64,000 nucleotides of DNA from an uncultured Eubacteriales bacterium (GTDB lineage Bacteria; Bacillota; Clostridia; Christensenellales; Aristaeellaceae). Below the pieces are notes generated by a model, which was not told the origin of the DNA, did not search any database, and was given only the letters and a program-made list of their open reading frames with translations. The position numbers were made by a program, and so were the translations under genes. Shown piece after piece: positions 1 to 64,000 of this stretch (its first letter is position 1; each line of letters opens with the position of its first letter). The stretch lies in contig CADCHI010000011.1 in the NCBI GenBank assembly GCA_902801165.1, forward strand, positions 1 through 64,000, read 5' to 3'.

Positions 1-894
1 ATCGTCGAGAGCACGCAGCCCATCTGCTTCGAGAACGCGAAGTGGGCCTATGAGCTGGGCGCCGCCATCGCCATGAAGGAAGGCGTCAAGACCGCCGCCG
101 AGGCCGCCCGCTGCATCGGCGTGGGCCTGCAGGCCTTCTGCATCCCCGGCTCCGTCGCGGACCAGCGCCAGGTCGGCATCGGCCACGGCAACCTGGGTGC
201 CCGCTTGCTGGACGAGGAGACCGAGTGCTTCGCGTTCCTGGCTGGCCATGAGTCCTTTGCCGCCGCCGAAGGCGCCATCAAGATCGCGCTGAACGCCAAC
301 AAGGTGCGCACCAAGCCCCTGCGCGTCATCCTGAACGGCCTGGGCAAGGACGCCGCCATGATCATCAGCCGCATCAACGGCTTCACCTACGTGCAGACCA
401 AGTATGACTACCTGTCTGCGGATGTCAAGGAAGACCATGCGCTGACCATCGTCAACAAGACCGCCTATTCCACCGGCGATCGCGCGAAGGTCAACTGCTA
501 CGGCGCCGACGACGTGCGCGAGGGCGTTGCCATCATGTGGCATGAGGGCGCGGACGTTTCCATCACCGGCAACTCCACCAACCCCACCCGCTTCCAGCAC
601 CCCGTGGCGGGCACCTATAAGAAGGAACGCTGGGAAGCCGGCAAGAAGTACTTCTCCGTGGCTTCCGGCGGCGGCACCGGCCGCACCCTGCATCCTGACA
701 ACATGGCCGCCGGCCCCGCCTCCTACGGCATGACCGACACCATGGGCCGCATGCACTCCGACGCTCAGTTCGCCGGCTCCTCCTCCGTGCCCGCGCACGT
801 TGAGATGATGGGCTTCCTGGGCATGGGCAACAACCCCATGGTCGGCGCGACTGTCGCCGTGGCCGTAGCCGTTGAAGAGGCCCTGAAGAAGTAA
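1..894 (+). CDS. GGGtGRT-family protein (5' end cut by window)
   Basis: The reading frame is open from base 1 to a TAA at 892-894 and gives 297 residues, so only the N-terminus is missing. The name-giving GGGTGRT motif lies near residue 217 and is followed by a long, very conserved-looking C-terminus (HSDAQFAGSS, PAHVEMMGFLGMG, then an Ala/Val-rich end). This matches the GGGtGRT family (Pfam PF14057), whose function is unknown and whose members are about 330 residues. No signal peptide or membrane segment is visible in the part seen. It is followed by a possible hairpin terminator and is separated from the next gene, which points the other way. Family assignment is from memory of the motif; I infer no reaction. 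Confidence 0.85.
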   Translation: MVESTQPICFENAKWAYELGAAIAMKEGVKTAAEAARCIGVGLQAFCIPGSVADQRQVGIGHGNLGARLLDEETECFAFLAGHESFAAAEGAIKIALNANKVRTKPLRVILNGLGKDAAMIISRINGFTYVQTKYDYLSADVKEDHALTIVNKTAYSTGDRAKVNCYGADDVREGVAIMWHEGADVSITGNSTNPTRFQHPVAGTYKKERWEAGKKYFSVASGGGTGRTLHPDNMAAGPASYGMTDTMGRMHSDAQFAGSSSVPAHVEMMGFLGMGNNPMVGATVAVAVAVEEALKK

Positions 895-922
895 GCTTCC
901 GCCTTATAAACAACAATAAAAG

Positions 923-953
923 CATCCCGGTCAGCGTCATGCTGGCCGGGATG
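923..953 (+). terminator. hairpin after the GGGtGRT gene
   Basis: CATCCCGG-T-CAGC and GCTG-G-CCGGGATG pair around a 5-base loop, 28 bases after the stop codon. There is no clear T-run after the stem, so termination efficiency is uncertain. Confidence 0.5.
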
Positions 954-1050
954 TGTGCGTTCAGGGAAGAATATTGTCGGACGTTGAAAGAAGCGGGTCA
1001 TTGACAATGGGCGATGCGTCATCCACTGCCAGAAGAATGACTTGTGCTGA

Positions 1051-1125
1051 CACGCGTCATCCTGAACGAAGTGTTCGCGTGAGCATTGCGAAGCAAAGGA
1101 TCATTCCCGCTCCGCGGGTCGGAGG
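1051..1125. repeat. palindromic intergenic repeat of the GTCATCCTGA...GGATC type
   Basis: The stretch contains GTCATCCTGAACGAAG followed by GCGAAGCAAAGGATC, which resembles a widespread class of dispersed intergenic palindromes found in many bacteria. Two foldbacks are visible: CACGCG at 1051-1056 with CGCGTG at 1076-1081, and a CCCGC...GCGGG hairpin near 1106-1118. It sits just after the stop codon of the Dabb gene on the minus strand and may serve as its terminator. Confidence 0.45.
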
Positions 1126-1413
1126 TCAGATTTCGAAGTCGCAGGCCACGGAGCCGCTGCGGACCTCGTGCATGCGCTTCTTGACGGGCATGTGCACCGG
1201 GTGGGTCTGGTAGGCGTCGAAGGAAGCGCGGTCCTGGAACACGGTGATCAGGGCCAGGTCGTAGGAGCGCTCACTGTGCAGGATGTCCGCGCCGGCCTCC
1301 AGGTCCAGCATGCCCTCGATGCGGCCCTTCATGCCGTAGAAGTTCTTGACCAGTTGGGGAATCTCGTCCTTGAATTCGTCCTTGATCTTGAAAAGTACGA
1401 TGTGTCGAATCAC
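1126..1413 (-). CDS. Dabb-family (stress-responsive A/B barrel) protein
   Basis: A 95-residue protein beginning MIRHIVLFKIKDE, with the IRHIVLFK opening strand and a later strand containing YDLALITVFQD typical of the Dabb ferredoxin-like fold (PF07876). These small dimeric proteins have mixed roles and many have no known substrate. The GTG start at 1413 is chosen because AAGGAGGAGA lies 6-7 bases upstream; the reading frame extends further but without such a site. It is the last gene of the minus-strand operon that begins with ecfA1, 60 bases after the HAD phosphatase gene. Residues near the end (HPVHMPVKK) fit the family. Function beyond fold is not inferable. Confidence 0.85.
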   Translation of the reverse strand: MIRHIVLFKIKDEFKDEIPQLVKNFYGMKGRIEGMLDLEAGADILHSERSYDLALITVFQDRASFDAYQTHPVHMPVKKRMHEVRSGSVACDFEI

Positions 1414-1473
1414 GGTGAATCTCCTCCTTGGTGTGTCGTTTGTGAAGGCGCGATCTCGACCGCCCAAACTGGG

Positions 1474-2139
1474 TCAGACATCGATCCAGCGCTCATAGTT
1501 CATAAAGTCGTGAATGACCGCCTTGACCTCGGGAATGCCCGCGAAGGCCTCGGGGCCCAGCGTGGTGTCGATGGCGACGATGTGACGGATGCCCGCGCCG
1601 ATTGCGGACTGTATGCCGGGCAGGGCGTCCTCCACCACCACGGTTTCACCCGGGTCAAAGCCCAGCTTTTCCATCGCCAGCCGGTAGATGGCGGGGTCTG
1701 GCTTGCCGGGCAGCCGCCCTTCGGCGTAGAAGATGCGCTCCTGCGGGAACCAGCGGTCGATGCGCAGCGTCCTCAGGTAGAAGTCCACATTGTCCCAGCT
1801 GGAGCCGGTGGCGATGGCGTAGGGAATGCCCCGGGCCTTGAGGTCGTCCAGCAGCTCCGGCGCGCCGGGGGTCAGGACCTGCAGGGCGGGGTCGGAGAGC
1901 ACCTGCTCCCGGTAGAGCGCCTCCTTTTCGGCGGCGAGGGCGGCGATCTCGGCGTCCGTCAGGTCCTCGCTGATGAACCGGCGGAGTATGGCGTCATTGG
2001 GCGGGCCGCACATGTAGCGGTGAAACAGCTCGTCGGTCAGCTCAATGCCCCGGTCAGCCATGAAGCGCGTCCAGGCAATGTGGTGCATCTCGGAATCCTG
2101 GAACAGCGTGCCGTTGAAGTCGAATATGAATGATCGCAT
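1474..2139 (-). CDS. HAD-superfamily hydrolase, beta-phosphoglucomutase-like
   Basis: A 221-residue haloacid dehalogenase-like protein with an alpha-helical cap after motif I. Motif I is DFNGTL near residues 7-12, motif II ATGSS near residue 113, motif III the Lys of GKPDP, and motif IV VVEDALPG. In the usual DxDGT motif the second Asp is the general acid/base; here it is Asn, a variant found in a clade of firmicute HAD proteins, so phosphotransfer may be altered. The ATG is 3 bases past the ybaK stop and the AAGAGG site overlaps the end of ybaK, so the two are translationally linked. Likely a small-metabolite phosphatase; substrate unknown. Confidence 0.85.
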   Translation of the reverse strand: MRSFIFDFNGTLFQDSEMHHIAWTRFMADRGIELTDELFHRYMCGPPNDAILRRFISEDLTDAEIAALAAEKEALYREQVLSDPALQVLTPGAPELLDDLKARGIPYAIATGSSWDNVDFYLRTLRIDRWFPQERIFYAEGRLPGKPDPAIYRLAMEKLGFDPGETVVVEDALPGIQSAIGAGIRHIVAIDTTLGPEAFAGIPEVKAVIHDFMNYERWIDV

Positions 2140-2142
2140 GCA

Positions 2143-2616
2143 CTACCTCTTGGTGAGATCGCAGTAGGTTGCGTCGGTGTAGTCGCGCAGGTCGTCCGGG
2201 CGCAGTATGATCTGCTGGCCCCGTACGCCGGCGCTGATGTAGATTTTGTCGAACAGCGTGGCGACCTCATCGATATAGGTGGGGTACTTCTTTTTCATGC
2301 CGATGGGGGAGCAGCCGCCGCGAATGTACCCCGTCAGGCCGAGCATCTCCTTCACGTGGATCATCTCGACCTTCTTTTCGCCGGTGACGGCGGCGCACTT
2401 CTTCAGGTCCAGCTCCTCGGCCACGGGAATGCAGAACACGAACAGGCCCTTCTTTTCTCCCCGGACCACCAGCGTCTTGAACATGATGTCCGGGTCGATG
2501 CCCAGCACCTGCGCGGCGTGGACCCCGGAGAGGTCGCTCTCGTCCACCTCGTACTCCGAGGTATCGTATTCGATACCCGCCTGCTTGAGCAGGCGCATCG
2601 CGTTGGTAATGGTCAT
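2143..2616 (-). CDS. ybaK: Cys-tRNA(Pro)/Cys-tRNA(Cys) deacylase YbaK family
   Basis: A 157-residue single-domain editing protein of the YbaK/EbsC family, which hydrolyses mischarged Cys-tRNA(Pro) in trans. The conserved Lys of FKTLVV (near residue 47), the GYIRGGCSPIGMKK segment (near residues 95-108) and the ISAGVRGQQI segment match the family, and the length is typical. Its ATG overlaps the truA stop by 4 bases (ATGA), so translation is coupled. It is in the ecfA1-ecfA2-ecfT-truA operon. Confidence 0.93.
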   Translation of the reverse strand: MTITNAMRLLKQAGIEYDTSEYEVDESDLSGVHAAQVLGIDPDIMFKTLVVRGEKKGLFVFCIPVAEELDLKKCAAVTGEKKVEMIHVKEMLGLTGYIRGGCSPIGMKKKYPTYIDEVATLFDKIYISAGVRGQQIILRPDDLRDYTDATYCDLTKR

Positions 2617-3419
2617 GCTTCCTCCTCGTCCGGCGCGGGATACGCGCGCTTGGGCGGCACCGGAATGGCGCAGGTCTCCGGGAGGCGGTAGAACACCTCC
2701 ATCAGCGTCAGCCCGTGGGCAGGGGCGGTGACGCCCAGGTCCAGCCGGTCGCCGGTCTCGATGGCTCGGATCAGCGCGCCGGGCTCCAGCTTGCCGGAGC
2801 CGATGTCCCGCAAGGTCCCGGCGATGATGCGCACCATGTTGTACAAAAAGCCGCTGCCCTCCACGATGAGCATGACGTCGTGGCCCTGCCGGGTCACGTC
2901 CGCCCGCCAGATCGTGCGCACGGTGTCCCGGACCACGGAACCGCTGGCGGCAAACGCGGCGAAGTCGTGGGTGCCGATCAGCGCGTTCGCCTCGGCCTGC
3001 ATCAGCCGTTCGTTCAGGGGATAGATGCTGTGGGCGTGGGTGAGCCGGTTCAAAGCGCCCGCGTGATGGGCGTCGTAGAACAGATAGCGATAGCGCTTGC
3101 CCACCGTGGAGAAGCGGGCGTGGAAGTTCGGGTCGGCGTCCTCGGAGGCGCTGACGCGGATGTCCGGCGGAAGCATCGTGTTCACGGCGTAGCTGAACTT
3201 CTCCCCGGGAATGCGGCTCTGGGTGTCAAAGTGGGCGGATTGCCCCAGCGCGTGCACACCGGCGTCCGTGCGGCTCGCGCCGTGGAGGACGACGCGCTCC
3301 CCGGTGAGGCGGGAGAGGGCTTCCTCAAGCACCTGCTGCACGGCGAGGGCATTGCTCTGGCGCTGCCAGCCCGCGTAGTTCGTGCCGTCGTATTCGATTG
3401 TCAGGTGGATTCGGCGCAT
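2613..3419 (-). CDS. truA: tRNA pseudouridine(38-40) synthase TruA
   Basis: A 268-residue protein with the start EYDGTNYAGWQRQ and the catalytic motif ASRTDAGVHALGQ, placing the nucleophilic Asp at residue 52. It converts uridines 38-40 of the tRNA anticodon arm to pseudouridine. Length and motifs are those of a full TruA. GGAGG lies just upstream of the ATG at 3419. Position directly downstream of ecfT is the standard firmicute arrangement, and the stop overlaps the start of ybaK. Confidence 0.97.
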   Translation of the reverse strand: MRRIHLTIEYDGTNYAGWQRQSNALAVQQVLEEALSRLTGERVVLHGASRTDAGVHALGQSAHFDTQSRIPGEKFSYAVNTMLPPDIRVSASEDADPNFHARFSTVGKRYRYLFYDAHHAGALNRLTHAHSIYPLNERLMQAEANALIGTHDFAAFAASGSVVRDTVRTIWRADVTRQGHDVMLIVEGSGFLYNMVRIIAGTLRDIGSGKLEPGALIRAIETGDRLDLGVTAPAHGLTLMEVFYRLPETCAIPVPPKRAYPAPDEEEA

Positions 3420-3459
3420 GGAGCCTCCGCAGTTGTTTGTTTTAGGAGCAAGATATCGG

Positions 3460-4269
3460 TCAGAACGGGCCGAAGCGGTTCAGCAGGATCACAGCCGCCA
3501 GCAGCGCCGCGATGGCCAGCGCCGCCAGAAGGTCGATCGTCTGGTATTTCAGCTGCTTCATGCGGGTCCTGCCGGCGCCGCCGCGATAGCAGCGTGCGTC
3601 CATGGCCAGCGCCAGCTCCTCAGCTCTTCGGAACGCGCCGACGAACAGCGGCACCAGCAGCGGCACCATGGCCTTGGCGCGCGCCACGACGCTGCCGGTC
3701 TCGAAGTTCGCGCCGCGGGCCTTTTGGGCCTTCATGATCTTGTCGGCCTCGTCCATCAGCGTGGGGATGAAGCGCAGGGCGATGGACATCATCATGGCGA
3801 TCTCGTGGGCGGGGAAGTGGATGACCTGCAGCGGCCTGAACAGCGTCTCAAGGCCGTCCGTCAGCGAGATGGGCGAGGTGGTCAGGGTCAGAAGCTGTGA
3901 AGAGACCACCAGCAAAATCAGGCGCACAGCCATGAAGCTCGCCATCCGCAGGCCCTCGTCCGTGATGCGGATGATCCATATGTGGACCAATTCCTCACCG
4001 CCGGTCTGGAAGAACAGGTTCAGCACGAAGGTGAACACGATGATGAAGAATATGGGCTTCAGGCCCTTGATCAAAAACTTCAGGTGAATGCCCGTGGACG
4101 CGGCGCAGGCCAGTATGAAGGCCGCGATCAGCAGGAAGCCGCAGAAGCCCTTGGAGACGAACACGATGGCGATGAGGGCGATGGTGGCCAGCAGCTTCGT
4201 GCGCGGGTCCAGGCGGTGGATCAGGGAATCCCCCGGGAAGTATTGGCCCAGTGTGATGTTTTTCAGCAT
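3460..4269 (-). CDS. ecfT: ECF transporter transmembrane subunit EcfT
   Basis: A 269-residue membrane protein with about five to six hydrophobic helices and a cytoplasmic helical region carrying two Arg motifs (KARGANF near residue 183 and DARCYRGG near residue 229) that couple to the ATPases in this family. It opens with the family-typical LGQYFPGDSLIHRLDPRTKL. EcfT is the shared scaffold of group II energy-coupling factor vitamin and metal importers. It sits directly after ecfA2; no substrate-specific S subunit is in the window, as expected when S components are encoded elsewhere. Confidence 0.96.
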   Translation of the reverse strand: MLKNITLGQYFPGDSLIHRLDPRTKLLATIALIAIVFVSKGFCGFLLIAAFILACAASTGIHLKFLIKGLKPIFFIIVFTFVLNLFFQTGGEELVHIWIIRITDEGLRMASFMAVRLILLVVSSQLLTLTTSPISLTDGLETLFRPLQVIHFPAHEIAMMMSIALRFIPTLMDEADKIMKAQKARGANFETGSVVARAKAMVPLLVPLFVGAFRRAEELALAMDARCYRGGAGRTRMKQLKYQTIDLLAALAIAALLAAVILLNRFGPF

Positions 4270-4275
4270 TCGGCG

Positions 4276-5127
4276 TCACTTCCCTCCGTTCAGATTCCGC
4301 AGGATGGCGTCCCGGACGTCCTCCATGCGGTAGATGCCCTCGGGCATGTCATAGCCGGCCTCCCGCAGCTTGCGGGCCAGCTTGGCGCACTCCGGCACGT
4401 CCAGGCCGATCTCGTGGAGGCGCTGGTCGTGGACAAAGACCTCCGCCGGCGTGCCGGAGAAGGCGATCTCGCCCTTGTTGAGCACGTACAGCCGGTCGCA
4501 AAGCCGACCCACGTCGTCCATGGAGTGGGAGACCATCACCACGGTGACGCCGGAGGCATGGATGCTCTTGACCAGCTCCAGCATATCCCTGCGGCCCGCG
4601 GGGTCGAGGCCCGCGGCGGGCTCGTCCAGCACCAGTATGGAGGGCTGCATCGCCAGCACACCGGCGATGGCTACACGGCGCTTCTGACCGCCGGACAGCT
4701 CAAAGGGGGACTTTTCCGCAGCGCTCGCGTCCAGGCCGACCAGCTCGATGGCGCGGGCCACCCGGCGCTCGATCTCCGCCTCGTCCAGGCCCAGATTCCT
4801 CGGCCCAAAGGCGATGTCCTTGGCCACGGTCTCCTCGAAGAGCTGGTATTCCGGATACTGGAACACCAGGCCCACGACCCGGCGCACGGCGATCATGTCC
4901 GTGTCCTTTTCGCCCAGGTCGACGCCGTTGACAAACACCACGCCGGGCTGGGAGCGCTCCAGGCCGTTGAAGTGGGAGATCAGCGTGCTCTTGCCGCTGC
5001 CGGTGTGGCCGATGATGCCGATGAACTCGCCGTCGCGGATGTTCAGGCTGACCTCGTTCAGGGCCCGGGCCTCGAAGGGCGTGCCCGGCATGTAGACATG
5101 GGTGAGCTTCTTTATTTCAACCGGCAT
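4276..5127 (-). CDS. ecfA2: ECF transporter ATPase subunit EcfA2
   Basis: A 283-residue ABC ATPase. Walker A is GHTGSGKST (near residue 40), signature LSGGQKRRVA, Walker B ILVLDEPAAGLDP, then the SHSMDD H-loop. The frame is open further upstream, but homology starts at MPVEIKKLTHVYMPGT and GGTGGA lies before the ATG at 5127. The gene overlaps the end of ecfA1 by 16 bases. As second of the two ATPases and with the EPAAGLDP Walker B it is EcfA2; it forms the heterodimer with EcfA1 under EcfT. Confidence 0.95.
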   Translation of the reverse strand: MPVEIKKLTHVYMPGTPFEARALNEVSLNIRDGEFIGIIGHTGSGKSTLISHFNGLERSQPGVVFVNGVDLGEKDTDMIAVRRVVGLVFQYPEYQLFEETVAKDIAFGPRNLGLDEAEIERRVARAIELVGLDASAAEKSPFELSGGQKRRVAIAGVLAMQPSILVLDEPAAGLDPAGRRDMLELVKSIHASGVTVVMVSHSMDDVGRLCDRLYVLNKGEIAFSGTPAEVFVHDQRLHEIGLDVPECAKLARKLREAGYDMPEGIYRMEDVRDAILRNLNGGK

Positions 5128-5945
5128 AATTCCACCGCCATTTCTTCCACGGTCATGAGCCCCTCCGGCAGCGACAGGCCCTTGTCGCGCAGCTGCCGGG
5201 ACAGCTTCATCATCTCGGGGACGTCCAGCCCCAGCTCGAGGACCTGCTCCGTCCGGGAGAAGACCTCCCTCGGCGTGCCCTCCAGGGCGATCTTGCCGCC
5301 GTCCATGACCACCACGCGGTCCGCGAGGGCGGCTTCCTCCATGAAGTGGGTGATCCACACCACGGTGATGCGCTCTTCCAGGTTCAGCCGCCGCGCGATG
5401 CCAAAGACGTCCCGCCTGCCGATGGGGTCCAGCATGGCGGTGGACTCGTCGAACACGATGATCTTCGGCCGCATGGCGAGCACGCCCGCCACGGCGATGC
5501 GCTGCTTCTGGCCGCCGGAGAGCATGGAGGGGGAGGCTAGCGCGTAGTCCGACATGCCGACGCTCTCCAGCGCCTCGTCCACCCTACGGCGGATCTCCTC
5601 TGGGGGCGTGCCCAGGTTCTCCAGACCGAAGGCGCAGTCCTCCTCCACGATGGTGGTGACGATCTGATTGTCGGGGTTCTGGAACACCATGCCGCAGGAC
5701 TTGCGCACCTCGTAGCAGTCGTCCTCGGTGACGGCTTTTATGCCGTTCACGATCAATTCGCCGGAGGTGGGCAGCTGCAGGGCGTTGAGCAGCTTTGCGA
5801 AGGTGGACTTGCCGCTGCCGTTCCTGCCGAGCACGGCGACGAATTCGCCCTGGGCCACGGAAAGGCTGACGTCATTCACCGCTGGCGACTGGGCGCCCTC
5901 GTATTGAAACGACACGTTGCGTGCCTCGATGATCGGTTTGTTCAT
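5112..5945 (-). CDS. ecfA1: ECF transporter ATPase subunit EcfA1
   Basis: A 277-residue ABC ATPase with Walker A GRNGSGKST, signature LSGGQKQRIA, and Walker B FDESTAMLDP, the last being typical of EcfA1. An upstream in-frame ATG (5960) lies inside the TTGGAGGATG ribosome binding site, so the ATG at 5945 (MNKPIIEARN) is the likely start. First gene of the operon ecfA1-ecfA2-ecfT-truA-ybaK-HAD-Dabb, with a clear extended -10 element immediately upstream. Confidence 0.95.
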   Translation of the reverse strand: MNKPIIEARNVSFQYEGAQSPAVNDVSLSVAQGEFVAVLGRNGSGKSTFAKLLNALQLPTSGELIVNGIKAVTEDDCYEVRKSCGMVFQNPDNQIVTTIVEEDCAFGLENLGTPPEEIRRRVDEALESVGMSDYALASPSMLSGGQKQRIAVAGVLAMRPKIIVFDESTAMLDPIGRRDVFGIARRLNLEERITVVWITHFMEEAALADRVVVMDGGKIALEGTPREVFSRTEQVLELGLDVPEMMKLSRQLRDKGLSLPEGLMTVEEMAVELCRLK

Positions 5946-5968
5946 GGATACATCCTCCAATTCAAACC

Positions 5969-5977
5969 ATTATAACA
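5969..5977 (-). promoter_or_regulatory. extended -10 promoter for the ecf-truA operon
   Basis: On the minus strand the bases read TGTTATAAT, an extended -10 element, about 24 bases before the ecfA1 start, giving a very short leader. No good -35 is seen 17 bases further up (CCATTC), as tolerated for extended -10 promoters. Confidence 0.6.
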
Positions 5978-6071
5978 TCCGTTCGTTAAGAGAATGGCGG
6001 CATACGGGCAGGTTTTGCGGGCATTTGTCATAATCAACGCAAATTTTATAGAAGCGAAAGCACAAAGACCC

Positions 6072-6100
6072 TTTTATTTTGGTGGGCAATGTGTTAGAAT
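6072..6100 (+). promoter_or_regulatory. probable promoter for pgk-tpi and gpmI
   Basis: TGTTAGAAT (extended -10, hexamer 6095-6100) lies 34 bases before the start codon; the -35 position holds the weak TTTTAT. The strong TTTGGAGGAG ribosome site follows. Confidence 0.45.
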
Positions 6101-6133
6101 ATGGGTACAAATACTTTGGAGGAGTGAATCACC

Positions 6134-8077
6134 ATGAATCTCAATAAGATGACCATTGAGGACGTTCAGGTTAAGGGCAAGAAGGTCCTCGTTCGCTGTG
6201 ACTTCAACGTGCCGCTTGACGCGGAAAAGAATATCACCGATGAAACCCGCATCAACGCCGCGCTGCCGACCATCCGCTATCTGCTGGACAACGGCGCCGC
6301 CGTGATCCTGTGCTCTCACCTGGGCCGCCCCAAGGGACAGTTCAACATGGAGTTCTCCCTGGCGCCCGTCGCCAAGCGCCTGTCCGAGAAGCTGGGCTTC
6401 GAGGTGAAGCTGGCCAAAGACGTCATCGGCCCCGACGCCAAGAAGCTGGCTGCTGAGGTCGAGCCCGGCAAGGCCATCCTGCTGGAGAATGTCCGCTTCC
6501 ACGCCGAAGAGGAGAAGAACGATCCCGAGTTCGCCAAGGAGCTGGCTTCCATGGCCGAGCTGTACGTCTCCGACGCCTTCGGCACCGTGCATCGTGCGCA
6601 CGCCTCCACCGCTGGCGTGGCCAACTACCTGCCCGCCGTTGCCGGCTTCCTGATCGGCAAGGAGCTGCAGTTCCTGGGCAATGCCGTCGAGAACCCGGTG
6701 CGTCCGTTCGTAGCCATCCTGGGCGGCGCGAAGGTCAAGGACAAGATCGGCGTCATCAAGAACCTGCTGGACAAGGTCGACGTGCTGCTGATCGGCGGCG
6801 GCATGAGCTACACCTTCCAGGTCGCCCTGGGCGGCAAGGTCGGCCGCTCCCTGCTGGACGAGGAGCGCATCGGCCTGGCCAAGGAGCTCATCGAGCTGGC
6901 TCAGGCCAAGGGCGTGAAGATGCTGCTGCCCGTGGACAACGTGTGCGGCGACAACTTCTCCAATGACTGCGAGCGCATCACCGCCCATTCCCGCAACATT
7001 CCTGACAACTTCGAAGGCATGGACATCGGCCCGGAGACCGTGAAGCTGTTCTCTGAGGAGATCGCCAAGGCCCGCACCATCGTGTGGAACGGCCCGATGG
7101 GCTGCTTTGAGATGCCCAACTTCGCCGTCGGCACCCTGGCCATCGCCAAGGCCATGGCGGAATCCCATGCCACCACCATCATCGGCGGCGGCGACAGCGC
7201 TGCGGCAGTGACCCAGATGGGCCTGGCCGACCGCATGAGCCACATCTCCACCGGCGGCGGCGCGAGCCTCGAGTTCCTCGAGGGCAAGCAGCTGCCTGGC
7301 GTCGTGTGCCTGATGGACCGCGAGATCCCCAAGCGCACCCCCATCATCGCCGGCAACTGGAAGATGAACAAGACCCCCGAAGAGGCGGCCCAGCTGGTCA
7401 CCGACCTGATCCCGCTGGTGAAGAACGCCAAGTGCGACGTCGTGGTCTGCACCCCCGCGGTTGACTTCGCGGCCATCAAGCCCATCGTCGCCGGCACCAA
7501 CATCCACCTGGGCGCCCAGAACGTCCACTTCAAGGAGTCCGGCGCCTACACCGGCGAGCTGTCCGCTGAGATGCTCAAGGCCGCTGGCTGCGAGTACGTC
7601 ATCATCGGCCACTCCGAGCGCCGCCAGTACTTCGGCGAGACCGACAAGACCGTCAACCTGCGCACCGTCGCGGCCGTGAAGGCCGGCCTGAAGGCCATCG
7701 TGTGCGTCGGCGAGATGAAGGACGAGCGCGAAGCGGGCTACACCGACATGATCGTCACCTATCAGACCCAGATGGCGCTGCACGGCCTGTCTGCCAACGA
7801 CCTGGAGAACATCGTGGTCGCCTACGAGCCCGTTTGGGCCATCGGCACCGGTCTGACCGCCACCGACGAGCAGGCGAACGAGACCATCGGCGTGATCCGC
7901 AAGGCCATCGCCGCCAAGTTCGGCCGCTATGCCGCCGAGCACATCCGCATCCAATACGGCGGAAGCATGAAGGGCTCCAACGTGAAGGGCCTGATGGCGC
8001 AGCCCGAAATCGACGGCGGCCTCATCGGCGGCGCGAGCCTCAAGGCCGCGGACTTCGCGCAGGTGGTGAACTTCTGA
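6134..8077 (+). CDS. pgk-tpi: phosphoglycerate kinase / triosephosphate isomerase fusion
   Basis: A single 647-residue frame carries two glycolytic enzymes. Residues 1 to about 395 are a full phosphoglycerate kinase: [54 protein letters not shown] and HISTGGGAS. From about residue 398 a full triosephosphate isomerase follows: AGNWKMN (catalytic Lys), IIGHSERR (catalytic His), [11 protein letters not shown] (catalytic Glu) and YGGSMKGSN with the GGLIGGASL phosphate loop. The junction ([13 protein letters not shown]) is only a few residues long with no stop or slippery site. It makes ATP from 1,3-bisphosphoglycerate and interconverts DHAP and GAP. A similar fusion is known from Thermotoga. gpmI overlaps by one base, so all three activities are co-translated. 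Confidence 0.97.
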
Positions 8078-9636
8078 TGAGCACAACCGCGCTTATTATC
8101 ATGGACGGATTTGGGATCGGCGAAAACGATCCCAAGTCCAACGCCATCGTTGCGGCGGGCACGCCCGTTCTCGACGCCCTGAAGGAGAAGTATTGCTATA
8201 CTGCCATCGGCGCTTCCGGCCTCGACGTGGGCCTGCCGGATGGCCAGATGGGCAATTCCGAGGTGGGACACACCAACATCGGCGCGGGCCGCGTGGTCTA
8301 CCAGATGCTGGTGAAGATCACCAAGGATATCCAGGACGGCGTGTTCTTTGAGAACAAGGCCATGCTGGCTGCCATGGAAAACTGCAAGAAGAACGACTCC
8401 GCCCTGCACCTGATCGGCCTGGTGTCTCCCGGCGGCGTCCACTCCCACACCGATCACCTGTACGGCATCATCGAGATGGCGAAGCGACACGACCTGGAGA
8501 AGGTCTACGTGCACTGCCTGCTGGATGGCCGCGACGTGCCGCCGGATTCCGCATGGGAGTACGTCAAGAACCTCGTCGCGAAGATGAAGGAGATCGGCGT
8601 GGGCAAGGTCGCCACCGTCATGGGACGACTCTACGCCATGGACCGCGACTTCGCCTGGGAGCGCGTGGAGAAGGCCTACAACGCCATGGTCTGCGCCGAG
8701 GGCATCAAGGCCGACGATCCCGTTCAGGCGATCCTGGATTCCTACAAGGTCGTGGACGAGACCGGCAAGCACCTGACCGATGAGTTCATGCTGCCCACGG
8801 TGATCGACGAGAACGGCACCATCAAGGCCAACGACTCTGTGATCTTCTTTAACTTCCGCCCCGACCGGGCCCGCGAGATCACCCGCGCCTACGTCGATCC
8901 CGACTTCAAGGGCTTCGAGCGCAAGCACGGCTTCTTCCCGCTGACCTACGTGTGCATGACCCAGTATGACGCGACCATGCCCAACGTGCTGATCGCCTAT
9001 CCGCCGGAGAGCCTGCACATGACCATGGGCGAGTACCTGTCCAAGCTGGGCAAGAAGCAGCTGCGCATCGCCGAGACCCAGAAGTACGCCCACGTGACGT
9101 TCTTCTTCAACGGCGGCGAGGAGCGCGTGTTCGACGGCGAGGACCGCATCCTGGTGCCCAGCCCCTCCGCCGAGGAGGTGCCCACCTTCGACCTGAAGCC
9201 GGAGATGAGCGCCTACGAGGTGACGGATGCGGTGCTGAAGTGCATCGACGAGAAGAAGTACGATGTCATCATCCTGAACTTCGCCAACTGCGACATGGTC
9301 GGCCACACCGGCGTCATGGAGGCGGCGAAGAAGGCCGTTCGGACCGTGGATGAGTGCGTCGGCAAGATCGTGGACGCGCTGGTTGCCCAGGGCGGCAAGG
9401 TGGTCATCACCGCCGACCATGGCAACTGCGACCAGATGATCGACAAGGTCCATGGTGGCCCCTTCACCGCGCACACCACCAATCCGGTGCCGGTGATCGT
9501 GATCGACCCCGATCATCCGAAGCACGAACTGCGCACCGAGGGTGGCAAGCTGTGCGACCTGTGCCCGACCATGCTGGACCTGATGGGCCTGGAGCAGCCC
9601 GCGGAAATGACGGGCAAGAGCCTGATCGTGCACTGA
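8077..9636 (+). CDS. gpmI: 2,3-bisphosphoglycerate-independent phosphoglycerate mutase
   Basis: A 519-residue alkaline phosphatase-superfamily mutase converting 3-phosphoglycerate to 2-phosphoglycerate with Mn. The N-terminal IIMDGFG metal motif, the phosphoserine loop GQMGNSEVGHTNIGAGR, the LDGRDVPP and GRLYAMDRD substrate segments, and the C-terminal NFANCDMVGHTG and TADHGNCD metal ligands are all present. The ATG shares one base with the TGA of pgk-tpi (TGATG), so translation is coupled. The frame is open upstream but inside pgk-tpi. A GC-rich hairpin with a T-run follows. Confidence 0.97.
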   Translation: MSTTALIIMDGFGIGENDPKSNAIVAAGTPVLDALKEKYCYTAIGASGLDVGLPDGQMGNSEVGHTNIGAGRVVYQMLVKITKDIQDGVFFENKAMLAAMENCKKNDSALHLIGLVSPGGVHSHTDHLYGIIEMAKRHDLEKVYVHCLLDGRDVPPDSAWEYVKNLVAKMKEIGVGKVATVMGRLYAMDRDFAWERVEKAYNAMVCAEGIKADDPVQAILDSYKVVDETGKHLTDEFMLPTVIDENGTIKANDSVIFFNFRPDRAREITRAYVDPDFKGFERKHGFFPLTYVCMTQYDATMPNVLIAYPPESLHMTMGEYLSKLGKKQLRIAETQKYAHVTFFFNGGEERVFDGEDRILVPSPSAEEVPTFDLKPEMSAYEVTDAVLKCIDEKKYDVIILNFANCDMVGHTGVMEAAKKAVRTVDECVGKIVDALVAQGGKVVITADHGNCDQMIDKVHGGPFTAHTTNPVPVIVIDPDHPKHELRTEGGKLCDLCPTMLDLMGLEQPAEMTGKSLIVH

Positions 9637-9652
9637 GTAAACTGAACAAATT

Positions 9653-9684
9653 GGGAGCTGACGCGATTGCGCCAGCTCCCGTTT
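9653..9684 (+). terminator. rho-independent terminator after gpmI
   Basis: GGGAGCTG and CAGCTCCC form an 8-bp stem, extended inward by CGC/GCG across an A-C mismatch, followed by GTTTTA. It lies 17 bases after the gpmI stop. Confidence 0.75.
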
Positions 9685-9727
9685 TATGTGCCCGAAGACA
9701 GGTAAATGTCGATTCTATTACAAACGA

Positions 9728-9749
9728 GCGGGAGAAAGCTTTCTCCCGC
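9728..9749. terminator. bidirectional terminator between gpmI and glgB
   Basis: A perfect 22-base palindrome with arms GCGGGAGAAAG and CTTTCTCCCGC, followed on the plus strand by CCGTTTTAA and on the minus strand by TCGTTTG. It lies 27 bases past the glgB stop. Confidence 0.65.
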
Positions 9750-9775
9750 CCGTTTTAAGCTTGCGGTTTCTTCGG

Positions 9776-11797
9776 TCAATCCACCCGCTTGAATACCACC
9801 GCCGTGCGGCAGGGGATGTAGATCTCGAAGCCCAGGCCCTTCTTCGGGTCCTGCTTGGTGTAGTAGACGTAGTCCTTGCTGATGCGGTCCATGCCGCCGA
9901 AGTTGATGTCGTCGGTGGAGAACACGACCTTGTACCGGCCGGAACCCACGGTGTGCACGGGCAGGAAGAAGTCCGTGGGGGAGTGCTGGGGGCTGAAGTT
10001 GAACACATAGATCAACTCGCCCTTGGAGAACGCGATGATCTTGCCGGGCTGGTCGATCCACAGGCAGGTGGTGTCGGTCTTGTTCAGCACCCGGTACTTG
10101 CGGGAGAACTTCAGCATGGCCCGGTCGAAGTTCGCCAGCCACTGGTATTTCAGGTAGCCGTTCTCTACCAGCGACCACTGGCGCCGGGCGTACTTGTAGC
10201 TCCAGCCGTTTCCCTCCCTGGGAAAGTCGATCCACTCGGGATGGCCGAACTCATTGCCCATGAAGTTCAGGTAGCCGTCGCTGCCCAGGGTGAGGGTGAT
10301 GAAGCGGAACATCTTGTGCAGGGCGATGGCGCGGTCGATGCAGATGGAGTGGTAGGCCTTGTCCATGCCCACGTACATCTCCGCGTCGGCCATGCGGAAG
10401 ATCAGCGTCTTGTCGCCCACCAGGGCCTGGTCGTGGGATTCGCAGTAGGCAACGTTCTTCTCCTGGGGGCGGCGGGTGGAGAGCTCATACCACATCTTGC
10501 CCATGTCCCAAGTATCGTCGCCCTGCTTGAGCAGCTTGATCCAGAAGTCCGGCACGCCCATGGACAGGCGATAGTCGAAGCCGATGCCGCCGCTGCGGAT
10601 GGGCAGGCACATGCCGGGCATGCCGCTCATCTCCTCCGCGATGGTGATGGCGAAGGGATTCACGGCGTGGATCAGCTCGTTGGCCAGCTGCAAATAGGTC
10701 AGCGCGTCCACGTTGGTGTTCAGGCTGAAGTACTGGGCGTAATCGGTGAAGCTGGAGCCCAGGCCGTGGTCCTGGTAGATCATCGAGGTCACGCCGTCGA
10801 AGCGGAAGCCGTCGAAGTGGTATTCCTCCAGCCAGAACTTCAGGTTGGAGAGCAGGAAGTGGAGCACCTCGTGCTTGGCGTAGTTGAACAGGCGGGTGCC
10901 CCAGGCCGGATGCCAACCCGCGCTGCCGCCGATGAAATACTGGTTGTCAGTGCCGTCGAGCAGGTTCAGGCCGTCGTTGGCGTTGTCGGAGGCGTGGGAG
11001 TGGACCACGTCCAGCAGTACGTACATGCCCATCTCATGGGCCTTGTTGATCAGGTACTTCAAGTCCTCCGGCTCGCCGTACCAGGCGGAGGCGGCGAAGA
11101 AGTTGCTGACCTGGTAGCCAAAGGAGGCATAGTAGGCGTGCTCCTGTATGGCCATCAGCTGCACGGTGTTGTAGCCCATGTCGTGGATGTATTGCAGGTT
11201 GAAGTCGGCAAACTCCCGATAGGTGCCCACGCCCTCGCGCTCCTGGGCCATGCCGATGTGCGCCTCATAGATATAGGGCGGTGCGATCTTGCGCTTGCCG
11301 TAGCCGCCGTCCGTCCAGTGGAAGGGGTGGGGCGGGGCCCAGATCTGGCCGTCGAACTGGTTGGTCTGGGCGTTCTGAACCACGCGGCGGATGTATGCCG
11401 GGATGTGGTCGGACTTGACGCCGTCCTTGGTGACCTGGATCTTGACGCGCTGGCGGTGCTGGAGGGCATTTTCACCCTTCAGATGGATCTCCCAGTTGCC
11501 GCCCTCCAGCCGGGTCATGGGATGGGATTCCCGGTTCCAGTTGTTGAAGTCGCCAATCAGGTGCACCTCATCCGCGCCGGGAGCCCACTCGCGGTAGACC
11601 CAGCCGTCCTCGGTCCTCGAAAAGCCGTAGTACATGTAGCCGTTGGCAAAGGAGGACAGATCCGCCTTGCTGCCCAGCAGCATCTTGCGGGTCTTGGCGT
11701 GCTGGTTCATCCTCAGCGCGATATCGTCGTAAAAGGGCTTCAGCTGGGGATCGATGGACAAGATCTTGTATTGCTTCTGTTTGGGAGTCTTTGCCAT
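9776..11797 (-). CDS. glgB: 1,4-alpha-glucan branching enzyme (GH13, eukaryote-like subtype)
   Basis: A 673-residue branching enzyme. An N-terminal CBM48-like region (YREWAPGADEVHLIGDFNNW, residues 68-88) precedes a GH13 barrel with region I DVVHSHAS, region II GFRFDGVTSM (nucleophile Asp334), region III TIAEEMSG (acid/base Glu388) and region IV ESHDQALVG. The motif spellings and the short N-terminus resemble the eukaryotic-type GH13_8 subgroup rather than the E. coli type. It introduces alpha-1,6 branches in glycogen. AGGAGGTG precedes the ATG. It stands alone here, without glgA, glgC, glgP or glgX. Confidence 0.93.
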   Translation of the reverse strand: MAKTPKQKQYKILSIDPQLKPFYDDIALRMNQHAKTRKMLLGSKADLSSFANGYMYYGFSRTEDGWVYREWAPGADEVHLIGDFNNWNRESHPMTRLEGGNWEIHLKGENALQHRQRVKIQVTKDGVKSDHIPAYIRRVVQNAQTNQFDGQIWAPPHPFHWTDGGYGKRKIAPPYIYEAHIGMAQEREGVGTYREFADFNLQYIHDMGYNTVQLMAIQEHAYYASFGYQVSNFFAASAWYGEPEDLKYLINKAHEMGMYVLLDVVHSHASDNANDGLNLLDGTDNQYFIGGSAGWHPAWGTRLFNYAKHEVLHFLLSNLKFWLEEYHFDGFRFDGVTSMIYQDHGLGSSFTDYAQYFSLNTNVDALTYLQLANELIHAVNPFAITIAEEMSGMPGMCLPIRSGGIGFDYRLSMGVPDFWIKLLKQGDDTWDMGKMWYELSTRRPQEKNVAYCESHDQALVGDKTLIFRMADAEMYVGMDKAYHSICIDRAIALHKMFRFITLTLGSDGYLNFMGNEFGHPEWIDFPREGNGWSYKYARRQWSLVENGYLKYQWLANFDRAMLKFSRKYRVLNKTDTTCLWIDQPGKIIAFSKGELIYVFNFSPQHSPTDFFLPVHTVGSGRYKVVFSTDDINFGGMDRISKDYVYYTKQDPKKGLGFEIYIPCRTAVVFKRVD

Positions 11798-11848
11798 TCA
11801 AGACACCTCCTGGAAGTATATGTAAACCCATGCGGCATTCTTTTTACT

Positions 11849-11877
11849 ATTATATCACATTTGGCCGTTTGTGCCAG
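11849..11877 (-). promoter_or_regulatory. promoter for glgB
   Basis: On the minus strand CTGGCA (11877-11872) and TATAAT (11854-11849) are 17 bases apart, and TG one base before the -10 makes it an extended element. The glgB start is 52 bases downstream. Confidence 0.6.
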
Positions 11878-11908
11878 TATCTATTCGTATTTTTTCTCAT
11901 TTGATTTT

Positions 11909-11939
11909 CAATATTTCCGCTTGTCAAACGGCATGTTTG
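11909..11939 (+). promoter_or_regulatory. possible sigma-E type promoter for spoIIIA
   Basis: CAATATT (11909-11915) and CATGTTTG (11932-11939) resemble the sigma-E -35 (KMATATT) and -10 (CATACAMT) elements, but the spacing of 15-16 bases is slightly long and the -10 is imperfect. Known regulation of spoIIIA by sigma-E in Bacillus supports the guess. Confidence 0.3.
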
Positions 11940-11967
11940 CCCGTAGCCGGCCATAGGATTAGAGAAC

Positions 11968-12879
11968 ATGGGGGCGATGCGGATGACGACGCTGGACAGG
12001 CTGCTGCCGATGCTGCCGGAAGATGCGGCGCGCGCGGCGCGTGGGTGCGCCGGAGAACTGCGGGAGATACGCCTGCGAGCCGGAAGGCCCGTCCAGCTGG
12101 TGTGCGGCGGCGGCGATCTGCTGACGGACGAGGTCGTCGACGCGGCGCGGCTTCGCAGGATCGCCGCTGCGCTGATGGATTACAGCGTCTACGCCCGGGA
12201 GGACGAGCTTTCCCAGGGCTTCTTCACGCTGCCGGACGGCTGCCGGGTCGGCGTGTGCGGCAGGCTGGTTGGAGACGGAGACCGGCTTCGGCTGTCGGCC
12301 ATTGGCTCCATCTGCGTGCGCATCGCCCGCGCGGTGCCGGGATGCGCGGATGCATTGGTGAGGAAGATGATCGACGGGGAAGCGCTGCGCTCGGCGCTGA
12401 TCCTGTCGCCGCCCGGCCTCGGCAAGACGACGATGCTCCGGGACGCGGCGCGGCAGCTCTCGGATGGCGGCTATTGCGTCGGGATTGCCGATGAACGGCA
12501 TGAGATCGCAGCCTGTTGCCAAGGCGTACCCTCGATGGACGTCGGCGCAAGGAGCGATGTGATCGACGGCTGTCCGAGGTCAGAGGCCGTTCGGCGACTC
12601 GTGCGTTCGATGTCGCCGCATCTGATCGCGGTGGACGAGATCGGCGGGAAAGAGGATGCCGAGGCGCTTGCCGATGCCGCGCGATGCGGCGTCGCGATAC
12701 TGGCCACCGCCCATGGAGCGAGCCTGTCCGACATCGCTGCGAGGGACTGCCTGGAGGATCTGCTCGGCGGTGGACTGGTCCGTGTCGTCGTCCTGCTCGG
12801 GGGCAGGCCGGGGCAGATCCGGCGGATCGTAGAGCTGGATGGCCCGAAGGAGGCGGCCGACGCATGCAGGTCCGCATAG
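11968..12879 (+). CDS. spoIIIAA: stage III sporulation protein AA, ATPase
   Basis: A secretion-ATPase-like protein of 303 residues. Walker A is SPPGLGKTTMLRD (near residue 155), followed by VGIADERHEIAA and a Walker B-like LIAVDEIGGKED. SpoIIIAA is thought to power the mother-cell side of the SpoIIIA-SpoIIQ channel that keeps sigma-G active in the forespore. Three in-frame ATGs lie within the first seven codons (11968, 11980, 11986) and none has a strong ribosome site, so the start is uncertain by up to six residues. First gene of an eight-gene operon; its end overlaps spoIIIAB by 16 bases. Confidence 0.93.
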   Translation: MGAMRMTTLDRLLPMLPEDAARAARGCAGELREIRLRAGRPVQLVCGGGDLLTDEVVDAARLRRIAAALMDYSVYAREDELSQGFFTLPDGCRVGVCGRLVGDGDRLRLSAIGSICVRIARAVPGCADALVRKMIDGEALRSALILSPPGLGKTTMLRDAARQLSDGGYCVGIADERHEIAACCQGVPSMDVGARSDVIDGCPRSEAVRRLVRSMSPHLIAVDEIGGKEDAEALADAARCGVAILATAHGASLSDIAARDCLEDLLGGGLVRVVVLLGGRPGQIRRIVELDGPKEAADACRSA

Positions 12880-13367
12880 CGCTGGCCCTGTGCATCGTCC
12901 TGTGCAGCGCGCTCTGCGGGCATTCGTTGACCGTGAACTACCGGCAGCGGGCGTCGGTGCTGCGCGGACTAACGGAGGGCCTCAGGGTGTTGAAGATACA
13001 TATGACGGGCATGTTTGAACCCATACAGGACGCGCTGGAGCGCTCGGAGTGTCCGCTCCTGAAGTCGGTTTCCGGCCGCATGCGGGCGGGAGTCAGCGCC
13101 CGGGAAGCCTGGCAGGCGATGACGAAGGAGCGCACGAAGAAAGCTGCCGCGGAGGTGCTGACGGAATCGGATCGGGCGATACTCGACCGCCTGTTCGAGC
13201 ATCTGGGCGAAAGTGGGCGGGAGGAACAGGACCTGCTGCTGGAGGGAACCGTGCAGGCGCTGGAGGCACAGCTGGAAAAGGCCGCGAGGTCAGCCGCGGA
13301 GGCGGACCGCCTGTACCTGAAGTTGGGCATTCTGATCGGGCTGATGCTGGCGTTGATCGTCGTTTGA
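12864..13367 (+). CDS. spoIIIAB: stage III sporulation protein AB
   Basis: A 167-residue protein with an N-terminal hydrophobic helix (residues 4-19), a helical domain related to type II secretion F proteins, and a C-terminal helix (LGILIGLMLALIVV) that anchors it to the membrane. LRVLKIHMTGMFEPIQDAL and the later ESDRAILDRLFEHLGESGREEQ segment match the family. AAGGAGG lies about 10 bases before the ATG at 12864, inside spoIIIAA. It partners SpoIIIAA in the engulfment-stage channel. Confidence 0.92.
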   Translation: MQVRIALALCIVLCSALCGHSLTVNYRQRASVLRGLTEGLRVLKIHMTGMFEPIQDALERSECPLLKSVSGRMRAGVSAREAWQAMTKERTKKAAAEVLTESDRAILDRLFEHLGESGREEQDLLLEGTVQALEAQLEKAARSAAEADRLYLKLGILIGLMLALIVV

Positions 13368-13375
13368 GGTGCGAA

Positions 13376-13570
13376 ATGGGCGTTGATTTCGTGTTCAGGA
13401 TCGCGGGAATCGGGGTGATCATCACGGTGATTGCCCAGCTGCTGACCCGTGCGGGAAGGGACGACATCGCCATGCTGGCGACGCTTTCGGGACTCGTGGT
13501 GGTCCTGATGATGGTCGTCAACATGATCTCCGACTTTTTCAGCAGCGTGAGGAGTTTGTTATCCCTTTGA
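13376..13570 (+). CDS. spoIIIAC: stage III sporulation protein AC
   Basis: A 64-residue protein made of two membrane helices (FRIAGIGVIITVIAQLL and LATLSGLVVVLMMVVNMI) joined by a short polar loop, the normal size and topology of SpoIIIAC. It starts 8 bases after spoIIIAB. It is a membrane component of the SpoIIIA complex. Confidence 0.93.
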   Translation: MGVDFVFRIAGIGVIITVIAQLLTRAGRDDIAMLATLSGLVVVLMMVVNMISDFFSSVRSLLSL

Positions 13571-13632
13571 GCCTGCGCCGGAGGGAGAATTAAAATGCGG
13601 AAATGGTTCGAGCTTGAGGGAGGAGAGCGAAG

Positions 13633-14016
13633 GTGTTCATTCGCGTCAGCGCCCTTTGCGTTGCCGTTGCGCTGATCTGCTCGGCGCTGCGGCCCCAGAG
13701 GCCGGAGATCGCCACTGGGGTGTCGCTTGCCGCCGGGATCGCGGCCCTGGCCATGCTCGGCGCGGAGGCGGGAGATGTGAGCACGTGGTTCGGGGAGACG
13801 ACGCGCCTGTTCGAGCAGGGCGGGGACATCTCCCTCGCGGCGCTGCGGGGCGTGGGGATCGCCGTGACCGCGGAGCTCGGGGCCCAGCTCTGCACGGATG
13901 CCGGGGAGAGCGCCATGGCCGGGAGAATCACGCTGGCCGGCAGGGTGGCCATGCTCAGCCTGTGCCTGCCGATGTTGACCGAGCTCGCTCGGGTGGCGGA
14001 GGAACTGCTGGCGTGA
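13633..14016 (+). CDS. spoIIIAD: stage III sporulation protein AD
   Basis: A 127-residue membrane protein starting at GTG (13633) behind GAGGGAGGAGAG. It has N-terminal helices (FIRVSALCVAVALICSAL and a second near residues 28-43) and a C-terminal membrane region, with the family segment GIAVTAELGAQLCTDAGESAMAG. Normal length is about 129. Its stop overlaps the GTG of spoIIIAE. Confidence 0.92.
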   Translation: MFIRVSALCVAVALICSALRPQRPEIATGVSLAAGIAALAMLGAEAGDVSTWFGETTRLFEQGGDISLAALRGVGIAVTAELGAQLCTDAGESAMAGRITLAGRVAMLSLCLPMLTELARVAEELLA

Positions 14017-15116
14017 GGTTGCTTGCGCTGTGCCTCGCGGCGCTGTGCTTCGCCATGCCTGCCCTCGCGGAGTTGGAACCGGAGGCCGCAATCGATGGAT
14101 TGGACCTCGCTACACTCGAAGAATACGCGAAACAGACCGAAGTCGGCAGCGTAAAGGCGCTGCTGGAGCGCGTTCTTCGGGGAGAATTGACCCTGGATGT
14201 GTTCGACGGCGAAAGGCTCATCGGCAGACTTTCCCGGGGTGTGCGCTCGGAGCTTGCTGGCCTGCTGCGGAGCGTTGCGCTGCCGGTGTTGGCATGCCTC
14301 GCGCTGCGCGCCTTTCCCGGTCGCAGGAAGGGTTGGAGCCGAGCAGCGGAGTTGATTTGCCGGGCTGCCTGCGCCATGGCATTGCTCAAGAGGTACGCTC
14401 TGGCGGCAAGGCTCGCGGGGCAGGTCCTTGAACGCGTATCGACCTTCGTGAATGCCGCGGCTCCGGTCCTTTCATCGGTGTTGGCGATGGGCAGCTCCCC
14501 GGCTGCGGTGATGCTCGCGCCGGCCAGCGCCATCTGCGTGGACTGGGTCGAAGGATTGCTGCGGGACTGCGGACTGCCGCTGTGTGCCCTTGCTGCAATT
14601 GTCGCCGCGGCTGGCGACCTGTCTGACCGCTTTCGGCTGGGCCGGCTGTTCGACTGGCTCAAGCGCACCGCCGTCTGGGGTACGAGTGCCTTGCTGGCGG
14701 GTTTCACGGGACTGATGTCGCTGGAGGGCCTGCTGGCATCTGCCCAGGATACTGCCGTGAACCGCGCTGCGCGTCAGGCTGTTACGGGGCTGGTCCCCAT
14801 CATCGGCGGGAGCCTGTCGGAGGCCGCGACTTCGTTGATGGCGGGATTCGGGGCGATTCGCGGCGCAGTTGGCGCGACCGGTGCGCTGGTGCTCCTCTCC
14901 AGCTGCTGTGGTCCGCTGCTTCGTCTCTTCATCGAAGCACTGTCCATCAAGCTGGCAGCGGCTGTGATCGAACCGTTGGCCCAGCGGGGGCTTTCTGAGA
15001 CGCTGTCCCACTTCGGGGACCTGATGGAGATGCTCCTGGCGATCGGCATCGGCAGCGCGGCTCTGGCGCTGATGCTGATTGGCGCCTGCCTTGCGGCAGC
15101 CGGAGCCTTGGGGTGA
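14013..15116 (+). CDS. spoIIIAE: stage III sporulation protein AE
   Basis: A 367-residue multi-spanning protein. It begins with a cleavable-looking signal (RLLALCLAALCFAMPALA), then a soluble helical segment of about 60 residues and some six to eight hydrophobic helices, including the family segment near residues 280-300 (GAVGATGALVLLSSCCGPLL). The GTG start at 14013 overlaps the spoIIIAD stop (GTGA) and GGAGG lies 11 bases upstream; TTG at 14019 is an alternative. SpoIIIAE is the largest membrane component of the complex. Confidence 0.93.
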   Translation: MRLLALCLAALCFAMPALAELEPEAAIDGLDLATLEEYAKQTEVGSVKALLERVLRGELTLDVFDGERLIGRLSRGVRSELAGLLRSVALPVLACLALRAFPGRRKGWSRAAELICRAACAMALLKRYALAARLAGQVLERVSTFVNAAAPVLSSVLAMGSSPAAVMLAPASAICVDWVEGLLRDCGLPLCALAAIVAAAGDLSDRFRLGRLFDWLKRTAVWGTSALLAGFTGLMSLEGLLASAQDTAVNRAARQAVTGLVPIIGGSLSEAATSLMAGFGAIRGAVGATGALVLLSSCCGPLLRLFIEALSIKLAAAVIEPLAQRGLSETLSHFGDLMEMLLAIGIGSAALALMLIGACLAAAGALG

Positions 15117-15220
15117 CGGGAGAATCGTGGACGCTTGGCATCGACCAGCCCCAACTATGGCCTTTGGTAGAGGCTGGATAGCGCTAAAGTGCGGCGAATC
15201 AGAAGAAATGGAGGGCAGGC

Positions 15221-15400
15221 ATGCTTTCGATGCAGCTGAAAACCGCGGCGCGGTGCCTGTTCGCGGCCTGCGCGCTGACGGCGTCGCTGGATGTGCTGGT
15301 GGAGGAGGAAGGCGCGGGGCTCTCCTTCCGATTGCTTTGCGGCATATCGGTGGCTTTGTGCGCCGTTCGCCTCACGACCGGTCTGCTTGCAGCGCTGTGA
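15221..15400 (+). CDS. putative minimal SpoIIIAF-like membrane protein
   Basis: A 59-residue frame (ATG 15221, TGA 15398-15400) behind GGAGGG lies exactly where spoIIIAF belongs, between AE and AG. It encodes two hydrophobic stretches (ARCLFAACALTASLDVLV and FRLLCGISVALCAVRLTTGLLAAL) around a short acidic turn. Bacillus SpoIIIAF is about 200 residues: two N-terminal helices followed by a soluble domain. Only the two-helix part is present here. Position and topology suggest a SpoIIIAF reduced to its membrane anchor; sequence identity is too low to prove it. A second ATG three codons in is an alternative start. The 104 bases before it hold no gene. Confidence 0.6.
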   Translation: MLSMQLKTAARCLFAACALTASLDVLVEEEGAGLSFRLLCGISVALCAVRLTTGLLAAL

Positions 15401-15472
15401 GGCTCGGCGGTCGGGAGCACATCATATCCCTCGGGCAATCCACATCTCAGCGTTTCAGAGGGAATGGACGGG

Positions 15473-15838
15473 ATGATCAATGCGCTATTGGAAAAGCTGC
15501 GGGGCATGCGCCGCGTCGGACTGTTTGCCGCGTTGGCGATACTCGCGGTGCTGGCCCTGCTGCTGCTCAACCGGGGAGTGGATATGGGTGGCGACGGCGG
15601 GACGCGGACGGCGCTGGAGCTGCGCCTGGAGCGCCTGCTGGCGGGGATAGACGGCGTGGGAAAACCGGACGTGATGGTCAGCGAAAACGAGGCGGGGGAG
15701 GTCGTCGGCGCGGTGATTGTGACAAACCGACCGATTTCGGTTTCTGCTCGACTGGATATGGAGGCCGCCGTGACGACCCTGTTGGGCATCGACCTCGAGC
15801 ATCTGGAGATCATCGGCGGTCGGGAAACGCCGGATTAG
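15473..15838 (+). CDS. spoIIIAG: stage III sporulation protein AG
   Basis: A 121-residue protein with one membrane helix (VGLFAALAILAVLALLLL, residues 16-33) and a short ring-building-like domain (PDVMVSENEAGEVVGAVIV, then RLDMEAAVTTLLGIDLEHLEIIGG). SpoIIIAG forms a large ring in the channel between mother cell and forespore. The protein is shorter than the roughly 200-residue Bacillus version, lacking most of the linker. ATG 15473 is preferred over 15464 because AGAGGG is 10 bases away from the former and only one from the latter. Confidence 0.87.
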   Translation: MINALLEKLRGMRRVGLFAALAILAVLALLLLNRGVDMGGDGGTRTALELRLERLLAGIDGVGKPDVMVSENEAGEVVGAVIVTNRPISVSARLDMEAAVTTLLGIDLEHLEIIGGRETPD

Positions 15839-15869
15839 GGGATTGATTGTATCAATGGGAGGCGCTGGC

Positions 15870-16361
15870 ATGGAAAAGGGATTGAGGCGCGCGGCTTGGG
15901 TCGCGGCGGTGATGATTCTGTTGGTGGCGGACAGCGCCGTGACGGCGAACCTGGTTTCCAGGGGAGAGTCACAGATCCAGGCCGCCCCCGCCAGCGCGGA
16001 GGCGGCGCCGCCCGGGGACGCCCTGACCCGGTTCCGTACAGAGCGGGAGCAGCTTCGCGCCCGGGAGGAGGCGGAGCTGAACGACATCATTCACGACGCC
16101 AATACCTCCGAGGAGACGCGGAGCCAGGCCCAGCAGCGGCTGCTGGCGCTGCTGGACGCCGCATCGAAGGAATGTATCCTCGAAGGCATCCTGCAAAGCC
16201 GGGGCTTTGAGGACGCGCTGGTCAGCGTCAATGGCGGCTCCGTGAACGCGATCGTCCGCCGGGAAACGCTGACGCAGCAGGAATCTGCCGTGATTCTGGA
16301 GCTCGTCCTGCGGGAGACAGGGGTCACGGGCGGAAATGTGAAAATCATTCCTATAAAATAA
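15870..16361 (+). CDS. spoIIIAH: stage III sporulation protein AH
   Basis: A 163-residue single-pass protein: N-terminal helix (AAWVAAVMILLVADSAVTANLV), a Pro/Ala/Glu linker, then a YscJ/FliF-like domain ending with ETGVTGGNVKIIPIK. SpoIIIAH spans the mother-cell membrane and binds SpoIIQ from the forespore. The frame is open from 15843, but GGGAGG seven bases before ATG 15870 fixes the start. Last gene of the operon. Confidence 0.92.
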   Translation: MEKGLRRAAWVAAVMILLVADSAVTANLVSRGESQIQAAPASAEAAPPGDALTRFRTEREQLRAREEAELNDIIHDANTSEETRSQAQQRLLALLDAASKECILEGILQSRGFEDALVSVNGGSVNAIVRRETLTQQESAVILELVLRETGVTGGNVKIIPIK

Positions 16362-16372
16362 GCATAAAGGGT

Positions 16373-16401
16373 TTGCGCATTCGCAGGTTTTCTGCTATAA
16401 T
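16373..16401 (+). promoter_or_regulatory. promoter for the Asp23-like gene
   Basis: TTGCGC (16373-16378) and TATAAT (16396-16401) are 17 bases apart, with TG before the -10 (TGCTATAAT). AAGGAGG and the ATG follow within 27 bases. This separates the housekeeping envelope gene from the spoIIIA operon. Confidence 0.65.
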
Positions 16402-16427
16402 AGATTCTGTATAAGGAGGTATGCAAC

Positions 16428-17180
16428 ATGAGCGAAAAGAATCCTTCCGATGTGAAGCTGAACGAAAACCCCAATGGTACGGTTTCCTTTGCCACTGAAG
16501 TTGTTGCAACCATCGCCGGATTGGCGGCGACCGAAGTAGACGGCGTTGCCAGCATGATTTCGCCTTCCTCCGGATTGGCTGACATGTTCTCCCGCAAGAG
16601 CAACCGCAATCTGACCAAGGGCGTTCGCATAGATCTCGAGGACAACATGGTTACCGCGGACATCACCATCACCGTGGAGTATGGCTCTCCCGTGCCGGAT
16701 GTCGCCCGCAATATCCAGGAGAACGTGAAGAAGGCCATTGAGACCATGAGCGGCCTGGATGTGAAGGCTGTGGACGTGCATGTGACGGGCATCAGCTTTG
16801 AGCGCGAGCAGCGCGCCAATGCCGAGTTGGACGAGCAGCACCGCAAGCTGCTGGAAAAGACCGAAGAGGCCGCCGCCGAAAAGGCTGTAGAGGAAAAGCC
16901 TGAGGAAGCGCCGAAGGCTGAGGAGCCTGCGGAAGCCCCCGTCGATGATGTCGCGGAGGAAGAAGAACTCCCCGAGGAAGACGACCTGGACGACGAGGAT
17001 GAGGACTTCGACGACGAGTTCGAGGACGAGTACGACATCGAAGATGAAGAAGAGACCGAAGTCGGTGATGAAGCGGACGTGATCGAGGAGGCGGAACCCG
17101 AAGAGGAAGCCCCCGAAACCGAGGATGACGCCGAAGAGACGGAAGAAGCTGTGAAGAAAGAGGAGGCCGACGCGGAATAA
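16428..17180 (+). CDS. Asp23/Gls24-family envelope protein with long acidic tail
   Basis: 250 residues. Residues about 15-125 form the Asp23/Gls24 (DUF322) domain: VSFATEVVATIAGLAATEVDGV, DITITVEYGSPVPDVARNIQ and KKAIETMSGLDVKAVDVHVTGI. From about residue 135 to the end the protein is almost only Glu, Asp, Ala and Pro, with runs such as EEEELPEEDDLDDEDEDFDD. Asp23 proteins are abundant, cytoplasmic but membrane-associated through AmaP, and respond to envelope stress. The next gene encodes the AmaP-like anchor. AAGGAGG precedes the ATG. The tail is unusual, as typical members are 110-170 residues. Confidence 0.93.
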   Translation: MSEKNPSDVKLNENPNGTVSFATEVVATIAGLAATEVDGVASMISPSSGLADMFSRKSNRNLTKGVRIDLEDNMVTADITITVEYGSPVPDVARNIQENVKKAIETMSGLDVKAVDVHVTGISFEREQRANAELDEQHRKLLEKTEEAAAEKAVEEKPEEAPKAEEPAEAPVDDVAEEEELPEEDDLDDEDEDFDDEFEDEYDIEDEEETEVGDEADVIEEAEPEEEAPETEDDAEETEEAVKKEEADAE

Positions 17181-17250
17181 TCCGCGTTTATCGCGCGTCC
17201 GGTGCCGATGACCGGCAGCCTGTTTACACACAGCGGAAATGGGGATTGTT

Positions 17251-18270
17251 ATGAAACTGAATGTTGGCAAGAGAATACTGATGTTCTTTCACTGGCTGTT
17301 CTCGCTGTTGATCTGCGCGGCGTTTGTCGTCTATCTGATCGCACCGGAGCTGATCATGCCCTACTATGACTCGGTGAAGGGCGCGCTCGGGGATACGAAG
17401 GTCATGATCCTCGGCATCGCCATACTCGCGGTGTACGCGATCCTAGCGATTGCCCAGATCATACTGATCTTCAAGCGCAAAAAGCGCGGGGAGCGTGGAT
17501 TCATCACTGTGGATTCCAGCGATACCGGCAGGGTGCGCATCGCGATCTCCGCCATCGAGCAGATGGTCCGCCAGGCGGTCTACGATATCGACGGCCTCAA
17601 CGACATGAAGATCGCCATTGAAAATGAGGACGACGCCATCGGCATCAAGGTCAGGGCGACCATCCAGAACGGCAGCCATGTGCCCACCATCACCATGAAT
17701 ATGCAGCGGGCCATCCGTCAGTTCGTGGAGACCAATTGCGGCGTGGCGGTGCGTTCGGTGCTCATCAGCATCAACGCCGTGAGCAGCGAAGGCGAGGCCC
17801 CCAAGCGCAAGCGCAAGGACAAGATGCGCGGCAAGTCGGACAAGGCGCCCGAGAAGGCTGCCGAGCCCGTCGTGGATGAGATCTCCTACCTGGCTCCGGA
17901 GAAGCAGCCTGAGCCGGAGCCTGCCCGCCAGCCGCTGACCGCACCTTGGAGCCAGGTCGAGGAGAATAATAAACCGGAGTCGGTTTATTATGAGAGTGAC
18001 AAAGCAGAGCCTGAGCCGGAACCCGCTCCCGTGATGGAGGAACCCGTCGCTCAGAATGAGCCCGCCGAGCCGGAGATGCCCGTGTTCAGGGCTCCTGAAG
18101 CGGAGCAGCCCGCTACTGAGGCTTCTTCGGAACCGGAACCCTATGACTTCGACAAGCCCTATGTATCGGAGTTCGCAAAGGACCTGGCCGCTCTGAAGGC
18201 CAAGGAGGCCATGGAGGATTCCGAAACCCCGGCGACGATCGGGGACGAGGACGAGCTTTCGGCCGAATGA
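17251..18270 (+). CDS. amaP: AmaP-like membrane anchor with Asp23 domain
   Basis: 339 residues. Two membrane helices at the N-terminus (about 8-30 and 50-70) are followed by KRKKRGERGF and a second Asp23/DUF322 domain (GRVRIAISAIEQMVRQAVYD, VRATIQNGSHVPTITMNMQ, NCGVAVRSVLISINAV). AmaP anchors Asp23 to the membrane. From about residue 190 the C-terminus is Pro/Glu-rich and disordered, roughly 150 residues more than usual. ATG 17251 is preferred over 17239 because GGGGATT precedes it. The 70-base gap to the previous gene contains a short CCGGT...ACCGG foldback. Confidence 0.85.
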   Translation: MKLNVGKRILMFFHWLFSLLICAAFVVYLIAPELIMPYYDSVKGALGDTKVMILGIAILAVYAILAIAQIILIFKRKKRGERGFITVDSSDTGRVRIAISAIEQMVRQAVYDIDGLNDMKIAIENEDDAIGIKVRATIQNGSHVPTITMNMQRAIRQFVETNCGVAVRSVLISINAVSSEGEAPKRKRKDKMRGKSDKAPEKAAEPVVDEISYLAPEKQPEPEPARQPLTAPWSQVEENNKPESVYYESDKAEPEPEPAPVMEEPVAQNEPAEPEMPVFRAPEAEQPATEASSEPEPYDFDKPYVSEFAKDLAALKAKEAMEDSETPATIGDEDELSAE

Positions 18271-18313
18271 TCCGATCAATTTGAACACTGGCGCAGACAC
18301 GCGCCATAACGGC

Positions 18314-18349
18314 CTATTGCGGCGGCACGGCAATGTGCCACCGCAATAG
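18314..18349. terminator. hairpin after the amaP-like gene
   Basis: CTATTGCGG-C-GGCAC pairs with GTGCC-A-CCGCAATAG around GGCAAT. A strong stem with no clean T-run, 44 bases past the stop; a terminator or mRNA-end stabiliser. Confidence 0.45.
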
Positions 18350-18400
18350 TTGCGTTCGCGTCAGTGACAGATACAACTTCAAATGAAATCTAATTGAAAG

Positions 18401-18814
18401 ATGGTAGATAGTATGGACAGAAGTACGGCCCGCGCGCAAGCGATGAAGCTCATCTATGAGTGGGAAATGGGCGGCGACGGCGGGGAGGAAACCCGTCTGA
18501 ACTTGCTGGAGATCAAGCCGGACGAGCGGGAAGCCGACTTTATGAACGCCCTGGTGGATGGCGTGCGGGAGCACGCGGACGAGATCGACGCGACGCTGAC
18601 GAAGTACCTGCGGGACTGGACAGTGGAGCGCCTGACCCGCGTCGACCTGGCGATCCTGCGGCTGGCCGCCTATGAGCTTTCCTTGGGAAAGACGCCCGCC
18701 AGCGTGGTCATCAACGAGGCGGTGGAATTGGCCAACCAATTCTCCACTGACAAGGCCGGCGCCTTTGTCAACGGCGTCCTCGGCAACCTGGCCCGCGGCA
18801 CGGCGGAGGCATAA
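18401..18814 (+). CDS. nusB: transcription antitermination factor NusB
   Basis: A 137-residue all-helical protein: STARAQAMKLIYEWEM near the start, YLRDWTVERLTRVDLAILRLAAYEL, and NEAVELANQFSTDKAGAFVNGVLG near the end, the last being the NusB signature. With NusE it binds boxA in rRNA operons. ATG 18401 has only a weak AAAG upstream; ATG 18413 is possible. First gene of the nusB-xseA-xseB-ispA-dxs-tlyA string. Confidence 0.96.
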   Translation: MVDSMDRSTARAQAMKLIYEWEMGGDGGEETRLNLLEIKPDEREADFMNALVDGVREHADEIDATLTKYLRDWTVERLTRVDLAILRLAAYELSLGKTPASVVINEAVELANQFSTDKAGAFVNGVLGNLARGTAEA

Positions 18815-18817
18815 ACG

Positions 18818-20056
18818 GTGTACTACGGCAGGGAAATGGACCTCTCCAACGCGCTGACCGTGTCGGAGCTGAACGAGTATGCCCGCAAGCTGCTGGCCCA
18901 AGACCCGCTTTTGCGCGGCCTCGAGGTGACAGGGGAGATCTCCGGCTACAAGCATCACTACAGCGGCCACCGGTATTTCACGTTGAAGGATGAAAATGCC
19001 CGGGTCCAGTGTGTCATGTTCCGCCAGCAGGCCATGGGGCTGGACTTCCAGCCCGCCGACGGCATGCGGGTGACGGTTCGCGCGTCCGCGTCGATCTTTC
19101 CCCGGGACGGCAGCTTTCAGCTTTACGTCAACGCCATGCGCCAGGCGGGGCAGGGAGATCTCTATGTCCGCTTTGAGAAGCTGAAGCAGAAGCTGTTGGC
19201 GGAGGGCCTGTTCGATCCGGCGCGCAAGCGGGACATCCCGACCATGCCCCGGAGGATCGGCGTGGTGACCTCCCAGACCGGCGCAGCCATACGGGACATC
19301 ATCCACGTGGCACGCCGGCGCAACCCAAACGTCGGCATACTGGTCTCGCCCTGCGCGGTTCAGGGAGCTTCGGCAGCCGAGGATATCGTCCGCGCCATCG
19401 AGCGCATCAACCGGGACGGGACCTGCGACGTGCTGCTGGTAGGGCGCGGCGGCGGCTCGATAGAGGACCTCTGGGCCTTCAACGAGGAGATCGTGGCTCG
19501 CGCCATCGCAGCCTCCGGGATTCCCGTGATCAGCTGCGTCGGACACGAGATCGACTTCACTATCTCGGATTTTGTCGCGGACCTGCGGGCCCCGACGCCC
19601 TCGGCGGCCGCTGAATTGGCGGTTCCGGAGCTTGCGAAGCTGAAGGAAGCCCTCGACAACCGCGTCAGGCGCGTCGCCGCGGCGCTCGGCCACGGCCAGC
19701 GCATCAGGCGGCTCCAGCTGGAGCGACTTCTGAACAGCGAGGCCTTCAAGCATCCGTCGCAGACTCTGGTCGCGCCCCGGCGCGAGGCGATTGCGCGCAT
19801 CGACGAAAAGCTGAAGTCCGTCCTGCCAGAGCTGGTCGCCGCTCGACGGCACCGCTTGGAGGCCCTGGACGCCGCGCTGCGGGCCATGAATCCCGTCGCC
19901 GTGCTGGATCGGGGCTATGCCGTTGTCCGCCAAAGGGGCGGCATCGTCGGCGGCATCGCGGAAATCGATCGAAACGCCCCGGTGCGCGTCTGCTTTGCCG
20001 ACGGCGCGCTGGAAGCGGATATCAGGACCATTGAACCAAAGGATAATGCGCTATGA
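18818..20056 (+). CDS. xseA: exodeoxyribonuclease VII large subunit
   Basis: 412 residues: N-terminal OB fold (SELNEYARKLLAQDPLL, YFTLKDENARVQCVMF), then the catalytic domain with RIGVVTSQTGAAIRDIIHVARRR, VGRGGGSIEDLWAFN and SCVGHEIDFTISDFVADLRAPTPSAAAEL, a coiled-coil and a C-terminal strand (LDRGYAVVRQ). It degrades single-stranded DNA with XseB. The GTG at 18818 has GGAGG 8 bases upstream; ATG 18836 is less favoured. Overlaps xseB by 4 bases. Confidence 0.97.
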   Translation: MYYGREMDLSNALTVSELNEYARKLLAQDPLLRGLEVTGEISGYKHHYSGHRYFTLKDENARVQCVMFRQQAMGLDFQPADGMRVTVRASASIFPRDGSFQLYVNAMRQAGQGDLYVRFEKLKQKLLAEGLFDPARKRDIPTMPRRIGVVTSQTGAAIRDIIHVARRRNPNVGILVSPCAVQGASAAEDIVRAIERINRDGTCDVLLVGRGGGSIEDLWAFNEEIVARAIAASGIPVISCVGHEIDFTISDFVADLRAPTPSAAAELAVPELAKLKEALDNRVRRVAAALGHGQRIRRLQLERLLNSEAFKHPSQTLVAPRREAIARIDEKLKSVLPELVAARRHRLEALDAALRAMNPVAVLDRGYAVVRQRGGIVGGIAEIDRNAPVRVCFADGALEADIRTIEPKDNAL

Positions 20057-20274
20057 ACGAACAATTCACCTTTGAAGAGGGCATGCAGGAGCTGGAGCAG
20101 CTCGTCCAGACGCTGGAGTCCGGGCAGATGAGCCTGGAGGATTCCTTCAAGGCCTATGAGCGCGCGGCAAAGCTGCGGGACCGGCTGAACGCGATACTGG
20201 ATGAGAGCGACAAGCGGATACAGGTGCTCACCGAAGCGGGCGAACAGCCCCTGGATGCCGGGGAGGAACTATGA
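20053..20274 (+). CDS. xseB: exodeoxyribonuclease VII small subunit
   Basis: A 73-residue helical hairpin protein (FEEGMQELEQLVQTLESGQM, SLEDSFKAYERAAKL), the standard size and sequence of XseB. It begins on the xseA stop (ATGA) and ends overlapping the ispA start, so the three are translationally linked. Confidence 0.97.
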   Translation: MNEQFTFEEGMQELEQLVQTLESGQMSLEDSFKAYERAAKLRDRLNAILDESDKRIQVLTEAGEQPLDAGEEL

Positions 20275-21176
20275 AGACGTTGAAGGACTACGCTGGCATT
20301 GTCAACCGGCGGTTGGAGGAGATCCCGGCCGTCGTCGAGGAGAACCGCTGCGTGATCGGTGAAATGCCCTGGCTGCTCAGCCAGTCCATGCGCTACAGCG
20401 TCTCCGCGGGTGGAAAGCGCCTGCGCCCCAGCATGCTGCTGGCGGCGGTGGAGATGCTGGGCGGCGATGTGAACGCGGCCCTGGACTTTGCCTGCGCGGT
20501 GGAGATGATCCACACCTATTCCCTGATCCACGACGACCTGCCGGGCATGGACAACGACACGCTGCGGCGCGGGCGCCCCACGAACCACGTGGTATTCGGC
20601 GAGGGCCAGGCGATCCTCGCGGGCGACGGCCTGCTGAACTGCGCCTTTGAGACGATGCTCGCCGCGGCCTGCGCGCGCCCCGAGCGCGCCGCCGATTCCC
20701 TGCTGGCCATTCGGGAGATCGCCACGGGCGCCGGCGTCACGGGCATGATCGCAGGCCAGGTGATGGACCTGTACTGCGAGCACAACCGGGTGAGCACGCC
20801 GGAGGCGCTGGACTACATCCAGTACGGGAAGACGGCCTGCATGTTCATCTATCCCCTCAGGGCCGCCGCGCGGCTGTGCGGGGCGGACGAAGCGGATCTC
20901 GCGGCGCTGACGGAGTACGGACGCGCCTTCGGCTTGCTGTTCCAGGCGACCGACGATCTGCTGGACGTGGTGGGAACCCAGGACGACATGGGCAAGACGC
21001 TGGGCAAGGACGCCGAAAGCGGCAAGCTGACCTGCGTCTCCGCCTACGGCATCGACGGCACCCGAGCGCTGGTGGAGCGGCTCCATCGGCAGGCGCTGGA
21101 CGCCCTCGGACGCTTCCCGGGACGGGCGGGGTTCTTTGCCGACCTCGTGGATTCCATGGTGAACCGCACCAAATGA
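20271..21176 (+). CDS. ispA: polyprenyl synthetase, farnesyl diphosphate synthase type
   Basis: A 301-residue isoprenyl diphosphate synthase. The first Asp-rich motif is DDLPGMDND, the second DDLLDVVGTQDDMGK; GGKRLRP and the Lys of GKTLGKDAESGKLT are present. It condenses IPP with DMAPP and GPP in the cytoplasm. The gene overlaps xseB by 4 bases and is followed 19 bases later by dxs, which supplies the precursors, so the cluster is isoprenoid-linked. Confidence 0.94.
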   Translation: MKTLKDYAGIVNRRLEEIPAVVEENRCVIGEMPWLLSQSMRYSVSAGGKRLRPSMLLAAVEMLGGDVNAALDFACAVEMIHTYSLIHDDLPGMDNDTLRRGRPTNHVVFGEGQAILAGDGLLNCAFETMLAAACARPERAADSLLAIREIATGAGVTGMIAGQVMDLYCEHNRVSTPEALDYIQYGKTACMFIYPLRAAARLCGADEADLAALTEYGRAFGLLFQATDDLLDVVGTQDDMGKTLGKDAESGKLTCVSAYGIDGTRALVERLHRQALDALGRFPGRAGFFADLVDSMVNRTK

Positions 21177-21195
21177 CACATTGGAGAAACGATAC

Positions 21196-23076
21196 ATGCT
21201 TCTCGAACAGATACACGACCCATCTGACCTGAAAAAGCTGAATTTGAAGCAGTTGAAGCAGCTGGCGGGAGAACTGCGGCAGGAGATCATCCAGGTGGTG
21301 TCCGAAAGCGGAGGCCATTTGGCCTCCAACCTGGGCATGGTGGAGCTGACCCTCGCGCTGCATTACGTGCTGGATACCCCCGACGACAAGCTGTTCATGG
21401 ACGTGGGACATCAGTCCTACGCCCATAAGCTGCTCACGGGGCGCTATGAGCGCTTCAAGACGCTGCGCCAGCAGAACGGCCTCAGCGGCTTCCCTCAGCT
21501 CGAGGAGAGCGAATACGATTCCTTCACGGCGGGACACGCCTCCACGGCGATTTCCGCCGCGCTTGGCGTTGTGCGGACCCGCGACATCATGCATGGCGAG
21601 TACGAGGTGGTGGCCGTCGTCGGCGACGGCGCGCTCACCGGCGGCATGTGCTATGAGGCGCTGAACGACGCGGGGCAGAGCGGAACGCGCATGGTCGTCG
21701 TACTGAACGACAACGAGATGTCCATCGCCGAAAACGTCGGCGCGGTCAGCGGCTATCTGACCCGGCTGCGCCAGAGCAAGGGCTACCTGGCCGTCAAGCA
21801 GGGCGTCCGCAGGCACCTGGAAGGCAGAAACAGGTTCGCGACGGGCGTCTACCGCATGCTGGAAAAACTGCGCAACATGGTGCGCTCGCTGTTCGTCGAC
21901 GGCGAGTTCTTTGAAGCTCTGGGCTTCAAGTACATCGGACCCGTGGACGGACACGACCTGAAGCAGCTGATCCGGGTGCTCCGACGCACGCAGAACGACC
22001 ACCAGCCCCAGCTGATCCACGTGGTCACACAAAAGGGGCGCGGCTATGAGCCCGCGGAGGACCGTCCGGACGTCTACCACGGCGTCGCGCCGTTTTACAT
22101 CGATTCAGGCAAGCGCAAGGGCGAGTCGGCCACGACCTCCGGCAAGATCGTCGTCCGGCAGCTGCTGGAGCTGGCGCAGAACGACATTCGCATCTGCGCG
22201 ATCACCGCGGCGATGTCCGGGGGCACCTGCATGGACGCCTTCGAGGAGGCGTTCCCGGAGCGCTTCTTCGACGTGGGCATCGCGGAGGAGCACGCGGCGG
22301 TAATGGCCGCCGGCATGGCAAGCCAGGGCATGAAGCCCTATGTGGCGATCTATTCCACGTTCCTCCAGCGGTCCTACGACCAGATCCTGATGGAGATCTG
22401 CCGGAACGGACTGCCGGTGACCTTCCTGATCGACCGGGCCGGCCTGGTCGGCGAGGACGGCGCCACCCATCAGGGCGTGTTCGACCTGAGCTACCTGCGC
22501 ACCATGCCGGGGATGATCATCGCCGCGCCAAGGGATGTGCGGGATTTGAAGATGCTGGTCGACCTCAGCCAGGATGTCAACGCGCCTATGGCCATTCGCT
22601 ACCCCAAGAACTGCGAGGACATGGGCCCGGGCATCCAGAGTCAGCGGAGCTTCAAAATCGGCGAGTGGGAGCTGCTCAGCGCCGGCAAGGATGTCATCAT
22701 ATTCGCCGTGGGGCGCATGGTCTCTCTGGCGATGCAGGCCTGCATCGAGCTGATGGGCAAGGGCATCTCGGCGGGCGTAGTGGACGCGCGGTTCGTCGCG
22801 CCGATGGACGAGGGCATGCTGCTGGAGCAGGCAGGCAAGGTCCGCCTCGCGGTCACTGTGGAGGAGAACGTCCTTGCCGGGGGCTTCGGCGAAGGCGTGC
22901 TGGGCATTCTCGGCAGGGCCGGCATCCCGACGCCGGTGCTGACGCTGGGCGTGCCCAATCGCTTTATCAGCCATGCCACCATCGAGCAGCAGCTGGCCGA
23001 GTGCCGCCTGACGGCTGAGGACATCGCCCGCCGCATCCAAAAGCGCTATGCGCAGATCGAGGGGCGTGAACCATGA
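21196..23076 (+). CDS. dxs: 1-deoxy-D-xylulose-5-phosphate synthase
   Basis: 626 residues; first committed enzyme of the MEP pathway, making DXP from pyruvate and glyceraldehyde 3-phosphate with thiamine diphosphate. GHASTAISAALG, GDGALTGGMCYEALNDAG (TPP motif) and GPVDGHD are in the first domain, FFDVGIAEEHAAVMAAGMA in the pyrimidine-binding domain, and a transketolase C-terminal domain closes the protein. ATG 21196 has TTGGAGA 9 bases upstream; a TTG 15 bases earlier is inside that site. Overlaps tlyA by 4 bases. Confidence 0.97.
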   Translation: MLLEQIHDPSDLKKLNLKQLKQLAGELRQEIIQVVSESGGHLASNLGMVELTLALHYVLDTPDDKLFMDVGHQSYAHKLLTGRYERFKTLRQQNGLSGFPQLEESEYDSFTAGHASTAISAALGVVRTRDIMHGEYEVVAVVGDGALTGGMCYEALNDAGQSGTRMVVVLNDNEMSIAENVGAVSGYLTRLRQSKGYLAVKQGVRRHLEGRNRFATGVYRMLEKLRNMVRSLFVDGEFFEALGFKYIGPVDGHDLKQLIRVLRRTQNDHQPQLIHVVTQKGRGYEPAEDRPDVYHGVAPFYIDSGKRKGESATTSGKIVVRQLLELAQNDIRICAITAAMSGGTCMDAFEEAFPERFFDVGIAEEHAAVMAAGMASQGMKPYVAIYSTFLQRSYDQILMEICRNGLPVTFLIDRAGLVGEDGATHQGVFDLSYLRTMPGMIIAAPRDVRDLKMLVDLSQDVNAPMAIRYPKNCEDMGPGIQSQRSFKIGEWELLSAGKDVIIFAVGRMVSLAMQACIELMGKGISAGVVDARFVAPMDEGMLLEQAGKVRLAVTVEENVLAGGFGEGVLGILGRAGIPTPVLTLGVPNRFISHATIEQQLAECRLTAEDIARRIQKRYAQIEGREP

Positions 23077-23903
23077 AGAAGCGTCGCGCCGATCAGGCGC
23101 TCTATGAAGATTTGAACCTGGAGTCCATCGAGCTCGCCCGGGCGCTGATCATGGAGGGCCGGGTGATGGCCGGAGATCGAAAGATCCGGCTGGCCAGCGA
23201 GATGCTGAAGCCGGGGGACGCGCTGCGGGTGCGCGGCGCCCTGGACGCCTATGTCAGCCGCGGCGCGCACAAGCTGAAGAAGGCCCTGGAGGTCTTTGAT
23301 ATCGACCTCAACGGCTGCACCTGCGTGGATGTGGGCGCTTCCACCGGCGGCTTCACGGACGTGATGCTGAGGGCCGGCGCGAGCCGGGTGTACGCCGTGG
23401 ATGTGGGCTACAACCTGCTGGACTACCGCCTGCGCAGCGATCCCCGGGTGGTGTGCATGGAGCGCACCAACGCCCGATTTCTGAAGCAGGAGGACTTCGA
23501 TCCGAGGCCGCGCTTCGGCGCGACGGACGTCTCCTTTATCTCCCTTCGGGCGGTGCTGCCCGCGGCGCTGGGCGTGCTCCAGGGCCCCGGAGCGCGCTTC
23601 GTGGCGCTGGTCAAGCCTCAGTTTGAAGCGGAAAAGGAAGAAGTGGGAGAGAAGGGCGTGGTACGCAGCCGGGAGGTCCATGAAAAGGTGCTGCGCGGCA
23701 TCACGGAGTTCATTCCCACCCTGGGCTGGCGGGTGAACGGGCTGGATTTCTCACCGATCAGGGGCCCGGAAGGTAACATAGAGTTCTTATTGGACCTGGT
23801 TCCTTCGGACGATGTGCCTGCTTCCAATGGCGAATATGCGATAGATGTCACAATTTGCCGAGCTTATGACAAATTTTTTAAATCCTCCAAAGAGGGCTTG
23901 TAA
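23073..23903 (+). CDS. tlyA: TlyA-family rRNA 2'-O-methyltransferase
   Basis: 276 residues: an S4 RNA-binding domain (residues 1-60; RADQALYEDLNLES..., MEGRVMAGDRKI) followed by an FtsJ-like methyltransferase domain with SAM motif VDVGASTGGFTDVMLRAGA and the catalytic Lys near SRGAHKL. Homologues methylate rRNA cytidines; the older name is hemolysin A. The start overlaps the dxs stop. A 9-bp inverted repeat straddles the tlyA stop codon. Confidence 0.94.
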   Translation: MKKRRADQALYEDLNLESIELARALIMEGRVMAGDRKIRLASEMLKPGDALRVRGALDAYVSRGAHKLKKALEVFDIDLNGCTCVDVGASTGGFTDVMLRAGASRVYAVDVGYNLLDYRLRSDPRVVCMERTNARFLKQEDFDPRPRFGATDVSFISLRAVLPAALGVLQGPGARFVALVKPQFEAEKEEVGEKGVVRSREVHEKVLRGITEFIPTLGWRVNGLDFSPIRGPEGNIEFLLDLVPSDDVPASNGEYAIDVTICRAYDKFFKSSKEGL

Positions 23904-23925
23904 GACGAGTCCTCTTTGGTATATT
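23887..23925 (+). promoter_or_regulatory. hairpin and candidate promoter at the tlyA-nadK junction
   Basis: CCAAAGAGG (23887-23895) and CCTCTTTGG (23911-23919) form a 9-bp stem whose loop contains the tlyA stop. Overlapping it are TTGTAA (23898-23903) and TATATT (23920-23925), 16 bases apart, which could drive nadK with a short leader. Confidence 0.4.
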
Positions 23926-23946
23926 GTATATATATGAGGAGTGGTT

Positions 23947-24801
23947 GTGGTGTCCATTCGCTGCGTAGGAATCCACTGGAATTCTTCCAAGCCCTCGGGG
24001 CTTGAGGTCGCGTACAGGCTCATTGAAATGCTTGAGGCGCGAGGGGTAGGAATCTGCGTGGATGAATGCCTTGGCGAACAGTTGAAGCTGCCGGGGTTGC
24101 GCATGGGCGAATTCCACCGCAGCCAGCTGCTGATCGTCCTGGGGGGCGACGGAACCATCCTGTCCGGGCTCGACCAGGCGATTCCCTACGACATACCGAT
24201 CCTCGGCATCAATCTCGGCAGGCTCGGCTTCCTGACGGAGATCGAGACCGGAGAACTGAGCGATGCGATCATCGATCGGCTGCTTGCGGAGGACTATTCC
24301 ATAGACGAGCGCACCATCATGACGATCGAGGGGCTGGACCAACAGAAGTTCTTCGCCCTGAACGACATCATCATTGCGCGCGCCACGCCCTCCGTGAGAA
24401 TCCTTTCCCTTGAATACGAGGCCAACGGCAATCTTGTGGACTGCATTTCCGGCGATGGGCTCATTGTCGCGACCGCGACGGGCTCGACCGCCTATTCGTT
24501 GTCTGCCGGCGGGCCCGTGGTGCTGCCGGGGCTGGATTGCTTTGTGTTGACGCCCGTGTGTCCGCACACGCTGAACGCCAGGCCCGTGGTGGTTTCCGCG
24601 GATGAGCGAATTACCGTGCGCATGCTGGACGACCGGGGCGGCGCGCAGGCGGTGCTGGATGGCCGCCGGGTGGTCAAGCTGGCGGGGGACCGCAGGGAGA
24701 TCACCATTTGCCGAGCGCAGAGGCGCGCCCGGTTTGTGCGTTTCAGCGAGAAAAACTACATCGGGCTGCTCAGAAGCAAGCTGTCTGAGTGGACCCATTG
24801 A
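23947..24801 (+). CDS. nadK: NAD kinase
   Basis: About 284 residues. The nucleotide motif GGDGTILSGLD, the NDIIIARA segment and ATGSTAYSLSAGGPVV are diagnostic of ATP-NAD kinase, which makes NADP. Several GTG codons cluster at the start (23941, 23947, 23950); GAGGA ends at 23940, so 23947 or 23950 has the best spacing. The location between tlyA and argR is the standard clostridial order. Confidence 0.95.
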   Translation: MVSIRCVGIHWNSSKPSGLEVAYRLIEMLEARGVGICVDECLGEQLKLPGLRMGEFHRSQLLIVLGGDGTILSGLDQAIPYDIPILGINLGRLGFLTEIETGELSDAIIDRLLAEDYSIDERTIMTIEGLDQQKFFALNDIIIARATPSVRILSLEYEANGNLVDCISGDGLIVATATGSTAYSLSAGGPVVLPGLDCFVLTPVCPHTLNARPVVVSADERITVRMLDDRGGAQAVLDGRRVVKLAGDRREITICRAQRRARFVRFSEKNYIGLLRSKLSEWTH

Positions 24802-24859
24802 CCGCCGGGGCGGTGGAACCGGCACATCCCACTATCAGAGATCGGGAGGCTTCACGACA

Positions 24860-25312
24860 ATGAAGAGCGCGCGCCATAATCTTATATTGGAAATCATTGA
24901 GAGCAAGGACATAGAGACCCAGGAGGAGCTGGCCGAGGAGTTGAAGAATCGCGGCGTAAAGGTGACCCAGGCCACCGTTTCCCGCGATATCAAGGAACTG
25001 CGCCTGCTCAAGGTGCTTTCCGAGCACGGCGGCTACAAGTATGCCACCGTGGAGCGGGCCGAGAAGGGCATGAATGACCGGTTTGCGCGCATTCTTGCGG
25101 AGTCCATCGTCAACATGGAGTCCGTCAACAACCTCATTGTCGTCAATACGCTGACTGCCAGCGCGAACGCCGCGGGCGAGGCCATTGACTCCATGAAGTG
25201 GAGCGAGGTCATGGGCACCATCGCCGGCGACAACACGCTGCTGATCATTACGCGCTCCAACGAAGCGGCGGAATCGCTGATGGTGAAATTCAACAGCCTG
25301 TTGAACGGGTGA
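24860..25312 (+). CDS. argR: arginine repressor ArgR
   Basis: 150 residues: N-terminal winged helix (MKSARHNLILEIIESKDIET, then VTQATVSRDIKELRLLKV as recognition region) and a C-terminal hexamerisation and arginine-binding domain. The GTIAGDDT motif of most homologues reads GTIAGDNT here, so one of the two ligand-binding Asp positions is Asn; arginine affinity may differ. GGGAGG lies 10 bases before ATG 24860. It is 12 bases upstream of recN, a conserved pairing. Confidence 0.95.
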   Translation: MKSARHNLILEIIESKDIETQEELAEELKNRGVKVTQATVSRDIKELRLLKVLSEHGGYKYATVERAEKGMNDRFARILAESIVNMESVNNLIVVNTLTASANAAGEAIDSMKWSEVMGTIAGDNTLLIITRSNEAAESLMVKFNSLLNG

Positions 25313-25324
25313 TCGGAGCGCGCT

Positions 25325-27022
25325 ATGCTGGTTGAACTGACAATTAAAAACATCGCACTGATTGAATCGCTGCGCGTCGAATTTGCGCAGGGATTCAATG
25401 TGCTTACGGGAGAAACGGGCGCCGGCAAGTCCATCGTGGTGGACAGCATCAGCCTGGCCCTCGGCGGAAGGGCGGATCGGGACATGATCCGCACCGGCGC
25501 GGAAAAGGGCATGGTGCAGGCGCTGTTTGACATCTCGGGGAACGAACGCGCCATGGAGTACGTCCGAGCCCACGACATTGACGCGGAGGACGGCCTGATT
25601 GCCATTCGCAGGGAACTGAACCGGGAGGGCAGGAACATCTGCCGGGTCTCGGACGTGGTGGTGCCCCTGGCGACGCTACGGGAACTCACCGCCATGCTGA
25701 TGGACATCCATGGACAGCACGAGCACCAGGCGTTGATGAATCCGGCAAAGCATCTGGATTTCCTGGACGGGTTCGGCGGGGAGGCCCACGCGAAGGCGCG
25801 GGCGGAGGTCGCGAGCCTCTATTCCGCGCGCAGCAGGATCGCCTCGGAGCTCAAGAAGCGCATGAACGACGCCTCCGAGAAGGAGCGGCTGTTTGACATG
25901 CTCTCCTTCCAGGTGCAGGAGATCAGCGCGGCCAAATTGAAGGCGGGCGAGGAGCAGAAGCTTGAACGCAAGCTGGCGATGCTGGAGAATTCCGAGCGGA
26001 TTCGCGGCGGCATCGAGACCGCCTATACCCTCGTCTATCAGGGGGACGGAAGGAGCCCCAGCGCCCAGGAGGCGCTGCTGCGTTCCGCCGACGCCATGGA
26101 CCACATCGCTTCCCTGAATGAGCGCTATGGCCAGCTGGCGGCGCGGCTTCGGGAGCTGTTCTATGGCGTGCAGGATGCCGGCTACGAGCTGCAATCGCTG
26201 CTGGACGACCTTGACAGCGAGCCCGAGCTGCTGGAAAAGGTGGCGGCGCGACTGGATTTGATCGGACGATTGGAACGCAAGTACGGCAGTACCGTGGAAG
26301 AGGTCATCGCCTTCGGCGCGGCTGCCGCGGACCGGCTCAACGAGCTGAAGGGCAGCGACGAGGCCATCGCGGGACTCAAGAAATCCTATAAGGAGGCGGA
26401 CGCCAGCCTGAAGGCCGCCTGTGGACGGCTCACCGAGCTGCGGCGGGAATCCGCCGTCAAGCTGGCGGCGGAGATCTGCGAACAGCTCAAGGACCTCGGC
26501 ATGGGAAAGACCCGCTTCGAGGTGCGGGTAGACCCCGAGCCGAAGCCGACCTCCCAAGGCATGGACCACGTGGAGTTCATGATCTCGCCCAATCCCGGCG
26601 AGCCGCTGCGCCCGCTGGCCAGCATTGCCTCCGGCGGCGAGATTTCCCGCGTCATGCTTGCGCTCAAGGCCATCGCCGTGGATTCCGAGGGCGTCGACGC
26701 TATGATCTTCGACGAGATCGACACCGGCGTATCCGGAAGGATGGCCCAGGTCGTCGGCGAAAAGATGTGCCTGATCGCGAAGAACCGGCAGGTGCTCAGC
26801 ATCACCCATCTGCCGCAGATCGCCGCGCTGGGCGACGCCCACTTCCTGGTGGAAAAGGTCGCCGGCGAGAACCGAACGGATACCCACGTGCGCGCCCTGG
26901 ACTGGCAGGGCCGCGTGCAGGAGCTCTCCCGATTGGTGGGAGGCGCCGACGACAGCGAGAGCAGCCTATCCCACGCCGAGCACATGCTGAAGGCAGCCGA
27001 GGAGCGCAAGGCGGCGCTGTGA
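25325..27022 (+). CDS. recN: DNA repair protein RecN
   Basis: A 565-residue SMC-like ATPase: Walker A LTGETGAGKSIVVDSI at the N-terminus, two coiled-coil arms in the middle (about 170-220 and 290-370), then SIASGGEISRVMLALKAIA signature and Walker B MIFDEIDTGVSGR. It acts at double-strand breaks. In most spore formers spoIVB and spo0A follow; here a nested inverted repeat and a convergent udk follow instead. Confidence 0.96.
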   Translation: MLVELTIKNIALIESLRVEFAQGFNVLTGETGAGKSIVVDSISLALGGRADRDMIRTGAEKGMVQALFDISGNERAMEYVRAHDIDAEDGLIAIRRELNREGRNICRVSDVVVPLATLRELTAMLMDIHGQHEHQALMNPAKHLDFLDGFGGEAHAKARAEVASLYSARSRIASELKKRMNDASEKERLFDMLSFQVQEISAAKLKAGEEQKLERKLAMLENSERIRGGIETAYTLVYQGDGRSPSAQEALLRSADAMDHIASLNERYGQLAARLRELFYGVQDAGYELQSLLDDLDSEPELLEKVAARLDLIGRLERKYGSTVEEVIAFGAAAADRLNELKGSDEAIAGLKKSYKEADASLKAACGRLTELRRESAVKLAAEICEQLKDLGMGKTRFEVRVDPEPKPTSQGMDHVEFMISPNPGEPLRPLASIASGGEISRVMLALKAIAVDSEGVDAMIFDEIDTGVSGRMAQVVGEKMCLIAKNRQVLSITHLPQIAALGDAHFLVEKVAGENRTDTHVRALDWQGRVQELSRLVGGADDSESSLSHAEHMLKAAEERKAAL

Positions 27023-27087
27023 ACGGCGACCTGTGGCGAGAATAATTTGGAAAGCGAACCGAAGTCTGTTATAAAAGAGAGTAATAA

Positions 27088-27153
27088 ACAACGCGCTCCG
27101 CGATTCTGTCAGTCTGCCCACGGGCAGACCGCGCGGTACGCGGAGCGCGTTGT
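27088..27153. repeat. nested inverted repeat between recN and udk
   Basis: Outer arms of 15 bases match perfectly (ACAACGCGCTCCGCG at 27088-27102 and its complement at 27139-27153). Inside, GTCTGCCC (27112-27119) and GGGCAGAC (27122-27129) form a second hairpin. It lies between convergent genes, so a bidirectional terminator is the simplest role, although T-runs are weak on both sides. Confidence 0.75.
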
Positions 27154-27154
27154 A

Positions 27155-27222
27155 TGTTTCAGATCGATCATTCTCTTGGAACGATCATTCTCTTAGATCG
27201 ATCATTCCTTGGGATCGATCAT
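27155..27222. repeat. four-copy 17-bp tandem repeat over the udk 3' end
   Basis: Exactly four 17-base units run from 27155 to 27222. On the minus strand they read ATGATCGATCCCAAGGA, ATGATCGATCTAAGAGA, ATGATCGTTCCAAGAGA and ATGATCGATCTGAAACA. The first unit encodes the last udk codons and the TGA stop begins in the second unit. The consensus core is ATGATCGATC. Confidence 0.85.
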
Positions 27223-27819
27223 GCCGGAATTGATGTAGTGAGCCAGTATGTCGACGATGCGGGCATTTTTGCCGCCCCGGGCGACGATCAGGTCTGCATA
27301 CTCCACATAGTTGCGGATGTGCTTTTCATACATCGGCTTGACGGTCTCCAGATACTGCTTGTAGACGCTCTCGATGGTGCGTCCGCGGTCGCGGATATCC
27401 CGCTTGACGCGGCGCAGCAGGCACACGTCGGGGTCGACCTGTATGTAGATCTTGAAGTCCAGCAGGTCGCGCACCTGAGGATCGTAGAACACGTGAATGC
27501 CCTCCAGCAGCACGACGTCCGCGGGCTGGATCAGCGCGCCGGAATCACAGCGGCGGTGCTGGGTGTAGTCGTATTCCTTGGAAGTGATGGGCTGTCCGTT
27601 CTTGAGCCTGAGCAGGTCGTCCCGCAGCAGGTCGTGCTCGAAGATGCCTGGTTCGTCGTAGTTGATGGCAGCCCGCTCCTCGAAGGTCATATCGGGATGA
27701 TCCTTGTAGTAGGAGTCCTGCTTGATATAGACGCAGGGCTTCTCCAGACGGGAAGCAAGCGCCTTGGCGAGCGTGGATTTTCCGCTGCCGCTGGCGCCGC
27801 AGATACCGATGGTCAGCAT
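27202..27819 (-). CDS. udk: uridine kinase
   Basis: A 205-residue P-loop kinase: GICGASGSGKSTLAKALA near the N-terminus, YYKDHPDMTFEERAAINYDEP, VLLEGIHVFYDPQVRDLLDFKIYI and RRVKRDIRDRGRTIESV. It phosphorylates uridine and cytidine in pyrimidine salvage. ATG 27819 is chosen because GGAGGG lies 7 bases upstream; the ATG at 27834 overlaps that site. It is convergent with recN and downstream of spo0A, but has its own promoter. Confidence 0.93.
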   Translation of the reverse strand: MLTIGICGASGSGKSTLAKALASRLEKPCVYIKQDSYYKDHPDMTFEERAAINYDEPGIFEHDLLRDDLLRLKNGQPITSKEYDYTQHRRCDSGALIQPADVVLLEGIHVFYDPQVRDLLDFKIYIQVDPDVCLLRRVKRDIRDRGRTIESVYKQYLETVKPMYEKHIRNYVEYADLIVARGGKNARIVDILAHYINSGMIDPKE

Positions 27820-27855
27820 GTCGCATCCCTCCATATGTACATTTCCTCTGACTAC

Positions 27856-27884
27856 AGTTTAGCATATTCGGGGAAAATATACAA
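27856..27884 (-). promoter_or_regulatory. promoter for udk
   Basis: On the minus strand TTGTAT (27884-27879) and TAAACT (27861-27856) are 17 bases apart, with TG before the -10. The udk ATG is 37 bases downstream. Confidence 0.6.
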
Positions 27885-27908
27885 TAGAGCGCGTGCGGGT
27901 TTGAGGCG

Positions 27909-28658
27909 TTAAAGCTCGACAAATTCGGCGAGACGCTCCTCCAGCGCCCGAAGCAGGTAGGCGATGAACTGCTTGTTGGTGGGCTTTTCGGCGAAGACGC
28001 CGGAGAGGCTGCCCCGGTCATAGGCGATGGAGATAGCGTTGCGCATGGCGCGCTCCACCCGTGAGACGGTGGTGCCGTTGCGCTCGGCGATGACCGCGTA
28101 CAGGCCGCTGGTCAGGTTTCTGTAGAGCATGCCGTCCTGCTGGATGCACAGCACGGCCTCCGCGAGATAGGCGCCGCCGCTCAGCCGGGAGAGGATTCCC
28201 AGCTCAGACAGCCTGTGCCGCAGATAGGCTGCGTCCCGGTCGAAATCGCTCTGCGCTCCGGCTCCTGTGCCCGACCGGGAAAGGACGCTGTTTGCATGGC
28301 ACTCGCGAATGATCTCTGGAAGGCGGCGCAGGTTTACCGGCTTGTACAGAAAGAAGTCCGCGCCGGATCGACTGGCGCACTCCATGCTGTATTCGGAATA
28401 GAACCGCGTACAGACGATGAACGCGGGCACCCTTCGCAGCCTGCGGACCTCCGACAACAGGGAGATCCCGTCCAGTTCCGGCAGCTGGATGTCTGCGAGA
28501 ACCACGTCGGGCTGGAGTTGCGCGATCTGGTGAAGGGCATCCAGGCCATTGGGACAGGCACCGATGATTTCAACTCCCCGGGCATCGGTCACCGCGCGGC
28601 AGACCTGCCGGACAAAGGCCGAATCCATGTCGGCAACGAAGCATCTCACTGATTTCAT
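27909..28658 (-). CDS. spo0A: sporulation response regulator Spo0A (divergent)
   Basis: 249 residues with the two Spo0A domains. The receiver keeps phosphoacceptor Asp56 (VVLADIQLPELDG), the Thr of VCTRF and the Lys of LYKPVNL, but the acidic pair is DM instead of DD (VADMD, residues 8-12). The C-terminal domain has the Spo0A recognition region GTTVSRVERAMRNAISIAYDRG and KPTNKQFIAYLLRALEERL. Spo0A controls entry into sporulation. Unlike the usual recN-spoIVB-spo0A order it is inverted relative to recN and spoIVB is absent. An inverted repeat covers its ribosome site. Confidence 0.9.
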   Translation of the reverse strand: MKSVRCFVADMDSAFVRQVCRAVTDARGVEIIGACPNGLDALHQIAQLQPDVVLADIQLPELDGISLLSEVRRLRRVPAFIVCTRFYSEYSMECASRSGADFFLYKPVNLRRLPEIIRECHANSVLSRSGTGAGAQSDFDRDAAYLRHRLSELGILSRLSGGAYLAEAVLCIQQDGMLYRNLTSGLYAVIAERNGTTVSRVERAMRNAISIAYDRGSLSGVFAEKPTNKQFIAYLLRALEERLAEFVEL

Positions 28659-28660
28659 AC

Positions 28661-28697
28661 AATCACCATTAGTAAATAAATACTACTTATGGTGATT
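28661..28697 (-). promoter_or_regulatory. inverted repeat covering the spo0A ribosome binding site
   Basis: AATCACCAT (28661-28669) and ATGGTGATT (28689-28697) are perfect 9-base arms 19 bases apart. On the minus strand the arm nearest the gene contains GGTGATT, the spo0A Shine-Dalgarno, 3 bases before the ATG. The repeat also reaches the transcription start region. It could be an operator or an RNA hairpin hiding the ribosome site. Confidence 0.6.
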
Positions 28698-28726
28698 ATG
28701 ATATACGATACTCATTGAAAAAGCAA
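28698..28726 (-). promoter_or_regulatory. probable promoter for spo0A
   Basis: On the minus strand TTGCTT (28726-28721) and TATCAT (28703-28698) are 17 bases apart; the start codon is 40 bases downstream. The overlapping CATAAT at 28700-28695 is an alternative -10 with poorer spacing. The divergent SRAP gene begins 64 bases to the right. Confidence 0.45.
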
Positions 28727-28789
28727 TAGAGGATGCTTAATAATTAAGTGACGGCAATATTTCTTATCTGTTACAGGAGGGACAAATGT

Positions 28790-29362
28790 ATGTGCGGCAG
28801 ATATTTTATCGAATCCGACGCATTGGATTTTGACGGGTACCTGGATTGGGAGGACGCCGGAGAGGGCTTCACCACCGGCGACGTCAATCCCGGGGACAAC
28901 GCCCTGGCGCTCGTCGAGCAGGATTCCCAGGCAGTTCCGCGGGTCATGCGCTGGGGCTTCGGAGGGCAGTCCGGCAAGACGATCATCAACGCCCGCGTGG
29001 AGACCATTGGGGAGAAACTGATGTTCAAGGGACTGGAGAAGCGGCAGCGCTGTGTGCTTCCGGCTTCACGCTATTACGAGTGGCGACGGGCGGACGGGCA
29101 GAAGTACGACGTTGGGATGAAGGAAGGCGGGCTGTTCTACCTCGCCGGGCTCTATCGGATAGGGGAGCGTGGCAACGAATTTGTCGTCGTCACCCAGCCG
29201 CCCGTTGAGCAGATCCAGCGTATACATGACCGCATGCCCCTGATCCTACCCGACAGAGCCGCCGCCGAGGCCTGGCTTCGGGGCTCGGACGCGCGATTTA
29301 CTCAGAATGAGGCTGTGTCCGTCCGAGCGGAAGGCAGCGAGCAGCTCACAATGAGCTTTTGA
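28790..29362 (+). CDS. SRAP-domain protein (HMCES/YedK type)
   Basis: A 190-residue SOS response-associated peptidase family protein. The start MCGRYF exposes the catalytic Cys2 after Met removal; INARVET, SRYYEWR (Glu) and IHDRMPLIL (His) complete the active site. These proteins form a thiazolidine crosslink with abasic sites in single-stranded DNA and protect them. The frame is open from 28748, but AGGAGG nine bases before ATG 28790 and the need for Cys2 fix the start. Divergent from spo0A; no LexA box was recognised. Confidence 0.94.
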   Translation: MCGRYFIESDALDFDGYLDWEDAGEGFTTGDVNPGDNALALVEQDSQAVPRVMRWGFGGQSGKTIINARVETIGEKLMFKGLEKRQRCVLPASRYYEWRRADGQKYDVGMKEGGLFYLAGLYRIGERGNEFVVVTQPPVEQIQRIHDRMPLILPDRAAAEAWLRGSDARFTQNEAVSVRAEGSEQLTMSF

Positions 29363-29409
29363 ACCTCTCCAAGCCCACATGATTAAAGGAAAGTATCTTT
29401 AAATATGCG

Positions 29410-30357
29410 TCAGGCGGCGTGCTCCCGGTCATAGGCCGCCTTCATCCCAGTGAGATCCGGGTCCGGCGCTTCCATCAGAAGCGAATAGAGGCCGCTTGCC
29501 AGCGCGGGGACCGCGTTCAGCGCCTCCCGGAGCGTGTTGCGGTTGTGCCCAACCTCCACCAGTATGGAGAAGACGCCGATGTTCTGGTTGTATCTTCCGT
29601 CCTTGACCATGACCGGCTTGCAGATGCCCGGCTCAACCTGGTTGATACGGTCGCTCAGAGCCTGGGCGAAGGCGTAGTTCTGGGCATACCAGGGCTTAAC
29701 ATCAAAGCCGTTCCCGTTGCCGATCAGCAGCATCAGTTGGGCGGAGGGGCTGCCGTCGGACAAGGCGTAAGCATTGTCCTCGCCCTGAACGAAGGCATCC
29801 CTGTGCAGATCGATGTAGAGGTCAAAGGGCTCCGGATAGCTTTCGAGGGTCTCCAGCGAGCGCGTGTAGGCGGTGGAGAGCTCGTTTCCCTCGTGATCCG
29901 TGGTATCGTGCACCACTTCAAAGCCCATGCGCTCGAGCTGCGCGGCGAGCTCCGTGCCAACGCGCACCACGCTGTGGTCCGCGTCGGTGGTGCGCCAGGC
30001 CTCCAGGGCCTCGTAAGGGTCCTCGTTGACCTGCTCATAGGCCTCGTGTGTGTGGGTGTGATAGATCAGAATGCGAAGCGGCTCGGGTTGCGGCTCCTCG
30101 GAAACCACTTCGATGGTGATCGGTTCGGGGTCAAGGGGGATCGGCGCGCCGGCGGTTCGATCAGACGAGGCAAAGACCAGATTGGTCTTTGCCTCGTCGC
30201 CTTCGCTTTGGAACACCAGGTTGGCGGACGGACTGACGGCCGGCTGCTGGCGGTCTGCCAGCAGCCGCGCGCCGAGCAAAGCCAGTACCGCCAGCAGGGC
30301 CAGTATGGAAGCGGCCAGAAGCAGCCTGGACGCCTTGACGACCTTGATACGAACCAT
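29410..30357 (-). CDS. spoIIP: stage II sporulation protein P
   Basis: 315 residues: one N-terminal membrane helix (LLLAASILALLAVLALLGARLL, about 9-30), a linker, then the SpoIIP amidase domain with ILIYHTHTHEAY, VVHDTTDHEGNELSTAYTRSL, FDLYIDLHRDAF and FSILVEVGHNRNT. The His, Glu and His residues fit zinc binding. SpoIIP is the amidase/endopeptidase that, with SpoIID and SpoIIM, drives peptidoglycan remodelling in engulfment. ATG 30357 has GGGAGGTGAT upstream; an earlier ATG 24 bases up is within a weaker context. It stands alone. Confidence 0.93.
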   Translation of the reverse strand: MVRIKVVKASRLLLAASILALLAVLALLGARLLADRQQPAVSPSANLVFQSEGDEAKTNLVFASSDRTAGAPIPLDPEPITIEVVSEEPQPEPLRILIYHTHTHEAYEQVNEDPYEALEAWRTTDADHSVVRVGTELAAQLERMGFEVVHDTTDHEGNELSTAYTRSLETLESYPEPFDLYIDLHRDAFVQGEDNAYALSDGSPSAQLMLLIGNGNGFDVKPWYAQNYAFAQALSDRINQVEPGICKPVMVKDGRYNQNIGVFSILVEVGHNRNTLREALNAVPALASGLYSLLMEAPDPDLTGMKAAYDREHAA

Positions 30358-30429
30358 GCTATCACCTCCCGCAGCTCTCACGGCAATAATCTATGAGAGC
30401 GGAGAAAAAAACATGCCCGTGGAGGCGGC

Positions 30430-30468
30430 ATGCATATTTGCATAAGCTCTCATTTCATTATGCATGAA
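30430..30468. promoter_or_regulatory. two palindromes in the spoIIP-rpiR divergent region
   Basis: ATGCATATTTGCAT (30430-30443) and TTCATTATGCATGAA (30454-30468) are both near-perfect palindromes sharing an ATGCAT core, between the spoIIP start and the RpiR promoter. They look like regulator binding sites; no clear sigma-E promoter for spoIIP was found here. The remainder of 30358-30545 shows nothing else recognisable. Confidence 0.4.
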
Positions 30469-30545
30469 CAACCTGCGGCTCAACTTTGGAAAAGCGCTGG
30501 CGAAACCAATGAAAATGATGCTGCGAAAAGTAAATAATTCAAAAA

Positions 30546-30588
30546 TTTGCACACTCAGGTTGCAAACTAATTCATGATGGGGTATAAT
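30546..30588 (+). promoter_or_regulatory. promoter and operator-like repeat for the RpiR regulator
   Basis: TTGCAA (30560-30565) and TATAAT (30583-30588) are 17 bases apart. TTTGCA (30546-30551) and TGCAAA (30561-30566) form an inverted repeat over the -35, consistent with autoregulation. Confidence 0.65.
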
Positions 30589-30635
30589 TGCATATATCAA
30601 TTCCATTTCAGCATAATTCGAGAGGAGGCGCTTCC

Positions 30636-31502
30636 TTGGACAATGCCCAGGAGTTGATTCAACGATTGAATCACAGCGGAAAAAAACTTTCAAAAAGCCA
30701 TCGGCGCATCGCCGAGTGCATCGTGACGCATTACGACAAGGTCGTGTTCATGACGGCGTCAAAGCTGGGGGAATACGTGGGCGTTTCGGAGTCCACAGTG
30801 GTTCGCTTTGCCGCGGCGCTGGGTTATAACGGCTATCCGCACCTGCAAAAGGCGCTCCAGGAGCTGATCCGCCATCGGCTGACGGCCTCCCAGCGCTTTG
30901 AGATGACCTCCGACATGGATCACGCCCAGGTGTTAAACAAGGTGCTCAAGGCGGACATCCAGAACATTCGCTCGACGCTGGACGAGATGGACATCGATGC
31001 CTTCGAGGAGGCCATCGAGAAGATCATCGCGGCGCGGAACATCTATGTCCTCGGCCTTCGCGCCTCCGCGCCCATCGCGGAGTTCTTCGGGCACTACCTG
31101 CGCTTTATCTTCTCCAACGTCTCCGTGGTCACCTCCGGCGTCAGCGACGTGTTCGAGCAGCTGGCGCGCATCGGCGAGGGCGACCTGCTGATCGGCATCT
31201 CCTTTCCCAGGTATACCTCGCGCTCCATTGAGGCGATGGAGTTCGCGCGCTCCCGCGGCGCTTCGCTGATCGCCATCACCGACGGCCCGCTGTCGCCGTT
31301 GCACGCCACGGCGGACACCTGCCTGATGGCCAAGAGCGACATGTCCTCGTTTGTGGATTCCTTCGCCGCGCCCCTGTCCCTGATCAACGCGCTGATCGTG
31401 GCGCTGGGCCAGCGCAGACGGCACGAGGTTTCCCAGTACTTCGAACAGATGGAGGACATCTGGGGCAAGTACGACGTGTACCTGGCCAAGACCAGCGAAT
31501 AG
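30636..31502 (+). CDS. MurR/RpiR-family transcriptional regulator
   Basis: 288 residues: N-terminal HTH_6 domain (SKSHRRIAECIVTHYDKVVF, then EYVGVSESTVVRFAAALGYNGYP) and a C-terminal SIS sugar-phosphate-binding domain (NIYVLGLRASAPIAEFFGHYL, DLLIGISFPRYTSRSIEAMEFAR). Such proteins respond to phosphosugars. TTG at 30636 is chosen because AGAGGAGG lies 7 bases upstream; the frame is open 16 codons further but includes that site. It is followed 13 bases later by a flavoprotein gene, not an obvious sugar operon, so its target is unclear. Confidence 0.9.
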   Translation: MDNAQELIQRLNHSGKKLSKSHRRIAECIVTHYDKVVFMTASKLGEYVGVSESTVVRFAAALGYNGYPHLQKALQELIRHRLTASQRFEMTSDMDHAQVLNKVLKADIQNIRSTLDEMDIDAFEEAIEKIIAARNIYVLGLRASAPIAEFFGHYLRFIFSNVSVVTSGVSDVFEQLARIGEGDLLIGISFPRYTSRSIEAMEFARSRGASLIAITDGPLSPLHATADTCLMAKSDMSSFVDSFAAPLSLINALIVALGQRRRHEVSQYFEQMEDIWGKYDVYLAKTSE

Positions 31503-31515
31503 CGGAGAGGGCAAC

Positions 31516-32787
31516 ATGGGGGACGGAAGAATCATCGTCATCGGCGGCGGCGCCGCCGGGATGCTCGCGGCGCTCTACGCGGCCCGCGCTGGCGCTCACG
31601 TACTGCTCCTGGAACGAAATGAGAAGCTGGGCAAAAAGCTCTACATCACCGGCAAGGGACGCTGCAATCTGACCAACAACGCCGACATGGAGCAGTTCCA
31701 GCGCAGCATATTCCGCAATCCGCGCTTTATGTACGCGTCCTTTGCCCTTCTGGACAACCAGGGCATGATGCGGCTCATCGAGGATCAGGGCGTGCCCCTG
31801 AAGGTGGAGCGCGGCAACCGCGTGTTTCCCCAGTCGGACAAGTCCAGCGATATCATCGGCGCCCTGAAGCGGGCGCTGGATCGCGCGGGCGTGGAGGTTC
31901 GACTGAATACCCGGGCGGCATCCCTGCTGATCGAGGAGGATACCTGCCGCGCGGTCACGCTGGAGACGGGCGAGCGCATCCCGGCGAAAGCCGTTGTGCT
32001 GGCCACCGGCGGTCTGAGCTACCCTTCGACGGGCTCCACCGGCGACGGCCATCGCATGGCGGAGGCCGCCGGGCACGGCATCAGCAAGCCTCTGCCCGCG
32101 CTGGTGCCTATTGAAACGGTTGAGAGCTGGCCGGGCATGCTGTCCGGGCTTTCCCTCAAGAATGTGCAGCTGAGCGCCTATGTGCGCGGCCCGAAGAAGG
32201 AGAAGCGGATCTACTCCGAAATGGGCGAGATGCTCTTTACCCACTTCGGCATTTCCGGGCCCCTGGTCCTCACGCTGTCCAGCCTGCTGCCGGAGGACCT
32301 CAGCGACGTTCGACTTGAGATCGACCTCAAGCCCGCGCTGGATGAACAGACGCTGGACGCGCGCCTGCTGCGGGATTTCAAGGAGATGTCCCGCAAGCAG
32401 CTGATCACCGTGATGGACGGACTCGCGCCGCACAGCCTGGCCGAGCAGCTGCTTCGGCTGGCGGGATTGTCCGCGGCCCAGCCGGTCAACAGCGTGACAG
32501 GCGAACAGCGCGCCGCGCTGCGGCAGGTGCTGAAGGCGGTGCCCCTGCACCCGAAGAAGCTGCGGGGCTTCGAAGAGGCCATCATCACCCGGGGCGGCGT
32601 GAGCGTCAAGGATGTCAACCCCTCCACGCTGGCGTCGAAGCGGGTTTCGGGGTTGTACCTGGCCGGGGAGCTGCTGGACGTGGATGCTGCCACTGGCGGC
32701 TTCAACCTCCAGATCGCCTTCTCCACAGGGGCGCTGGCCGGCCAAAGCGCCGCGGTCACTGTGACGGGAAAGCAGCCTGAAATATGA
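31516..32787 (+). CDS. HI0933/BaiN-like NAD(P)/FAD-dependent oxidoreductase
   Basis: 423 residues: N-terminal FAD-binding motif VIGGGAAGMLAALYAARAGA, then KLGKKLYITGKGRCNLTNN, the ATGGLSYPSTGSTGDGH segment and a C-terminal GLYLAGELLDVDAATGGFNLQIAFSTG. This is the HI0933/YhiN family, to which clostridial BaiN belongs. Substrate is not inferable from sequence. A good GAGAGGG site lies before the ATG. Likely co-transcribed with the RpiR gene. A GC-rich hairpin follows. Confidence 0.92.
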   Translation: MGDGRIIVIGGGAAGMLAALYAARAGAHVLLLERNEKLGKKLYITGKGRCNLTNNADMEQFQRSIFRNPRFMYASFALLDNQGMMRLIEDQGVPLKVERGNRVFPQSDKSSDIIGALKRALDRAGVEVRLNTRAASLLIEEDTCRAVTLETGERIPAKAVVLATGGLSYPSTGSTGDGHRMAEAAGHGISKPLPALVPIETVESWPGMLSGLSLKNVQLSAYVRGPKKEKRIYSEMGEMLFTHFGISGPLVLTLSSLLPEDLSDVRLEIDLKPALDEQTLDARLLRDFKEMSRKQLITVMDGLAPHSLAEQLLRLAGLSAAQPVNSVTGEQRAALRQVLKAVPLHPKKLRGFEEAIITRGGVSVKDVNPSTLASKRVSGLYLAGELLDVDAATGGFNLQIAFSTGALAGQSAAVTVTGKQPEI

Positions 32788-32792
32788 TTCAT

Positions 32793-32826
32793 GACGCCGG
32801 CAGTCCGGGCACGGGCTGCCGGCGTC
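32793..32826 (+). terminator. hairpin after the BaiN-like gene
   Basis: GACGCCGGCAG and CTGCCGGCGTC form an 11-bp stem 5 bases after the stop. No T-run follows. Confidence 0.45.
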
Positions 32827-32909
32827 GTATGCTGTCATGGTTGACGGTGGATTCCGCTGGAACCCGCCGATCCGAAAAGCGTTCCAATTCTGATGATGTA
32901 CAGTTTCAA

Positions 32910-32946
32910 AAAGCGCGCCAATCCCGAATGGGCATTGGCGCGCTTT
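32910..32946. terminator. bidirectional terminator between BaiN-like and flavodiiron genes
   Basis: AAAGCGCGCCAAT and ATTGGCGCGCTTT form a 13-bp stem with an 11-base loop, with A-rich and T-rich edges, 15 bases past the flavodiiron stop on the minus strand. Confidence 0.7.
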
Positions 32947-32961
32947 GATGTTGTCAGGCGC

Positions 32962-34809
32962 TTATTTCAGCTTCTCGAAATCGGAAGCGGGATGCTTGCA
33001 CAGCGGGCAGATGAAGTCCGCGGGCAGGTCCTCGCCCTCGTACACGTAGCCGCAGATCTTGCAGACCCAGCCGACCTTCTTCTCGGCGGGCTTGGCAGCG
33101 GGCTTGGGCTTGATGTTGGCGAAGTAGTAGGCGTAGGTCACGGAGGGCACGTTGTTGAACACGCGGGCTTCGGTGACGTCGGCCACGAACATCGTGTGGG
33201 TGCCGTAGTCGTGCATCTCGACTACCTTGCCGGAGATGAAGCTGTTGGTGCAGCCCTCGAGGTACACGATGCCGTTGCGGGAGCGGGGCATCTTCTCGCC
33301 CTGGATCTTCTCGGTATCGCGGCCGGACTGGAAGCCGTACCACTTGAAGATGTCGAAGGTGGCGTCCTGGGAGAGGATGTTCACATTGAACTCGCCGGTC
33401 TTGACGATCATGTCGTGGGTGAAGTTGTTCTTGTTGACGCAGATGGAGATGCGGTTGGGCTGGCTCGTGACCTGCTGGGCGGTGTTGATGATGCAGCCGT
33501 TGTCCTTCTTGCCGTCCTTGGCGGTCAGCACGAACAGGCCGTAGCTCAGCTTGAACATGGCGTTGGGCTCGACCACCTCGCTGGGCTTGTGCTCGATGAC
33601 CTCGGGCTTCGGCAGGGTGTCCACGATGGCGTTCACCAGCGCGTCCACGTCGTCCAGCTGCGCCTCCTTCAGGGCGGACTTGATGGTGATGCCCTCGTCC
33701 AGGATGGTGCAGTTCTTCAGCCTCGAGAGCAGCTCACGCATCAGCCCGCCGGCGGTGGGGGCCCAGCTGCCGTTTTCCACGATGGCGATGGTGCGGTTCT
33801 GCAGGTTGTGGGCCACGATGTCATGCAGGGCGTTCTCCATGTTCACGAAAATGCCCGCGTTGTAGGTGGTGGAGGCAAACACGATGTGGCTGACGCGGAA
33901 GGCCTCGGATACGATGACGGAGGGATGGGTCACGGAGACGTCGTAGACCTTGATGTTGCGCACGCCAGCGTCCGCCAGCTTGCTGGCGATGATGTTCGCC
34001 ACGTTCTCCGTATGGCCGTAGACGGAGGCGTAGGCCAGCATCACGGCGTCCTCCTCGGGCGTATAGGTGCTCCACTTCTGGTACTTGTCGATGAACCAGG
34101 CGATATCCTTGCGCCACACGGGACCGTGCAGCGGGCACACCATAGCGATCTCGATGGCGGCGGCCTTCTTGAGCAGCGCCTGCACCTGCGTGCCGTACTT
34201 GCCCACGATGTTGGTGTAGTAGCGGCGGGCCTCGTCGAGGCACTCCTCCTTGAAGTTCACCTCGTCGGCGAAGATGTTGCCGTTCAAGGCGCCGAAGGTG
34301 CCGAAGGCGTCCGCGGAATAGAGGATCTTGTCCGTGATGTCATAGGAGACCATGACCTCCGGCCAGTGCACCATCGGAGCCATCACGAAGGTGTAGGTGT
34401 GGCGGCCGGTGGAGAGGGTGTCCTTCTCCTTGACCAGGGTCACGCGGCTGTCCACGTCGAAGGTGAAGTAGTTCTTGATCATCGCCAGCGTCTTGGCGTT
34501 GCAGACGATCTTGACGTCGGGGTAGCGCAGAACCAGCTCGCTCAGCGTGGCGGCGTGGTCGGGCTCCATGTGGTTCACGACCACGTAGTCCAGCTTGCGC
34601 TCGCCCAGCAGATGGGCGAGGTTCTCGAAAAAGATCTCGCTGACGCTCTTGTCAACGGTATCAAACAGCACGGTCTGCTCGTCCAGCACCAGATAGGCGT
34701 TGTAGGAAACGCCGTTCGAAAGGGGATAGACGTTCTCAAACAGCGCCAGTCGCCTGTCGCTGCCGCCCACCCAATACATGTCCTCGGTGATACGCTTTAC
34801 GCAATACAT
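32962..34809 (-). CDS. fprA: flavodiiron protein with flavin-reductase and rubredoxin domains
   Basis: 615 residues in four parts: a metallo-beta-lactamase diiron domain (1-250; ligand motifs HMEPDH, MVHWPE, SADAFG, CPLHGPVW), a flavodoxin domain (about 255-395; YASVYGHTENVA), a flavin-reductase-like domain (about 410-560; NRISICVNKNNFTHDMI) and a C-terminal rubredoxin (WVCKICGYVYEGEDLPADF, CPLCKHPASDFEKLK). Flavodiiron proteins reduce oxygen or nitric oxide in the cytoplasm of anaerobes; the extra domains would supply electrons within one chain. The frame is open upstream, but homology and AGAGGAGG place the ATG at 34809. Confidence 0.93.
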   Translation of the reverse strand: MYCVKRITEDMYWVGGSDRRLALFENVYPLSNGVSYNAYLVLDEQTVLFDTVDKSVSEIFFENLAHLLGERKLDYVVVNHMEPDHAATLSELVLRYPDVKIVCNAKTLAMIKNYFTFDVDSRVTLVKEKDTLSTGRHTYTFVMAPMVHWPEVMVSYDITDKILYSADAFGTFGALNGNIFADEVNFKEECLDEARRYYTNIVGKYGTQVQALLKKAAAIEIAMVCPLHGPVWRKDIAWFIDKYQKWSTYTPEEDAVMLAYASVYGHTENVANIIASKLADAGVRNIKVYDVSVTHPSVIVSEAFRVSHIVFASTTYNAGIFVNMENALHDIVAHNLQNRTIAIVENGSWAPTAGGLMRELLSRLKNCTILDEGITIKSALKEAQLDDVDALVNAIVDTLPKPEVIEHKPSEVVEPNAMFKLSYGLFVLTAKDGKKDNGCIINTAQQVTSQPNRISICVNKNNFTHDMIVKTGEFNVNILSQDATFDIFKWYGFQSGRDTEKIQGEKMPRSRNGIVYLEGCTNSFISGKVVEMHDYGTHTMFVADVTEARVFNNVPSVTYAYYFANIKPKPAAKPAEKKVGWVCKICGYVYEGEDLPADFICPLCKHPASDFEKLK

Positions 34810-34905
34810 GCACTTGCCTCCTCTTGATCGCGCCCGGCGCGAACGATGCCGCCCCGGAGCGCTTCCGATGCGCTTCGACAACGCGAAAGCGCGCTTCCGG
34901 CAATT

Positions 34906-34934
34906 ATTATAACATACAAAATACCGGATAGCAA
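34906..34934 (-). promoter_or_regulatory. promoter for the flavodiiron gene
   Basis: On the minus strand TTGCTA (34934-34929) and TATAAT (34911-34906) are 17 bases apart, with TG before the -10. The roughly 90-base leader holds repeated GGAAGCGC segments that can fold. Confidence 0.7.
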
Positions 34935-35020
34935 CCAGAAACAGAGAGGAAAGAGGCCGGGAAAAGCTGAAGGAGAGAAGCACCAATTCGCTGTCCGAGG
35001 GGACAAAGGAGTGTTTGCAG

Positions 35021-36148
35021 TCAGACGCCGGGGAGGATGGCGATTCGCACCTCCGCGTTCGCCTGCGCAAAGCGGGCCGGCCAGTCAAAGACGATCCATT
35101 TGGCGTCCGTCAGGAAGCGCCGCGCCGCGACAGAAGCGAAACCGAAGGGTTCCACTCCGGCAGCCTGGCAGCTGTGGATCAGCGCCTCATATTCCCGTGC
35201 GAGCTGCTCAGACACTGCCTGCGATTCGGCACTCTCCAGGCTGTTGAGGCAGCTGAAGCGCATTTCGAGGCGAACCGTCACTGGGTCGTCCTGTTGATCG
35301 ACCTCCAGCTTCGGCCTGCCCTCGAGTCTGAGTGCGCAGGGGACGCCATCACGGTTCAAATCGAGGGTGTCCGAGCTTCCCAGGACCAAGCTTAGAAGCT
35401 GAGTCTCCCGAACGCCGAGGCTCAGAGCCAGCACGCCCCGACGGAACACTGTGCATCCACCGAAGCGTGGGGAGACTTCCTCCGGCGCGTCGGCGGCAAA
35501 GGCATTCGGCGAGACGATCAGCGCGGCGGGTTCTGCGTTTTCGTCGCCGTCTGTGAAACACCGCGCGGCGACGGGATCGGAGTAATATGAACCGGTGGCG
35601 TAGTAGAGCTCTGCGAACAGACTTTCGGGGATATAGCCGTGGGCAGCGTAGTGGCGCATGGCCGCGTCGATATCCGAGGAGAGGCGCGTGCCAATGACCG
35701 GCAGCTGGGCTTGCACGAAGGCGGCGACATCGCTGTCGCACACGGCAAAGTGGGCTGTGGTGTACAGGTGGGGCGTCTCGGAGATCTCCCGGATCAGTCT
35801 GGGGAATTGGCCATCGGAGGCCAGAACTTCCGAGACGACCATCAGCTTCAGGTGACTGAGGTTGAGTTCCCTCGGCGTGACCCATTGAAGGTTTTCCAGC
35901 GCGTTCGACCAGGTGCTGCCGCGGGCGGAGAACGTCTGGTAGGGGCTCGACGCTTCGCCCTCCTTTTCGTCCTTGCCGCTCTCGCCGATCCTGGGGATCT
36001 TCGCGGTCAGCTCCAGCTGCCCGTCTGCCAGTTCCCCGATTCCGAGGACGAGGACGTAGGCCTGGTTCTCCACCTCCGGGCGAAAGGCGCAGCCGGACAG
36101 GGCAACGCAGGCAGCGAGAAGCAGCGCAATCAATGGGATTCGGCGCAT
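35021..36148 (-). CDS. gerC: spore germination protein, Ger(x)C family lipoprotein
   Basis: 375 residues with a lipoprotein signal (RRIPLIALLLAACVALSGC; lipid Cys about residue 19) and the two-domain GerAC fold: NQAYVLVLGIGELADGQLEL, WVTPRELNLSHLKLMVVSEVLA, FRRGVLALSLGVRETQLL, and a C-terminal domain ending in NAEVRIAILPGV. It is the lipoprotein subunit of a germinant receptor on the inner spore membrane. ATG 36148 has GAGAGGAGG upstream and lies inside the end of gerB (19-base overlap). Confidence 0.9.
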   Translation of the reverse strand: MRRIPLIALLLAACVALSGCAFRPEVENQAYVLVLGIGELADGQLELTAKIPRIGESGKDEKEGEASSPYQTFSARGSTWSNALENLQWVTPRELNLSHLKLMVVSEVLASDGQFPRLIREISETPHLYTTAHFAVCDSDVAAFVQAQLPVIGTRLSSDIDAAMRHYAAHGYIPESLFAELYYATGSYYSDPVAARCFTDGDENAEPAALIVSPNAFAADAPEEVSPRFGGCTVFRRGVLALSLGVRETQLLSLVLGSSDTLDLNRDGVPCALRLEGRPKLEVDQQDDPVTVRLEMRFSCLNSLESAESQAVSEQLAREYEALIHSCQAAGVEPFGFASVAARRFLTDAKWIVFDWPARFAQANAEVRIAILPGV

Positions 36149-37146
36149 ACGCGGCCTCCTCTCGTGCGCAAAGGCAGAAGGTTCAGCGCCGCCGCGGCCA
36201 GCAGGGCCGCCCAGCGCCACCTGAACAGCGGCTCCAGATGATCTGATATCCCGGTGAGCAGAGCCGCCGCCAGCACGGCGATCAGGACGCACAGCCGACC
36301 GTTTATGTGTGGGACACAGCGTTGCAGCAGCGCGGCCGAGAGGAAACAGTCCCACGCCAGCAGGTGAAGCAGGGCCGCGAACCAGAGGAGCATCATAGGC
36401 AGTTGCAGATACAGCGGTGCCCGGCCGTTTGTGATCAGGCCGTCCAGACGGTAGATCCAGGACAGGGAATCGGCGTTCAGAGGCGTGGGGAGCATCATCA
36501 GCTGAAAGACGATCAACAGGGCGGCAACCGCGGCGGCGATTGCCAAAGCCCCCACGGTTCGGCTCGGCCTACCGTCGCCTTCCTGGAACAACAGCGCACC
36601 GCAGAGAGACGCGGCTCCTCCGGCTGCACGCATGGCGCCGAGCCCAATCGCGCCTCCTCCGCCGCCAAACAGCGGAAAGATCCACCTGGGTCGCAGGTGG
36701 CGCGCCTGCATCAGCAGCACGAGTGCCAACAGCAGCGGGAAAATCCTGATCCAAACCGACGCGGCGTACCCTGTGGCGTCTCCGTTTTTTCCCACGCACC
36801 AAAGCGTCGCCAGGGCAACAGGCAGCAGCAGAAACAGCGGGCGGGTGTCGTCCAGCGCGAGAAAGCCGGCGGATCGGGTGACGCACCGCATCGCCTCGGC
36901 GGCGTCCAGCGCCACAGCCAGCATGAATACAGCCATCGTGAGCCGGGAAGCGCGGGGACTATTGGGCCTTCTTCCACGGCCAAGCAGGAACGCGACGGGC
37001 ATGGCCGCTGTACCCGCCAACAGCGCCGAGAACCAGGCGCCGTTGTGAGTCGTCGGGCCGTCGAGCATGAGGCTCAGGAACAATCGCGCCGCGACAGACG
37101 CGCATAGCGCGGCCCGGGCGGGCGTGGCGGATACGCTCAGTTTCAT
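36130..37146 (-). CDS. gerB: spore germination protein, GerAB-like permease subunit
   Basis: 338 residues with about ten hydrophobic helices. Sequence similarity to GerAB is not obvious by eye, but the position between gerA and gerC, the overlaps with both neighbours (4 and 19 bases) and the APC-transporter-like topology make it the B subunit. GerAB proteins are usually about 365 residues. It carries unusual stretches such as LFGGGGGAIGLGAMRAAGG near residue 158. It would contribute the germinant-binding site. Confidence 0.82.
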   Translation of the reverse strand: MKLSVSATPARAALCASVAARLFLSLMLDGPTTHNGAWFSALLAGTAAMPVAFLLGRGRRPNSPRASRLTMAVFMLAVALDAAEAMRCVTRSAGFLALDDTRPLFLLLPVALATLWCVGKNGDATGYAASVWIRIFPLLLALVLLMQARHLRPRWIFPLFGGGGGAIGLGAMRAAGGAASLCGALLFQEGDGRPSRTVGALAIAAAVAALLIVFQLMMLPTPLNADSLSWIYRLDGLITNGRAPLYLQLPMMLLWFAALLHLLAWDCFLSAALLQRCVPHINGRLCVLIAVLAAALLTGISDHLEPLFRWRWAALLAAAALNLLPLRTRGGRVCAESH

Positions 37147-38624
37147 TCTTGGTTTCTCCTCCCGTACAGCCAGCTGCCTCTCACGGCGCGCTGCATGCGC
37201 AAGGGAAGCCTGAGGAGGATGTCCGGGTTATGGGGCCGCTTTGGGGCCACCGGTGCGAGATACGGGCATCCCACGGAGCGCAAGGCGCATAGGCTGGCGA
37301 GCATGCAGAAGGCCGCCAGACAGACGCCGTAGAGGCCCAGAAGAGAGCCACAGGCGATCACGAACAGCCGGCAGATGACCAGTCCCAGGCCGAACCCGTA
37401 GTCCGGTATGGCATAGTTTCCGAGGCCGGTGATGGCCACGATGATGATCAGGATCGGGCTGATGATGGAGGCGGAGACTGCCGCCTGCCCGAGGATCAGC
37501 GCGCCGACGATGCCCAGGGCCGAGCCGATCTGCTGGGGAATGCGGGTGCCTGCTTCGTTGATCAGGTAGAAGGAGAACTCCATGATCAGGATTTCAACCA
37601 GTATGGGGAAGGGGACGTTGGCCCGCGCCTCGGCGATCGAGCCCAGCAGGCTCATGGGCAGGAGGTGCATGTGGTAGTCGGTCAGCGCCAGGTACATACC
37701 CGGCAGGAATATGGAGATCAGTATACCGAGCAGCCGTACGAGGCGCAGGAAGCTGCCGTACTGCCAGCGGGAGAAGGAATCGTCGGAGGCGTGGAGCTGG
37801 TGAAACAGCGTGACCGGCGCGACCAGGGCATAGGGGGAGTTGTCCGCGAGGATCGCTACCTGACCATCGATGACGCAGGAAGCGGCGCGGTCGGGCCGCT
37901 CGGTTTGCAAAAGCTGGGGCACAAGGGACCAGGGGTTATCCTCGATCAGCTGCTGCACCGCGCCGAGCCCCTGAACCGAAGCCGCGTCGATGCGCTTCAA
38001 GCGGCTCCGAACCTCGTCGATCAACTTCTTCTCGGCAGTTCCCTCCAGGTACGCCAGGCAGACCCTGCAGAGCAGCTCCGTGCCCACAGTGAGGCATTCC
38101 GTGATCAGCCTCGGGGACTGGACGTAGCGGCGCAGCAGGGTCATGTTGGTGCGCAGGCTTTCGACAAAGCCCTCCTGCGCGCCGATGACCACCGACTCGT
38201 TGGTGGTTCGCCCCACCTGCCGGGAGGGATACCCCCGGGTTTCCAGCACTACGGCCTCGCCGCAGCCGTCGATGAGCACCGCCGTCATGCCGCTGACCAC
38301 GTCCTGCAGTACCTTTTCGACCTGGCTTTCGGCGCGACACTGGGCCGATTCGAGGACTTCTTCGATCAGGCAGGCGGCATCGATGCGCGAACCGCCTTCG
38401 ATATTCCCTTCGGCGCAGGCCCGCAGCACAAATTCGCTGATTTTTCGGTCGTCGGCCATGCCCTCGATATAGACGGCGCACAGCCGCGTCCCGGCCATGT
38501 GAAAGGGCCTGAACTGCGCGTCGGAATTGACGCTTGCACTCAGCAGCGCCTTGAAGCGCACCACGTTCTCCGAAAGGGACTCAGACAGCTCGGCCCGAGC
38601 GAGCTGCTCCCAAGACTGTTCCAC
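37143..38624 (-). CDS. gerA: spore germination protein, GerAA subunit
   Basis: 493 residues: an N-terminal soluble domain (SENVVRFKALL; AVYIEGMADDRKISEFVL; DGCGEAVVLETRGYPSRQV, then the family motif RTTNESVVIGAQEGFVESLRTN split here) and a C-terminal membrane domain of about five helices, with PDRAASCVIDGQVAILADNSP and the IPQQIGSALGIVGALILGQAAV segment. GerA subunits oligomerise into the receptor's ion channel. GTG 38624 is chosen because GAGGTG lies 7 bases upstream and homology begins there. First gene of gerA-gerB-gerC. Confidence 0.94.
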   Translation of the reverse strand: MEQSWEQLARAELSESLSENVVRFKALLSASVNSDAQFRPFHMAGTRLCAVYIEGMADDRKISEFVLRACAEGNIEGGSRIDAACLIEEVLESAQCRAESQVEKVLQDVVSGMTAVLIDGCGEAVVLETRGYPSRQVGRTTNESVVIGAQEGFVESLRTNMTLLRRYVQSPRLITECLTVGTELLCRVCLAYLEGTAEKKLIDEVRSRLKRIDAASVQGLGAVQQLIEDNPWSLVPQLLQTERPDRAASCVIDGQVAILADNSPYALVAPVTLFHQLHASDDSFSRWQYGSFLRLVRLLGILISIFLPGMYLALTDYHMHLLPMSLLGSIAEARANVPFPILVEILIMEFSFYLINEAGTRIPQQIGSALGIVGALILGQAAVSASIISPILIIIVAITGLGNYAIPDYGFGLGLVICRLFVIACGSLLGLYGVCLAAFCMLASLCALRSVGCPYLAPVAPKRPHNPDILLRLPLRMQRAVRGSWLYGRRNQE

Positions 38625-38677
38625 GGCGCGACACCTCGGTTTCAACAGATTGCGGCGCAGACACCGCGCGATGATTC

Positions 38678-38707
38678 TATTATGATCAGACGCCGCGCGA
38701 TCTATGC
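38678..38707 (-). promoter_or_regulatory. sigma-G type promoter for gerA-gerB-gerC
   Basis: On the minus strand GCATA (38707-38703) and CATAATA (38684-38678) are 18 bases apart, matching the forespore sigma-G consensus. The gerA GTG is 54 bases downstream. A 15-base direct repeat, CAGACRCCGCGCGAT on the plus strand (38658-38672 and 38687-38701), brackets the -10. Confidence 0.65.
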
Positions 38708-38775
38708 CGAGGTTGTCGTCAATACCTGCGTCGCTGCCGCGAGGCGACGCTCGGAATTGGGTTTGCTGGATTGGT

Positions 38776-38806
38776 GAAACAAAAACCGCACCGGAATGCG
38801 GTGCGG
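38776..38806 (-). terminator. terminator after the phosphoesterase-like gene
   Basis: CCGCACCG and CGGTGCGG form an 8-bp stem with a 5-base loop; on the minus strand it is followed by TTTTTGTTTC. It ends the transcript of the gene at 38892-40301 before gerA. Confidence 0.8.
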
Positions 38807-38891
38807 AAATGGGTTGAATTGTCCATGGTTGAAAGAACATTTGTTTCGGTATCGAAAGGTTCCGCAAGAACACGTCGATACTCATCTGAAA

Positions 38892-40301
38892 TCACGAGGC
38901 CGCGTCGAGTATGTTCTCCGGCAGCGTGGAGGTCAGCGTCAATACGGCGATCTCCGGCGCGTTGAACAGCCGGAAGGGCATCAGCGGCACGGAAGCGCTG
39001 GTGGAAAGCCCGCGGGTGATGAATACCTGGGTCTCGCCGACGGTCTCCAGGCCGGAGACCTCCTCCTTGCTGGGGAACCAGCCGCCACGGTCCAGTGTGC
39101 TGTCCGGAATGTAGAAGGCCCCGAGGAAGGGCAGCCGCCAGACGCCGCCGCAGTAGTGCCCGGCGAGGACCAGCTCCGGCGAGGGAAGGTAGCGGCCGTC
39201 GTCCGACGAGTGCTCCTCGGAGGTGTAGATGTAGGAATCAGAAGGCACCTCGTGGGACAGGGAGATGTGAATGTCCGTGGCGCTCATGGTCCGTTGGGCG
39301 TCGTAGAGCTGTTGGGCCAGCCGCGTGCGGTAACTGGTGATCGGCAGCGTGTTGTAGTCGCCGCGAATGCCGGAGCGCACGCCGTCCTCCTCCTGCTCGG
39401 TCTGCGCCTGCCACGTCTCCAGTGTGGAGGTCGCCTCCAGGTTCAGCATGGAGGTGGGGGAGATCCACAGGTTCGAGTTCTTGATGGTCACGCACACCGG
39501 CGCGTCCACGTAGTTCGCGCCGCGCTCCACCGCGCCGAGTATCCAATCCTCCAGGATCAGCTGCGAGAGGATGCCCTCGGTGCCCCGGGCGCTCTTGACA
39601 TAGGGACCCGGGTCGCTGTCGCCACAGATGAAGTAGACCTTTTCCGGGTTGCGCAGCCCGTCGAGGAACTCCCAGAAGGGCTGGGCGTTGCCGCTCTTTC
39701 CCACCATGTCGCCAAGGCAGAATATGGCGTCGTACTTCAAGCCGTTCAGAGTCCTGAGCAGCAGGCTCTGTTCGTCACCGAAGCTCTTGGCGTTCATGTC
39801 GGAAAGCACCACGATGCGGTAGCCCTCCATCTCCTGGGGGAGTCCGACCACGGTGACGGTTTGCTCGTTGATCTCCAGGTTGCTGTTGTTCAGCATGACG
39901 CCGCCGGCCAGAATCGCGATGGCGGCCAGTACGATCAGCGGCCAGAAGCGAATCTCCCGGCCAAAGAGGCGAATGGGCTTGAAGAAGCTGTCGTTGCCGG
40001 TGGCGCTCATGATGTCGAACAGCGTCCGATAGACCTTGCGCGCCCGGTGCTTCTTCTTTTTCTTCTTCTTTGGCGCCACGCGGGGCAGCTCCGTGCCGTG
40101 GGCTGCGGGCTTTTTGGAGCGCTTCTTGTCCGCCTTGCCGCTCGAAGAAGCCTTCGCTTTCTTCTTCTTGGGCTTTACGGAGGGAATGTCCGCCTCGTCG
40201 CCGTACAAGCCCGTTTCATCGCGCAAGACGTCCTCCGAACCCGGCGAATCCGGCTTCGGTATGGGAATGCTGCGCTTCTTTTTCTGCTCTGTATCCGGCA
40301 T
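38892..40301 (-). CDS. membrane-anchored metallophosphoesterase-like protein, degenerate active site
   Basis: 469 residues. Residues 1-95 are a Lys-rich, disordered cytoplasmic region with two poly-Lys runs; one membrane helix lies at about 118-137; the rest is a calcineurin-like phosphoesterase fold outside. The blocks align (VVLSDMN, LGDMVG, FICGDSDPG, ISLSHE, LAGHYCGG), but the ligand motifs are changed: DxH is DMN (168-170), GNH(D/E) is GDSD (227-230) and GHxH is GHYC (381-384). Asp168, Asp198, His350 and His382 remain. It may bind metal differently or be a non-enzymatic relative. It stands alone with its own promoter and terminator. Confidence 0.8.
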   Translation of the reverse strand: MPDTEQKKKRSIPIPKPDSPGSEDVLRDETGLYGDEADIPSVKPKKKKAKASSSGKADKKRSKKPAAHGTELPRVAPKKKKKKKHRARKVYRTLFDIMSATGNDSFFKPIRLFGREIRFWPLIVLAAIAILAGGVMLNNSNLEINEQTVTVVGLPQEMEGYRIVVLSDMNAKSFGDEQSLLLRTLNGLKYDAIFCLGDMVGKSGNAQPFWEFLDGLRNPEKVYFICGDSDPGPYVKSARGTEGILSQLILEDWILGAVERGANYVDAPVCVTIKNSNLWISPTSMLNLEATSTLETWQAQTEQEEDGVRSGIRGDYNTLPITSYRTRLAQQLYDAQRTMSATDIHISLSHEVPSDSYIYTSEEHSSDDGRYLPSPELVLAGHYCGGVWRLPFLGAFYIPDSTLDRGGWFPSKEEVSGLETVGETQVFITRGLSTSASVPLMPFRLFNAPEIAVLTLTSTLPENILDAAS

Positions 40302-40332
40302 GGGTTTCTCCTCGCATGAAAACTCAAATTAT

Positions 40333-40361
40333 ATTATAGTTTGGATTTTTAATTCTGGCAA
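40333..40361 (-). promoter_or_regulatory. promoter for the phosphoesterase-like gene
   Basis: On the minus strand TTGCCA (40361-40356) and TATAAT (40338-40333) are 17 bases apart, 32 bases before the ATG. Confidence 0.7.
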
Positions 40362-40433
40362 GTCGGTACGCGTCCAAATTCAATAAAAACAGGTAAACAA
40401 AATCCGCCCTGAACTACCCATGGCCGGCAAAAG

Positions 40434-40443
40434 ATGGTATAAT
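40434..40443 (+). promoter_or_regulatory. extended -10 promoter reading into the radA leader repeats
   Basis: ATGGTATAAT gives an extended -10 (hexamer 40438-40443); the -35 position is weak (TACCCA). Transcription would start about 40450, at the first hairpin of the tandem repeat. Confidence 0.5.
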
Positions 40444-40610
40444 GATAAGGAAAACCAAAGGTTTTCCGGGTCGCCGGGCCAGGGAGCGAAGCGAGTTGCG
40501 CGGCACGGCGACAATCGAGGTGCTTAATGATTAGGAAAACCAAAGGTTTTCCGGGTCGCCGGGCCAGGGAGCGAAGCGAGTTGCGCAGCACGGCGACAAT
40601 CGAAGTAGTA
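40441..40610. repeat. tandem pair of 85-bp structured repeats before radA
   Basis: Units 40441-40525 and 40526-40610 differ at only about six positions. Each begins with a perfect hairpin, GGAAAACC-AAA-GGTTTTCC (40449-40467 and 40534-40552), followed by a longer foldback with GTCGCCG and CGGCGAC arms around GAGCGAAGCGAG. The pair lies in the radA leader; downstream, AGCGT-ATGAA-ACGCT makes one more small stem before the ribosome site. No coding sense was found in either strand. Confidence 0.85.
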
Positions 40611-40649
40611 CGAAAGCGTATGAAACGCTGAATGTTGGAGGATATACCC

Positions 40650-42035
40650 TTGGCAAAGACAAAGACGATTTATGTGTGCAGCGAGTGCGGCTACGAGACG
40701 CCCCGGTGGCTGGGAAAATGCCCCGACTGCGGCAGCTGGAACACGCTGGTGGAGCAGGAGGCGGCGCCGGCGTCCCGCCTGGATGAGAAGAAGATGAAGC
40801 GCGCTCCGGGCAGTGATGCCGCCGCGGTGCGGGTGCAAGACATCCCGGACGAGAACGTGGAGCGCCGCAGCAGCGGCATCGGCGAACTGGACCGCGTGCT
40901 CGGCGGCGGCGTGGTGGATGGCTCCCTGGTGCTGGTGGGAGGCGACCCCGGCATCGGCAAATCCACACTGCTGACCCAGCTGTGCGCCAACATGGCCGCC
41001 GACGGCGCCTGCGTGCTCTACGTGTCCGGCGAGGAATCCGCCCGACAGATCAAGATGCGGGCGCGCAGGATCGGCGCGTCGGGCTCCGGCTTCTATGTGC
41101 TGTCGGAAAACGACATGAACACCGTCGAGCGGCGCATGCAGGAGCTCTCGCCGTCCGTGATGGTGGTGGACTCCATTCAGACCATGTACCGCCCTGAGAT
41201 GGCCAGCGCCCCGGGCAGCGTGTCCCAGGTGCGGGAATCGGCCTCGATGCTGATGCGGCTGGCCAAGACCAGCGGTTGCAGCGTATTTCTGGTGGGCCAC
41301 GTGACCAAGGAGGGCGCCATTGCAGGCCCGCGCATACTGGAGCACATGGTGGACGCCGTGCTGTACTTTGAGGGCGACCGGCAGCACCAGTACCGGCTGC
41401 TGCGGGCTGTGAAGAACCGCTTCGGCTCCGTGAACGAGCTGGGCATGTTCGAGATGTCCGACCGTGGCATGATGGAGGTGGAGAACGCCAGCGAGGCGCT
41501 GCTGTCCGAGCGGGCCCACGATGCCAGCGGCTCCGTGGTCATGTGCGCGATGGAGGGCTCGCGGCCCCTGCTGACTGACGTTCAGGCGCTGGTCTCCACC
41601 ACGGTGTTCGGCAATCCCCGGCGCATGGCCAGCGGCGTGGACCAGGGGAGGCTGGCGCTGCTGCTCGCCGTGCTGGAAAAGCGGGTAGGGCTCAGGCTGT
41701 ACGACCAGGATGTGTACATCAACATCGCCGGCGGCATGTCCCTGACGGAGCCCGCCGCGGACCTGGCTCTCTGCGCCGCCATCGCATCGTCTCACCGAAA
41801 TCGCCCCATCAGCGGCAACTGGGCCGTGATGGGCGAGGTGGGCCTTGCAGGAGAAGTGCGCGCCATCAGCCAGGCGGAGCGCCGCGTGCTCGAGTGTGCC
41901 CGCCTCGGCTTTGACCACATCGTCGTTCCCAAGTTCAACCTGCGCAACCTTCGCGCGCCGGAGGGAGTAGAGCTGCTGGGTGCTGAGACGGTGGTGGACA
42001 TGATCGTCGGGCTCGGGCTGCATCGCAAGGGCTGA
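40650..42035 (+). CDS. radA: DNA repair protein RadA
   Basis: 461 residues: N-terminal C4 zinc finger (VCSECGYETPRWLGKCPDCG), RecA-like ATPase with GGDPGIGKSTLL and VMVVDSIQTM, the RadA-specific KNRFG motif, and a C-terminal Lon-like domain. It promotes branch migration in recombination. TTG 40650 gives the family start MAKTKTIYVC and has TTGGAGG upstream; ATG 40632 overlaps that site. A terminator hairpin follows. Confidence 0.96.
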   Translation: MAKTKTIYVCSECGYETPRWLGKCPDCGSWNTLVEQEAAPASRLDEKKMKRAPGSDAAAVRVQDIPDENVERRSSGIGELDRVLGGGVVDGSLVLVGGDPGIGKSTLLTQLCANMAADGACVLYVSGEESARQIKMRARRIGASGSGFYVLSENDMNTVERRMQELSPSVMVVDSIQTMYRPEMASAPGSVSQVRESASMLMRLAKTSGCSVFLVGHVTKEGAIAGPRILEHMVDAVLYFEGDRQHQYRLLRAVKNRFGSVNELGMFEMSDRGMMEVENASEALLSERAHDASGSVVMCAMEGSRPLLTDVQALVSTTVFGNPRRMASGVDQGRLALLLAVLEKRVGLRLYDQDVYINIAGGMSLTEPAADLALCAAIASSHRNRPISGNWAVMGEVGLAGEVRAISQAERRVLECARLGFDHIVVPKFNLRNLRAPEGVELLGAETVVDMIVGLGLHRKG

Positions 42036-42065
42036 ACTGCGGTATCCACAGAAAACAGGTAAAAT

Positions 42066-42108
42066 AGAACAGACTCCGGCATATACCAGACCGAAGTCTG
42101 TTCTTTTA
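42066..42108 (+). terminator. rho-independent terminator after radA
   Basis: AGAACAGACT-C-CGG pairs with CCG-A-AGTCTGTTCT, followed by TTTT, 30 bases past the stop. Confidence 0.8.
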
Positions 42109-42244
42109 CGCTTGCGCATGTAATATATTCGTAATATTATTAATATGTTTACGGATTGAAATTCGGTGTTCGACTGGGCTTGGAAGAACATGGCAGGCCG
42201 TTAATGTGCTAAATCGCGGTTATTTTATGGCGGGTGTGTCCGCG

Positions 42245-42276
42245 TTGATGTTATGTTAACAATGGCGGGTTATAAT
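42245..42276 (+). promoter_or_regulatory. probable promoter for the DUF5685 - J-domain genes
   Basis: TATAAT (42271-42276) lies 26 bases before the TTG start; the nearest -35-like hexamer, TTGATG (42245-42250), is 20 bases away, longer than ideal. The 42109-42244 stretch is AT-rich at first and shows no gene. Confidence 0.45.
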
Positions 42277-42301
42277 GGTGCTGTCGCTGGGAGGTGCGCG
42301 T

Positions 42302-43144
42302 TTGTTCGGCTATATCATCACAAACCACGAGACGCTTTCCGAGGAGCGCCAGCAGCGCTTCCGCGCCGCGTACTGCGGCCTGTGCCGGACGCTGCGCCAG
42401 CGCCACGGCCTGAAGGGCAGCGCCACCATCAGCTATGACATGACATTTCTGGCGCTTCTGCTCAACGCGCTCTACGAGCCGGAGGAGAAGCAGGGCAGGG
42501 AGCGCTGCGTCGCGCACCCTGCAAAGGCCCACGACTATTTCGTTTCCCCGGTGATGGACTACGTCTCGGACATGAACCTCGCGTTGGCCTACTACAAATG
42601 CCTCGACAACTGGGAGGATGACCGAAATCTGATGTCCGCGGCGGAAAGCGGCCTGCTGAAAAGCGCCTATGAGCGCGTAAAGAAGGCGTGGCCAGATAAG
42701 TGCCGCGCGATCGAGAACTGGCTCAGGGAGGTCCACACCTTTGAACGGGAGGGGAAGATGGAGATCGACCTGCCCGTCAACGCCACGGGGCGGCTGCTGG
42801 GCGAGTTGTTTGCCTGGCCGGAGGGCGGGGAATGGACGGAGGTTCTGCGAACCGTCGGAGACGGCCTTGGACGGTTCGTCTACTTCATGGATGCCTACGA
42901 GGACCTGCCGGAGGACGCGCGCAAGGGGCGTTTCAACGCCCTCAAGCCCCTTCGGGACCGCGAGGATTACGAGGAAATGTGCCGGTCCGCGATGTCGATG
43001 ATGCTGGCGGATGCCGCCGAAGCCTTTGAGACGCTGCCGATCGTTCAGGACTACGAACTACTCTGCAACGTACTGTATTCCGGCGTGTGGAGCAAATACG
43101 CGCTGCTGCAAAAGCGCCGCGAACAGAAAAAAGGAGTAAAATAA
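42302..43144 (+). CDS. DUF5685-family protein
   Basis: A 280-residue, mainly helical, soluble protein. The N-terminus [12 protein letters not shown] is followed by [13 protein letters not shown] (Cys25, Cys28), [19 protein letters not shown], a later Cys-His segment ([13 protein letters not shown]) and DNWEDDRN. The acidic D-x-x-D-like motifs and helix pattern faintly recall trans-isoprenyl synthases, but I do not claim that activity. I recognise it as DUF5685, common in clostridia and of unknown function. TTG 42302 has GGGAGG 7 bases upstream. It overlaps the next gene, a J-domain protein, by one base, so they act together. Confidence 0.75.
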
Positions 43145-43839
43145 TGCAGGATCCCTATCGCGTGCTGGGCATTTCGCCGGAGGCCACGGACGAGGAAGTC
43201 AAGAAGGCCTATCGCGCGCTGGCCAAGAAATACCACCCGGACGTCAACAACGGCTCCGCCGATGCCGAGGCGCACATGAAGCAGATCAACGACGCCTACA
43301 CGACGATCATGAAGATGCGCCGCGGCGGGGCGTCCAGCGGCTACGGCAGCTCGACCGGGTATGGCGGCAGCGGCGGGTATGGTTACGGCGGATACGGCGC
43401 GGGCGGCTACAATGCCGGCTATGGCGCGGGCTATGGCGGCTCCGCCAATGCCAATCCACGCATGCAGGCCGTTCGGAACTACATCCGCGCGGGGCATTTC
43501 CAGGAGGCCATGCACGTGCTGGAGGACATCTCCGAGCGCAACGCCGAATGGTACTACCTCTGTGGCGAGGCCAGCCTGGGCCTGGGCAACCGGGTCGCGG
43601 CGTTGAACTACGCTCGCCAGGCCGTCAGCATGGATCCCAGCAGCTTTGAATACCGGGCGCTGCTGAGCCGCTTGGAGGGCGGCGCGAACTTCTATCAAGC
43701 CAACGGCGCGGCGAGGGGCTTTGGAATGCCCACCGTGCTCTGCGGGAATCCGCTGCTCAGCTGCTGCGCAATCAATCTGCTCTGCAACCTGCTGTGCAAC
43801 TGCTGCGGAGGCGGAGGCTTCTACGGCGGATGGCGCTGA
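43144..43839 (+). CDS. J-domain protein with Gly/Tyr linker, repeat helices and Cys-rich tail
   Basis: 231 residues. Residues 1-58 are a J-domain with the HPD motif at 31-33 ([12 protein letters not shown]), which would stimulate a DnaK partner. Residues 62-100 are a Gly/Tyr repeat linker, 105-190 a TPR-like helical region ([32 protein letters not shown]), and the last 30 residues hold seven Cys in a hydrophobic context ([20 protein letters not shown]), perhaps a membrane or metal-binding tail. It is not DnaJ proper: no zinc-finger or substrate-binding domains. ATG 43144 follows AAAGGAG and shares a base with the DUF5685 stop. Confidence 0.9.
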
Positions 43840-43903
43840 TGCCGCCCCGGACAGGTCGTGGGTTGATCGTCCGGAAGAACATTTGAAGACGGGAGGAATT
43901 TGA

Positions 43904-44317
43904 ATGTCCTTTATGCAGAAGCTCAGGGAAGGATTCAGGAAGCTGATGACCGGCCGCCGCGGCGCGGACGAGCTGTCGCTGGCGCTTTTGATCGGCGGCG
44001 TGGTGCTCTCCATGCTGGGGAGCCTGCTGCGCTTCGGCCTGCTGAACCTGCTCGGCCTGGCGTGCTATATCATCTGCCTCTGGCGCATGCTGTCCAGGAA
44101 CCTGGAGAAGCGCTACCAGGAGAACGTGAAGTTCACGACAGCCTGGCGCAAGGCGAGTGCCAGCGTCCGGCAGTTCATCAACCGCATGAAAAATATGCGC
44201 AAATACAAGTATTTCAAGTGCCCGGAGTGCCACGCGCTGCTGCGCCTGCCCAGGAAGGTGGGCGAGGTGACGGTCACCTGCGGCAAGTGCCGCCACGCCT
44301 TCAAGCAGAAGGCATAA
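43904..44317 (+). CDS. small membrane protein with C-terminal zinc ribbon
   Basis: 137 residues: basic N-terminus, two closely spaced hydrophobic helices (LSLALLIGGVVLSMLGSLL and LLNLLGLACYIICLWRML, residues 24-63), a basic helical linker, and a zinc ribbon with Cys106-x2-Cys109 and Cys126-x2-Cys129 (FKCPECHALL, VTCGKCRHAF). GGGAGGAATTTG precedes the ATG. Not assigned to a named family. Its place 64 bases after the J-domain gene suggests one operon. The ribbon might bind nucleic acid or a protein partner at the membrane; that is a guess. Confidence 0.8.
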   Translation: MSFMQKLREGFRKLMTGRRGADELSLALLIGGVVLSMLGSLLRFGLLNLLGLACYIICLWRMLSRNLEKRYQENVKFTTAWRKASASVRQFINRMKNMRKYKYFKCPECHALLRLPRKVGEVTVTCGKCRHAFKQKA

Positions 44318-44322
44318 AGCGA

Positions 44323-44351
44323 TTGTGCTTTGCCGGAAAATCTGCTAAAAT
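44323..44351 (+). promoter_or_regulatory. promoter for the DUF6062 gene
   Basis: TTGTGC (44323-44328) and TAAAAT (44346-44351) are 17 bases apart with TG before the -10; the ATG is 24 bases downstream. Confidence 0.6.
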
Positions 44352-44374
44352 AGACGGCAGGGAGCGTGAACGCC

Positions 44375-45130
44375 ATGAAGCAGCACATCGATACCGCGCC
44401 GATTTGGGAGAGCTACAGGCAGGATTGCGAATGCCCGCTGTGCCTTCTGAACACGAAGGTCGAGGCGTCCAGCGTGGACTATTTTCTCGGCGAATCCGTG
44501 ATGGAGCCCAGCCAGCGGGTCGAGGTCAACAAGAAGGGCTTCTGCGCCGGACACTTCAAGATGATGTACGACGCGGGCAACCGCCTGGGCCTGGCGCTGA
44601 TGACCCATACATATATGAAGGAAACCATCGAGACGCTCCGGGAAAATGCCAAGCGCGCGAAGGACGCCGCGGCCGCAGAGGCTGGAAAGCCGATCTTCAA
44701 GCGCCTGGGCGGACAGAAGGGCGCGGGGCTCGCGGAGGCCGCCGGCGAGGTGCGGGACCTGGAGACGCGGTGCCTGCTGTGCGAGCGCCTCAGCCAGAAC
44801 ATGGAGCGTTATGTCTACACGCTGCTGTACATGTACAAGCACGAGGCGGAGTTCCCGAAGCTGTTTTCAGAGTCAAAGGGCATGTGCCTGAAGCACTACG
44901 CCCAGGCGCTGGAGATGGCACCGAAGCACCTGTCCGGCGATGTGTTGAAGAAATTCGTGGAAACGCTGACGGACATCGAGGTGAAGAACTTCGAGCGGCT
45001 CTCCGGCGAGCTGGAATGGTTTACCAACAAGTTTGATTATCGCAACCAGGACAAGCCCTGGGGCACCAGCAAGGATGCCGTGAAGCGCTCCGTCAACAAG
45101 CTGAGCCACCAGGTGGTCGTGGAGGACTGA
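44375..45130 (+). CDS. DUF6062-family Cys-rich protein
   Basis: 251 residues, helical. Two similar metal-site-like sets can be seen: Cys20-x2-Cys23 then Cys57-x2-His60, and Cys133-x2-Cys136 then Cys171-x2-His174, with 33-34 residues between the halves of each set. This suggests internal duplication of a four-ligand site. I recognise it as DUF6062, whose function is unknown. ATG 44375 is preferred over GTG 44366 because AGGGAG has normal spacing only to the former. It has its own promoter and is followed 30 bases later by another Cys-rich gene. Confidence 0.75.
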   Translation: MKQHIDTAPIWESYRQDCECPLCLLNTKVEASSVDYFLGESVMEPSQRVEVNKKGFCAGHFKMMYDAGNRLGLALMTHTYMKETIETLRENAKRAKDAAAAEAGKPIFKRLGGQKGAGLAEAAGEVRDLETRCLLCERLSQNMERYVYTLLYMYKHEAEFPKLFSESKGMCLKHYAQALEMAPKHLSGDVLKKFVETLTDIEVKNFERLSGELEWFTNKFDYRNQDKPWGTSKDAVKRSVNKLSHQVVVED

Positions 45131-45160
45131 CGGGAGACCGTCAGGGGAGGCATTTACCGT

Positions 45161-45415
45161 ATGACGAAATACTGTGTGCTTGATGAGACCAAGGTCTGCG
45201 ACGATTGCGGAGAGTGCAACCGCTGCGACCTGAACCCGGACAAGATCTGCGACAACTGCATGGAATGCCTGAAGACCGGCGCGGATTACAGGGCCATCGA
45301 GATCGACGAAATCATCGAAGACGGCACCGCGTCGGAGACATACGAACAGCTCCGGCAGGATCTCAGGGAGATCGCCGAAGATGATACGCCGTTTGACTGC
45401 TTTAAAGAGGAATAA
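45161..45415 (+). CDS. small protein with CxxC arrays
   Basis: 84 residues. Cys13, 16, 19 and 22 and Cys30, 33 and 36 form two arrays with two-residue spacing (VCDDCGECNRCDLNPDKICD, then NCMECL); Cys5 and Cys80 are extra. The C-terminal half is acidic and helical. The pattern could bind zinc or an iron-sulfur cluster. It is 30 bases after the DUF6062 gene behind AGGGGAGG. I do not recognise a named family. Confidence 0.8.
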   Translation: MTKYCVLDETKVCDDCGECNRCDLNPDKICDNCMECLKTGADYRAIEIDEIIEDGTASETYEQLRQDLREIAEDDTPFDCFKEE

Positions 45416-45438
45416 AGCCCGCATTGGGCAAGCCGATT

Positions 45439-45475
45439 GCCGGCGCTCGGCAGCTTGGGGGACGATTGCGCCGGC
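45439..45475 (+). terminator. possible terminator after the CxxC gene
   Basis: GCCGGCGC and GCGCCGGC can pair across a 21-base loop, followed by TCCTTA. Weak. Confidence 0.35.
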
Positions 45476-45499
45476 TCCTTATCACTTCGTTTAACTATG

Positions 45500-45519
45500 C
45501 GCAAAAGGCAGCTTTTGCG
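45500..45519. promoter_or_regulatory. inverted repeat upstream of the XerS-like gene
   Basis: CGCAAAAG-GCAG-CTTTTGCG, a perfect 8-bp inverted repeat 38 bases before the recombinase start. In streptococci the dif site is adjacent to xerS, so this could be a recombination or operator site; it is shorter than a standard dif. Confidence 0.4.
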
Positions 45520-45557
45520 AAAAGATATGGCCTGTTTGGCCGGGAGGACCGTCCACA

Positions 45558-46628
45558 ATGCCTGCTTACGCTGAAGAACGCGCCAAGGAGCTTCAACTAT
45601 TGACGCGCTCCATACTTCGTGATTTGCCAGGCGTCTGCTTTGATTTTATCAACGCCATTGATTCAACCACGCAGCCGCTGACGCGCTATGCCTATGCCTG
45701 CGACCTCAAGCTGTTCTTCAGCTACCTGACGACTGAACACCCGAGGTTTTCCGGCAAGGCGCCCTTTGAGCTCGACGCCGCCGATCTCAGCAAGGTTACC
45801 TCCAGGGACATCTACATGTACCTGGACTACCTCGGCCTGTACGTCAAGGACGACGTCGAATATTCCAACGAAAATTTGGGCAAAATGCGCAAACTCTCAT
45901 CTTTACGTAGTTTTTACAAATTTCTCTACAAGAACGGCTATATCGACGCTGATCCAGCCGCGCTGGTGGACATGCCCAAGCGCCGTCAAAAGCCGATCAT
46001 TCGCCTGGAAATCGACGAGGTCGCGCGCATGCTGGATTTGGTGGAGTCCGGCGACAAGCTATCGGAGCGCCAGAAAAAGTACAATGACCACACAAAAGCC
46101 CGGGATTTGGCCATACTGACCCTGTTTTTGGGCACTGGAATCCGCGTCAGCGAGCTGGTGGGCATCAATATTGACGATATCGACTTCTCCCTGAACGCCT
46201 TTCTCGTGACCCGTAAGGGCGGCAATCAGGCCATACTGTACTTCCCGGACGAGGTTGCCGACGTATTGAAGGACTACTTGAAGCTGCGCCGCGAGATGAC
46301 CGCGCTGCCCGGCAACGAGGACGCGCTGTTCCTGTCTCTGCAGAACAAGCGCATTTCCGTCCGCGCCGTGCAGCTGATGGTCAAGAAATACGCCACGCTG
46401 GCCGCACCGCTGAAGAAGCACCTCAGTCCCCACAAGCTGCGCAGCACCTTCGGCACCAATCTCTACCACGAGACCGGCGACATCTACCTGGTGGCGGATG
46501 TGCTGGGCCACAGCGACGTGAACACCACGCGCAAGCACTATGCCGCCATGTCCGACGATCGGCGGCGGATGGCGGCGCAAAAGGTACACCTGCGGGAGGA
46601 TGCCCCGGAGGATTCGCGGGACGAATGA
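45558..46628 (+). CDS. tyrosine recombinase, XerS-like
   Basis: 356 residues, the length of streptococcal XerS. N-terminal SAM-like core-binding domain (LTRYAYACDLKLFFSYLT), then the catalytic domain with Arg196 (GTGIRVSEL), Lys220 (RKGGN), His292 and Arg295 (SPHKLRSTFGT), His318 (LGHSDVN) and Tyr328 (KHYAAM): all six residues are present. It most likely resolves chromosome dimers, though a role in integration of a mobile element cannot be excluded. No integrase-associated genes flank it. A strong terminator follows. Confidence 0.88.
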   Translation: MPAYAEERAKELQLLTRSILRDLPGVCFDFINAIDSTTQPLTRYAYACDLKLFFSYLTTEHPRFSGKAPFELDAADLSKVTSRDIYMYLDYLGLYVKDDVEYSNENLGKMRKLSSLRSFYKFLYKNGYIDADPAALVDMPKRRQKPIIRLEIDEVARMLDLVESGDKLSERQKKYNDHTKARDLAILTLFLGTGIRVSELVGINIDDIDFSLNAFLVTRKGGNQAILYFPDEVADVLKDYLKLRREMTALPGNEDALFLSLQNKRISVRAVQLMVKKYATLAAPLKKHLSPHKLRSTFGTNLYHETGDIYLVADVLGHSDVNTTRKHYAAMSDDRRRMAAQKVHLREDAPEDSRDE

Positions 46629-46696
46629 AGGGTTTCCTATTGTTATGGATAATTCCATCAAACCCGGTAGACGATTATTTGTGAACAGCTACATAG

Positions 46697-46746
46697 CAGC
46701 GCGGAGAACCGGCTTTCAATCCAGCCGATTCTCCGCGCTGTTTTTT
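46697..46746 (+). terminator. strong rho-independent terminator after the XerS-like gene
   Basis: CAGCGCGGAGAA-C-CGGCT pairs with AGCCG-A-TTCTCCGCGCTG around an 8-base loop, followed by TTTTTT. Confidence 0.92.
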
Positions 46747-46788
46747 CTCAACTTTGGGTATAAAAGGCCTGCGCGGCGATCAATTCCA

Positions 46789-47235
46789 TCAAATCCTGAT
46801 GTGATGCTGCTTGATTTCGCCGGTGGCCAGCTCGTCACAGCGGTTGTTGCAGGGATTGTCCGCGTGGCCCTTGACCTTGATCCAGTGAATGCTGTGCACT
46901 GCCGTGAACTTCAACAGTTCCTGCCAGAGGTCCTGGTTTTCGACGGGCTTTTTATCGCTCTTGATCCAATTCCTACGTTGCCAGCTGTCCAGCCAGTGCT
47001 TCTGAAAGGCGTTGACCAGATACGCGCTGTCGGAATACACACTGACCTCACAGGGCTCCTTGAGCCGCGCGAGGGCCTGGATCGGCGCCATCAGTTCCAT
47101 GCGGTTGTTGGTGGTGTGCGCCTCGTAGCCGGAGATCTCCAGCTTCTTGTCCTTGAACATCAGTATGGCGCCCCAGCCGCCCGGTCCGGGATTGCCGGAG
47201 CACGCGCCGTCCGTGTAAATGGTTACTTGCTTCAA
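46789..47235 (-). CDS. rnhA: ribonuclease HI
   Basis: 148 residues with the four catalytic acids Asp9 (YTDGACSGNPG), Glu47 (NNRMEL), Asp69 (YSDSAYL) and Asp134 (NNRCDELA), plus His124 (KGHADN). It removes RNA from RNA-DNA hybrids. The start is TTG at 47235, overlapping the stop of the upstream lipoprotein gene, with GGAGGG just before. Last gene of the long minus-strand block. Confidence 0.96.
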   Translation of the reverse strand: MKQVTIYTDGACSGNPGPGGWGAILMFKDKKLEISGYEAHTTNNRMELMAPIQALARLKEPCEVSVYSDSAYLVNAFQKHWLDSWQRRNWIKSDKKPVENQDLWQELLKFTAVHSIHWIKVKGHADNPCNNRCDELATGEIKQHHIRI

Positions 47236-48218
47236 TCTTCACCCTCCAGGCTGTCCGCGCGGTCAAATGCCGCGAGGATGCTTTGCGCGTTCCCGCGCTG
47301 AATCTCCAGATATGTGTCGAACCCTTCGCCCTCGCGGTGCGTGGACATCACATCCAGCCGCGCCACGGCGAAGTCGGCGCCCTCCAGCGCCTCCACGAGC
47401 GCCTGCGGGGCCTGACGCTCGATCAAAACGACCTTTGCTTCCGCACCGCTCAGCCGCTCCAGAAGCGTTTCGATCTCACGGTCGCCCATGCCCTCGCCGC
47501 TTTCCCGATCGACCCAATCCGCAACGGCAAGGTCGTAATCCTGGACCGTGTAGATCAACGCTTCGTTCATCAGGATGACGCGCCGGCCGGCGAGCGGCGC
47601 GAGCGCGCCGCGCTGTTCCTCGAGCAGCGCGGACAACCGGGCCTTGGCCGATTCCGCGTTCTGGGCGTACAGGTCCGAATAGTCCGGGTCCAGCGAGAGA
47701 AGCGTCGCGGACAGGCTGTCTATGATCTGGGTGGCGCCCTCCAGCGACATGTACAGGTGCGGGTTTGCGCCGCTCAGATGGGATTCCTGTTCGCCGCTCG
47801 CGGTGTCCTGCTGGTTGTAGAGCTCCAGGTTGTACAGCACCGCGGAGACTGCGGGACCGCGATCACCCCAGTTGAACAGCGCGCTTTCGAAGCTATCGAG
47901 GCCCCTGCCGCCCATGACCACGGCGTCCGCGCCGGCGGCCAGCAGGTACAGGTCCCAGTCCGAGAGCTGATAGTTCCGCAGACAGCCATCCTGGGGCTGG
48001 ACCAGGCAGTGCACTTCCGAATCCGGGACCTCCCGCATGACGGCTTCCGTCAGCACGTAGATCGGATAAAAGGTTGCGTAGACGGAGATGGCCTTGGGCG
48101 CGTCGTCCACCAGCGGACGGCAGCCCGACAGGTACAGCGCCAACGCCAGCATCAACAGGATGGCCGCGATTCGTCGCCGCACGCAAGCGGCTCTTCGTCG
48201 ATTATCACATATCTTCAT
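47232..48218 (-). CDS. ZnuA-like metal-binding lipoprotein with altered ligand residues
   Basis: 328 residues with a lipoprotein signal (ILLMLALALYLSGC; lipid Cys about residue 33) and the cluster A-I solute-binding fold (AISVYATFYPIYVLTEAV ... SGANPHLYMSLEGA ... REIETLLERLSGAEAKVVLIE ... FDTYLEIQRGNAQSI). Classical members bind Zn or Mn through three His and an acid. Only the NPH His is retained; the DPHxYE position reads CLRNYQ and the HDA(F/W)xY position reads MNEALIY. No permease or ATPase is adjacent. ATG 48218 (overlapping miaA) or TTG 48233 may start it; neither has a good ribosome site. Confidence 0.8.
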   Translation of the reverse strand: MKICDNRRRAACVRRRIAAILLMLALALYLSGCRPLVDDAPKAISVYATFYPIYVLTEAVMREVPDSEVHCLVQPQDGCLRNYQLSDWDLYLLAAGADAVVMGGRGLDSFESALFNWGDRGPAVSAVLYNLELYNQQDTASGEQESHLSGANPHLYMSLEGATQIIDSLSATLLSLDPDYSDLYAQNAESAKARLSALLEEQRGALAPLAGRRVILMNEALIYTVQDYDLAVADWVDRESGEGMGDREIETLLERLSGAEAKVVLIERQAPQALVEALEGADFAVARLDVMSTHREGEGFDTYLEIQRGNAQSILAAFDRADSLEGED

Positions 48219-49176
48219 TGCTGCGATTTTCAATAAACGGGCTGCCGAAGCGCTCGACCAGCAGATCCCGCATCTGCTTGGCGAGTTCTTCGGCGGTTTT
48301 GCCTTCGGCTTGCAGCCAGATGACCCTGGGATCCCGCCGGAACCAGGTCAGCTGGCGCTTTGCCAGATAGCGCGTCGCCTGTTTCGTGCGCCAAATGGCG
48401 CGCTCCATCGAGGTTTCGCCGGTGAGCGCCTCGACGATTTCCTTGTAGCCAATGGCCTGAATGGCCGTGGGATGGCTGCCTTCATCGGCCATCAGCGCCT
48501 TGACCTCGTCCACCAGCCCGCAGCGCACCATCTCCTCCACGCGGGCGTCGATGCGGCTGTAGAGGGTGTTTCGGGGCCAATCCAGGGCGAACAGCACCTC
48601 GCGGTAATCCCCTTCCCTTTCTCGGTCACGCCGGGTGTGCTCCGTCTGGGTGACGCCGGTGAGGCGGTAGATCTCAATTGCCCGCGCCACGCGGCGCACG
48701 TCGTTCTCGTGGAGCCTGCGGGCCGATTCGGGGTCCACCTCGTCGAGCATGGCGTGGAGGCGTGCCTTTCCGCCGGGCTCAGCCGCGAGGTCGATCAGTT
48801 CCCGATGCAGGGCTTCGTCGCTCTGCTGGGAGAAGCTCATGGGCCGGGTCACGGCGTCGATGTACAGGCCTGTACCGCCGCACAGCACGGGAACGTGTCC
48901 CCTGCCGCGAACTTCCTCGATGCAGGCCTTGGCAGCCGCGCGGTAGGCGTCCGCGGAGAACTTCGTGCCGGGATCTACGCAGCCCATCAGGTGATGCGGC
49001 ACGCCCCGTGTCTCCTCCGGCCCCGGCATCGCCGAGAGGATAGACATGCCGGAGTAGATCTGCATGGAATCCGCGGAGATCACTTCCCCGCCGATCAGCC
49101 TGCAGAGCGCCACTGCGCAGGCCGTCTTTCCCGAGGCCGTGGGGCCGGCTACCACAGGCAAAATCGTCTTTTCCAT
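48205..49176 (-). CDS. miaA: tRNA dimethylallyltransferase
   Basis: 323 residues: P-loop VAGPTASGKTACAVAL, ISADSMQIYSGM, PHHLMGCVDP, LCGGTGLYIDAV and AIQAIGYKE, all diagnostic. It adds the dimethylallyl group to A37 of tRNAs reading UNN codons; MiaB, also in this cluster, adds the methylthio group. ATG 49176 has GAGG 7 bases upstream; the GTG at 49188 overlaps the mutL stop. Typical mutS-mutL-miaA order. Confidence 0.97.
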   Translation of the reverse strand: MEKTILPVVAGPTASGKTACAVALCRLIGGEVISADSMQIYSGMSILSAMPGPEETRGVPHHLMGCVDPGTKFSADAYRAAAKACIEEVRGRGHVPVLCGGTGLYIDAVTRPMSFSQQSDEALHRELIDLAAEPGGKARLHAMLDEVDPESARRLHENDVRRVARAIEIYRLTGVTQTEHTRRDREREGDYREVLFALDWPRNTLYSRIDARVEEMVRCGLVDEVKALMADEGSHPTAIQAIGYKEIVEALTGETSMERAIWRTKQATRYLAKRQLTWFRRDPRVIWLQAEGKTAEELAKQMRDLLVERFGSPFIENRSNEDM

Positions 49177-49184
49177 GGCGCGCC

Positions 49185-51326
49185 TCACTGGATCCGCTTG
49201 AACAGCTTTTCAAGCTCCCGCCGGGAAACGGACTTCATCACGGGGCGTCCATGCGGGCAAGTCGGCGGCGCGCCGGTCTCGAGCATCTGGTTGATCAGCG
49301 ACGCGATTTCCGCCTCGCTCAGCGGGTCGCCGCCCTTCACGGCGCTCTTGCAGGCCATCTGCATGACCTCCGCACGCCGGTCGTCGATCGTCGCGTTGCG
49401 GATGCGGTACAGCGCGTTGATGGTGTCCATGAACGCGGGCCTGAGTTCGGCGCGGCCAAGTATGAAGGGTACGGCCCGAACCTGGATGTCCTGCTCGCCG
49501 AAGGGCTCCACGTCGTAGCCGGCATCCTTCAAAACTTCAGTATTCTCCTGGATCAGGGCCAGCTCCCGGGCGCTCAGGCGCACGATCAGCGGCGTGAGCA
49601 GCTGCTGGGAGCCGCGTCCGGCCTCCAGCTGAGCCATGAACTTCTCATACTGGAGCCGCTCGTGGGCCGCGTGCTGGTCGATCATGACCAGAGAATCGTT
49701 GGCTTCGATCAGTATATACGTGTTGAACAGCACGCCGATGACCCGATAGCCCACGGGCATCGTCGCAGCATTGGTCGCCGCCGGGACATCTTCAGGCATA
49801 TGCGCTCCGCCGGAAGCGACTTCGGTCTTTTCTTCTTTTCGGATCTCGGTATGCCGGCTGTCCAAGGGCACGTCGTAGCGTCCCTCACGAAGCATCCCCT
49901 CGGAGGCTCCGCCGATACGCCGCATCTCCTCCCGCATCGCCTGGCGGAACACATCCAACTGGACAGGCTTGTCCGTGCCCCGCGCGGAGACCCTTGTGGA
50001 GGTAAATCCGGGCACAGCGCCATGCGCAGGGGTATCCGGTTGCGTGGCAATGGCACGGTCAGCGTCTTCTTCTCTCACACCTCCTGTGCCGCCTGCCGCC
50101 TGCTCAGACTTTGACACAGCAGGAGAAGAACTTGGACTTAAGTCTATGCCGGAAGAACTATCCGATAATGCGGTCTGCTTTTGAACGTAAACGCTTAATT
50201 TATCGTCTACACTTTGAAAATTGTTTGCATTATCCGTCAACTTTTGCGGCTGGAATACTGGCGGCGGGACGATCTCCCGCACGGTGGAGACGCGTTCCAC
50301 GGGCCTGCGCTCAACAGCAGTTCCGTCCAGGCTGAGGACGTGTTCGCCTTCGAAGGCCTGTGCCAGCAGGCGCTCCGCAACGGTGCGCATCAGGATCTCG
50401 TCCTTGAAGCGGACCTCGAGCTTGTTGGGATGGACGTTCACGTTCACGCTGGTGGGCGGGATCACCAAATTCAAGGCGCACATCGGGTACATGCCGATGG
50501 TCACGCGGCTCCTGCATACCTCCTCCAGGGCCCTGGACAGCAGCGGACAGCGCACGGAGCGACCGTTGATGAAGAACGCCTGATGGGCACGCGTCGCCTT
50601 GGCCAGCTCCCCCACACCGATCAATCCGTAGACGCGGGTGCCACCCTCGCTTGCGTCTACCTCCACCATCTGCTCGGCGGTGGGATTTCCGTAGACCGCA
50701 AACACCGCATGGCGCAGCTTGCCGTCGCCAAAGCTGTGGTAGACATTGTTGCCGTTGTTGATGTACCGCACCGCGACGCCTGGGTTGCCCAGGATCATGC
50801 GGGCCACGGCGTCCCCCACGAGGCCGCCTTCATAGTTAGGCTTCTTCAGGAATGCGCGGCGCACCGGGAGATTATAGAAGAGATCCTTCATGATGAAGGT
50901 GGTCCCCTCGGGGCAGCCGGTCTCCTTGACCCGCAGGTCCTTGCCGCCGTCGATGTTCAGCCGGACGCCGGTATCCTGTCCCTTGGCCCGGGTGGTCATC
51001 TCCACGTGGGAAACCGACGCGATGGAGGGCAGCGCCTCCCCGCGAAAGCCCAGCGTGCGGATGTCGTCCAGCTGTTCCGCGCTCTGCAGCTTGGAGGTGG
51101 CGTGGTTCTCAAAGGCCAGGCGCACCTGTCCCGGCTCGATGCCGCACCCGTTGTCGGTGACGCGCAGGTAATCAATGCCGCCGCCCTTGATCTCCACAGT
51201 GATGGCGGTGGAACCGGCATCGATGGCGTTCTCCATCAGCTCCTTCACCACGGAGCTGGGGCGCTCCACCACCTCGCCGGCGGCGATCCTTCCGACAGTT
51301 GCGGCGTCCAATATCCGAATAGGCAT
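49185..51326 (-). CDS. mutL: DNA mismatch repair protein MutL
   Basis: 713 residues: GHKL ATPase domain (ELMENAIDAGSTAI, VTDNGCGIEP, TLGFRGEALPSI), transducer domain, a long low-complexity linker (about 345-520) and the C-terminal dimer domain. The endonuclease motif DQHA-x2-E-x4-E (DQHAAHERLQYE) and the CPHGRP motif are present, so it should be a nicking MutL, as in bacteria without MutH. GGAGG precedes ATG 51326. Confidence 0.97.
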   Translation of the reverse strand: MPIRILDAATVGRIAAGEVVERPSSVVKELMENAIDAGSTAITVEIKGGGIDYLRVTDNGCGIEPGQVRLAFENHATSKLQSAEQLDDIRTLGFRGEALPSIASVSHVEMTTRAKGQDTGVRLNIDGGKDLRVKETGCPEGTTFIMKDLFYNLPVRRAFLKKPNYEGGLVGDAVARMILGNPGVAVRYINNGNNVYHSFGDGKLRHAVFAVYGNPTAEQMVEVDASEGGTRVYGLIGVGELAKATRAHQAFFINGRSVRCPLLSRALEEVCRSRVTIGMYPMCALNLVIPPTSVNVNVHPNKLEVRFKDEILMRTVAERLLAQAFEGEHVLSLDGTAVERRPVERVSTVREIVPPPVFQPQKLTDNANNFQSVDDKLSVYVQKQTALSDSSSGIDLSPSSSPAVSKSEQAAGGTGGVREEDADRAIATQPDTPAHGAVPGFTSTRVSARGTDKPVQLDVFRQAMREEMRRIGGASEGMLREGRYDVPLDSRHTEIRKEEKTEVASGGAHMPEDVPAATNAATMPVGYRVIGVLFNTYILIEANDSLVMIDQHAAHERLQYEKFMAQLEAGRGSQQLLTPLIVRLSARELALIQENTEVLKDAGYDVEPFGEQDIQVRAVPFILGRAELRPAFMDTINALYRIRNATIDDRRAEVMQMACKSAVKGGDPLSEAEIASLINQMLETGAPPTCPHGRPVMKSVSRRELEKLFKRIQ

Positions 51327-51392
51327 GTGTTCCTCCGATGATCGTTCTGCTTTTTTAGGCGCGGACGCCGGTTCATGGCGTCCCGCGGCGGG

Positions 51393-53981
51393 TTATATCC
51401 GCTTGGCCTTCTCGTTCAGCTCGAACAGCTTGTTCAGCGCGTCGATGGGCGTCATGCTGACCACGTCCAGCCCGGCGATCTCCTGCACCAGCTCCATGGG
51501 CTGGAAATCCAGCATGCCCAGCTGGCGGTCCTTCGCCTTATGGTCGTCCAGTATGTTCTGGCCGAGGTTGCCCCGCTGCTGGTCGTCCACCTCCAGCCGC
51601 GCCATGATCTGACGGGCCCGGGCGATCAGGGACTTGGGCAGGCCCGCCAGCCGCGCCACTGAAACGCCATAGCTGCGGTCCGCGCCGCCCCGAACGATCT
51701 TCCTGAGGAAGATGACGTCCTCGCCCTGCTCCTTGGCGGTGATGCGGAAGTTGACCACGCCGGGCAGCTGGCCCTCCAACTCCGAAAGCTCGTGATAGTG
51801 GGTGGCGAACAGCGTCCGAGCGCCGCACTTTTCCCCGGCGATGTACTCCACCGCCGCCCAGGCGATGGACAGGCCGTCGAAGGTGGAGGTCCCCCGCCCC
51901 ACCTCGTCCAGGATCAGCAGGCTCTTGGGCGTGGCGAACTTCAGGATGGTCGCCATCTCTGTCATCTCCACCATGAAGGTGGACTGGCCGCCGTACAGGT
52001 CGTCGGAGGCGCCGATACGCGTGAATATGCGGTCTGTGATAGCGATGTCCGCGGAAGCGGCGGGCACGAAGGAGCCCATGTGGGCCATCAGCACGATCAG
52101 TGCCACCTGCCGCATGTAGGTGGATTTGCCCGCCATGTTCGGGCCAGTGATGATCATCACCCGTTCGTCGGCTGAGAGGCTGGTGTCGTTGGGGACGAAG
52201 CGCTCCCGGCCGATGGAGGCCTCCACCACCGGGTGCCTGCCATCCTCGATTTGATAGCGCCCCTCGTCGTTGATGGCGGGCCGGACATAGCCGTAATCCG
52301 AGGCCGCCTTGGCGAGGGCGAGCAGCACGTCCAGCGTCTTGAGCCCGGACACGGTGCTCTGGAGCTCGGACAGGTGCTGCTTGAGCAGCTCCCGCAGCTC
52401 GCAGAACAGCGAATACTCCAGACGCATGGCATTCTCCTCGGCGCCGAGGATGCGGCTCTCCAAGTTCTTGAGTTCCTCGGTGATGAAGCGCTCCGCGTTC
52501 GCGAGAGTCTGCTTGCGCACGTAGTCATAGGGCACCTGGTCGTAGAAGGACTTGGTGACCTCGATGTAATAGCCGAATACCCGGTTGTAGCCGATCTTCA
52601 GGTTCTTGATGCCGGTGCGCTCCCGCTCCCGGGCCTCGAGCCCGGCGAGGTATTCCTTGCCGTGGGTCCCGATCTGGCGCAGCTCGTCCAGCTCGGCGTT
52701 GTAGCCCTCCCGGATCATGCCGCCGTCCCGCACGGAGATCGGCGCGTCCGGCGAGATCGCCCGCCGAAGGGTGTCGGTCATCTCCGTCATCGGGTCCAGA
52801 TCATCCAGCGTATCCCGGATCAGCGGCGCGTCGAAGGCCTTTCCGTAGTCTTTGATCAGCGGTATGCACTCCAGCGTCGCCACCAGCGCCAGGCAGTCCC
52901 GAGCGTTGACCGCGTCATAGGCGATGCGGCTCAGCAGGCGCTCCACGTCGTAGACGCTGTCGAACAGCTGGCGCAGGCTGTCCGCGGCCATCGGGTTTTG
53001 GATCAGCTGCTCCACGGCGTCCAGCCGCCGCTCGATCTGGTCCTTCTCCTTGAGGGGACGCTCGATCCAGGTCCGCATCAGGCGGCTGCCCATGGCGGTG
53101 CGTGTCTCGTCCAGTATCCACAGCAGGGAGCCCTTCCGGCTCTTGCCGCGGGTGGTTTCAAGCAATTCCAGGTTCCTCAGGGCCGCCTTGTCCAGCGCCA
53201 TGTACCGCACGCTCTCGTAGGGATTGGCGGTCATGATGTGGCTCAGGGCGTTCTTCTGGGTCTGGGTCAGATAGCCGAGCAGCGCGCCGGCGGCGCAGAC
53301 CGCCAGCCGCTGGCCGTCAAAGCCCATCTCGGCGATGCTCTTTGAGAAGTGGGCCGTCATCACCTTGGCCGCGACGGCATAGCCGTACTGCTCCTCGTCC
53401 AGCTGTTCGGCCTTCGCGGCGCTGTCCGGCTCGAATTCAGCCAAGGCGCGGGTGTCATTGGCGATGATCTCGCTGGGCGCCAGGCGCGCCAGCTCGTCGG
53501 CGAGGTTCGACCGGGCGTCCTGGACCTGGAACAGGCAGAATTCGCCGGTGGACACGTCGCAGAAGGCGACGCCCGCCTGGTTCTTGCGCAGGCATAGCGA
53601 GGCGATGTAGTTTGCCTTGCGATCCTCCAGCATGCTGCTCTCGATGACGGTGCCCGGCGTCACCACGCGGATGACCTCACGCTTCACGAGGCCCTTGGCG
53701 GTGGCGGGGTCCTCCATCTGTTCGCAGATGGCGACCTTGTAGCCCTTCTCGATGAGCTTTTGCAGGTAGGTATCCACCGCGTGATAGGGCACGCCGCACA
53801 TCGGCGCGCGCTCGGAAAGGCCGCAGTCCTTGCCGGTCAGCGTCAGCTCCAGCTCCCGGGAGACGAGCTTGGCGTCGTCAAAGAACATCTCGTAGAAGTC
53901 CCCCAGCCTGTAAAACAGTATGGTGTTGGGGTACTGCTCCTTGGTGTTCAGGTATTGCTGCATCATCGGCGTGATGGGCAT
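51393..53981 (-). CDS. mutS: DNA mismatch repair protein MutS
   Basis: 862 residues. Mismatch-contact motif GDFYEMF (Phe-x-Glu) lies in the N-terminal domain; connector, lever and clamp domains follow; the ATPase has ITGPNMAGKSTYMRQVA, LILDEVGRGTSTFDG and ATHYHEL. ATG 53981 is preferred with GGTGAGG upstream; an in-frame GTG at 53993 overlaps that site. It is 66 bases upstream of mutL and separated from ylbF by a MITE-like element. Confidence 0.97.
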   Translation of the reverse strand: MPITPMMQQYLNTKEQYPNTILFYRLGDFYEMFFDDAKLVSRELELTLTGKDCGLSERAPMCGVPYHAVDTYLQKLIEKGYKVAICEQMEDPATAKGLVKREVIRVVTPGTVIESSMLEDRKANYIASLCLRKNQAGVAFCDVSTGEFCLFQVQDARSNLADELARLAPSEIIANDTRALAEFEPDSAAKAEQLDEEQYGYAVAAKVMTAHFSKSIAEMGFDGQRLAVCAAGALLGYLTQTQKNALSHIMTANPYESVRYMALDKAALRNLELLETTRGKSRKGSLLWILDETRTAMGSRLMRTWIERPLKEKDQIERRLDAVEQLIQNPMAADSLRQLFDSVYDVERLLSRIAYDAVNARDCLALVATLECIPLIKDYGKAFDAPLIRDTLDDLDPMTEMTDTLRRAISPDAPISVRDGGMIREGYNAELDELRQIGTHGKEYLAGLEARERERTGIKNLKIGYNRVFGYYIEVTKSFYDQVPYDYVRKQTLANAERFITEELKNLESRILGAEENAMRLEYSLFCELRELLKQHLSELQSTVSGLKTLDVLLALAKAASDYGYVRPAINDEGRYQIEDGRHPVVEASIGRERFVPNDTSLSADERVMIITGPNMAGKSTYMRQVALIVLMAHMGSFVPAASADIAITDRIFTRIGASDDLYGGQSTFMVEMTEMATILKFATPKSLLILDEVGRGTSTFDGLSIAWAAVEYIAGEKCGARTLFATHYHELSELEGQLPGVVNFRITAKEQGEDVIFLRKIVRGGADRSYGVSVARLAGLPKSLIARARQIMARLEVDDQQRGNLGQNILDDHKAKDRQLGMLDFQPMELVQEIAGLDVVSMTPIDALNKLFELNEKAKRI

Positions 53982-54026
53982 GGAAAACCTCACCTCGAAT
54001 CCATAAATCGGTGAATACTATTGGTC

Positions 54027-54048
54027 CGGCAAACGGGGCGTTTGCCGG
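54027..54048. promoter_or_regulatory. hairpin in the mutS leader
   Basis: CCGGCAAACG and CGTTTGCCGG form a 10-bp stem with a two-base spacer, 46 bases before the mutS start on the minus strand. No T-run; it may shape the leader RNA. Confidence 0.45.
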
Positions 54049-54080
54049 GATCAGAGTGTGTTTCTAAAATGGAGGATTAG

Positions 54081-54203
54081 AGTCTATTTCTAAATTCGGC
54101 GAAATGCATTTTCGGCGTCCTGAGCTGCATTTCAGCGTTGATTTCCCTTGACTTAGCCCCACTAAGCCTGCGGGAAATCGCCTTGCGATTTTGGAAACAG
54201 ACT
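54081..54203. mobile_element. MITE-like 123-bp element between ylbF and mutS
   Basis: The ends are 19-base imperfect terminal inverted repeats: AGTCTATTTCTAAATTCGG on the left and the complement of AGTCTGTTTCCAAAATCGC on the right, identical at 15 or so positions. TTAG occurs directly outside both ends (54077-54080 and 54204-54207), like a target-site duplication; the right copy contains the ylbF stop codon. Inside, GATTTCCC (54140-54147) pairs with GGGAAATC (54172-54179). Just to the left, AGTGTGTTTCTAAAAT near 54055 looks like the end of a second, decayed copy. No coding capacity. Confidence 0.65.
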
Positions 54204-54602
54204 TTAGTTGCAGCCGGAGCAGCTGCCGCAGTTGCCGGAGCATCCGCCGGAGGGCTCGTCCATCCGCCCGGTGACGATGAACTGGAGCACCTGGTTGATC
54301 TGGCCGATCAGGCTGTTGAAGTCGTTGCGGGCGTCGTTCAGCGCGACGATGTCGTCGATCATCTGGAGCCGCTCCTGGAAGCCATCCATCTCGTCGGACA
54401 GCCGCTTCAGGGCGCCGGGGTCCGGGTTCTCGGACTGCATCATCGCCTGGAGCTCGCTGCGCTTCTCGAGGAAGCTGCCCATCAGCGAGGCTGCCTCCGC
54501 GTTGCCCATGGCCTTGTCCTCGGCGTCCTTCATCTTCCGATAGGCCTCGCTCTCGAGCAGGGCCTGGCCCAGCTCGCGGGTCTTTTCAAATACCTTGTCC
54601 AT
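54204..54602 (-). CDS. ylbF: YlbF/YmcA-family protein with Cys-rich tail
   Basis: 132 residues, helical (VFEKTRELGQALLESEAYRKM; FNSLIGQINQVLQFIVTG), matching the YlbF/YmcA (Com_YlbF) family whose Bacillus members form a complex that works with RNase Y and affects sporulation and competence. The last 15 residues contain five Cys (GGCSGNCGSCSGCN region); Bacillus YlbF and YmcA coordinate iron-sulfur clusters. GGAGG precedes ATG 54602. The stop lies exactly at the border of the MITE-like element. Confidence 0.85.
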   Translation of the reverse strand: MDKVFEKTRELGQALLESEAYRKMKDAEDKAMGNAEAASLMGSFLEKRSELQAMMQSENPDPGALKRLSDEMDGFQERLQMIDDIVALNDARNDFNSLIGQINQVLQFIVTGRMDEPSGGCSGNCGSCSGCN

Positions 54603-54605
54603 GAA

Positions 54606-56006
54606 TTATTCCTCCGTTGCGATTCTCCTGCCGCGCAGCGTGTTGCGCCCGGCAGAGGTGATTTCCACTTCCACAAAGCTCCCGATCAGCTCCGGCCCGC
54701 CGGGGAAGTTGACCATGTGTCCCCGGGGCGTCTTTCCGCCCACGGAACCGGCGTCCCGGGTGGAGACGGATTCGACCAGCACGGTCTCCCGCTTCCCCAC
54801 CTGGGCCTCGAGGGTCTCCAGGGAGATCGCCTGCTGCAGGTCGATCAGCCGCTGGATGCGCTCGCTCTTGACCTCGTAGGGCGTGTTGTCGGGAAGCGCC
54901 GCCGCCCGCGTGCCCGTGCGCGGGGAGAAGATAAAGGTATAGGCGGCGTCAAAGCGCACCTCGCGCACCAGCGACAGAGTCTCCTCGAACTGCTCCAGGG
55001 TTTCACCGGGGAAGCCGACGATGATGTCGCTGGTCAGGCCGATGTCCGGGCACACGCTCCGCAGCTTTTTGACCAGTCTCAGGTAGTGTTCTCGGGTATA
55101 GTGGCGGTTCATGCGGCGCAGGATCTCGTCGCTGCCCGCCTGCACCGGCAAATGCAGCTGGGGCATCAGGTGCTTGAGCTCGCCGAAGGCTTGGATCAGC
55201 TCATCCGAGAGGTCCTTCGGGTGCGAGGTCATGAAGCGTATGCGGGGAATGCCCAGCCGGTCGATCCGATAGAGCAGCTCCGCGAACTCCGCCCCGCCGC
55301 CGCGGTAGGAGTTCACGTTCTGGCCCAGCAGCATGATCTCCTGGGCGCCTTCGTCCTGGAGCCGCACGCACTCGGCGATGACGGCCTCCGGCTCCCGGGA
55401 GCGCTCCCTACCGCGCACATAGGGCACGATGCAGTAGGTGCAGAAGTTGTCGCAGCCGTACATGATGTTCACGAAGGCGTTGAAGTGGTTCGCCCGCTTC
55501 TCCGGCAGGCCTTCCACCACCTCGCCGTCGATGTCCATGACCTCCACCACCGGGTGCTTTTCCGTCAGCACGCGGTAGATGTACTCCGGCAGCTTGTACA
55601 TGTTGTGGGTGCCGTAGACCAGGTCGATGAAGGGATAGCGCTTTTTCATCATCGGGGCCATGCCCTTTTCCTGGGTCATGCAGCCGCCCACGCAGATCAT
55701 CAGCTCCGGCTTGTCCTTTTTCAGCTCCTTGAGCCATATGACGTTGCCCAGGGCCTTGTTCTCAGCGTTTTCCCGCACGCAGCAGGTGTTGTAGAGGATC
55801 AGGTCGGCCTGCTCCCGCACCGGCTGATGGGCCATGCCCATCTGCTCCAGCATGCCCGCGATGGACTCGGAATCCCGCTCATTCATCTGGCAGCCCATCG
55901 ACACGATGTGATAGGACCGGGGTCGCTGCTCCAGCTTTTCCACCAGGCGCATAAATTCCCGCTGGCGCAGCATTTCGCTCTCAGGAACGACGATTCTCTC
56001 TTTCAT
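54606..56006 (-). CDS. miaB: tRNA-2-methylthio-N6-dimethylallyladenosine synthase MiaB
   Basis: 466 residues: N-terminal UPF0004 domain with Cys in GCQMNERDSE, YNTCCVRENAENK and CVGGCM, radical SAM motif CDNFCTYCIVPYVRG, and a C-terminal TRAM domain. It methylthiolates the i6A37 produced by MiaA. The start overlaps the rng stop by 4 bases (ATGA). An N-terminal extension of about 30 residues is normal for firmicutes. Confidence 0.96.
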   Translation of the reverse strand: MKERIVVPESEMLRQREFMRLVEKLEQRPRSYHIVSMGCQMNERDSESIAGMLEQMGMAHQPVREQADLILYNTCCVRENAENKALGNVIWLKELKKDKPELMICVGGCMTQEKGMAPMMKKRYPFIDLVYGTHNMYKLPEYIYRVLTEKHPVVEVMDIDGEVVEGLPEKRANHFNAFVNIMYGCDNFCTYCIVPYVRGRERSREPEAVIAECVRLQDEGAQEIMLLGQNVNSYRGGGAEFAELLYRIDRLGIPRIRFMTSHPKDLSDELIQAFGELKHLMPQLHLPVQAGSDEILRRMNRHYTREHYLRLVKKLRSVCPDIGLTSDIIVGFPGETLEQFEETLSLVREVRFDAAYTFIFSPRTGTRAAALPDNTPYEVKSERIQRLIDLQQAISLETLEAQVGKRETVLVESVSTRDAGSVGGKTPRGHMVNFPGGPELIGSFVEVEITSAGRNTLRGRRIATEE

Positions 56007-57502
56007 AGGTACTCCCTCTGTTTCAGTGTCGCGCAGCCCTCGGGCAGCGCGCTGGCGTCCACGGGAGAGACGCGGTATTCTGTGGCGCCCAGCGCGTCGT
56101 CGGGATGGGCGTAGGTCACACCGCCCTTCGGCGCGCCGATGGCCTTGAGCCGGGAAACCACCTGGGGGGCGGCTTCCACGAGCAGCGGGCCCTCATTCCC
56201 GCCGCGCCTGCGCCGCCAGAGCTCCCGCACGACCCGGTGGGCGGTGGTCTCGTGGGACGGGACGACGCCGTTGCCGCCACAGTCCGAGCAGGTGTGCATC
56301 AGCTGCCGCCTGAGGGGCAGGCGCTCGCGCTTGCGGGTCAGCTCCACGAGGCCGAGGCTTGTGAAGCCGAGCACCCGCGTGCGGTTCCCGTCCATGGCCG
56401 CGCCGCTTCTAAGCTCCTCCAGAACGGCGTCCCGGTGGTCCTTCGAGGCCATGTCGATGAAGTCGACGATCACGATGCCCGCGATGTCCCGCAGGCGAAG
56501 CTGGCGCATCAGCTCCCGCGCCGCCAGGCGGTTGGTCCTGAAGACTGTCTCTTCGGCGGACTTCTTCCCCACGTTCTTTCCGGTATTGACGTCGATGACG
56601 GTCATCGCCTCGGTCTCCTCGATCACCAGCGACCCGCCGTCCTTCAGCCAGACGTACTTTTGCAGGGCTTTGTCCACGGCAGTGTCCACGTTGTACAGGT
56701 CGAACAGGGGTGTTGCGCCCTCGTGGAGCCGTATGCGATCGGCGAAATCCGGGGCGTGCTCCTCCGCCAGTGCTTTCAAACGTTGGTAAAGGAGCTCCCC
56801 CTCGGCCCAGAGGACGTCCACGCCATCCCTGAGTTTGTCCCGTACGGCCTTCAACTCCAGGGCGTTGTCGTCGTGGATCAGCTTTGGCGCGGTGGCGTGC
56901 TCCGCCGCGCGGTGCAGATCGTCGAGCCGCTCGTTCAGCCGCTTGAATTCCTCCGCCAGCGCCGCCTCCGACGCCCCGCTGGCCGCCGTGCGCAGGATGA
57001 TGCCCAGGTCCCTGCCCTCGGTCATCCCCCGCCCCAGCTGGCGCAGGCGCTCACGCTCATGGGCGTCCCCGATCTTCCTGGACACGCCCGCGTAGGGCAC
57101 GCCGTCCAAAAGCACCATCAGGCGGCCCGGCAGCGAGATGTTGCAGGACAGCTGCGGTCCCTTCGCCCCGCCCTCGGACTTGAGGACCTGGACGAGTATG
57201 CTCCTGCCCGGCTTAGCCACGGATTCTATCCGCCGATCCTTCACCCGCTCGGCAAGGGCCCTGTCGCCCTGGACCTCCGCGGGGAGCCGCGACGCGGAAA
57301 GGAAGCCATTCTTGTCCCGGCCGATGTCCACGAAGGCGGCGTTCATGCCCGGAAGCACGTTTTCCACCCGGCCGAGGTAGATGTTGCCCGACAGGTTTTC
57401 GGAGTCCGGGCGGCGCACGTACAGCTCGCAGACCTCGCCGTCCTCGATCACCGCCAGCCGCGTCTGTCCCAGCAGGCTTTCAATCAACAGTGTTTGGTTC
57501 AT
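56003..57502 (-). CDS. rng: ribonuclease G/E
   Basis: 499 residues: an S1-like domain at the N-terminus (GNIYLGRVENVLPGMNAAFVDI), the RNase H-like and 5' sensor parts, the DNase I-like catalytic part with VIDVNTGKNVGKK and IVIVDFIDM (metal-binding Asp), and a zinc-link CSDCGGNG. Length fits RNase G, without the RNase E C-terminal scaffold. It processes rRNA and decays mRNA. ATG 57502 follows directly after the DUF2344 gene. Confidence 0.94.
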   Translation of the reverse strand: MNQTLLIESLLGQTRLAVIEDGEVCELYVRRPDSENLSGNIYLGRVENVLPGMNAAFVDIGRDKNGFLSASRLPAEVQGDRALAERVKDRRIESVAKPGRSILVQVLKSEGGAKGPQLSCNISLPGRLMVLLDGVPYAGVSRKIGDAHERERLRQLGRGMTEGRDLGIILRTAASGASEAALAEEFKRLNERLDDLHRAAEHATAPKLIHDDNALELKAVRDKLRDGVDVLWAEGELLYQRLKALAEEHAPDFADRIRLHEGATPLFDLYNVDTAVDKALQKYVWLKDGGSLVIEETEAMTVIDVNTGKNVGKKSAEETVFRTNRLAARELMRQLRLRDIAGIVIVDFIDMASKDHRDAVLEELRSGAAMDGNRTRVLGFTSLGLVELTRKRERLPLRRQLMHTCSDCGGNGVVPSHETTAHRVVRELWRRRRGGNEGPLLVEAAPQVVSRLKAIGAPKGGVTYAHPDDALGATEYRVSPVDASALPEGCATLKQREYL

Positions 57503-57506
57503 ATTG

Positions 57507-58175
57507 CTACAGTTCCATCAGCGGCCTGAGGCTGCCCTCCGGGTCTTCGCCCAGCAGGAGCGTGCGGTGGATCCGGGCCTCCGGCGGCTCGACTCCAGCC
57601 ATGTCCGAAAGCAGCGCGATCAGCAGGTCCGGCTTGATGGAATCCCTCTCGGTCAGCATGAGCCGCGCCGTGAAGCCGTTGGGATCGGGTTTCAGGTCGA
57701 TCACCAGCGGACGGGCGTTGATCTCCTTTTCGCCGGACTTCGTCTTCTTGACCGCCGTGACGGTGTCCCTTTTCATGAAGTCGTCAATGCTGTCGATCAC
57801 GGCGGGGGCGCTCTCCCCCATCAGTTCGATCCTGTACTCCGCCTGACGCACCTGCGCCATCGGCGCGGGATGCTTGTCGTCCACCATGCGCACCTCCAGC
57901 ACCGGAAGATCCTCCGGCAGGGCGGCCCGCACGGCATCCTCCGTGCGCTTGCGGCCCATGGGCGCGCTCAGCTTGATGTCGATGACCTCGTATTCGCTGG
58001 TCCAGCCCAGCGCCAGGGCGGAGCCGAAGGACATCACCGGGTGGGGGTTGAAGCCCTGGGTGTATGCGATGGGCAGCCCCGTGCGGTTCACGGCCCGCTG
58101 GAAGAAGCGCTGGAGATCCAGGTGGGATATAAAGCGCAGGCGCGGCTGCTTTCCGAAGCGTATCAGTGCCCTCAT
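57507..58175 (-). CDS. TIGR03936 / DUF2344 radical-SAM-associated protein
   Basis: 222 residues beginning ALIRFGKQPRLRFISHLDLQR, with the TQGFNPHPVMSFG segment, typical of the DUF2344 family. It is nearly always next to, or fused with, a TIGR03960-type radical SAM protein, as here (16 bases upstream). The molecular role is not established; the rng neighbourhood hints at RNA. Only 4 bases separate it from rng. Confidence 0.9.
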   Translation of the reverse strand: MRALIRFGKQPRLRFISHLDLQRFFQRAVNRTGLPIAYTQGFNPHPVMSFGSALALGWTSEYEVIDIKLSAPMGRKRTEDAVRAALPEDLPVLEVRMVDDKHPAPMAQVRQAEYRIELMGESAPAVIDSIDDFMKRDTVTAVKKTKSGEKEINARPLVIDLKPDPNGFTARLMLTERDSIKPDLLIALLSDMAGVEPPEARIHRTLLLGEDPEGSLRPLMEL

Positions 58176-58191
58176 AGCGGCATCCCTCTCC

Positions 58192-60060
58192 TCATTGCAT
58201 ATCCTCCGGCGGCGTCTTGCCCGCGCAGGCGCCCGGGTAGCGCTTCATGCCGCAGCCCGTGCAGCCCTTTCGGCAGTCGTGGGTGCACTCGGCGCGCTGG
58301 GCCTTCTCCCACTCCCTGAGCAGGTATTTCTTGGTCACGCCGCAGTCCAGGTGGTCCCACGGGAACACCTCGTCCACCGGGCGGGGCCGGGTCGCGTAGA
58401 AATCCGGGTCCAGGCCGGTGTCCTCAAAGGCCTTGAGCCACACGTCGTAGCGGAACTGGTCGCTCCAGCCGTCGAAGCGGCAGCCCCGCCTCCAGGCCAG
58501 CTCCATGGCCTCTCCCAGGCGGCGGTCGCCCCGGGCAAACACGGCCTCGATATAGCTCACATCCGGGGCATGGTACTTGAAATCCACGCCCTTGACCCTG
58601 TTCAGGGCCTGCCGGAGCAGCTGCTGGCGATGGACGACGGTGTCATAGTCCAATTGGGGCGCCCACTGGAAGGGCGTGTCGTTTTTCGGCACAAACACCG
58701 AGCAGCTGACGGTGATCCGCAAGCCGGGAGCCCGCTTCTCCTTGGGCACGGAGAAGTAGCAGCGCCGGACCTTCTCAGCCAGGTCGGCGATGCCGAGCAC
58801 GTCCTCGTCGGTTTCCGTGGGCAGGCCCAGCATGAAGTACAGCTTCACCGCCGACCAGCCCTGTTCGAAGGCGTCCGTGACCGACCGGATCAGGTCGGCC
58901 TCCGTTACGCCTTTGTTGATCACGTCCCGCAGGCGCTGGGTGCCCGCCTCCGGGGCCAGCGTCAGGGCGGTCTTGCGCACCTTCTGGGTCTCCTTCAGCG
59001 TGTCCGTCAGCACCGTGTCGATGCGCTGGGAAGGCAGCGAGATCTTCACCCGCTTGGCGGAGAAGCGCTCCACCATGTTATGGGCCAGCTCGGGCAGGCA
59101 GGAGTAGTCGCCGCTGGACAGGCTCATCAGCGAGATCTCATCATAGCCGGTGCTGCTCACCAGCTTCTCCGCCATCTCCATCAGGTGGTCGACGGAGCGC
59201 TCCCGGATCGGGCGGTAGATCATGCCCGCCTGGCAGAACCGGCAGCCGCGGGTGCAGCCCCGGAAGATCTCCAGCATGATGCGGTTGTGGACGATCTCGC
59301 CGTAGGGCACGATCAGCTTTTCGGGGTACTGCACGGCGTCCAGGTCCGTCACCATGGCCTTTCGGACGACCTCCGGCGCGCCGCTGCCCGGCTTGGGCGT
59401 GACCGCGGCGACGGTGCCGTCCGGGTTGTAGTTGACGTCGTAGAGCGACGGCACGTAGATGCCGGGGATCTGCGCCGCCATTTTGAGGTATTCCTCCCGG
59501 GGCAGGCCGGATGCCTTCCATTTTTTATAGACGTCGATGGTCTGGAGGGTCTCCTCCTCCCCGTCGCCGAGGGCGATCAGGTCCACGAAGGGCGCCAGGG
59601 GTTCAGGGTTGAAGGCGCAGGGCCCGCCGCAGATGACGAAGGGGCCTTCCTTTCGGTCCGCCTGCAGCAGCGGGATGCCCGCCAGGTCCAGCGCCTCCAG
59701 GATGTTCGTAAAGCTCATCTCGTACTGGAGGGTGATGCCCAGGAGGTCGAATTCTGCGATGGGCGTTCTGGATTCCAGCGAGAACAGCGGTATGTCGTTC
59801 TGACGCATCAGGTCGGCCATGTCCACCCAGGGCGAGAACACGCGCTCGCACCAGGCGTCCTCCCGACGGTTGATGGCGTGATAGAGTATCTTCATGCCCA
59901 GGTGGGACATGCCCACCTCATAGGTGTCCGGGAACAGGAAGGCGTAGCGCACGTCGACGGACGCCGGGTCCTTCATTACGGCGTTGAACTCCCCGCCCAT
60001 GTAGCGCACGGGCTTCTGGACGGACATGAACAGCTTTTCAATGCGGTCTGAAAGGGTCAA
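58192..60060 (-). CDS. TIGR03960-family B12-binding-like radical SAM protein
   Basis: 622 residues: an N-terminal B12-binding-like region (YAFLFPDTYEVGMSHLGMKIL), radical SAM domain with CTRGCRFCQAG as the cluster motif, and a C-terminal domain ending with Cys-rich ECTHDCRKGCTGCG. Start TTG 60060 is chosen because TTGGAGG lies 6 bases upstream. Family function unknown, but always beside DUF2344 and often RNase G. First gene of the rng-miaB block, with a promoter upstream. Confidence 0.9.
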   Translation of the reverse strand: MTLSDRIEKLFMSVQKPVRYMGGEFNAVMKDPASVDVRYAFLFPDTYEVGMSHLGMKILYHAINRREDAWCERVFSPWVDMADLMRQNDIPLFSLESRTPIAEFDLLGITLQYEMSFTNILEALDLAGIPLLQADRKEGPFVICGGPCAFNPEPLAPFVDLIALGDGEEETLQTIDVYKKWKASGLPREEYLKMAAQIPGIYVPSLYDVNYNPDGTVAAVTPKPGSGAPEVVRKAMVTDLDAVQYPEKLIVPYGEIVHNRIMLEIFRGCTRGCRFCQAGMIYRPIRERSVDHLMEMAEKLVSSTGYDEISLMSLSSGDYSCLPELAHNMVERFSAKRVKISLPSQRIDTVLTDTLKETQKVRKTALTLAPEAGTQRLRDVINKGVTEADLIRSVTDAFEQGWSAVKLYFMLGLPTETDEDVLGIADLAEKVRRCYFSVPKEKRAPGLRITVSCSVFVPKNDTPFQWAPQLDYDTVVHRQQLLRQALNRVKGVDFKYHAPDVSYIEAVFARGDRRLGEAMELAWRRGCRFDGWSDQFRYDVWLKAFEDTGLDPDFYATRPRPVDEVFPWDHLDCGVTKKYLLREWEKAQRAECTHDCRKGCTGCGMKRYPGACAGKTPPEDMQ

Positions 60061-60094
60061 TCGATTACCTCCAATGACACATCTATACATGATA

Positions 60095-60123
60095 ACTTTA
60101 TCACGATTTTGACTTTTGTTCAA
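60095..60123 (-). promoter_or_regulatory. promoter for the radical SAM - rng block
   Basis: On the minus strand TTGAAC (60123-60118) and TAAAGT (60100-60095) are 17 bases apart, with TG before the -10. The TTG start is 35 bases downstream. Confidence 0.6.
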
Positions 60124-60249
60124 CGCCCAAATGTTAAACAATGCGCGCCCTAAAGACGCCGCGCGGTCGTCCCCGGGCGGCGCGGAAGCGGTTTCCTGTC
60201 CATGCAATCATTGACAGCCACATAACACATATATTTTTTCCAACACAGC

Positions 60250-60278
60250 TTTTCAAATTGTCTAAACTCTGTTATAAT
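60250..60278 (+). promoter_or_regulatory. promoter for the BMP-family transporter
   Basis: TTTTCA (60250-60255) and TATAAT (60273-60278) are 17 bases apart, with TG before the -10. A 40-base leader leads to AAAAGGAGG and the ATG. The stretch 60124-60249 has nothing else recognisable. Confidence 0.7.
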
Positions 60279-60325
60279 GTATTTGGAGCATTCTATAGTG
60301 CTTACACGAAAAGGAGGAACCTAAC

Positions 60326-61420
60326 ATGAAGAAACTCATCTCTCTGCTGCTTGCAGCGCTGATGCTGCTGTCCGTCGCGGCCTTCGCCGAGGGCGAGTAC
60401 CGCGTGGCGATGATCACCGACTACGGCGACATCACGGACCAGTCCTTCAACCAGACCACCTATGAGGCCGCCAAGGCTTTCTGCGAGGCCAACGGCATTG
60501 ATTTCACCTACTACAAGCCCAACGGTGACTCCACCGCCGAGCGCGTCGCCATGGTCGAGAAGGCCGACGACGAAGGCTACAACGTGATCGTGATGCCCGG
60601 CTACGCCTTTGGCGAGACCATCGCTGAGGTGCAGGAGGAGTATCCCGAGATCAGCTTCATCGCGCTGGACGTCTCCGAGGGCGATCTGGGCGGCGCTGAG
60701 GTTGCCAGCAACGTGTACTGCGCGGTCTACAAGGAAGAGCTGTGCGGCTACATGGCCGGCTACGCGGCTGTCAAGCTGGGCTACACCCACCTGGGCTTCC
60801 TGGGCGGCATGGCCGTTCCCGCCGTCGTGCGCTATGGCTTCGGCTTCGTGCAGGGCGCCAACGCTGCTGCTGAGGAGCTGGGCATCGCCGGCGACGTGAC
60901 CATTGAGTACGTGTACGGCAACCAGTTCTACGGCGATGCCGACATCACCGCCTACATGGACAACTGGTATCAGACCCTGGGCGTGCAGGTCGTGTTCGCC
61001 TGCGGCGGCGGCATCTACTCCTCCGCGGCTGAGGCTGCCGCGAAGGTCGAAGGCGGCAAGGTCATCGGCGTTGACGTTGACCAGGCTGGCATCATCGACG
61101 GCACCTACGGCGAGGGCCTGACCGTGACCTCCGCCATGAAGGGCCTGGGCGCCACCGTTGACACCCTGCTGGCCGAGACCATCGCCGGCAACTTCGCCAA
61201 CTACGGCGGCAAGGTCGAGTCTCTGGGCCTGGTCGGCACCGAGCCTGCTGCCAACTACGTGCAGCTGGCCCCCTCCACCCAGTACGCCGAGGGTTTCACC
61301 GAGGACGACTACGCTGCGCTGGTCGCCGCCATGTTCAACGGCGATGTCACCGTGTCTGACGCCATCGACGCCATGCCGGAGACCACCATCACCGTGAACG
61401 ATCTGGGTACCGTGAAGTAA
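60326..61420 (+). CDS. BMP-family ABC transporter substrate-binding protein
   Basis: 364 residues: signal peptide KKLISLLLAALMLLSVAAFA, then the BMP/Med domain (YRVAMITDYGDITDQSFNQTTYEAAKAF, NVIVMPGYAF, GFLGGMAVPAVVRYGFGFVQGA, VFACGGGIYSSAAEA). Family members bind purine nucleosides (as in Bacillus NupN and Treponema PnrA). Almost all are lipoproteins; here there is no lipobox Cys and the predicted cleavage is after AFA, so the protein may be held or released differently in a cell with one membrane. Codon use is very regular, as for a highly expressed gene. ABC genes follow. Confidence 0.93.
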   Translation: MKKLISLLLAALMLLSVAAFAEGEYRVAMITDYGDITDQSFNQTTYEAAKAFCEANGIDFTYYKPNGDSTAERVAMVEKADDEGYNVIVMPGYAFGETIAEVQEEYPEISFIALDVSEGDLGGAEVASNVYCAVYKEELCGYMAGYAAVKLGYTHLGFLGGMAVPAVVRYGFGFVQGANAAAEELGIAGDVTIEYVYGNQFYGDADITAYMDNWYQTLGVQVVFACGGGIYSSAAEAAAKVEGGKVIGVDVDQAGIIDGTYGEGLTVTSAMKGLGATVDTLLAETIAGNFANYGGKVESLGLVGTEPAANYVQLAPSTQYAEGFTEDDYAALVAAMFNGDVTVSDAIDAMPETTITVNDLGTVK

Positions 61421-61429
61421 TAACCACCG

Positions 61430-61502
61430 GAACCGGGGAACCTTTCTTCCCCGGTTCTTTGACAAAAGCCCCTGTACAGACCATGTCGCGGGGGTTTTTG
61501 TC
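61430..61502 (+). terminator. two consecutive hairpins between binding protein and ATPase genes
   Basis: First GAACCGGGGAA/TTCCCCGGTTC (11 bp, loop 6, followed by TTTG), then GACAAAAGCCCC against GGGGGTTTTTGTC with a T5 inside. Likely partial termination or 3'-end stabilisation, giving more binding protein than ATPase. Confidence 0.75.
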
Positions 61503-61538
61503 AAAGAAAAAGCATTTTCACATAAGGAGGGAGCGGAA

Positions 61539-63086
61539 TTGGAGAATCAGTATGCCATTGAAATGCTGCATATCACGAAGCGTTTCCCGGGCATCATCGC
61601 CAACGACGACATCACGCTCCAGCTGCGCAAGGGGGAAATTCACGCGCTGCTGGGTGAGAACGGCGCCGGAAAATCCACGCTGATGAGCGTGCTCTTCGGC
61701 CTGTATCAGGCGGAGGAAGGCGTCATCAAAAAGGACGGCAAGGAAGTCAAGATCAACAACCCCAACGACGCCAACGCCCTGGGCATCGGCATGGTGCACC
61801 AGCACTTCAAGCTCGTTGAGTGCTTTACCGTGCTGGACAACATCATCCTCGGCGTGGAGCCCACCAGCAAACTCGGCTTCCTGCAGAAGGCAGAGGCCAG
61901 AAAGCGCGTCATCGAGCTCTCCGAGCACTATGGCCTGCAGGTGGACCCCGACGCGAAGATCGCCGACATCACGGTGGGCATGCAGCAGCGCACGGAGATC
62001 CTGAAGATGCTCTATCGCGACAATGAGATCCTGATCTTCGACGAGCCTACCGCGGTGCTGACGCCCCAGGAGATCGACGAGCTGATGCAGATCATGAAGA
62101 ACCTGGCGGCCGAGGGCAAGTCGATCCTGTTCATCTCCCACAAGCTGGCCGAGATTATGGCCGTCGCCGACCGCTGCAGCGTGCTGCGCAAGGGCAAGTA
62201 CATCGGCACCGTGGAGACCAAGGACGTCACCATGGAACAGCTCTCCGCCATGATGGTGGGCCGCAACGTCAATTTCCACGTGGAAAAGCCCGAGAGAAAG
62301 CCCGGCAAGGTCATCCTGGACATCAAGAACATGACCGTCGCCTCCCGCAGCCACCACAACAACGCGGTGAAGAACGTGTCACTGCAGGTGCGCGAGGGCG
62401 AAATCGTCTGCATCGCAGGCATCGACGGCAACGGCCAGACGGAATTCGTCTACGGCCTCACCGGCCTGGAGCCGCTGGTGTCCGGCAGCATCAGCCTCAT
62501 GGGCAAGGACATCACCAAGACCTCTATCCGCGAGCGCTCCATCATGGGCATGAGCCACATTCCCGAGGACCGGCACAAGCACGGCCTCGTGCTGGACTAT
62601 CCCCTGGAGGACGACATCGTGCTCCAGCGCTATTTTGAGGACGAGTTCAACAAGATGGGCTTCCTTCGGCGCAAGAACATCCGCAAGTACGCGGACAGGC
62701 TGATCGAGCAGTATGACATCCGCTCCGGCCAGGGCCCGATCACCATCGCCAGGAGCATGTCCGGCGGCAACCAGCAGAAGGCCATCATCGCCCGCGAGAT
62801 CGACAAGGACCCCGCGCTGCTGGTGGCGGTGCAGCCCACCCGCGGCCTGGACGTCGGCGCCATCGAGTACATCCACAAGCAGATCGTCAACCAGCGCAAC
62901 CAGGGCAAGGCCGTGCTGCTGGTGTCTCTGGAGATGGACGAGGTGCTGGATGTCTCCGACCGCATACTGGTGATGTACGAGGGCGAGATCGTCGGCGAGC
63001 TCGACCCCAAGAAGACCAACCCGGAGGAAATCGGCCTGTTCATGGCAGGCGCAAAGCGGGAGGAGGTTCCGAACTATGCAGGCTGA
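61539..63086 (+). CDS. ABC transporter ATPase of the BMP/nucleoside type
   Basis: 515 residues with two ABC domains, like RbsA and NupO. First: GENGAGKSTLMSVL, VGMQQRTEILKML, ILIFDEPTAVLTP. Second: CIAGIDGNGQTEFV (relaxed Walker A), MSGGNQQKAIIAREI, and VAVQPTRGLDVGA. The TTG start at 61539 has AAGGAGGGA 7 bases upstream. It overlaps the permease gene by 11 bases. Confidence 0.93.
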   Translation: MENQYAIEMLHITKRFPGIIANDDITLQLRKGEIHALLGENGAGKSTLMSVLFGLYQAEEGVIKKDGKEVKINNPNDANALGIGMVHQHFKLVECFTVLDNIILGVEPTSKLGFLQKAEARKRVIELSEHYGLQVDPDAKIADITVGMQQRTEILKMLYRDNEILIFDEPTAVLTPQEIDELMQIMKNLAAEGKSILFISHKLAEIMAVADRCSVLRKGKYIGTVETKDVTMEQLSAMMVGRNVNFHVEKPERKPGKVILDIKNMTVASRSHHNNAVKNVSLQVREGEIVCIAGIDGNGQTEFVYGLTGLEPLVSGSISLMGKDITKTSIRERSIMGMSHIPEDRHKHGLVLDYPLEDDIVLQRYFEDEFNKMGFLRRKNIRKYADRLIEQYDIRSGQGPITIARSMSGGNQQKAIIAREIDKDPALLVAVQPTRGLDVGAIEYIHKQIVNQRNQGKAVLLVSLEMDEVLDVSDRILVMYEGEIVGELDPKKTNPEEIGLFMAGAKREEVPNYAG

Positions 63087-64000
63087 CAAGTCCCGTGAAT
63101 CCCTGCTCAGAAAGCCCATGGTGCAGACGCTGCTCGCCAGCCTGATCTGCATTGTGCTGGGCCTTCTGGTGGGCTACATCGCGCTGCTGATTATCAATCC
63201 CAGCGGCGCCACCGACGCCATCATCAGCGTCATGAAGAACTTCTGGGCCTATTCCAAGCCGGAAAAGCAGCTGAAGAACTTCGGCTGCACCCTGGTCACC
63301 ACCGCGCCCCTGATCATGTGCTCGCTGTCCGTGCTGTTCGCCTACAAGGTGGGCCTGTTCAACATCGGCGCAGCGGGCCAGTACGTGGCTGGCGCGGGTG
63401 CGAGCCTCTACTTTGCCCTGGCGCTGCACATGCCCTGGTACGTGTGCATCATCGCCGCCATGCTGGCGGGCGCGATCCTCGGCGCCATCTCCGGCTTCCT
63501 GAAGGCCTATCGCAACGTCAACGAGGTCATCTCCTGCATCATGTTGAACTGGATCTCGCTGTACCTGGTGAACACCCTGCTGGCGCCGGTCAAGAACCCC
63601 ACTGGCAAGGACACCTTCACCCTCGCCTCCCAGAACCCCGGCGCGCAGCTGCCCTCCCTGGGCCTGAATACGCTGTTCAACCAGAAGAACGTGACCATCG
63701 CCATTCCCCTGGCGGTGCTGATCTGCGTGTGCATCTGGGTGCTGCTGAACAAGACGCGCCTCGGCTATGAGCTGCGGGCCACGGGCCTGAACAAGAACGC
63801 CGCGAAGTACTGCGGCATGCGGGACCGCTACAACATCATCCTGACGATGGCCATCGCTGGCGCACTGGCGGGCATCGGCGCGGCGATGCTGTACCTTTCC
63901 GACTTCGAGCAGTGGGCCGTCACCCAGGCATCCGTTCCCGCCATGGGCTTCAACGGCATCGCCGCGGCGTTCCTCGGCGGCCTGAACCCCATCGGCGCCA
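63076..64000 (+). CDS. ABC transporter permease of the BMP/nucleoside type (3' end cut)
   Basis: The frame from ATG 63076 stays open to the window end (308 codons seen). It has a first helix near residues 18-42, FAYKVGLFNIGAAGQYVAGA (family motif), NVNEVISCIMLNWISLYLVN, TRLGYELRATGLNKNAAKY and GFNGIAAAFLGGLNPIGA, all typical of the YufP/NupP permease. GGAGG lies about 10 bases upstream, inside the ATPase gene. A second permease gene is expected beyond the window. Confidence 0.93.
   Translation, partial: MQADKSRESLLRKPMVQTLLASLICIVLGLLVGYIALLIINPSGATDAIISVMKNFWAYSKPEKQLKNFGCTLVTTAPLIMCSLSVLFAYKVGLFNIGAAGQYVAGAGASLYFALALHMPWYVCIIAAMLAGAILGAISGFLKAYRNVNEVISCIMLNWISLYLVNTLLAPVKNPTGKDTFTLASQNPGAQLPSLGLNTLFNQKNVTIAIPLAVLICVCIWVLLNKTRLGYELRATGLNKNAAKYCGMRDRYNIILTMAIAGALAGIGAAMLYLSDFEQWAVTQASVPAMGFNGIAAAFLGGLNPIGA

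Follow-up and report, generated by a model that had tools for sequence, protein, structure and literature searches.

The conserved unit at positions 42302-45415 of the window, a stretch of 64,000 nucleotides from an uncultured Eubacteriales bacterium, is a pair of genes, one encoding DUF5685 and the other a J-domain protein with a cysteine-rich C-terminal tail, and not the whole run of five genes found there. DUF5685 is predicted to adopt a class I isoprenoid-synthase fold. Given the computed fold, motifs, gene pairing, tail constancy and tail replacement, we tentatively propose, at slightly under even confidence, that it is an enzyme that prenylates tail cysteines of its partner and thereby anchors a chaperone to the membrane; the catalysis, the prenyl nature of the group, the chain length of its donor and the role of DUF5685 in the cell are inferred.

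All five open reading frames listed by the first-pass annotation were found in place, on the forward strand. The DUF5685 gene (42302-43144), which starts with TTG behind a GGAGG at 42290-42294, encodes a member of PF18937 (E 6.6e-88; 295.1 bits against a curated cut-off of 26.7), and its stop codon shares one base (TAATG), as had been claimed, with the start of the J-protein gene (43144-43839). The latter encodes a J domain (DnaJ, E 1.5e-19), a Gly-rich linker, a TPR region (TPR_19, E 4.9e-7) and a hydrophobic, Cys-rich C-terminal tail (43735-43836), assigned from the sequence and from the tails of relatives, which does contain the announced seven cysteines (C200-C221; within the C-terminal 34 residues, counted by eye). 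Downstream lie the gene for the predicted membrane protein (43904-44317), in which hydrophobic stretches recognized by eye precede a CPxC...CxxC zinc ribbon, the DUF6062 gene (PF19538, E 1.3e-84; 44375-45130, with a possible alternative GTG start at 44366) and the gene for an 84-aa CxxC-array protein (45161-45415) without any Pfam or NCBIfam match at E ≤ 1.

The gene-neighborhood survey that the annotation had asked for bore out the pair and failed to show co-occurrence of the five genes beyond the nearest relatives. DUF5685 is followed by the Cys-tailed J-protein in 80 of 80 named loci and in 56 of 59 further regions sampled across the class. Of the 110 pairs open to measurement, 98 have the stop of DUF5685 overlapping the start of the partner (starts being approximate). 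The gene for the membrane zinc-ribbon protein, a third and looser member, is present in 58 of the 80 loci (33 upstream and 20 downstream on the same strand, 5 upstream on the opposite strand) and in 9 of the 59 class-wide regions; in 57 of the 58 loci it lies no more than 400 bp from DUF5685 or from the J-protein gene. DUF6062 and the 84-aa gene accompany DUF5685 in only 9 of the 80 loci, all from the closest relatives, and DUF6062 occurs in 1 of the 59 class-wide regions; where DUF6062 is missing, 58 of the 71 loci and 56 of the 58 regions still had 2.5 kb or more of sequence on the downstream side of DUF5685. The 84-aa family is found in 46 of 196 genomes of the class, and in the complete genomes G025 and G136 its gene lies far from DUF5685 (places compared by eye). 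DUF6062 and the 84-aa gene are thus lineage-specific neighbors outside the conserved unit.

The same picture emerges at the level of whole genomes. DUF5685 and the TPR-Cys-tail protein occur together in 148 genomes, DUF5685 alone in 11, the partner alone in 5 and neither in 127 (odds ratio 342, uncorrected for kinship); on this and the locus counts, chance adjacency was rejected. DUF5685 and DUF6062 are only weakly associated, with 100 genomes having both, 59 and 55 having one alone and 77 neither (odds ratio 2.4). Cut-offs were E 1e-3 for the DUF5685 and DUF6062 Pfam models and 1e-6 for the TPR-tail profile, and the counts take in some weak matches: G222, counted as having both, has a DUF5685 match at E 2.3e-4 and a TPR match (L326) lacking a tail like the others; G166 is counted for DUF5685 at E 8.3e-4; and G022 is counted through L319, a 484-aa TPR protein without a Cys tail and likely a false match. 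Among the 11 genomes with DUF5685 only, two (G033, G188) have a J domain and cysteines without TPR, three (G139, G156, G248) have a contig end within about 90 bases of DUF5685, four (G024, G051, G166, G262) gave no match at E ≤ 0.05 in a profile search, and in G065 and G093, as with the divergent DUF5685 of L312, L313 and L315, no tail partner was found in the DNA inspected. The five partner-only genomes include, besides G022, G090, whose tail is hydrophobic, and G099 and G133, which are 65% and 61% complete; the fifth, G233, has a degenerate J-protein with five cysteines near its end and no DUF5685 match. This case, like the DUF5685 proteins for which no tail partner was found, speaks against the prenylation reading.

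The feature of the partner that stays constant is its tail. At least four cysteines were present in the last 40 residues of every partner in both sets (79/79 and 55/55, 134 proteins in all; the truncated L112, L207 and one piece of L172 were left out), with 4-11 among relatives, and the chain ends in Cys in 40/79 and 42/55 and in CysCys in 19/79 and 35/55. The hydrophobicity of these tails is only moderate (Kyte-Doolittle peaks with medians of 1.49 and 1.28). A search of 196 genomes with the tail profile gave matches at 73 places; these fall in 71 genomes, of which 69 carry DUF5685. The J domain is common, its HPD motif being present in the window protein and in 79/79 and 52/55 relatives, but it is not constant, because some partners without it keep the Cys tail: L225-L229 have TPR and tail, and L308 has the tail with neither a J domain nor a Pfam TPR match. 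A plain DnaK co-chaperone module centered on the J domain was rejected, since this domain is lost in some lineages. Elsewhere, J domain and tail occur without TPR (L306, L318, L320), the partner is short, with a weak TPR match and the tail (L314, L316, L317), or the tail, rich in Cys and His, is fused to DUF5685 itself, with a polyprenyl synthetase encoded two genes downstream (L311). In one genus without DUF5685, 16 of 16 J-TPR orthologues end in a hydrophobic segment and lack cysteine in their last 50 residues, whereas three of three family members with DUF5685 have six cysteines; this swap is seen in one genus and probably represents one event. Among the nearer relatives of the window protein, the tail cysteines differ widely in number and spacing, and one large clade (25 sequences) shows a rigid 25-residue Cys spacing with conserved acidic residues. 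Such spacing, and the presence of up to 11 tail cysteines, would fit metal binding too.

An isoprenoid-synthase fold for DUF5685 was proposed from the motif ahead of the structure search. The AlphaFold2 model (pLDDT 95.5, pTM 0.92) gave 338 matches in a Foldseek search of the PDB, led by MoeN5, and the 50 matches listed are, to judge from their titles or names, all prenyltransferases or isoprenoid synthases, with TM-scores of about 0.27 to 0.59 and rmsd of 5.9 to 18.6. Foldseek probability reached 1.00, while the best E-value was 6.6e-3 and none fell below 0.001. Among those listed, EvAS, Rv2173 and an archaeal lipid synthase have titles silent on the matter and are taken by us to be of isoprenoid type, and two look like UbiA-type membrane enzymes. 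In profile-profile comparison by hhalign, DUF5685 resembled three squalene/phytoene synthases (P 1.6e-4; DUF6062 and the TPR-tail protein, as controls, gave P 0.61 and 0.3), and a rerun gave a score of 35.4, compared with 23.1 for the best of 60 block-shuffled controls; against 19 polyprenyl synthases the score was barely above the shuffles (22.6 against 21.6). The similarity is of this kind only, DUF5685 having no Pfam match at E ≤ 1 to either PF00348 or PF00494, and searching the PDB by sequence brought no helpful match (best E 1.2 for the protein and 0.39 for its profile).

The family alignment has 199 rows for 198 distinct sequences, since the window protein stands in it twice, and it contains two Asp-rich motifs at the C-terminal ends of predicted helices. 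D102xxxD106 (42605-42619; helix 83-107) is conserved in 199/199 and 195/199 rows, and D197xxxD201xxxD205 (42890-42916; helix 179-208) in 199/199, 199/199 and 197/199, with E148 likewise kept in 199/199. The four exceptions at D106 are Asn; G065, G093 and G037 carry this change, but so does L267, whose region (L307) has a normal partner. The second motif is the one aligned by hhalign to that of the squalene/phytoene synthases, and its spacing is that of NSE/DTE triads. The aspartates are placed like the two catalytic metal motifs of isoprenoid synthases, on helices that should face each other if the predicted fold is right.

The annotation would also have failed had the cysteines not been conserved, but in alignments of all these families they are, which leaves half of its reading standing by its own criteria. 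In DUF5685, C25, C28 and C69 are kept in all 197 rows with a letter there and H72 in 153 of 199, suggesting a possible metal site formed by C25xxC28 in a helix and C69xxH72 in a beta hairpin (residues 63-81; 42374-42517). The duplicated site reported for DUF6062 is real, with both copies (C20xxC23/C57xxH60 and C133xxC136/C171xxH174) conserved in 14/14 sequences; its structure model, built from 10 close sequences, was of poor quality (pLDDT 64.7). The zinc-ribbon cysteines are kept in all 58 rows, out of 59, that have a letter at these positions, and C13, C16, C19, C22, C30, C33 and C36 of the 84-aa protein in 10 of 10 close relatives. The conserved cysteines of DUF5685 itself have no explanation under the prenylation reading.

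Based on these features, we propose that DUF5685 would act on one dedicated protein partner, recognized by its Cys-rich tail. With Mg2+ ions coordinated by D102/D106 and D197/D201/D205, the enzyme would bind a prenyl diphosphate, and the prenyl group would be passed to one or more tail cysteines, most likely by S-prenylation. The lipid anchor would attach the partner, in the window the J-domain/TPR co-chaperone, to the membrane, where it could support Hsp70 work, perhaps beside the membrane zinc-ribbon protein.

Other explanations have to be weighed against this model. The tail may instead be a metal or Fe-S module, with DUF5685, through its own C25/C28/C69 site, serving its maturation or delivery. 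The density of the cysteines, the rigid spacing with acidic residues in one large clade, the invariance of C25, C28 and C69 and the Cys- and His-rich fused tail are in its favor; we nonetheless regard it as unlikely, though worth keeping in mind, as it leaves the predicted fold and the Asp motifs without explanation and sits poorly with the hydrophobic replacement of the tail and with the variable Cys number and spacing among nearer relatives. That all five genes make up a single module for protein quality control, linked to metal or redox chemistry, as first read from the sequence, we consider highly improbable, the neighborhood survey having largely refuted it: they do stand in a row in the window and in nine of the 80 loci, but the near absence of DUF6062 from the class-wide regions and its weak co-occurrence speak against it, and a metal or redox role is not the best reading, given the isoprenoid-synthase fold predicted for DUF5685, its two Asp-rich motifs and a tail that is hydrophobic and Cys-free in the genus without DUF5685.

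DUF5685 might also put another group, such as an acyl chain, on the tail, or hand the tail to another modifying enzyme. Its Asp-rich motifs suit diphosphate chemistry, and its predicted fold differs from that of any acyltransferase known to us, making this improbable in our view. The idea draws on the likeness of the tail to eukaryotic cysteine strings, which are S-palmitoylated according to the parts of the sources cited (PMC4447612, PMC10903463). Finally, DUF5685 could make or consume a free isoprenoid, the tail protein being a membrane helper that stabilizes or positions the enzyme. Its fold and motifs would agree with this, as would the polyprenyl synthetase near the fused gene of L311 and the activity of the top match, MoeN5, on a phosphoglycolipid, as described in the cited portion of PMC7839719; it would not be obvious, however, why such an enzyme should need a partner of its own whose Cys tail is constant while its domains change, and we find this explanation rather unlikely.

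Several known systems bear comparison with the prenylation model. The outcome proposed for the tails, lipidation of C-terminal cysteines, is that of the eukaryotic farnesyl and geranylgeranyl transferases, whose fold is unrelated to the isoprenoid-synthase fold; the CaaX position is occupied by Cys in only 11/79 and 10/55 tails here. Squalene/phytoene synthases (PF00494) and polyprenyl synthetases (PF00348) share with the DUF5685 model the fold and two-helix DxxxD motifs, and the former also profile similarity at the second motif, whereas DUF5685 has a Cys/His beta hairpin and an adjoining gene for a protein partner. The trans-IDS-like peptide prenyltransferases (ComQ, the P domain of ChrPC, PalQ) belong to the isoprenoid-synthase superfamily, as DUF5685 is predicted to do. 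These enzymes modify ribosomal polypeptides, and in the sections of a 2026 review cited here (PMC13290415) all characterized ones target Trp; the DUF5685 partner, mostly a co-chaperone, instead offers a constant Cys tail, and Trp prenylation as in ComQ was rejected, since Trp is found in the last 40 residues of only 37/79 and 13/55 partners. A parallel to the partner is cysteine string protein (CSP/DNAJC5), described in the parts of the sources consulted (PMC4447612, PMC10903463) as a J-domain protein with a Cys-rich, membrane-directing segment. CSP is eukaryotic and has 12-15 palmitoylated cysteines. The window protein likewise has a J domain with HPD; it is bacterial, with seven cysteines (4-11 in relatives) placed at the C terminus, usually next to TPR, and with a dedicated neighboring gene. 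That DUF5685 and its partner form a bacterial protein-cysteine prenylation system, with the co-chaperone tail lipidated in analogy to cysteine string protein, is a possibility that we put forward with some reserve.

Of 291 genomes sampled from the class of the window, 157 have DUF5685 above the family cut-off; the domain also occurs in some other parts of the phylum and is named in a single paper of the literature searched. This domain of unknown function now has a fold prediction and a likely active site and is matched one-to-one with a partner, and the hydrophobic-ended orthologues of one genus provide natural variants that make the anchor idea testable. If the model is true, Cys would join the residues modified by trans-IDS-like enzymes, so far Trp alone in the cited sections of the review (PMC13290415), bacteria would be shown to use a cysteine string, as eukaryotes do, to hold a co-chaperone of Hsp70 at membranes, and they may own a route for fixing lipid anchors onto protein cysteines.

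The first-pass annotation was right about the five genes and their motifs, all on the forward strand: DUF5685 (PF18937; 42302-43144), a J-domain/TPR protein (43144-43839) with seven Cys in its tail and a one-base overlap with DUF5685 (43144), a membrane/zinc-ribbon protein (43904-44317), DUF6062 (PF19538; 44366 or 44375 to 45130) and an 84-aa CxxC-array protein (45161-45415). They lie between a gene that, from its domain matches, we take to be RadA-like (40632-42035) and a phage-integrase-family gene (45558-46628), both also on the forward strand. Going by what the nearest loci are named, the organism probably belongs to Clostridia. Genes for prenyl-diphosphate supply are found in the same 64 kb (20271-23076), namely a polyprenyl synthetase (PF00348; 20271-21176) and, directly after it, dxs (21181-23076).

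The proposal that the five genes form one metal- or redox-linked protein quality module was not borne out. We scanned a DUF5685 alignment against genome contigs and, out of at least 579 relatives, took the 80 best, a choice that biases the set to near relatives. The J-gene follows DUF5685 in all 80 loci, and 58 also have a TM/zinc-ribbon gene like that of the window. On the strand of DUF5685 this gene lies upstream in 33 loci and downstream in 20, and in 5 it is upstream with the opposite orientation; in 57 of the 58 it is at most 400 bp from DUF5685 or the J-gene. DUF6062 and the 84-aa gene occur in 9 of the 80, the nearest ones (DUF5685 identity 59-70%); of the 71 loci without DUF6062, 58 extend 2.5 kb or more beyond DUF5685 on its downstream side. 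Among 59 further regions picked from a class survey, at least four of them in genomes already sampled, the J-gene comes after DUF5685 in 56, with the TM/zinc-ribbon gene in 9 and DUF6062 in 1. In a simpler, earlier survey with 1.5-kb flanks, 27 of 31 DUF5685 loci had the J-gene, the four misses all falling in one genus. Of 291 genomes, kinship ignored, 148 carry both DUF5685 and a match to the TPR-tail profile, 11 have only DUF5685, 5 only the TPR-tail match, and 127 lack both; the corresponding counts for DUF5685 and DUF6062 are 100 with both, 59 and 55 with one alone, and 77 with neither. DUF6062, present in 155 of 291 class genomes, has two CxxC...CxxH sites invariant in 14 of 14 sequences; the 84-aa family, in 46 of 196 class genomes, has no match in Pfam.

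The partner's domain make-up varies, and its tail stays. The last 40 residues hold 4-10 Cys in 79 of 79 loci of the 80-locus set, truncated L112 being left out, and 4-11 in 55 of 55 class-wide regions, counted without truncated L207 and a short L172 piece; the rest of the J-protein has a median of 0 Cys. In genus g103, no J-gene stands beside DUF5685 in the five loci inspected (L011, L013, L016, L021, L165); its tail-bearing proteins from five genomes (L225-L229) combine TPR and tail without J, as confirmed by Pfam in L226 alone, and in 4 of the 5 genomes lie on DUF5685's contig, about 9-19 kb apart. Elsewhere, the L308 tail protein lacks J and any Pfam TPR match, those of L306, L318 and L320 have J and tail but no TPR (L318 checked with Pfam), those of L314, L316 and L317 are short (weak TPR matches in L314, the one checked), and in L311 DUF5685 and the tail form a single fused protein, with a polyprenyl synthetase gene (PF00348, E 2.8e-49) two genes downstream. 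In the phylum's other classes, the tail protein is adjacent in 14 of 18 DUF5685 loci, fused in 1 and not seen in 3 (L312, L313, L315), where DUF5685 is divergent or partial. Both plasmid DUF5685 loci have a tail protein. Of 196 genomes searched with a 25-residue tail profile, 71 gave matches, at 73 places in all, and 69 of these 71 carry DUF5685; the other two, G099 and G133, are 65% and 61% complete. We consider it very likely that DUF5685 is functionally tied to the tail.

Several loci showed further features. On the 504-kb Pusillibacter faecalis record NZ_AP023421.1, annotated as a plasmid, DUF5685 and the J-gene (L298) come after cdaA, a CdaR-family gene and an RseC-family gene. Immediately after the tail protein, several lineages encode a membrane protein of ~170-195 aa (L306, L308, L314, L316, L318, where it is cut short, and L320); these proteins are alike by eye, and one matches DUF2232 weakly, under the cut-off. 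In family f44, two genomes encode a J-like paralogue (L231:2018-2569, L238:1622-2140) with a degenerate HPD and a Gly/Asn-rich C-terminus containing only two Cys.

Two Asp-rich motifs in the DUF5685 sequence resemble those of squalene/phytoene synthases (SQS/PSY). In the AF2 model (77 sequences, pLDDT 95.5), the C-terminal end of helix 83-107 bears D102/D106 and that of helix 179-208 bears D197/D201/D205, the places at which the metal motifs of class I isoprenoid synthases sit. Judged by title or, in a few cases, by protein name, the best 50 of 338 Foldseek matches (E<=10) are all isoprenoid synthases or prenyltransferases, with an E of 6.6e-3 at best, TM up to 0.59 and rmsd of 5.9 or more. 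Against three SQS/PSY sequences, the DUF5685 profile aligned the second motif (P 1.6e-4), and a rerun scored 35.4 versus 23.1 in 60 block-shuffled controls; against 19 polyprenyl synthases it scored 22.6, hardly higher than the shuffled 21.6, while a yardstick pair, polyprenyl synthase versus SQS/PSY, gave P 0.22. Across 199 aligned rows (198 distinct sequences, the window's twice), D102, E148, D197 and D201 are invariant, with Asn replacing D106 in 4 and D205 in 2. We are highly confident in the predicted isoprenoid-synthase fold. C25xxC28 and C69xxH72, with position 72 being His in 153 of 199 rows, could form a putative metal site.

We propose that DUF5685 would ionise a prenyl diphosphate and then hand the prenyl group to the tail cysteines. 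S-prenylation of the tail by DUF5685 is a tentative reading, somewhat short of an even chance, and its main rival is that the tail binds metal. According to a review (PMC13290415), characterised polypeptide prenyltransferases of this fold target Trp; in the DUF5685 partner tails, by contrast, Cys is conserved and Trp is not. Some genomes speak against prenylation: G233, which gave no DUF5685 match, encodes a degenerate J-protein carrying five Cys close to the end, and G065 and G093 have DUF5685 with D106N, a search for a tail partner finding none. In G037, of the same genus as the latter two, the partner is present, far from DUF5685, and D106N recurs in L267, where the tail partner in the neighbourhood (L307) is normal. 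The literature searched, with most subscription journals outside its scope, held no mention of DUF6062, PF18937 or PF19538; DUF5685 appeared once, in a list (PMC9403866), and among the matches listed for cysteine-string J-proteins in bacteria, or for prenylation of Cys there, none was relevant.

The family of G090 offers a comparison made by nature: among 40 genomes surveyed, the TPR-tail profile matched in 19 and DUF5685 in 3. Those 3 have six-Cys tails. The 16 J-TPR carriers without DUF5685 all belong to one genus (16 of its 19 genomes), and their J-proteins lack Cys throughout the final 50 residues, ending in a hydrophobic stretch of ~27 residues (19-residue Kyte-Doolittle peak 1.8-2.2); Cys tails are moderately hydrophobic too, with median peaks of 1.49 and 1.28 in two sets. 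In all 16, the HPD is intact and the TM/zinc-ribbon gene is at the same locus, and one pair of Cys-tailed and Cys-less J-proteins shares 42% identity over 195 residues. Though probably a single event, the swap suggests that the tail acts as a membrane anchor, the cysteines of which are retained together with DUF5685.
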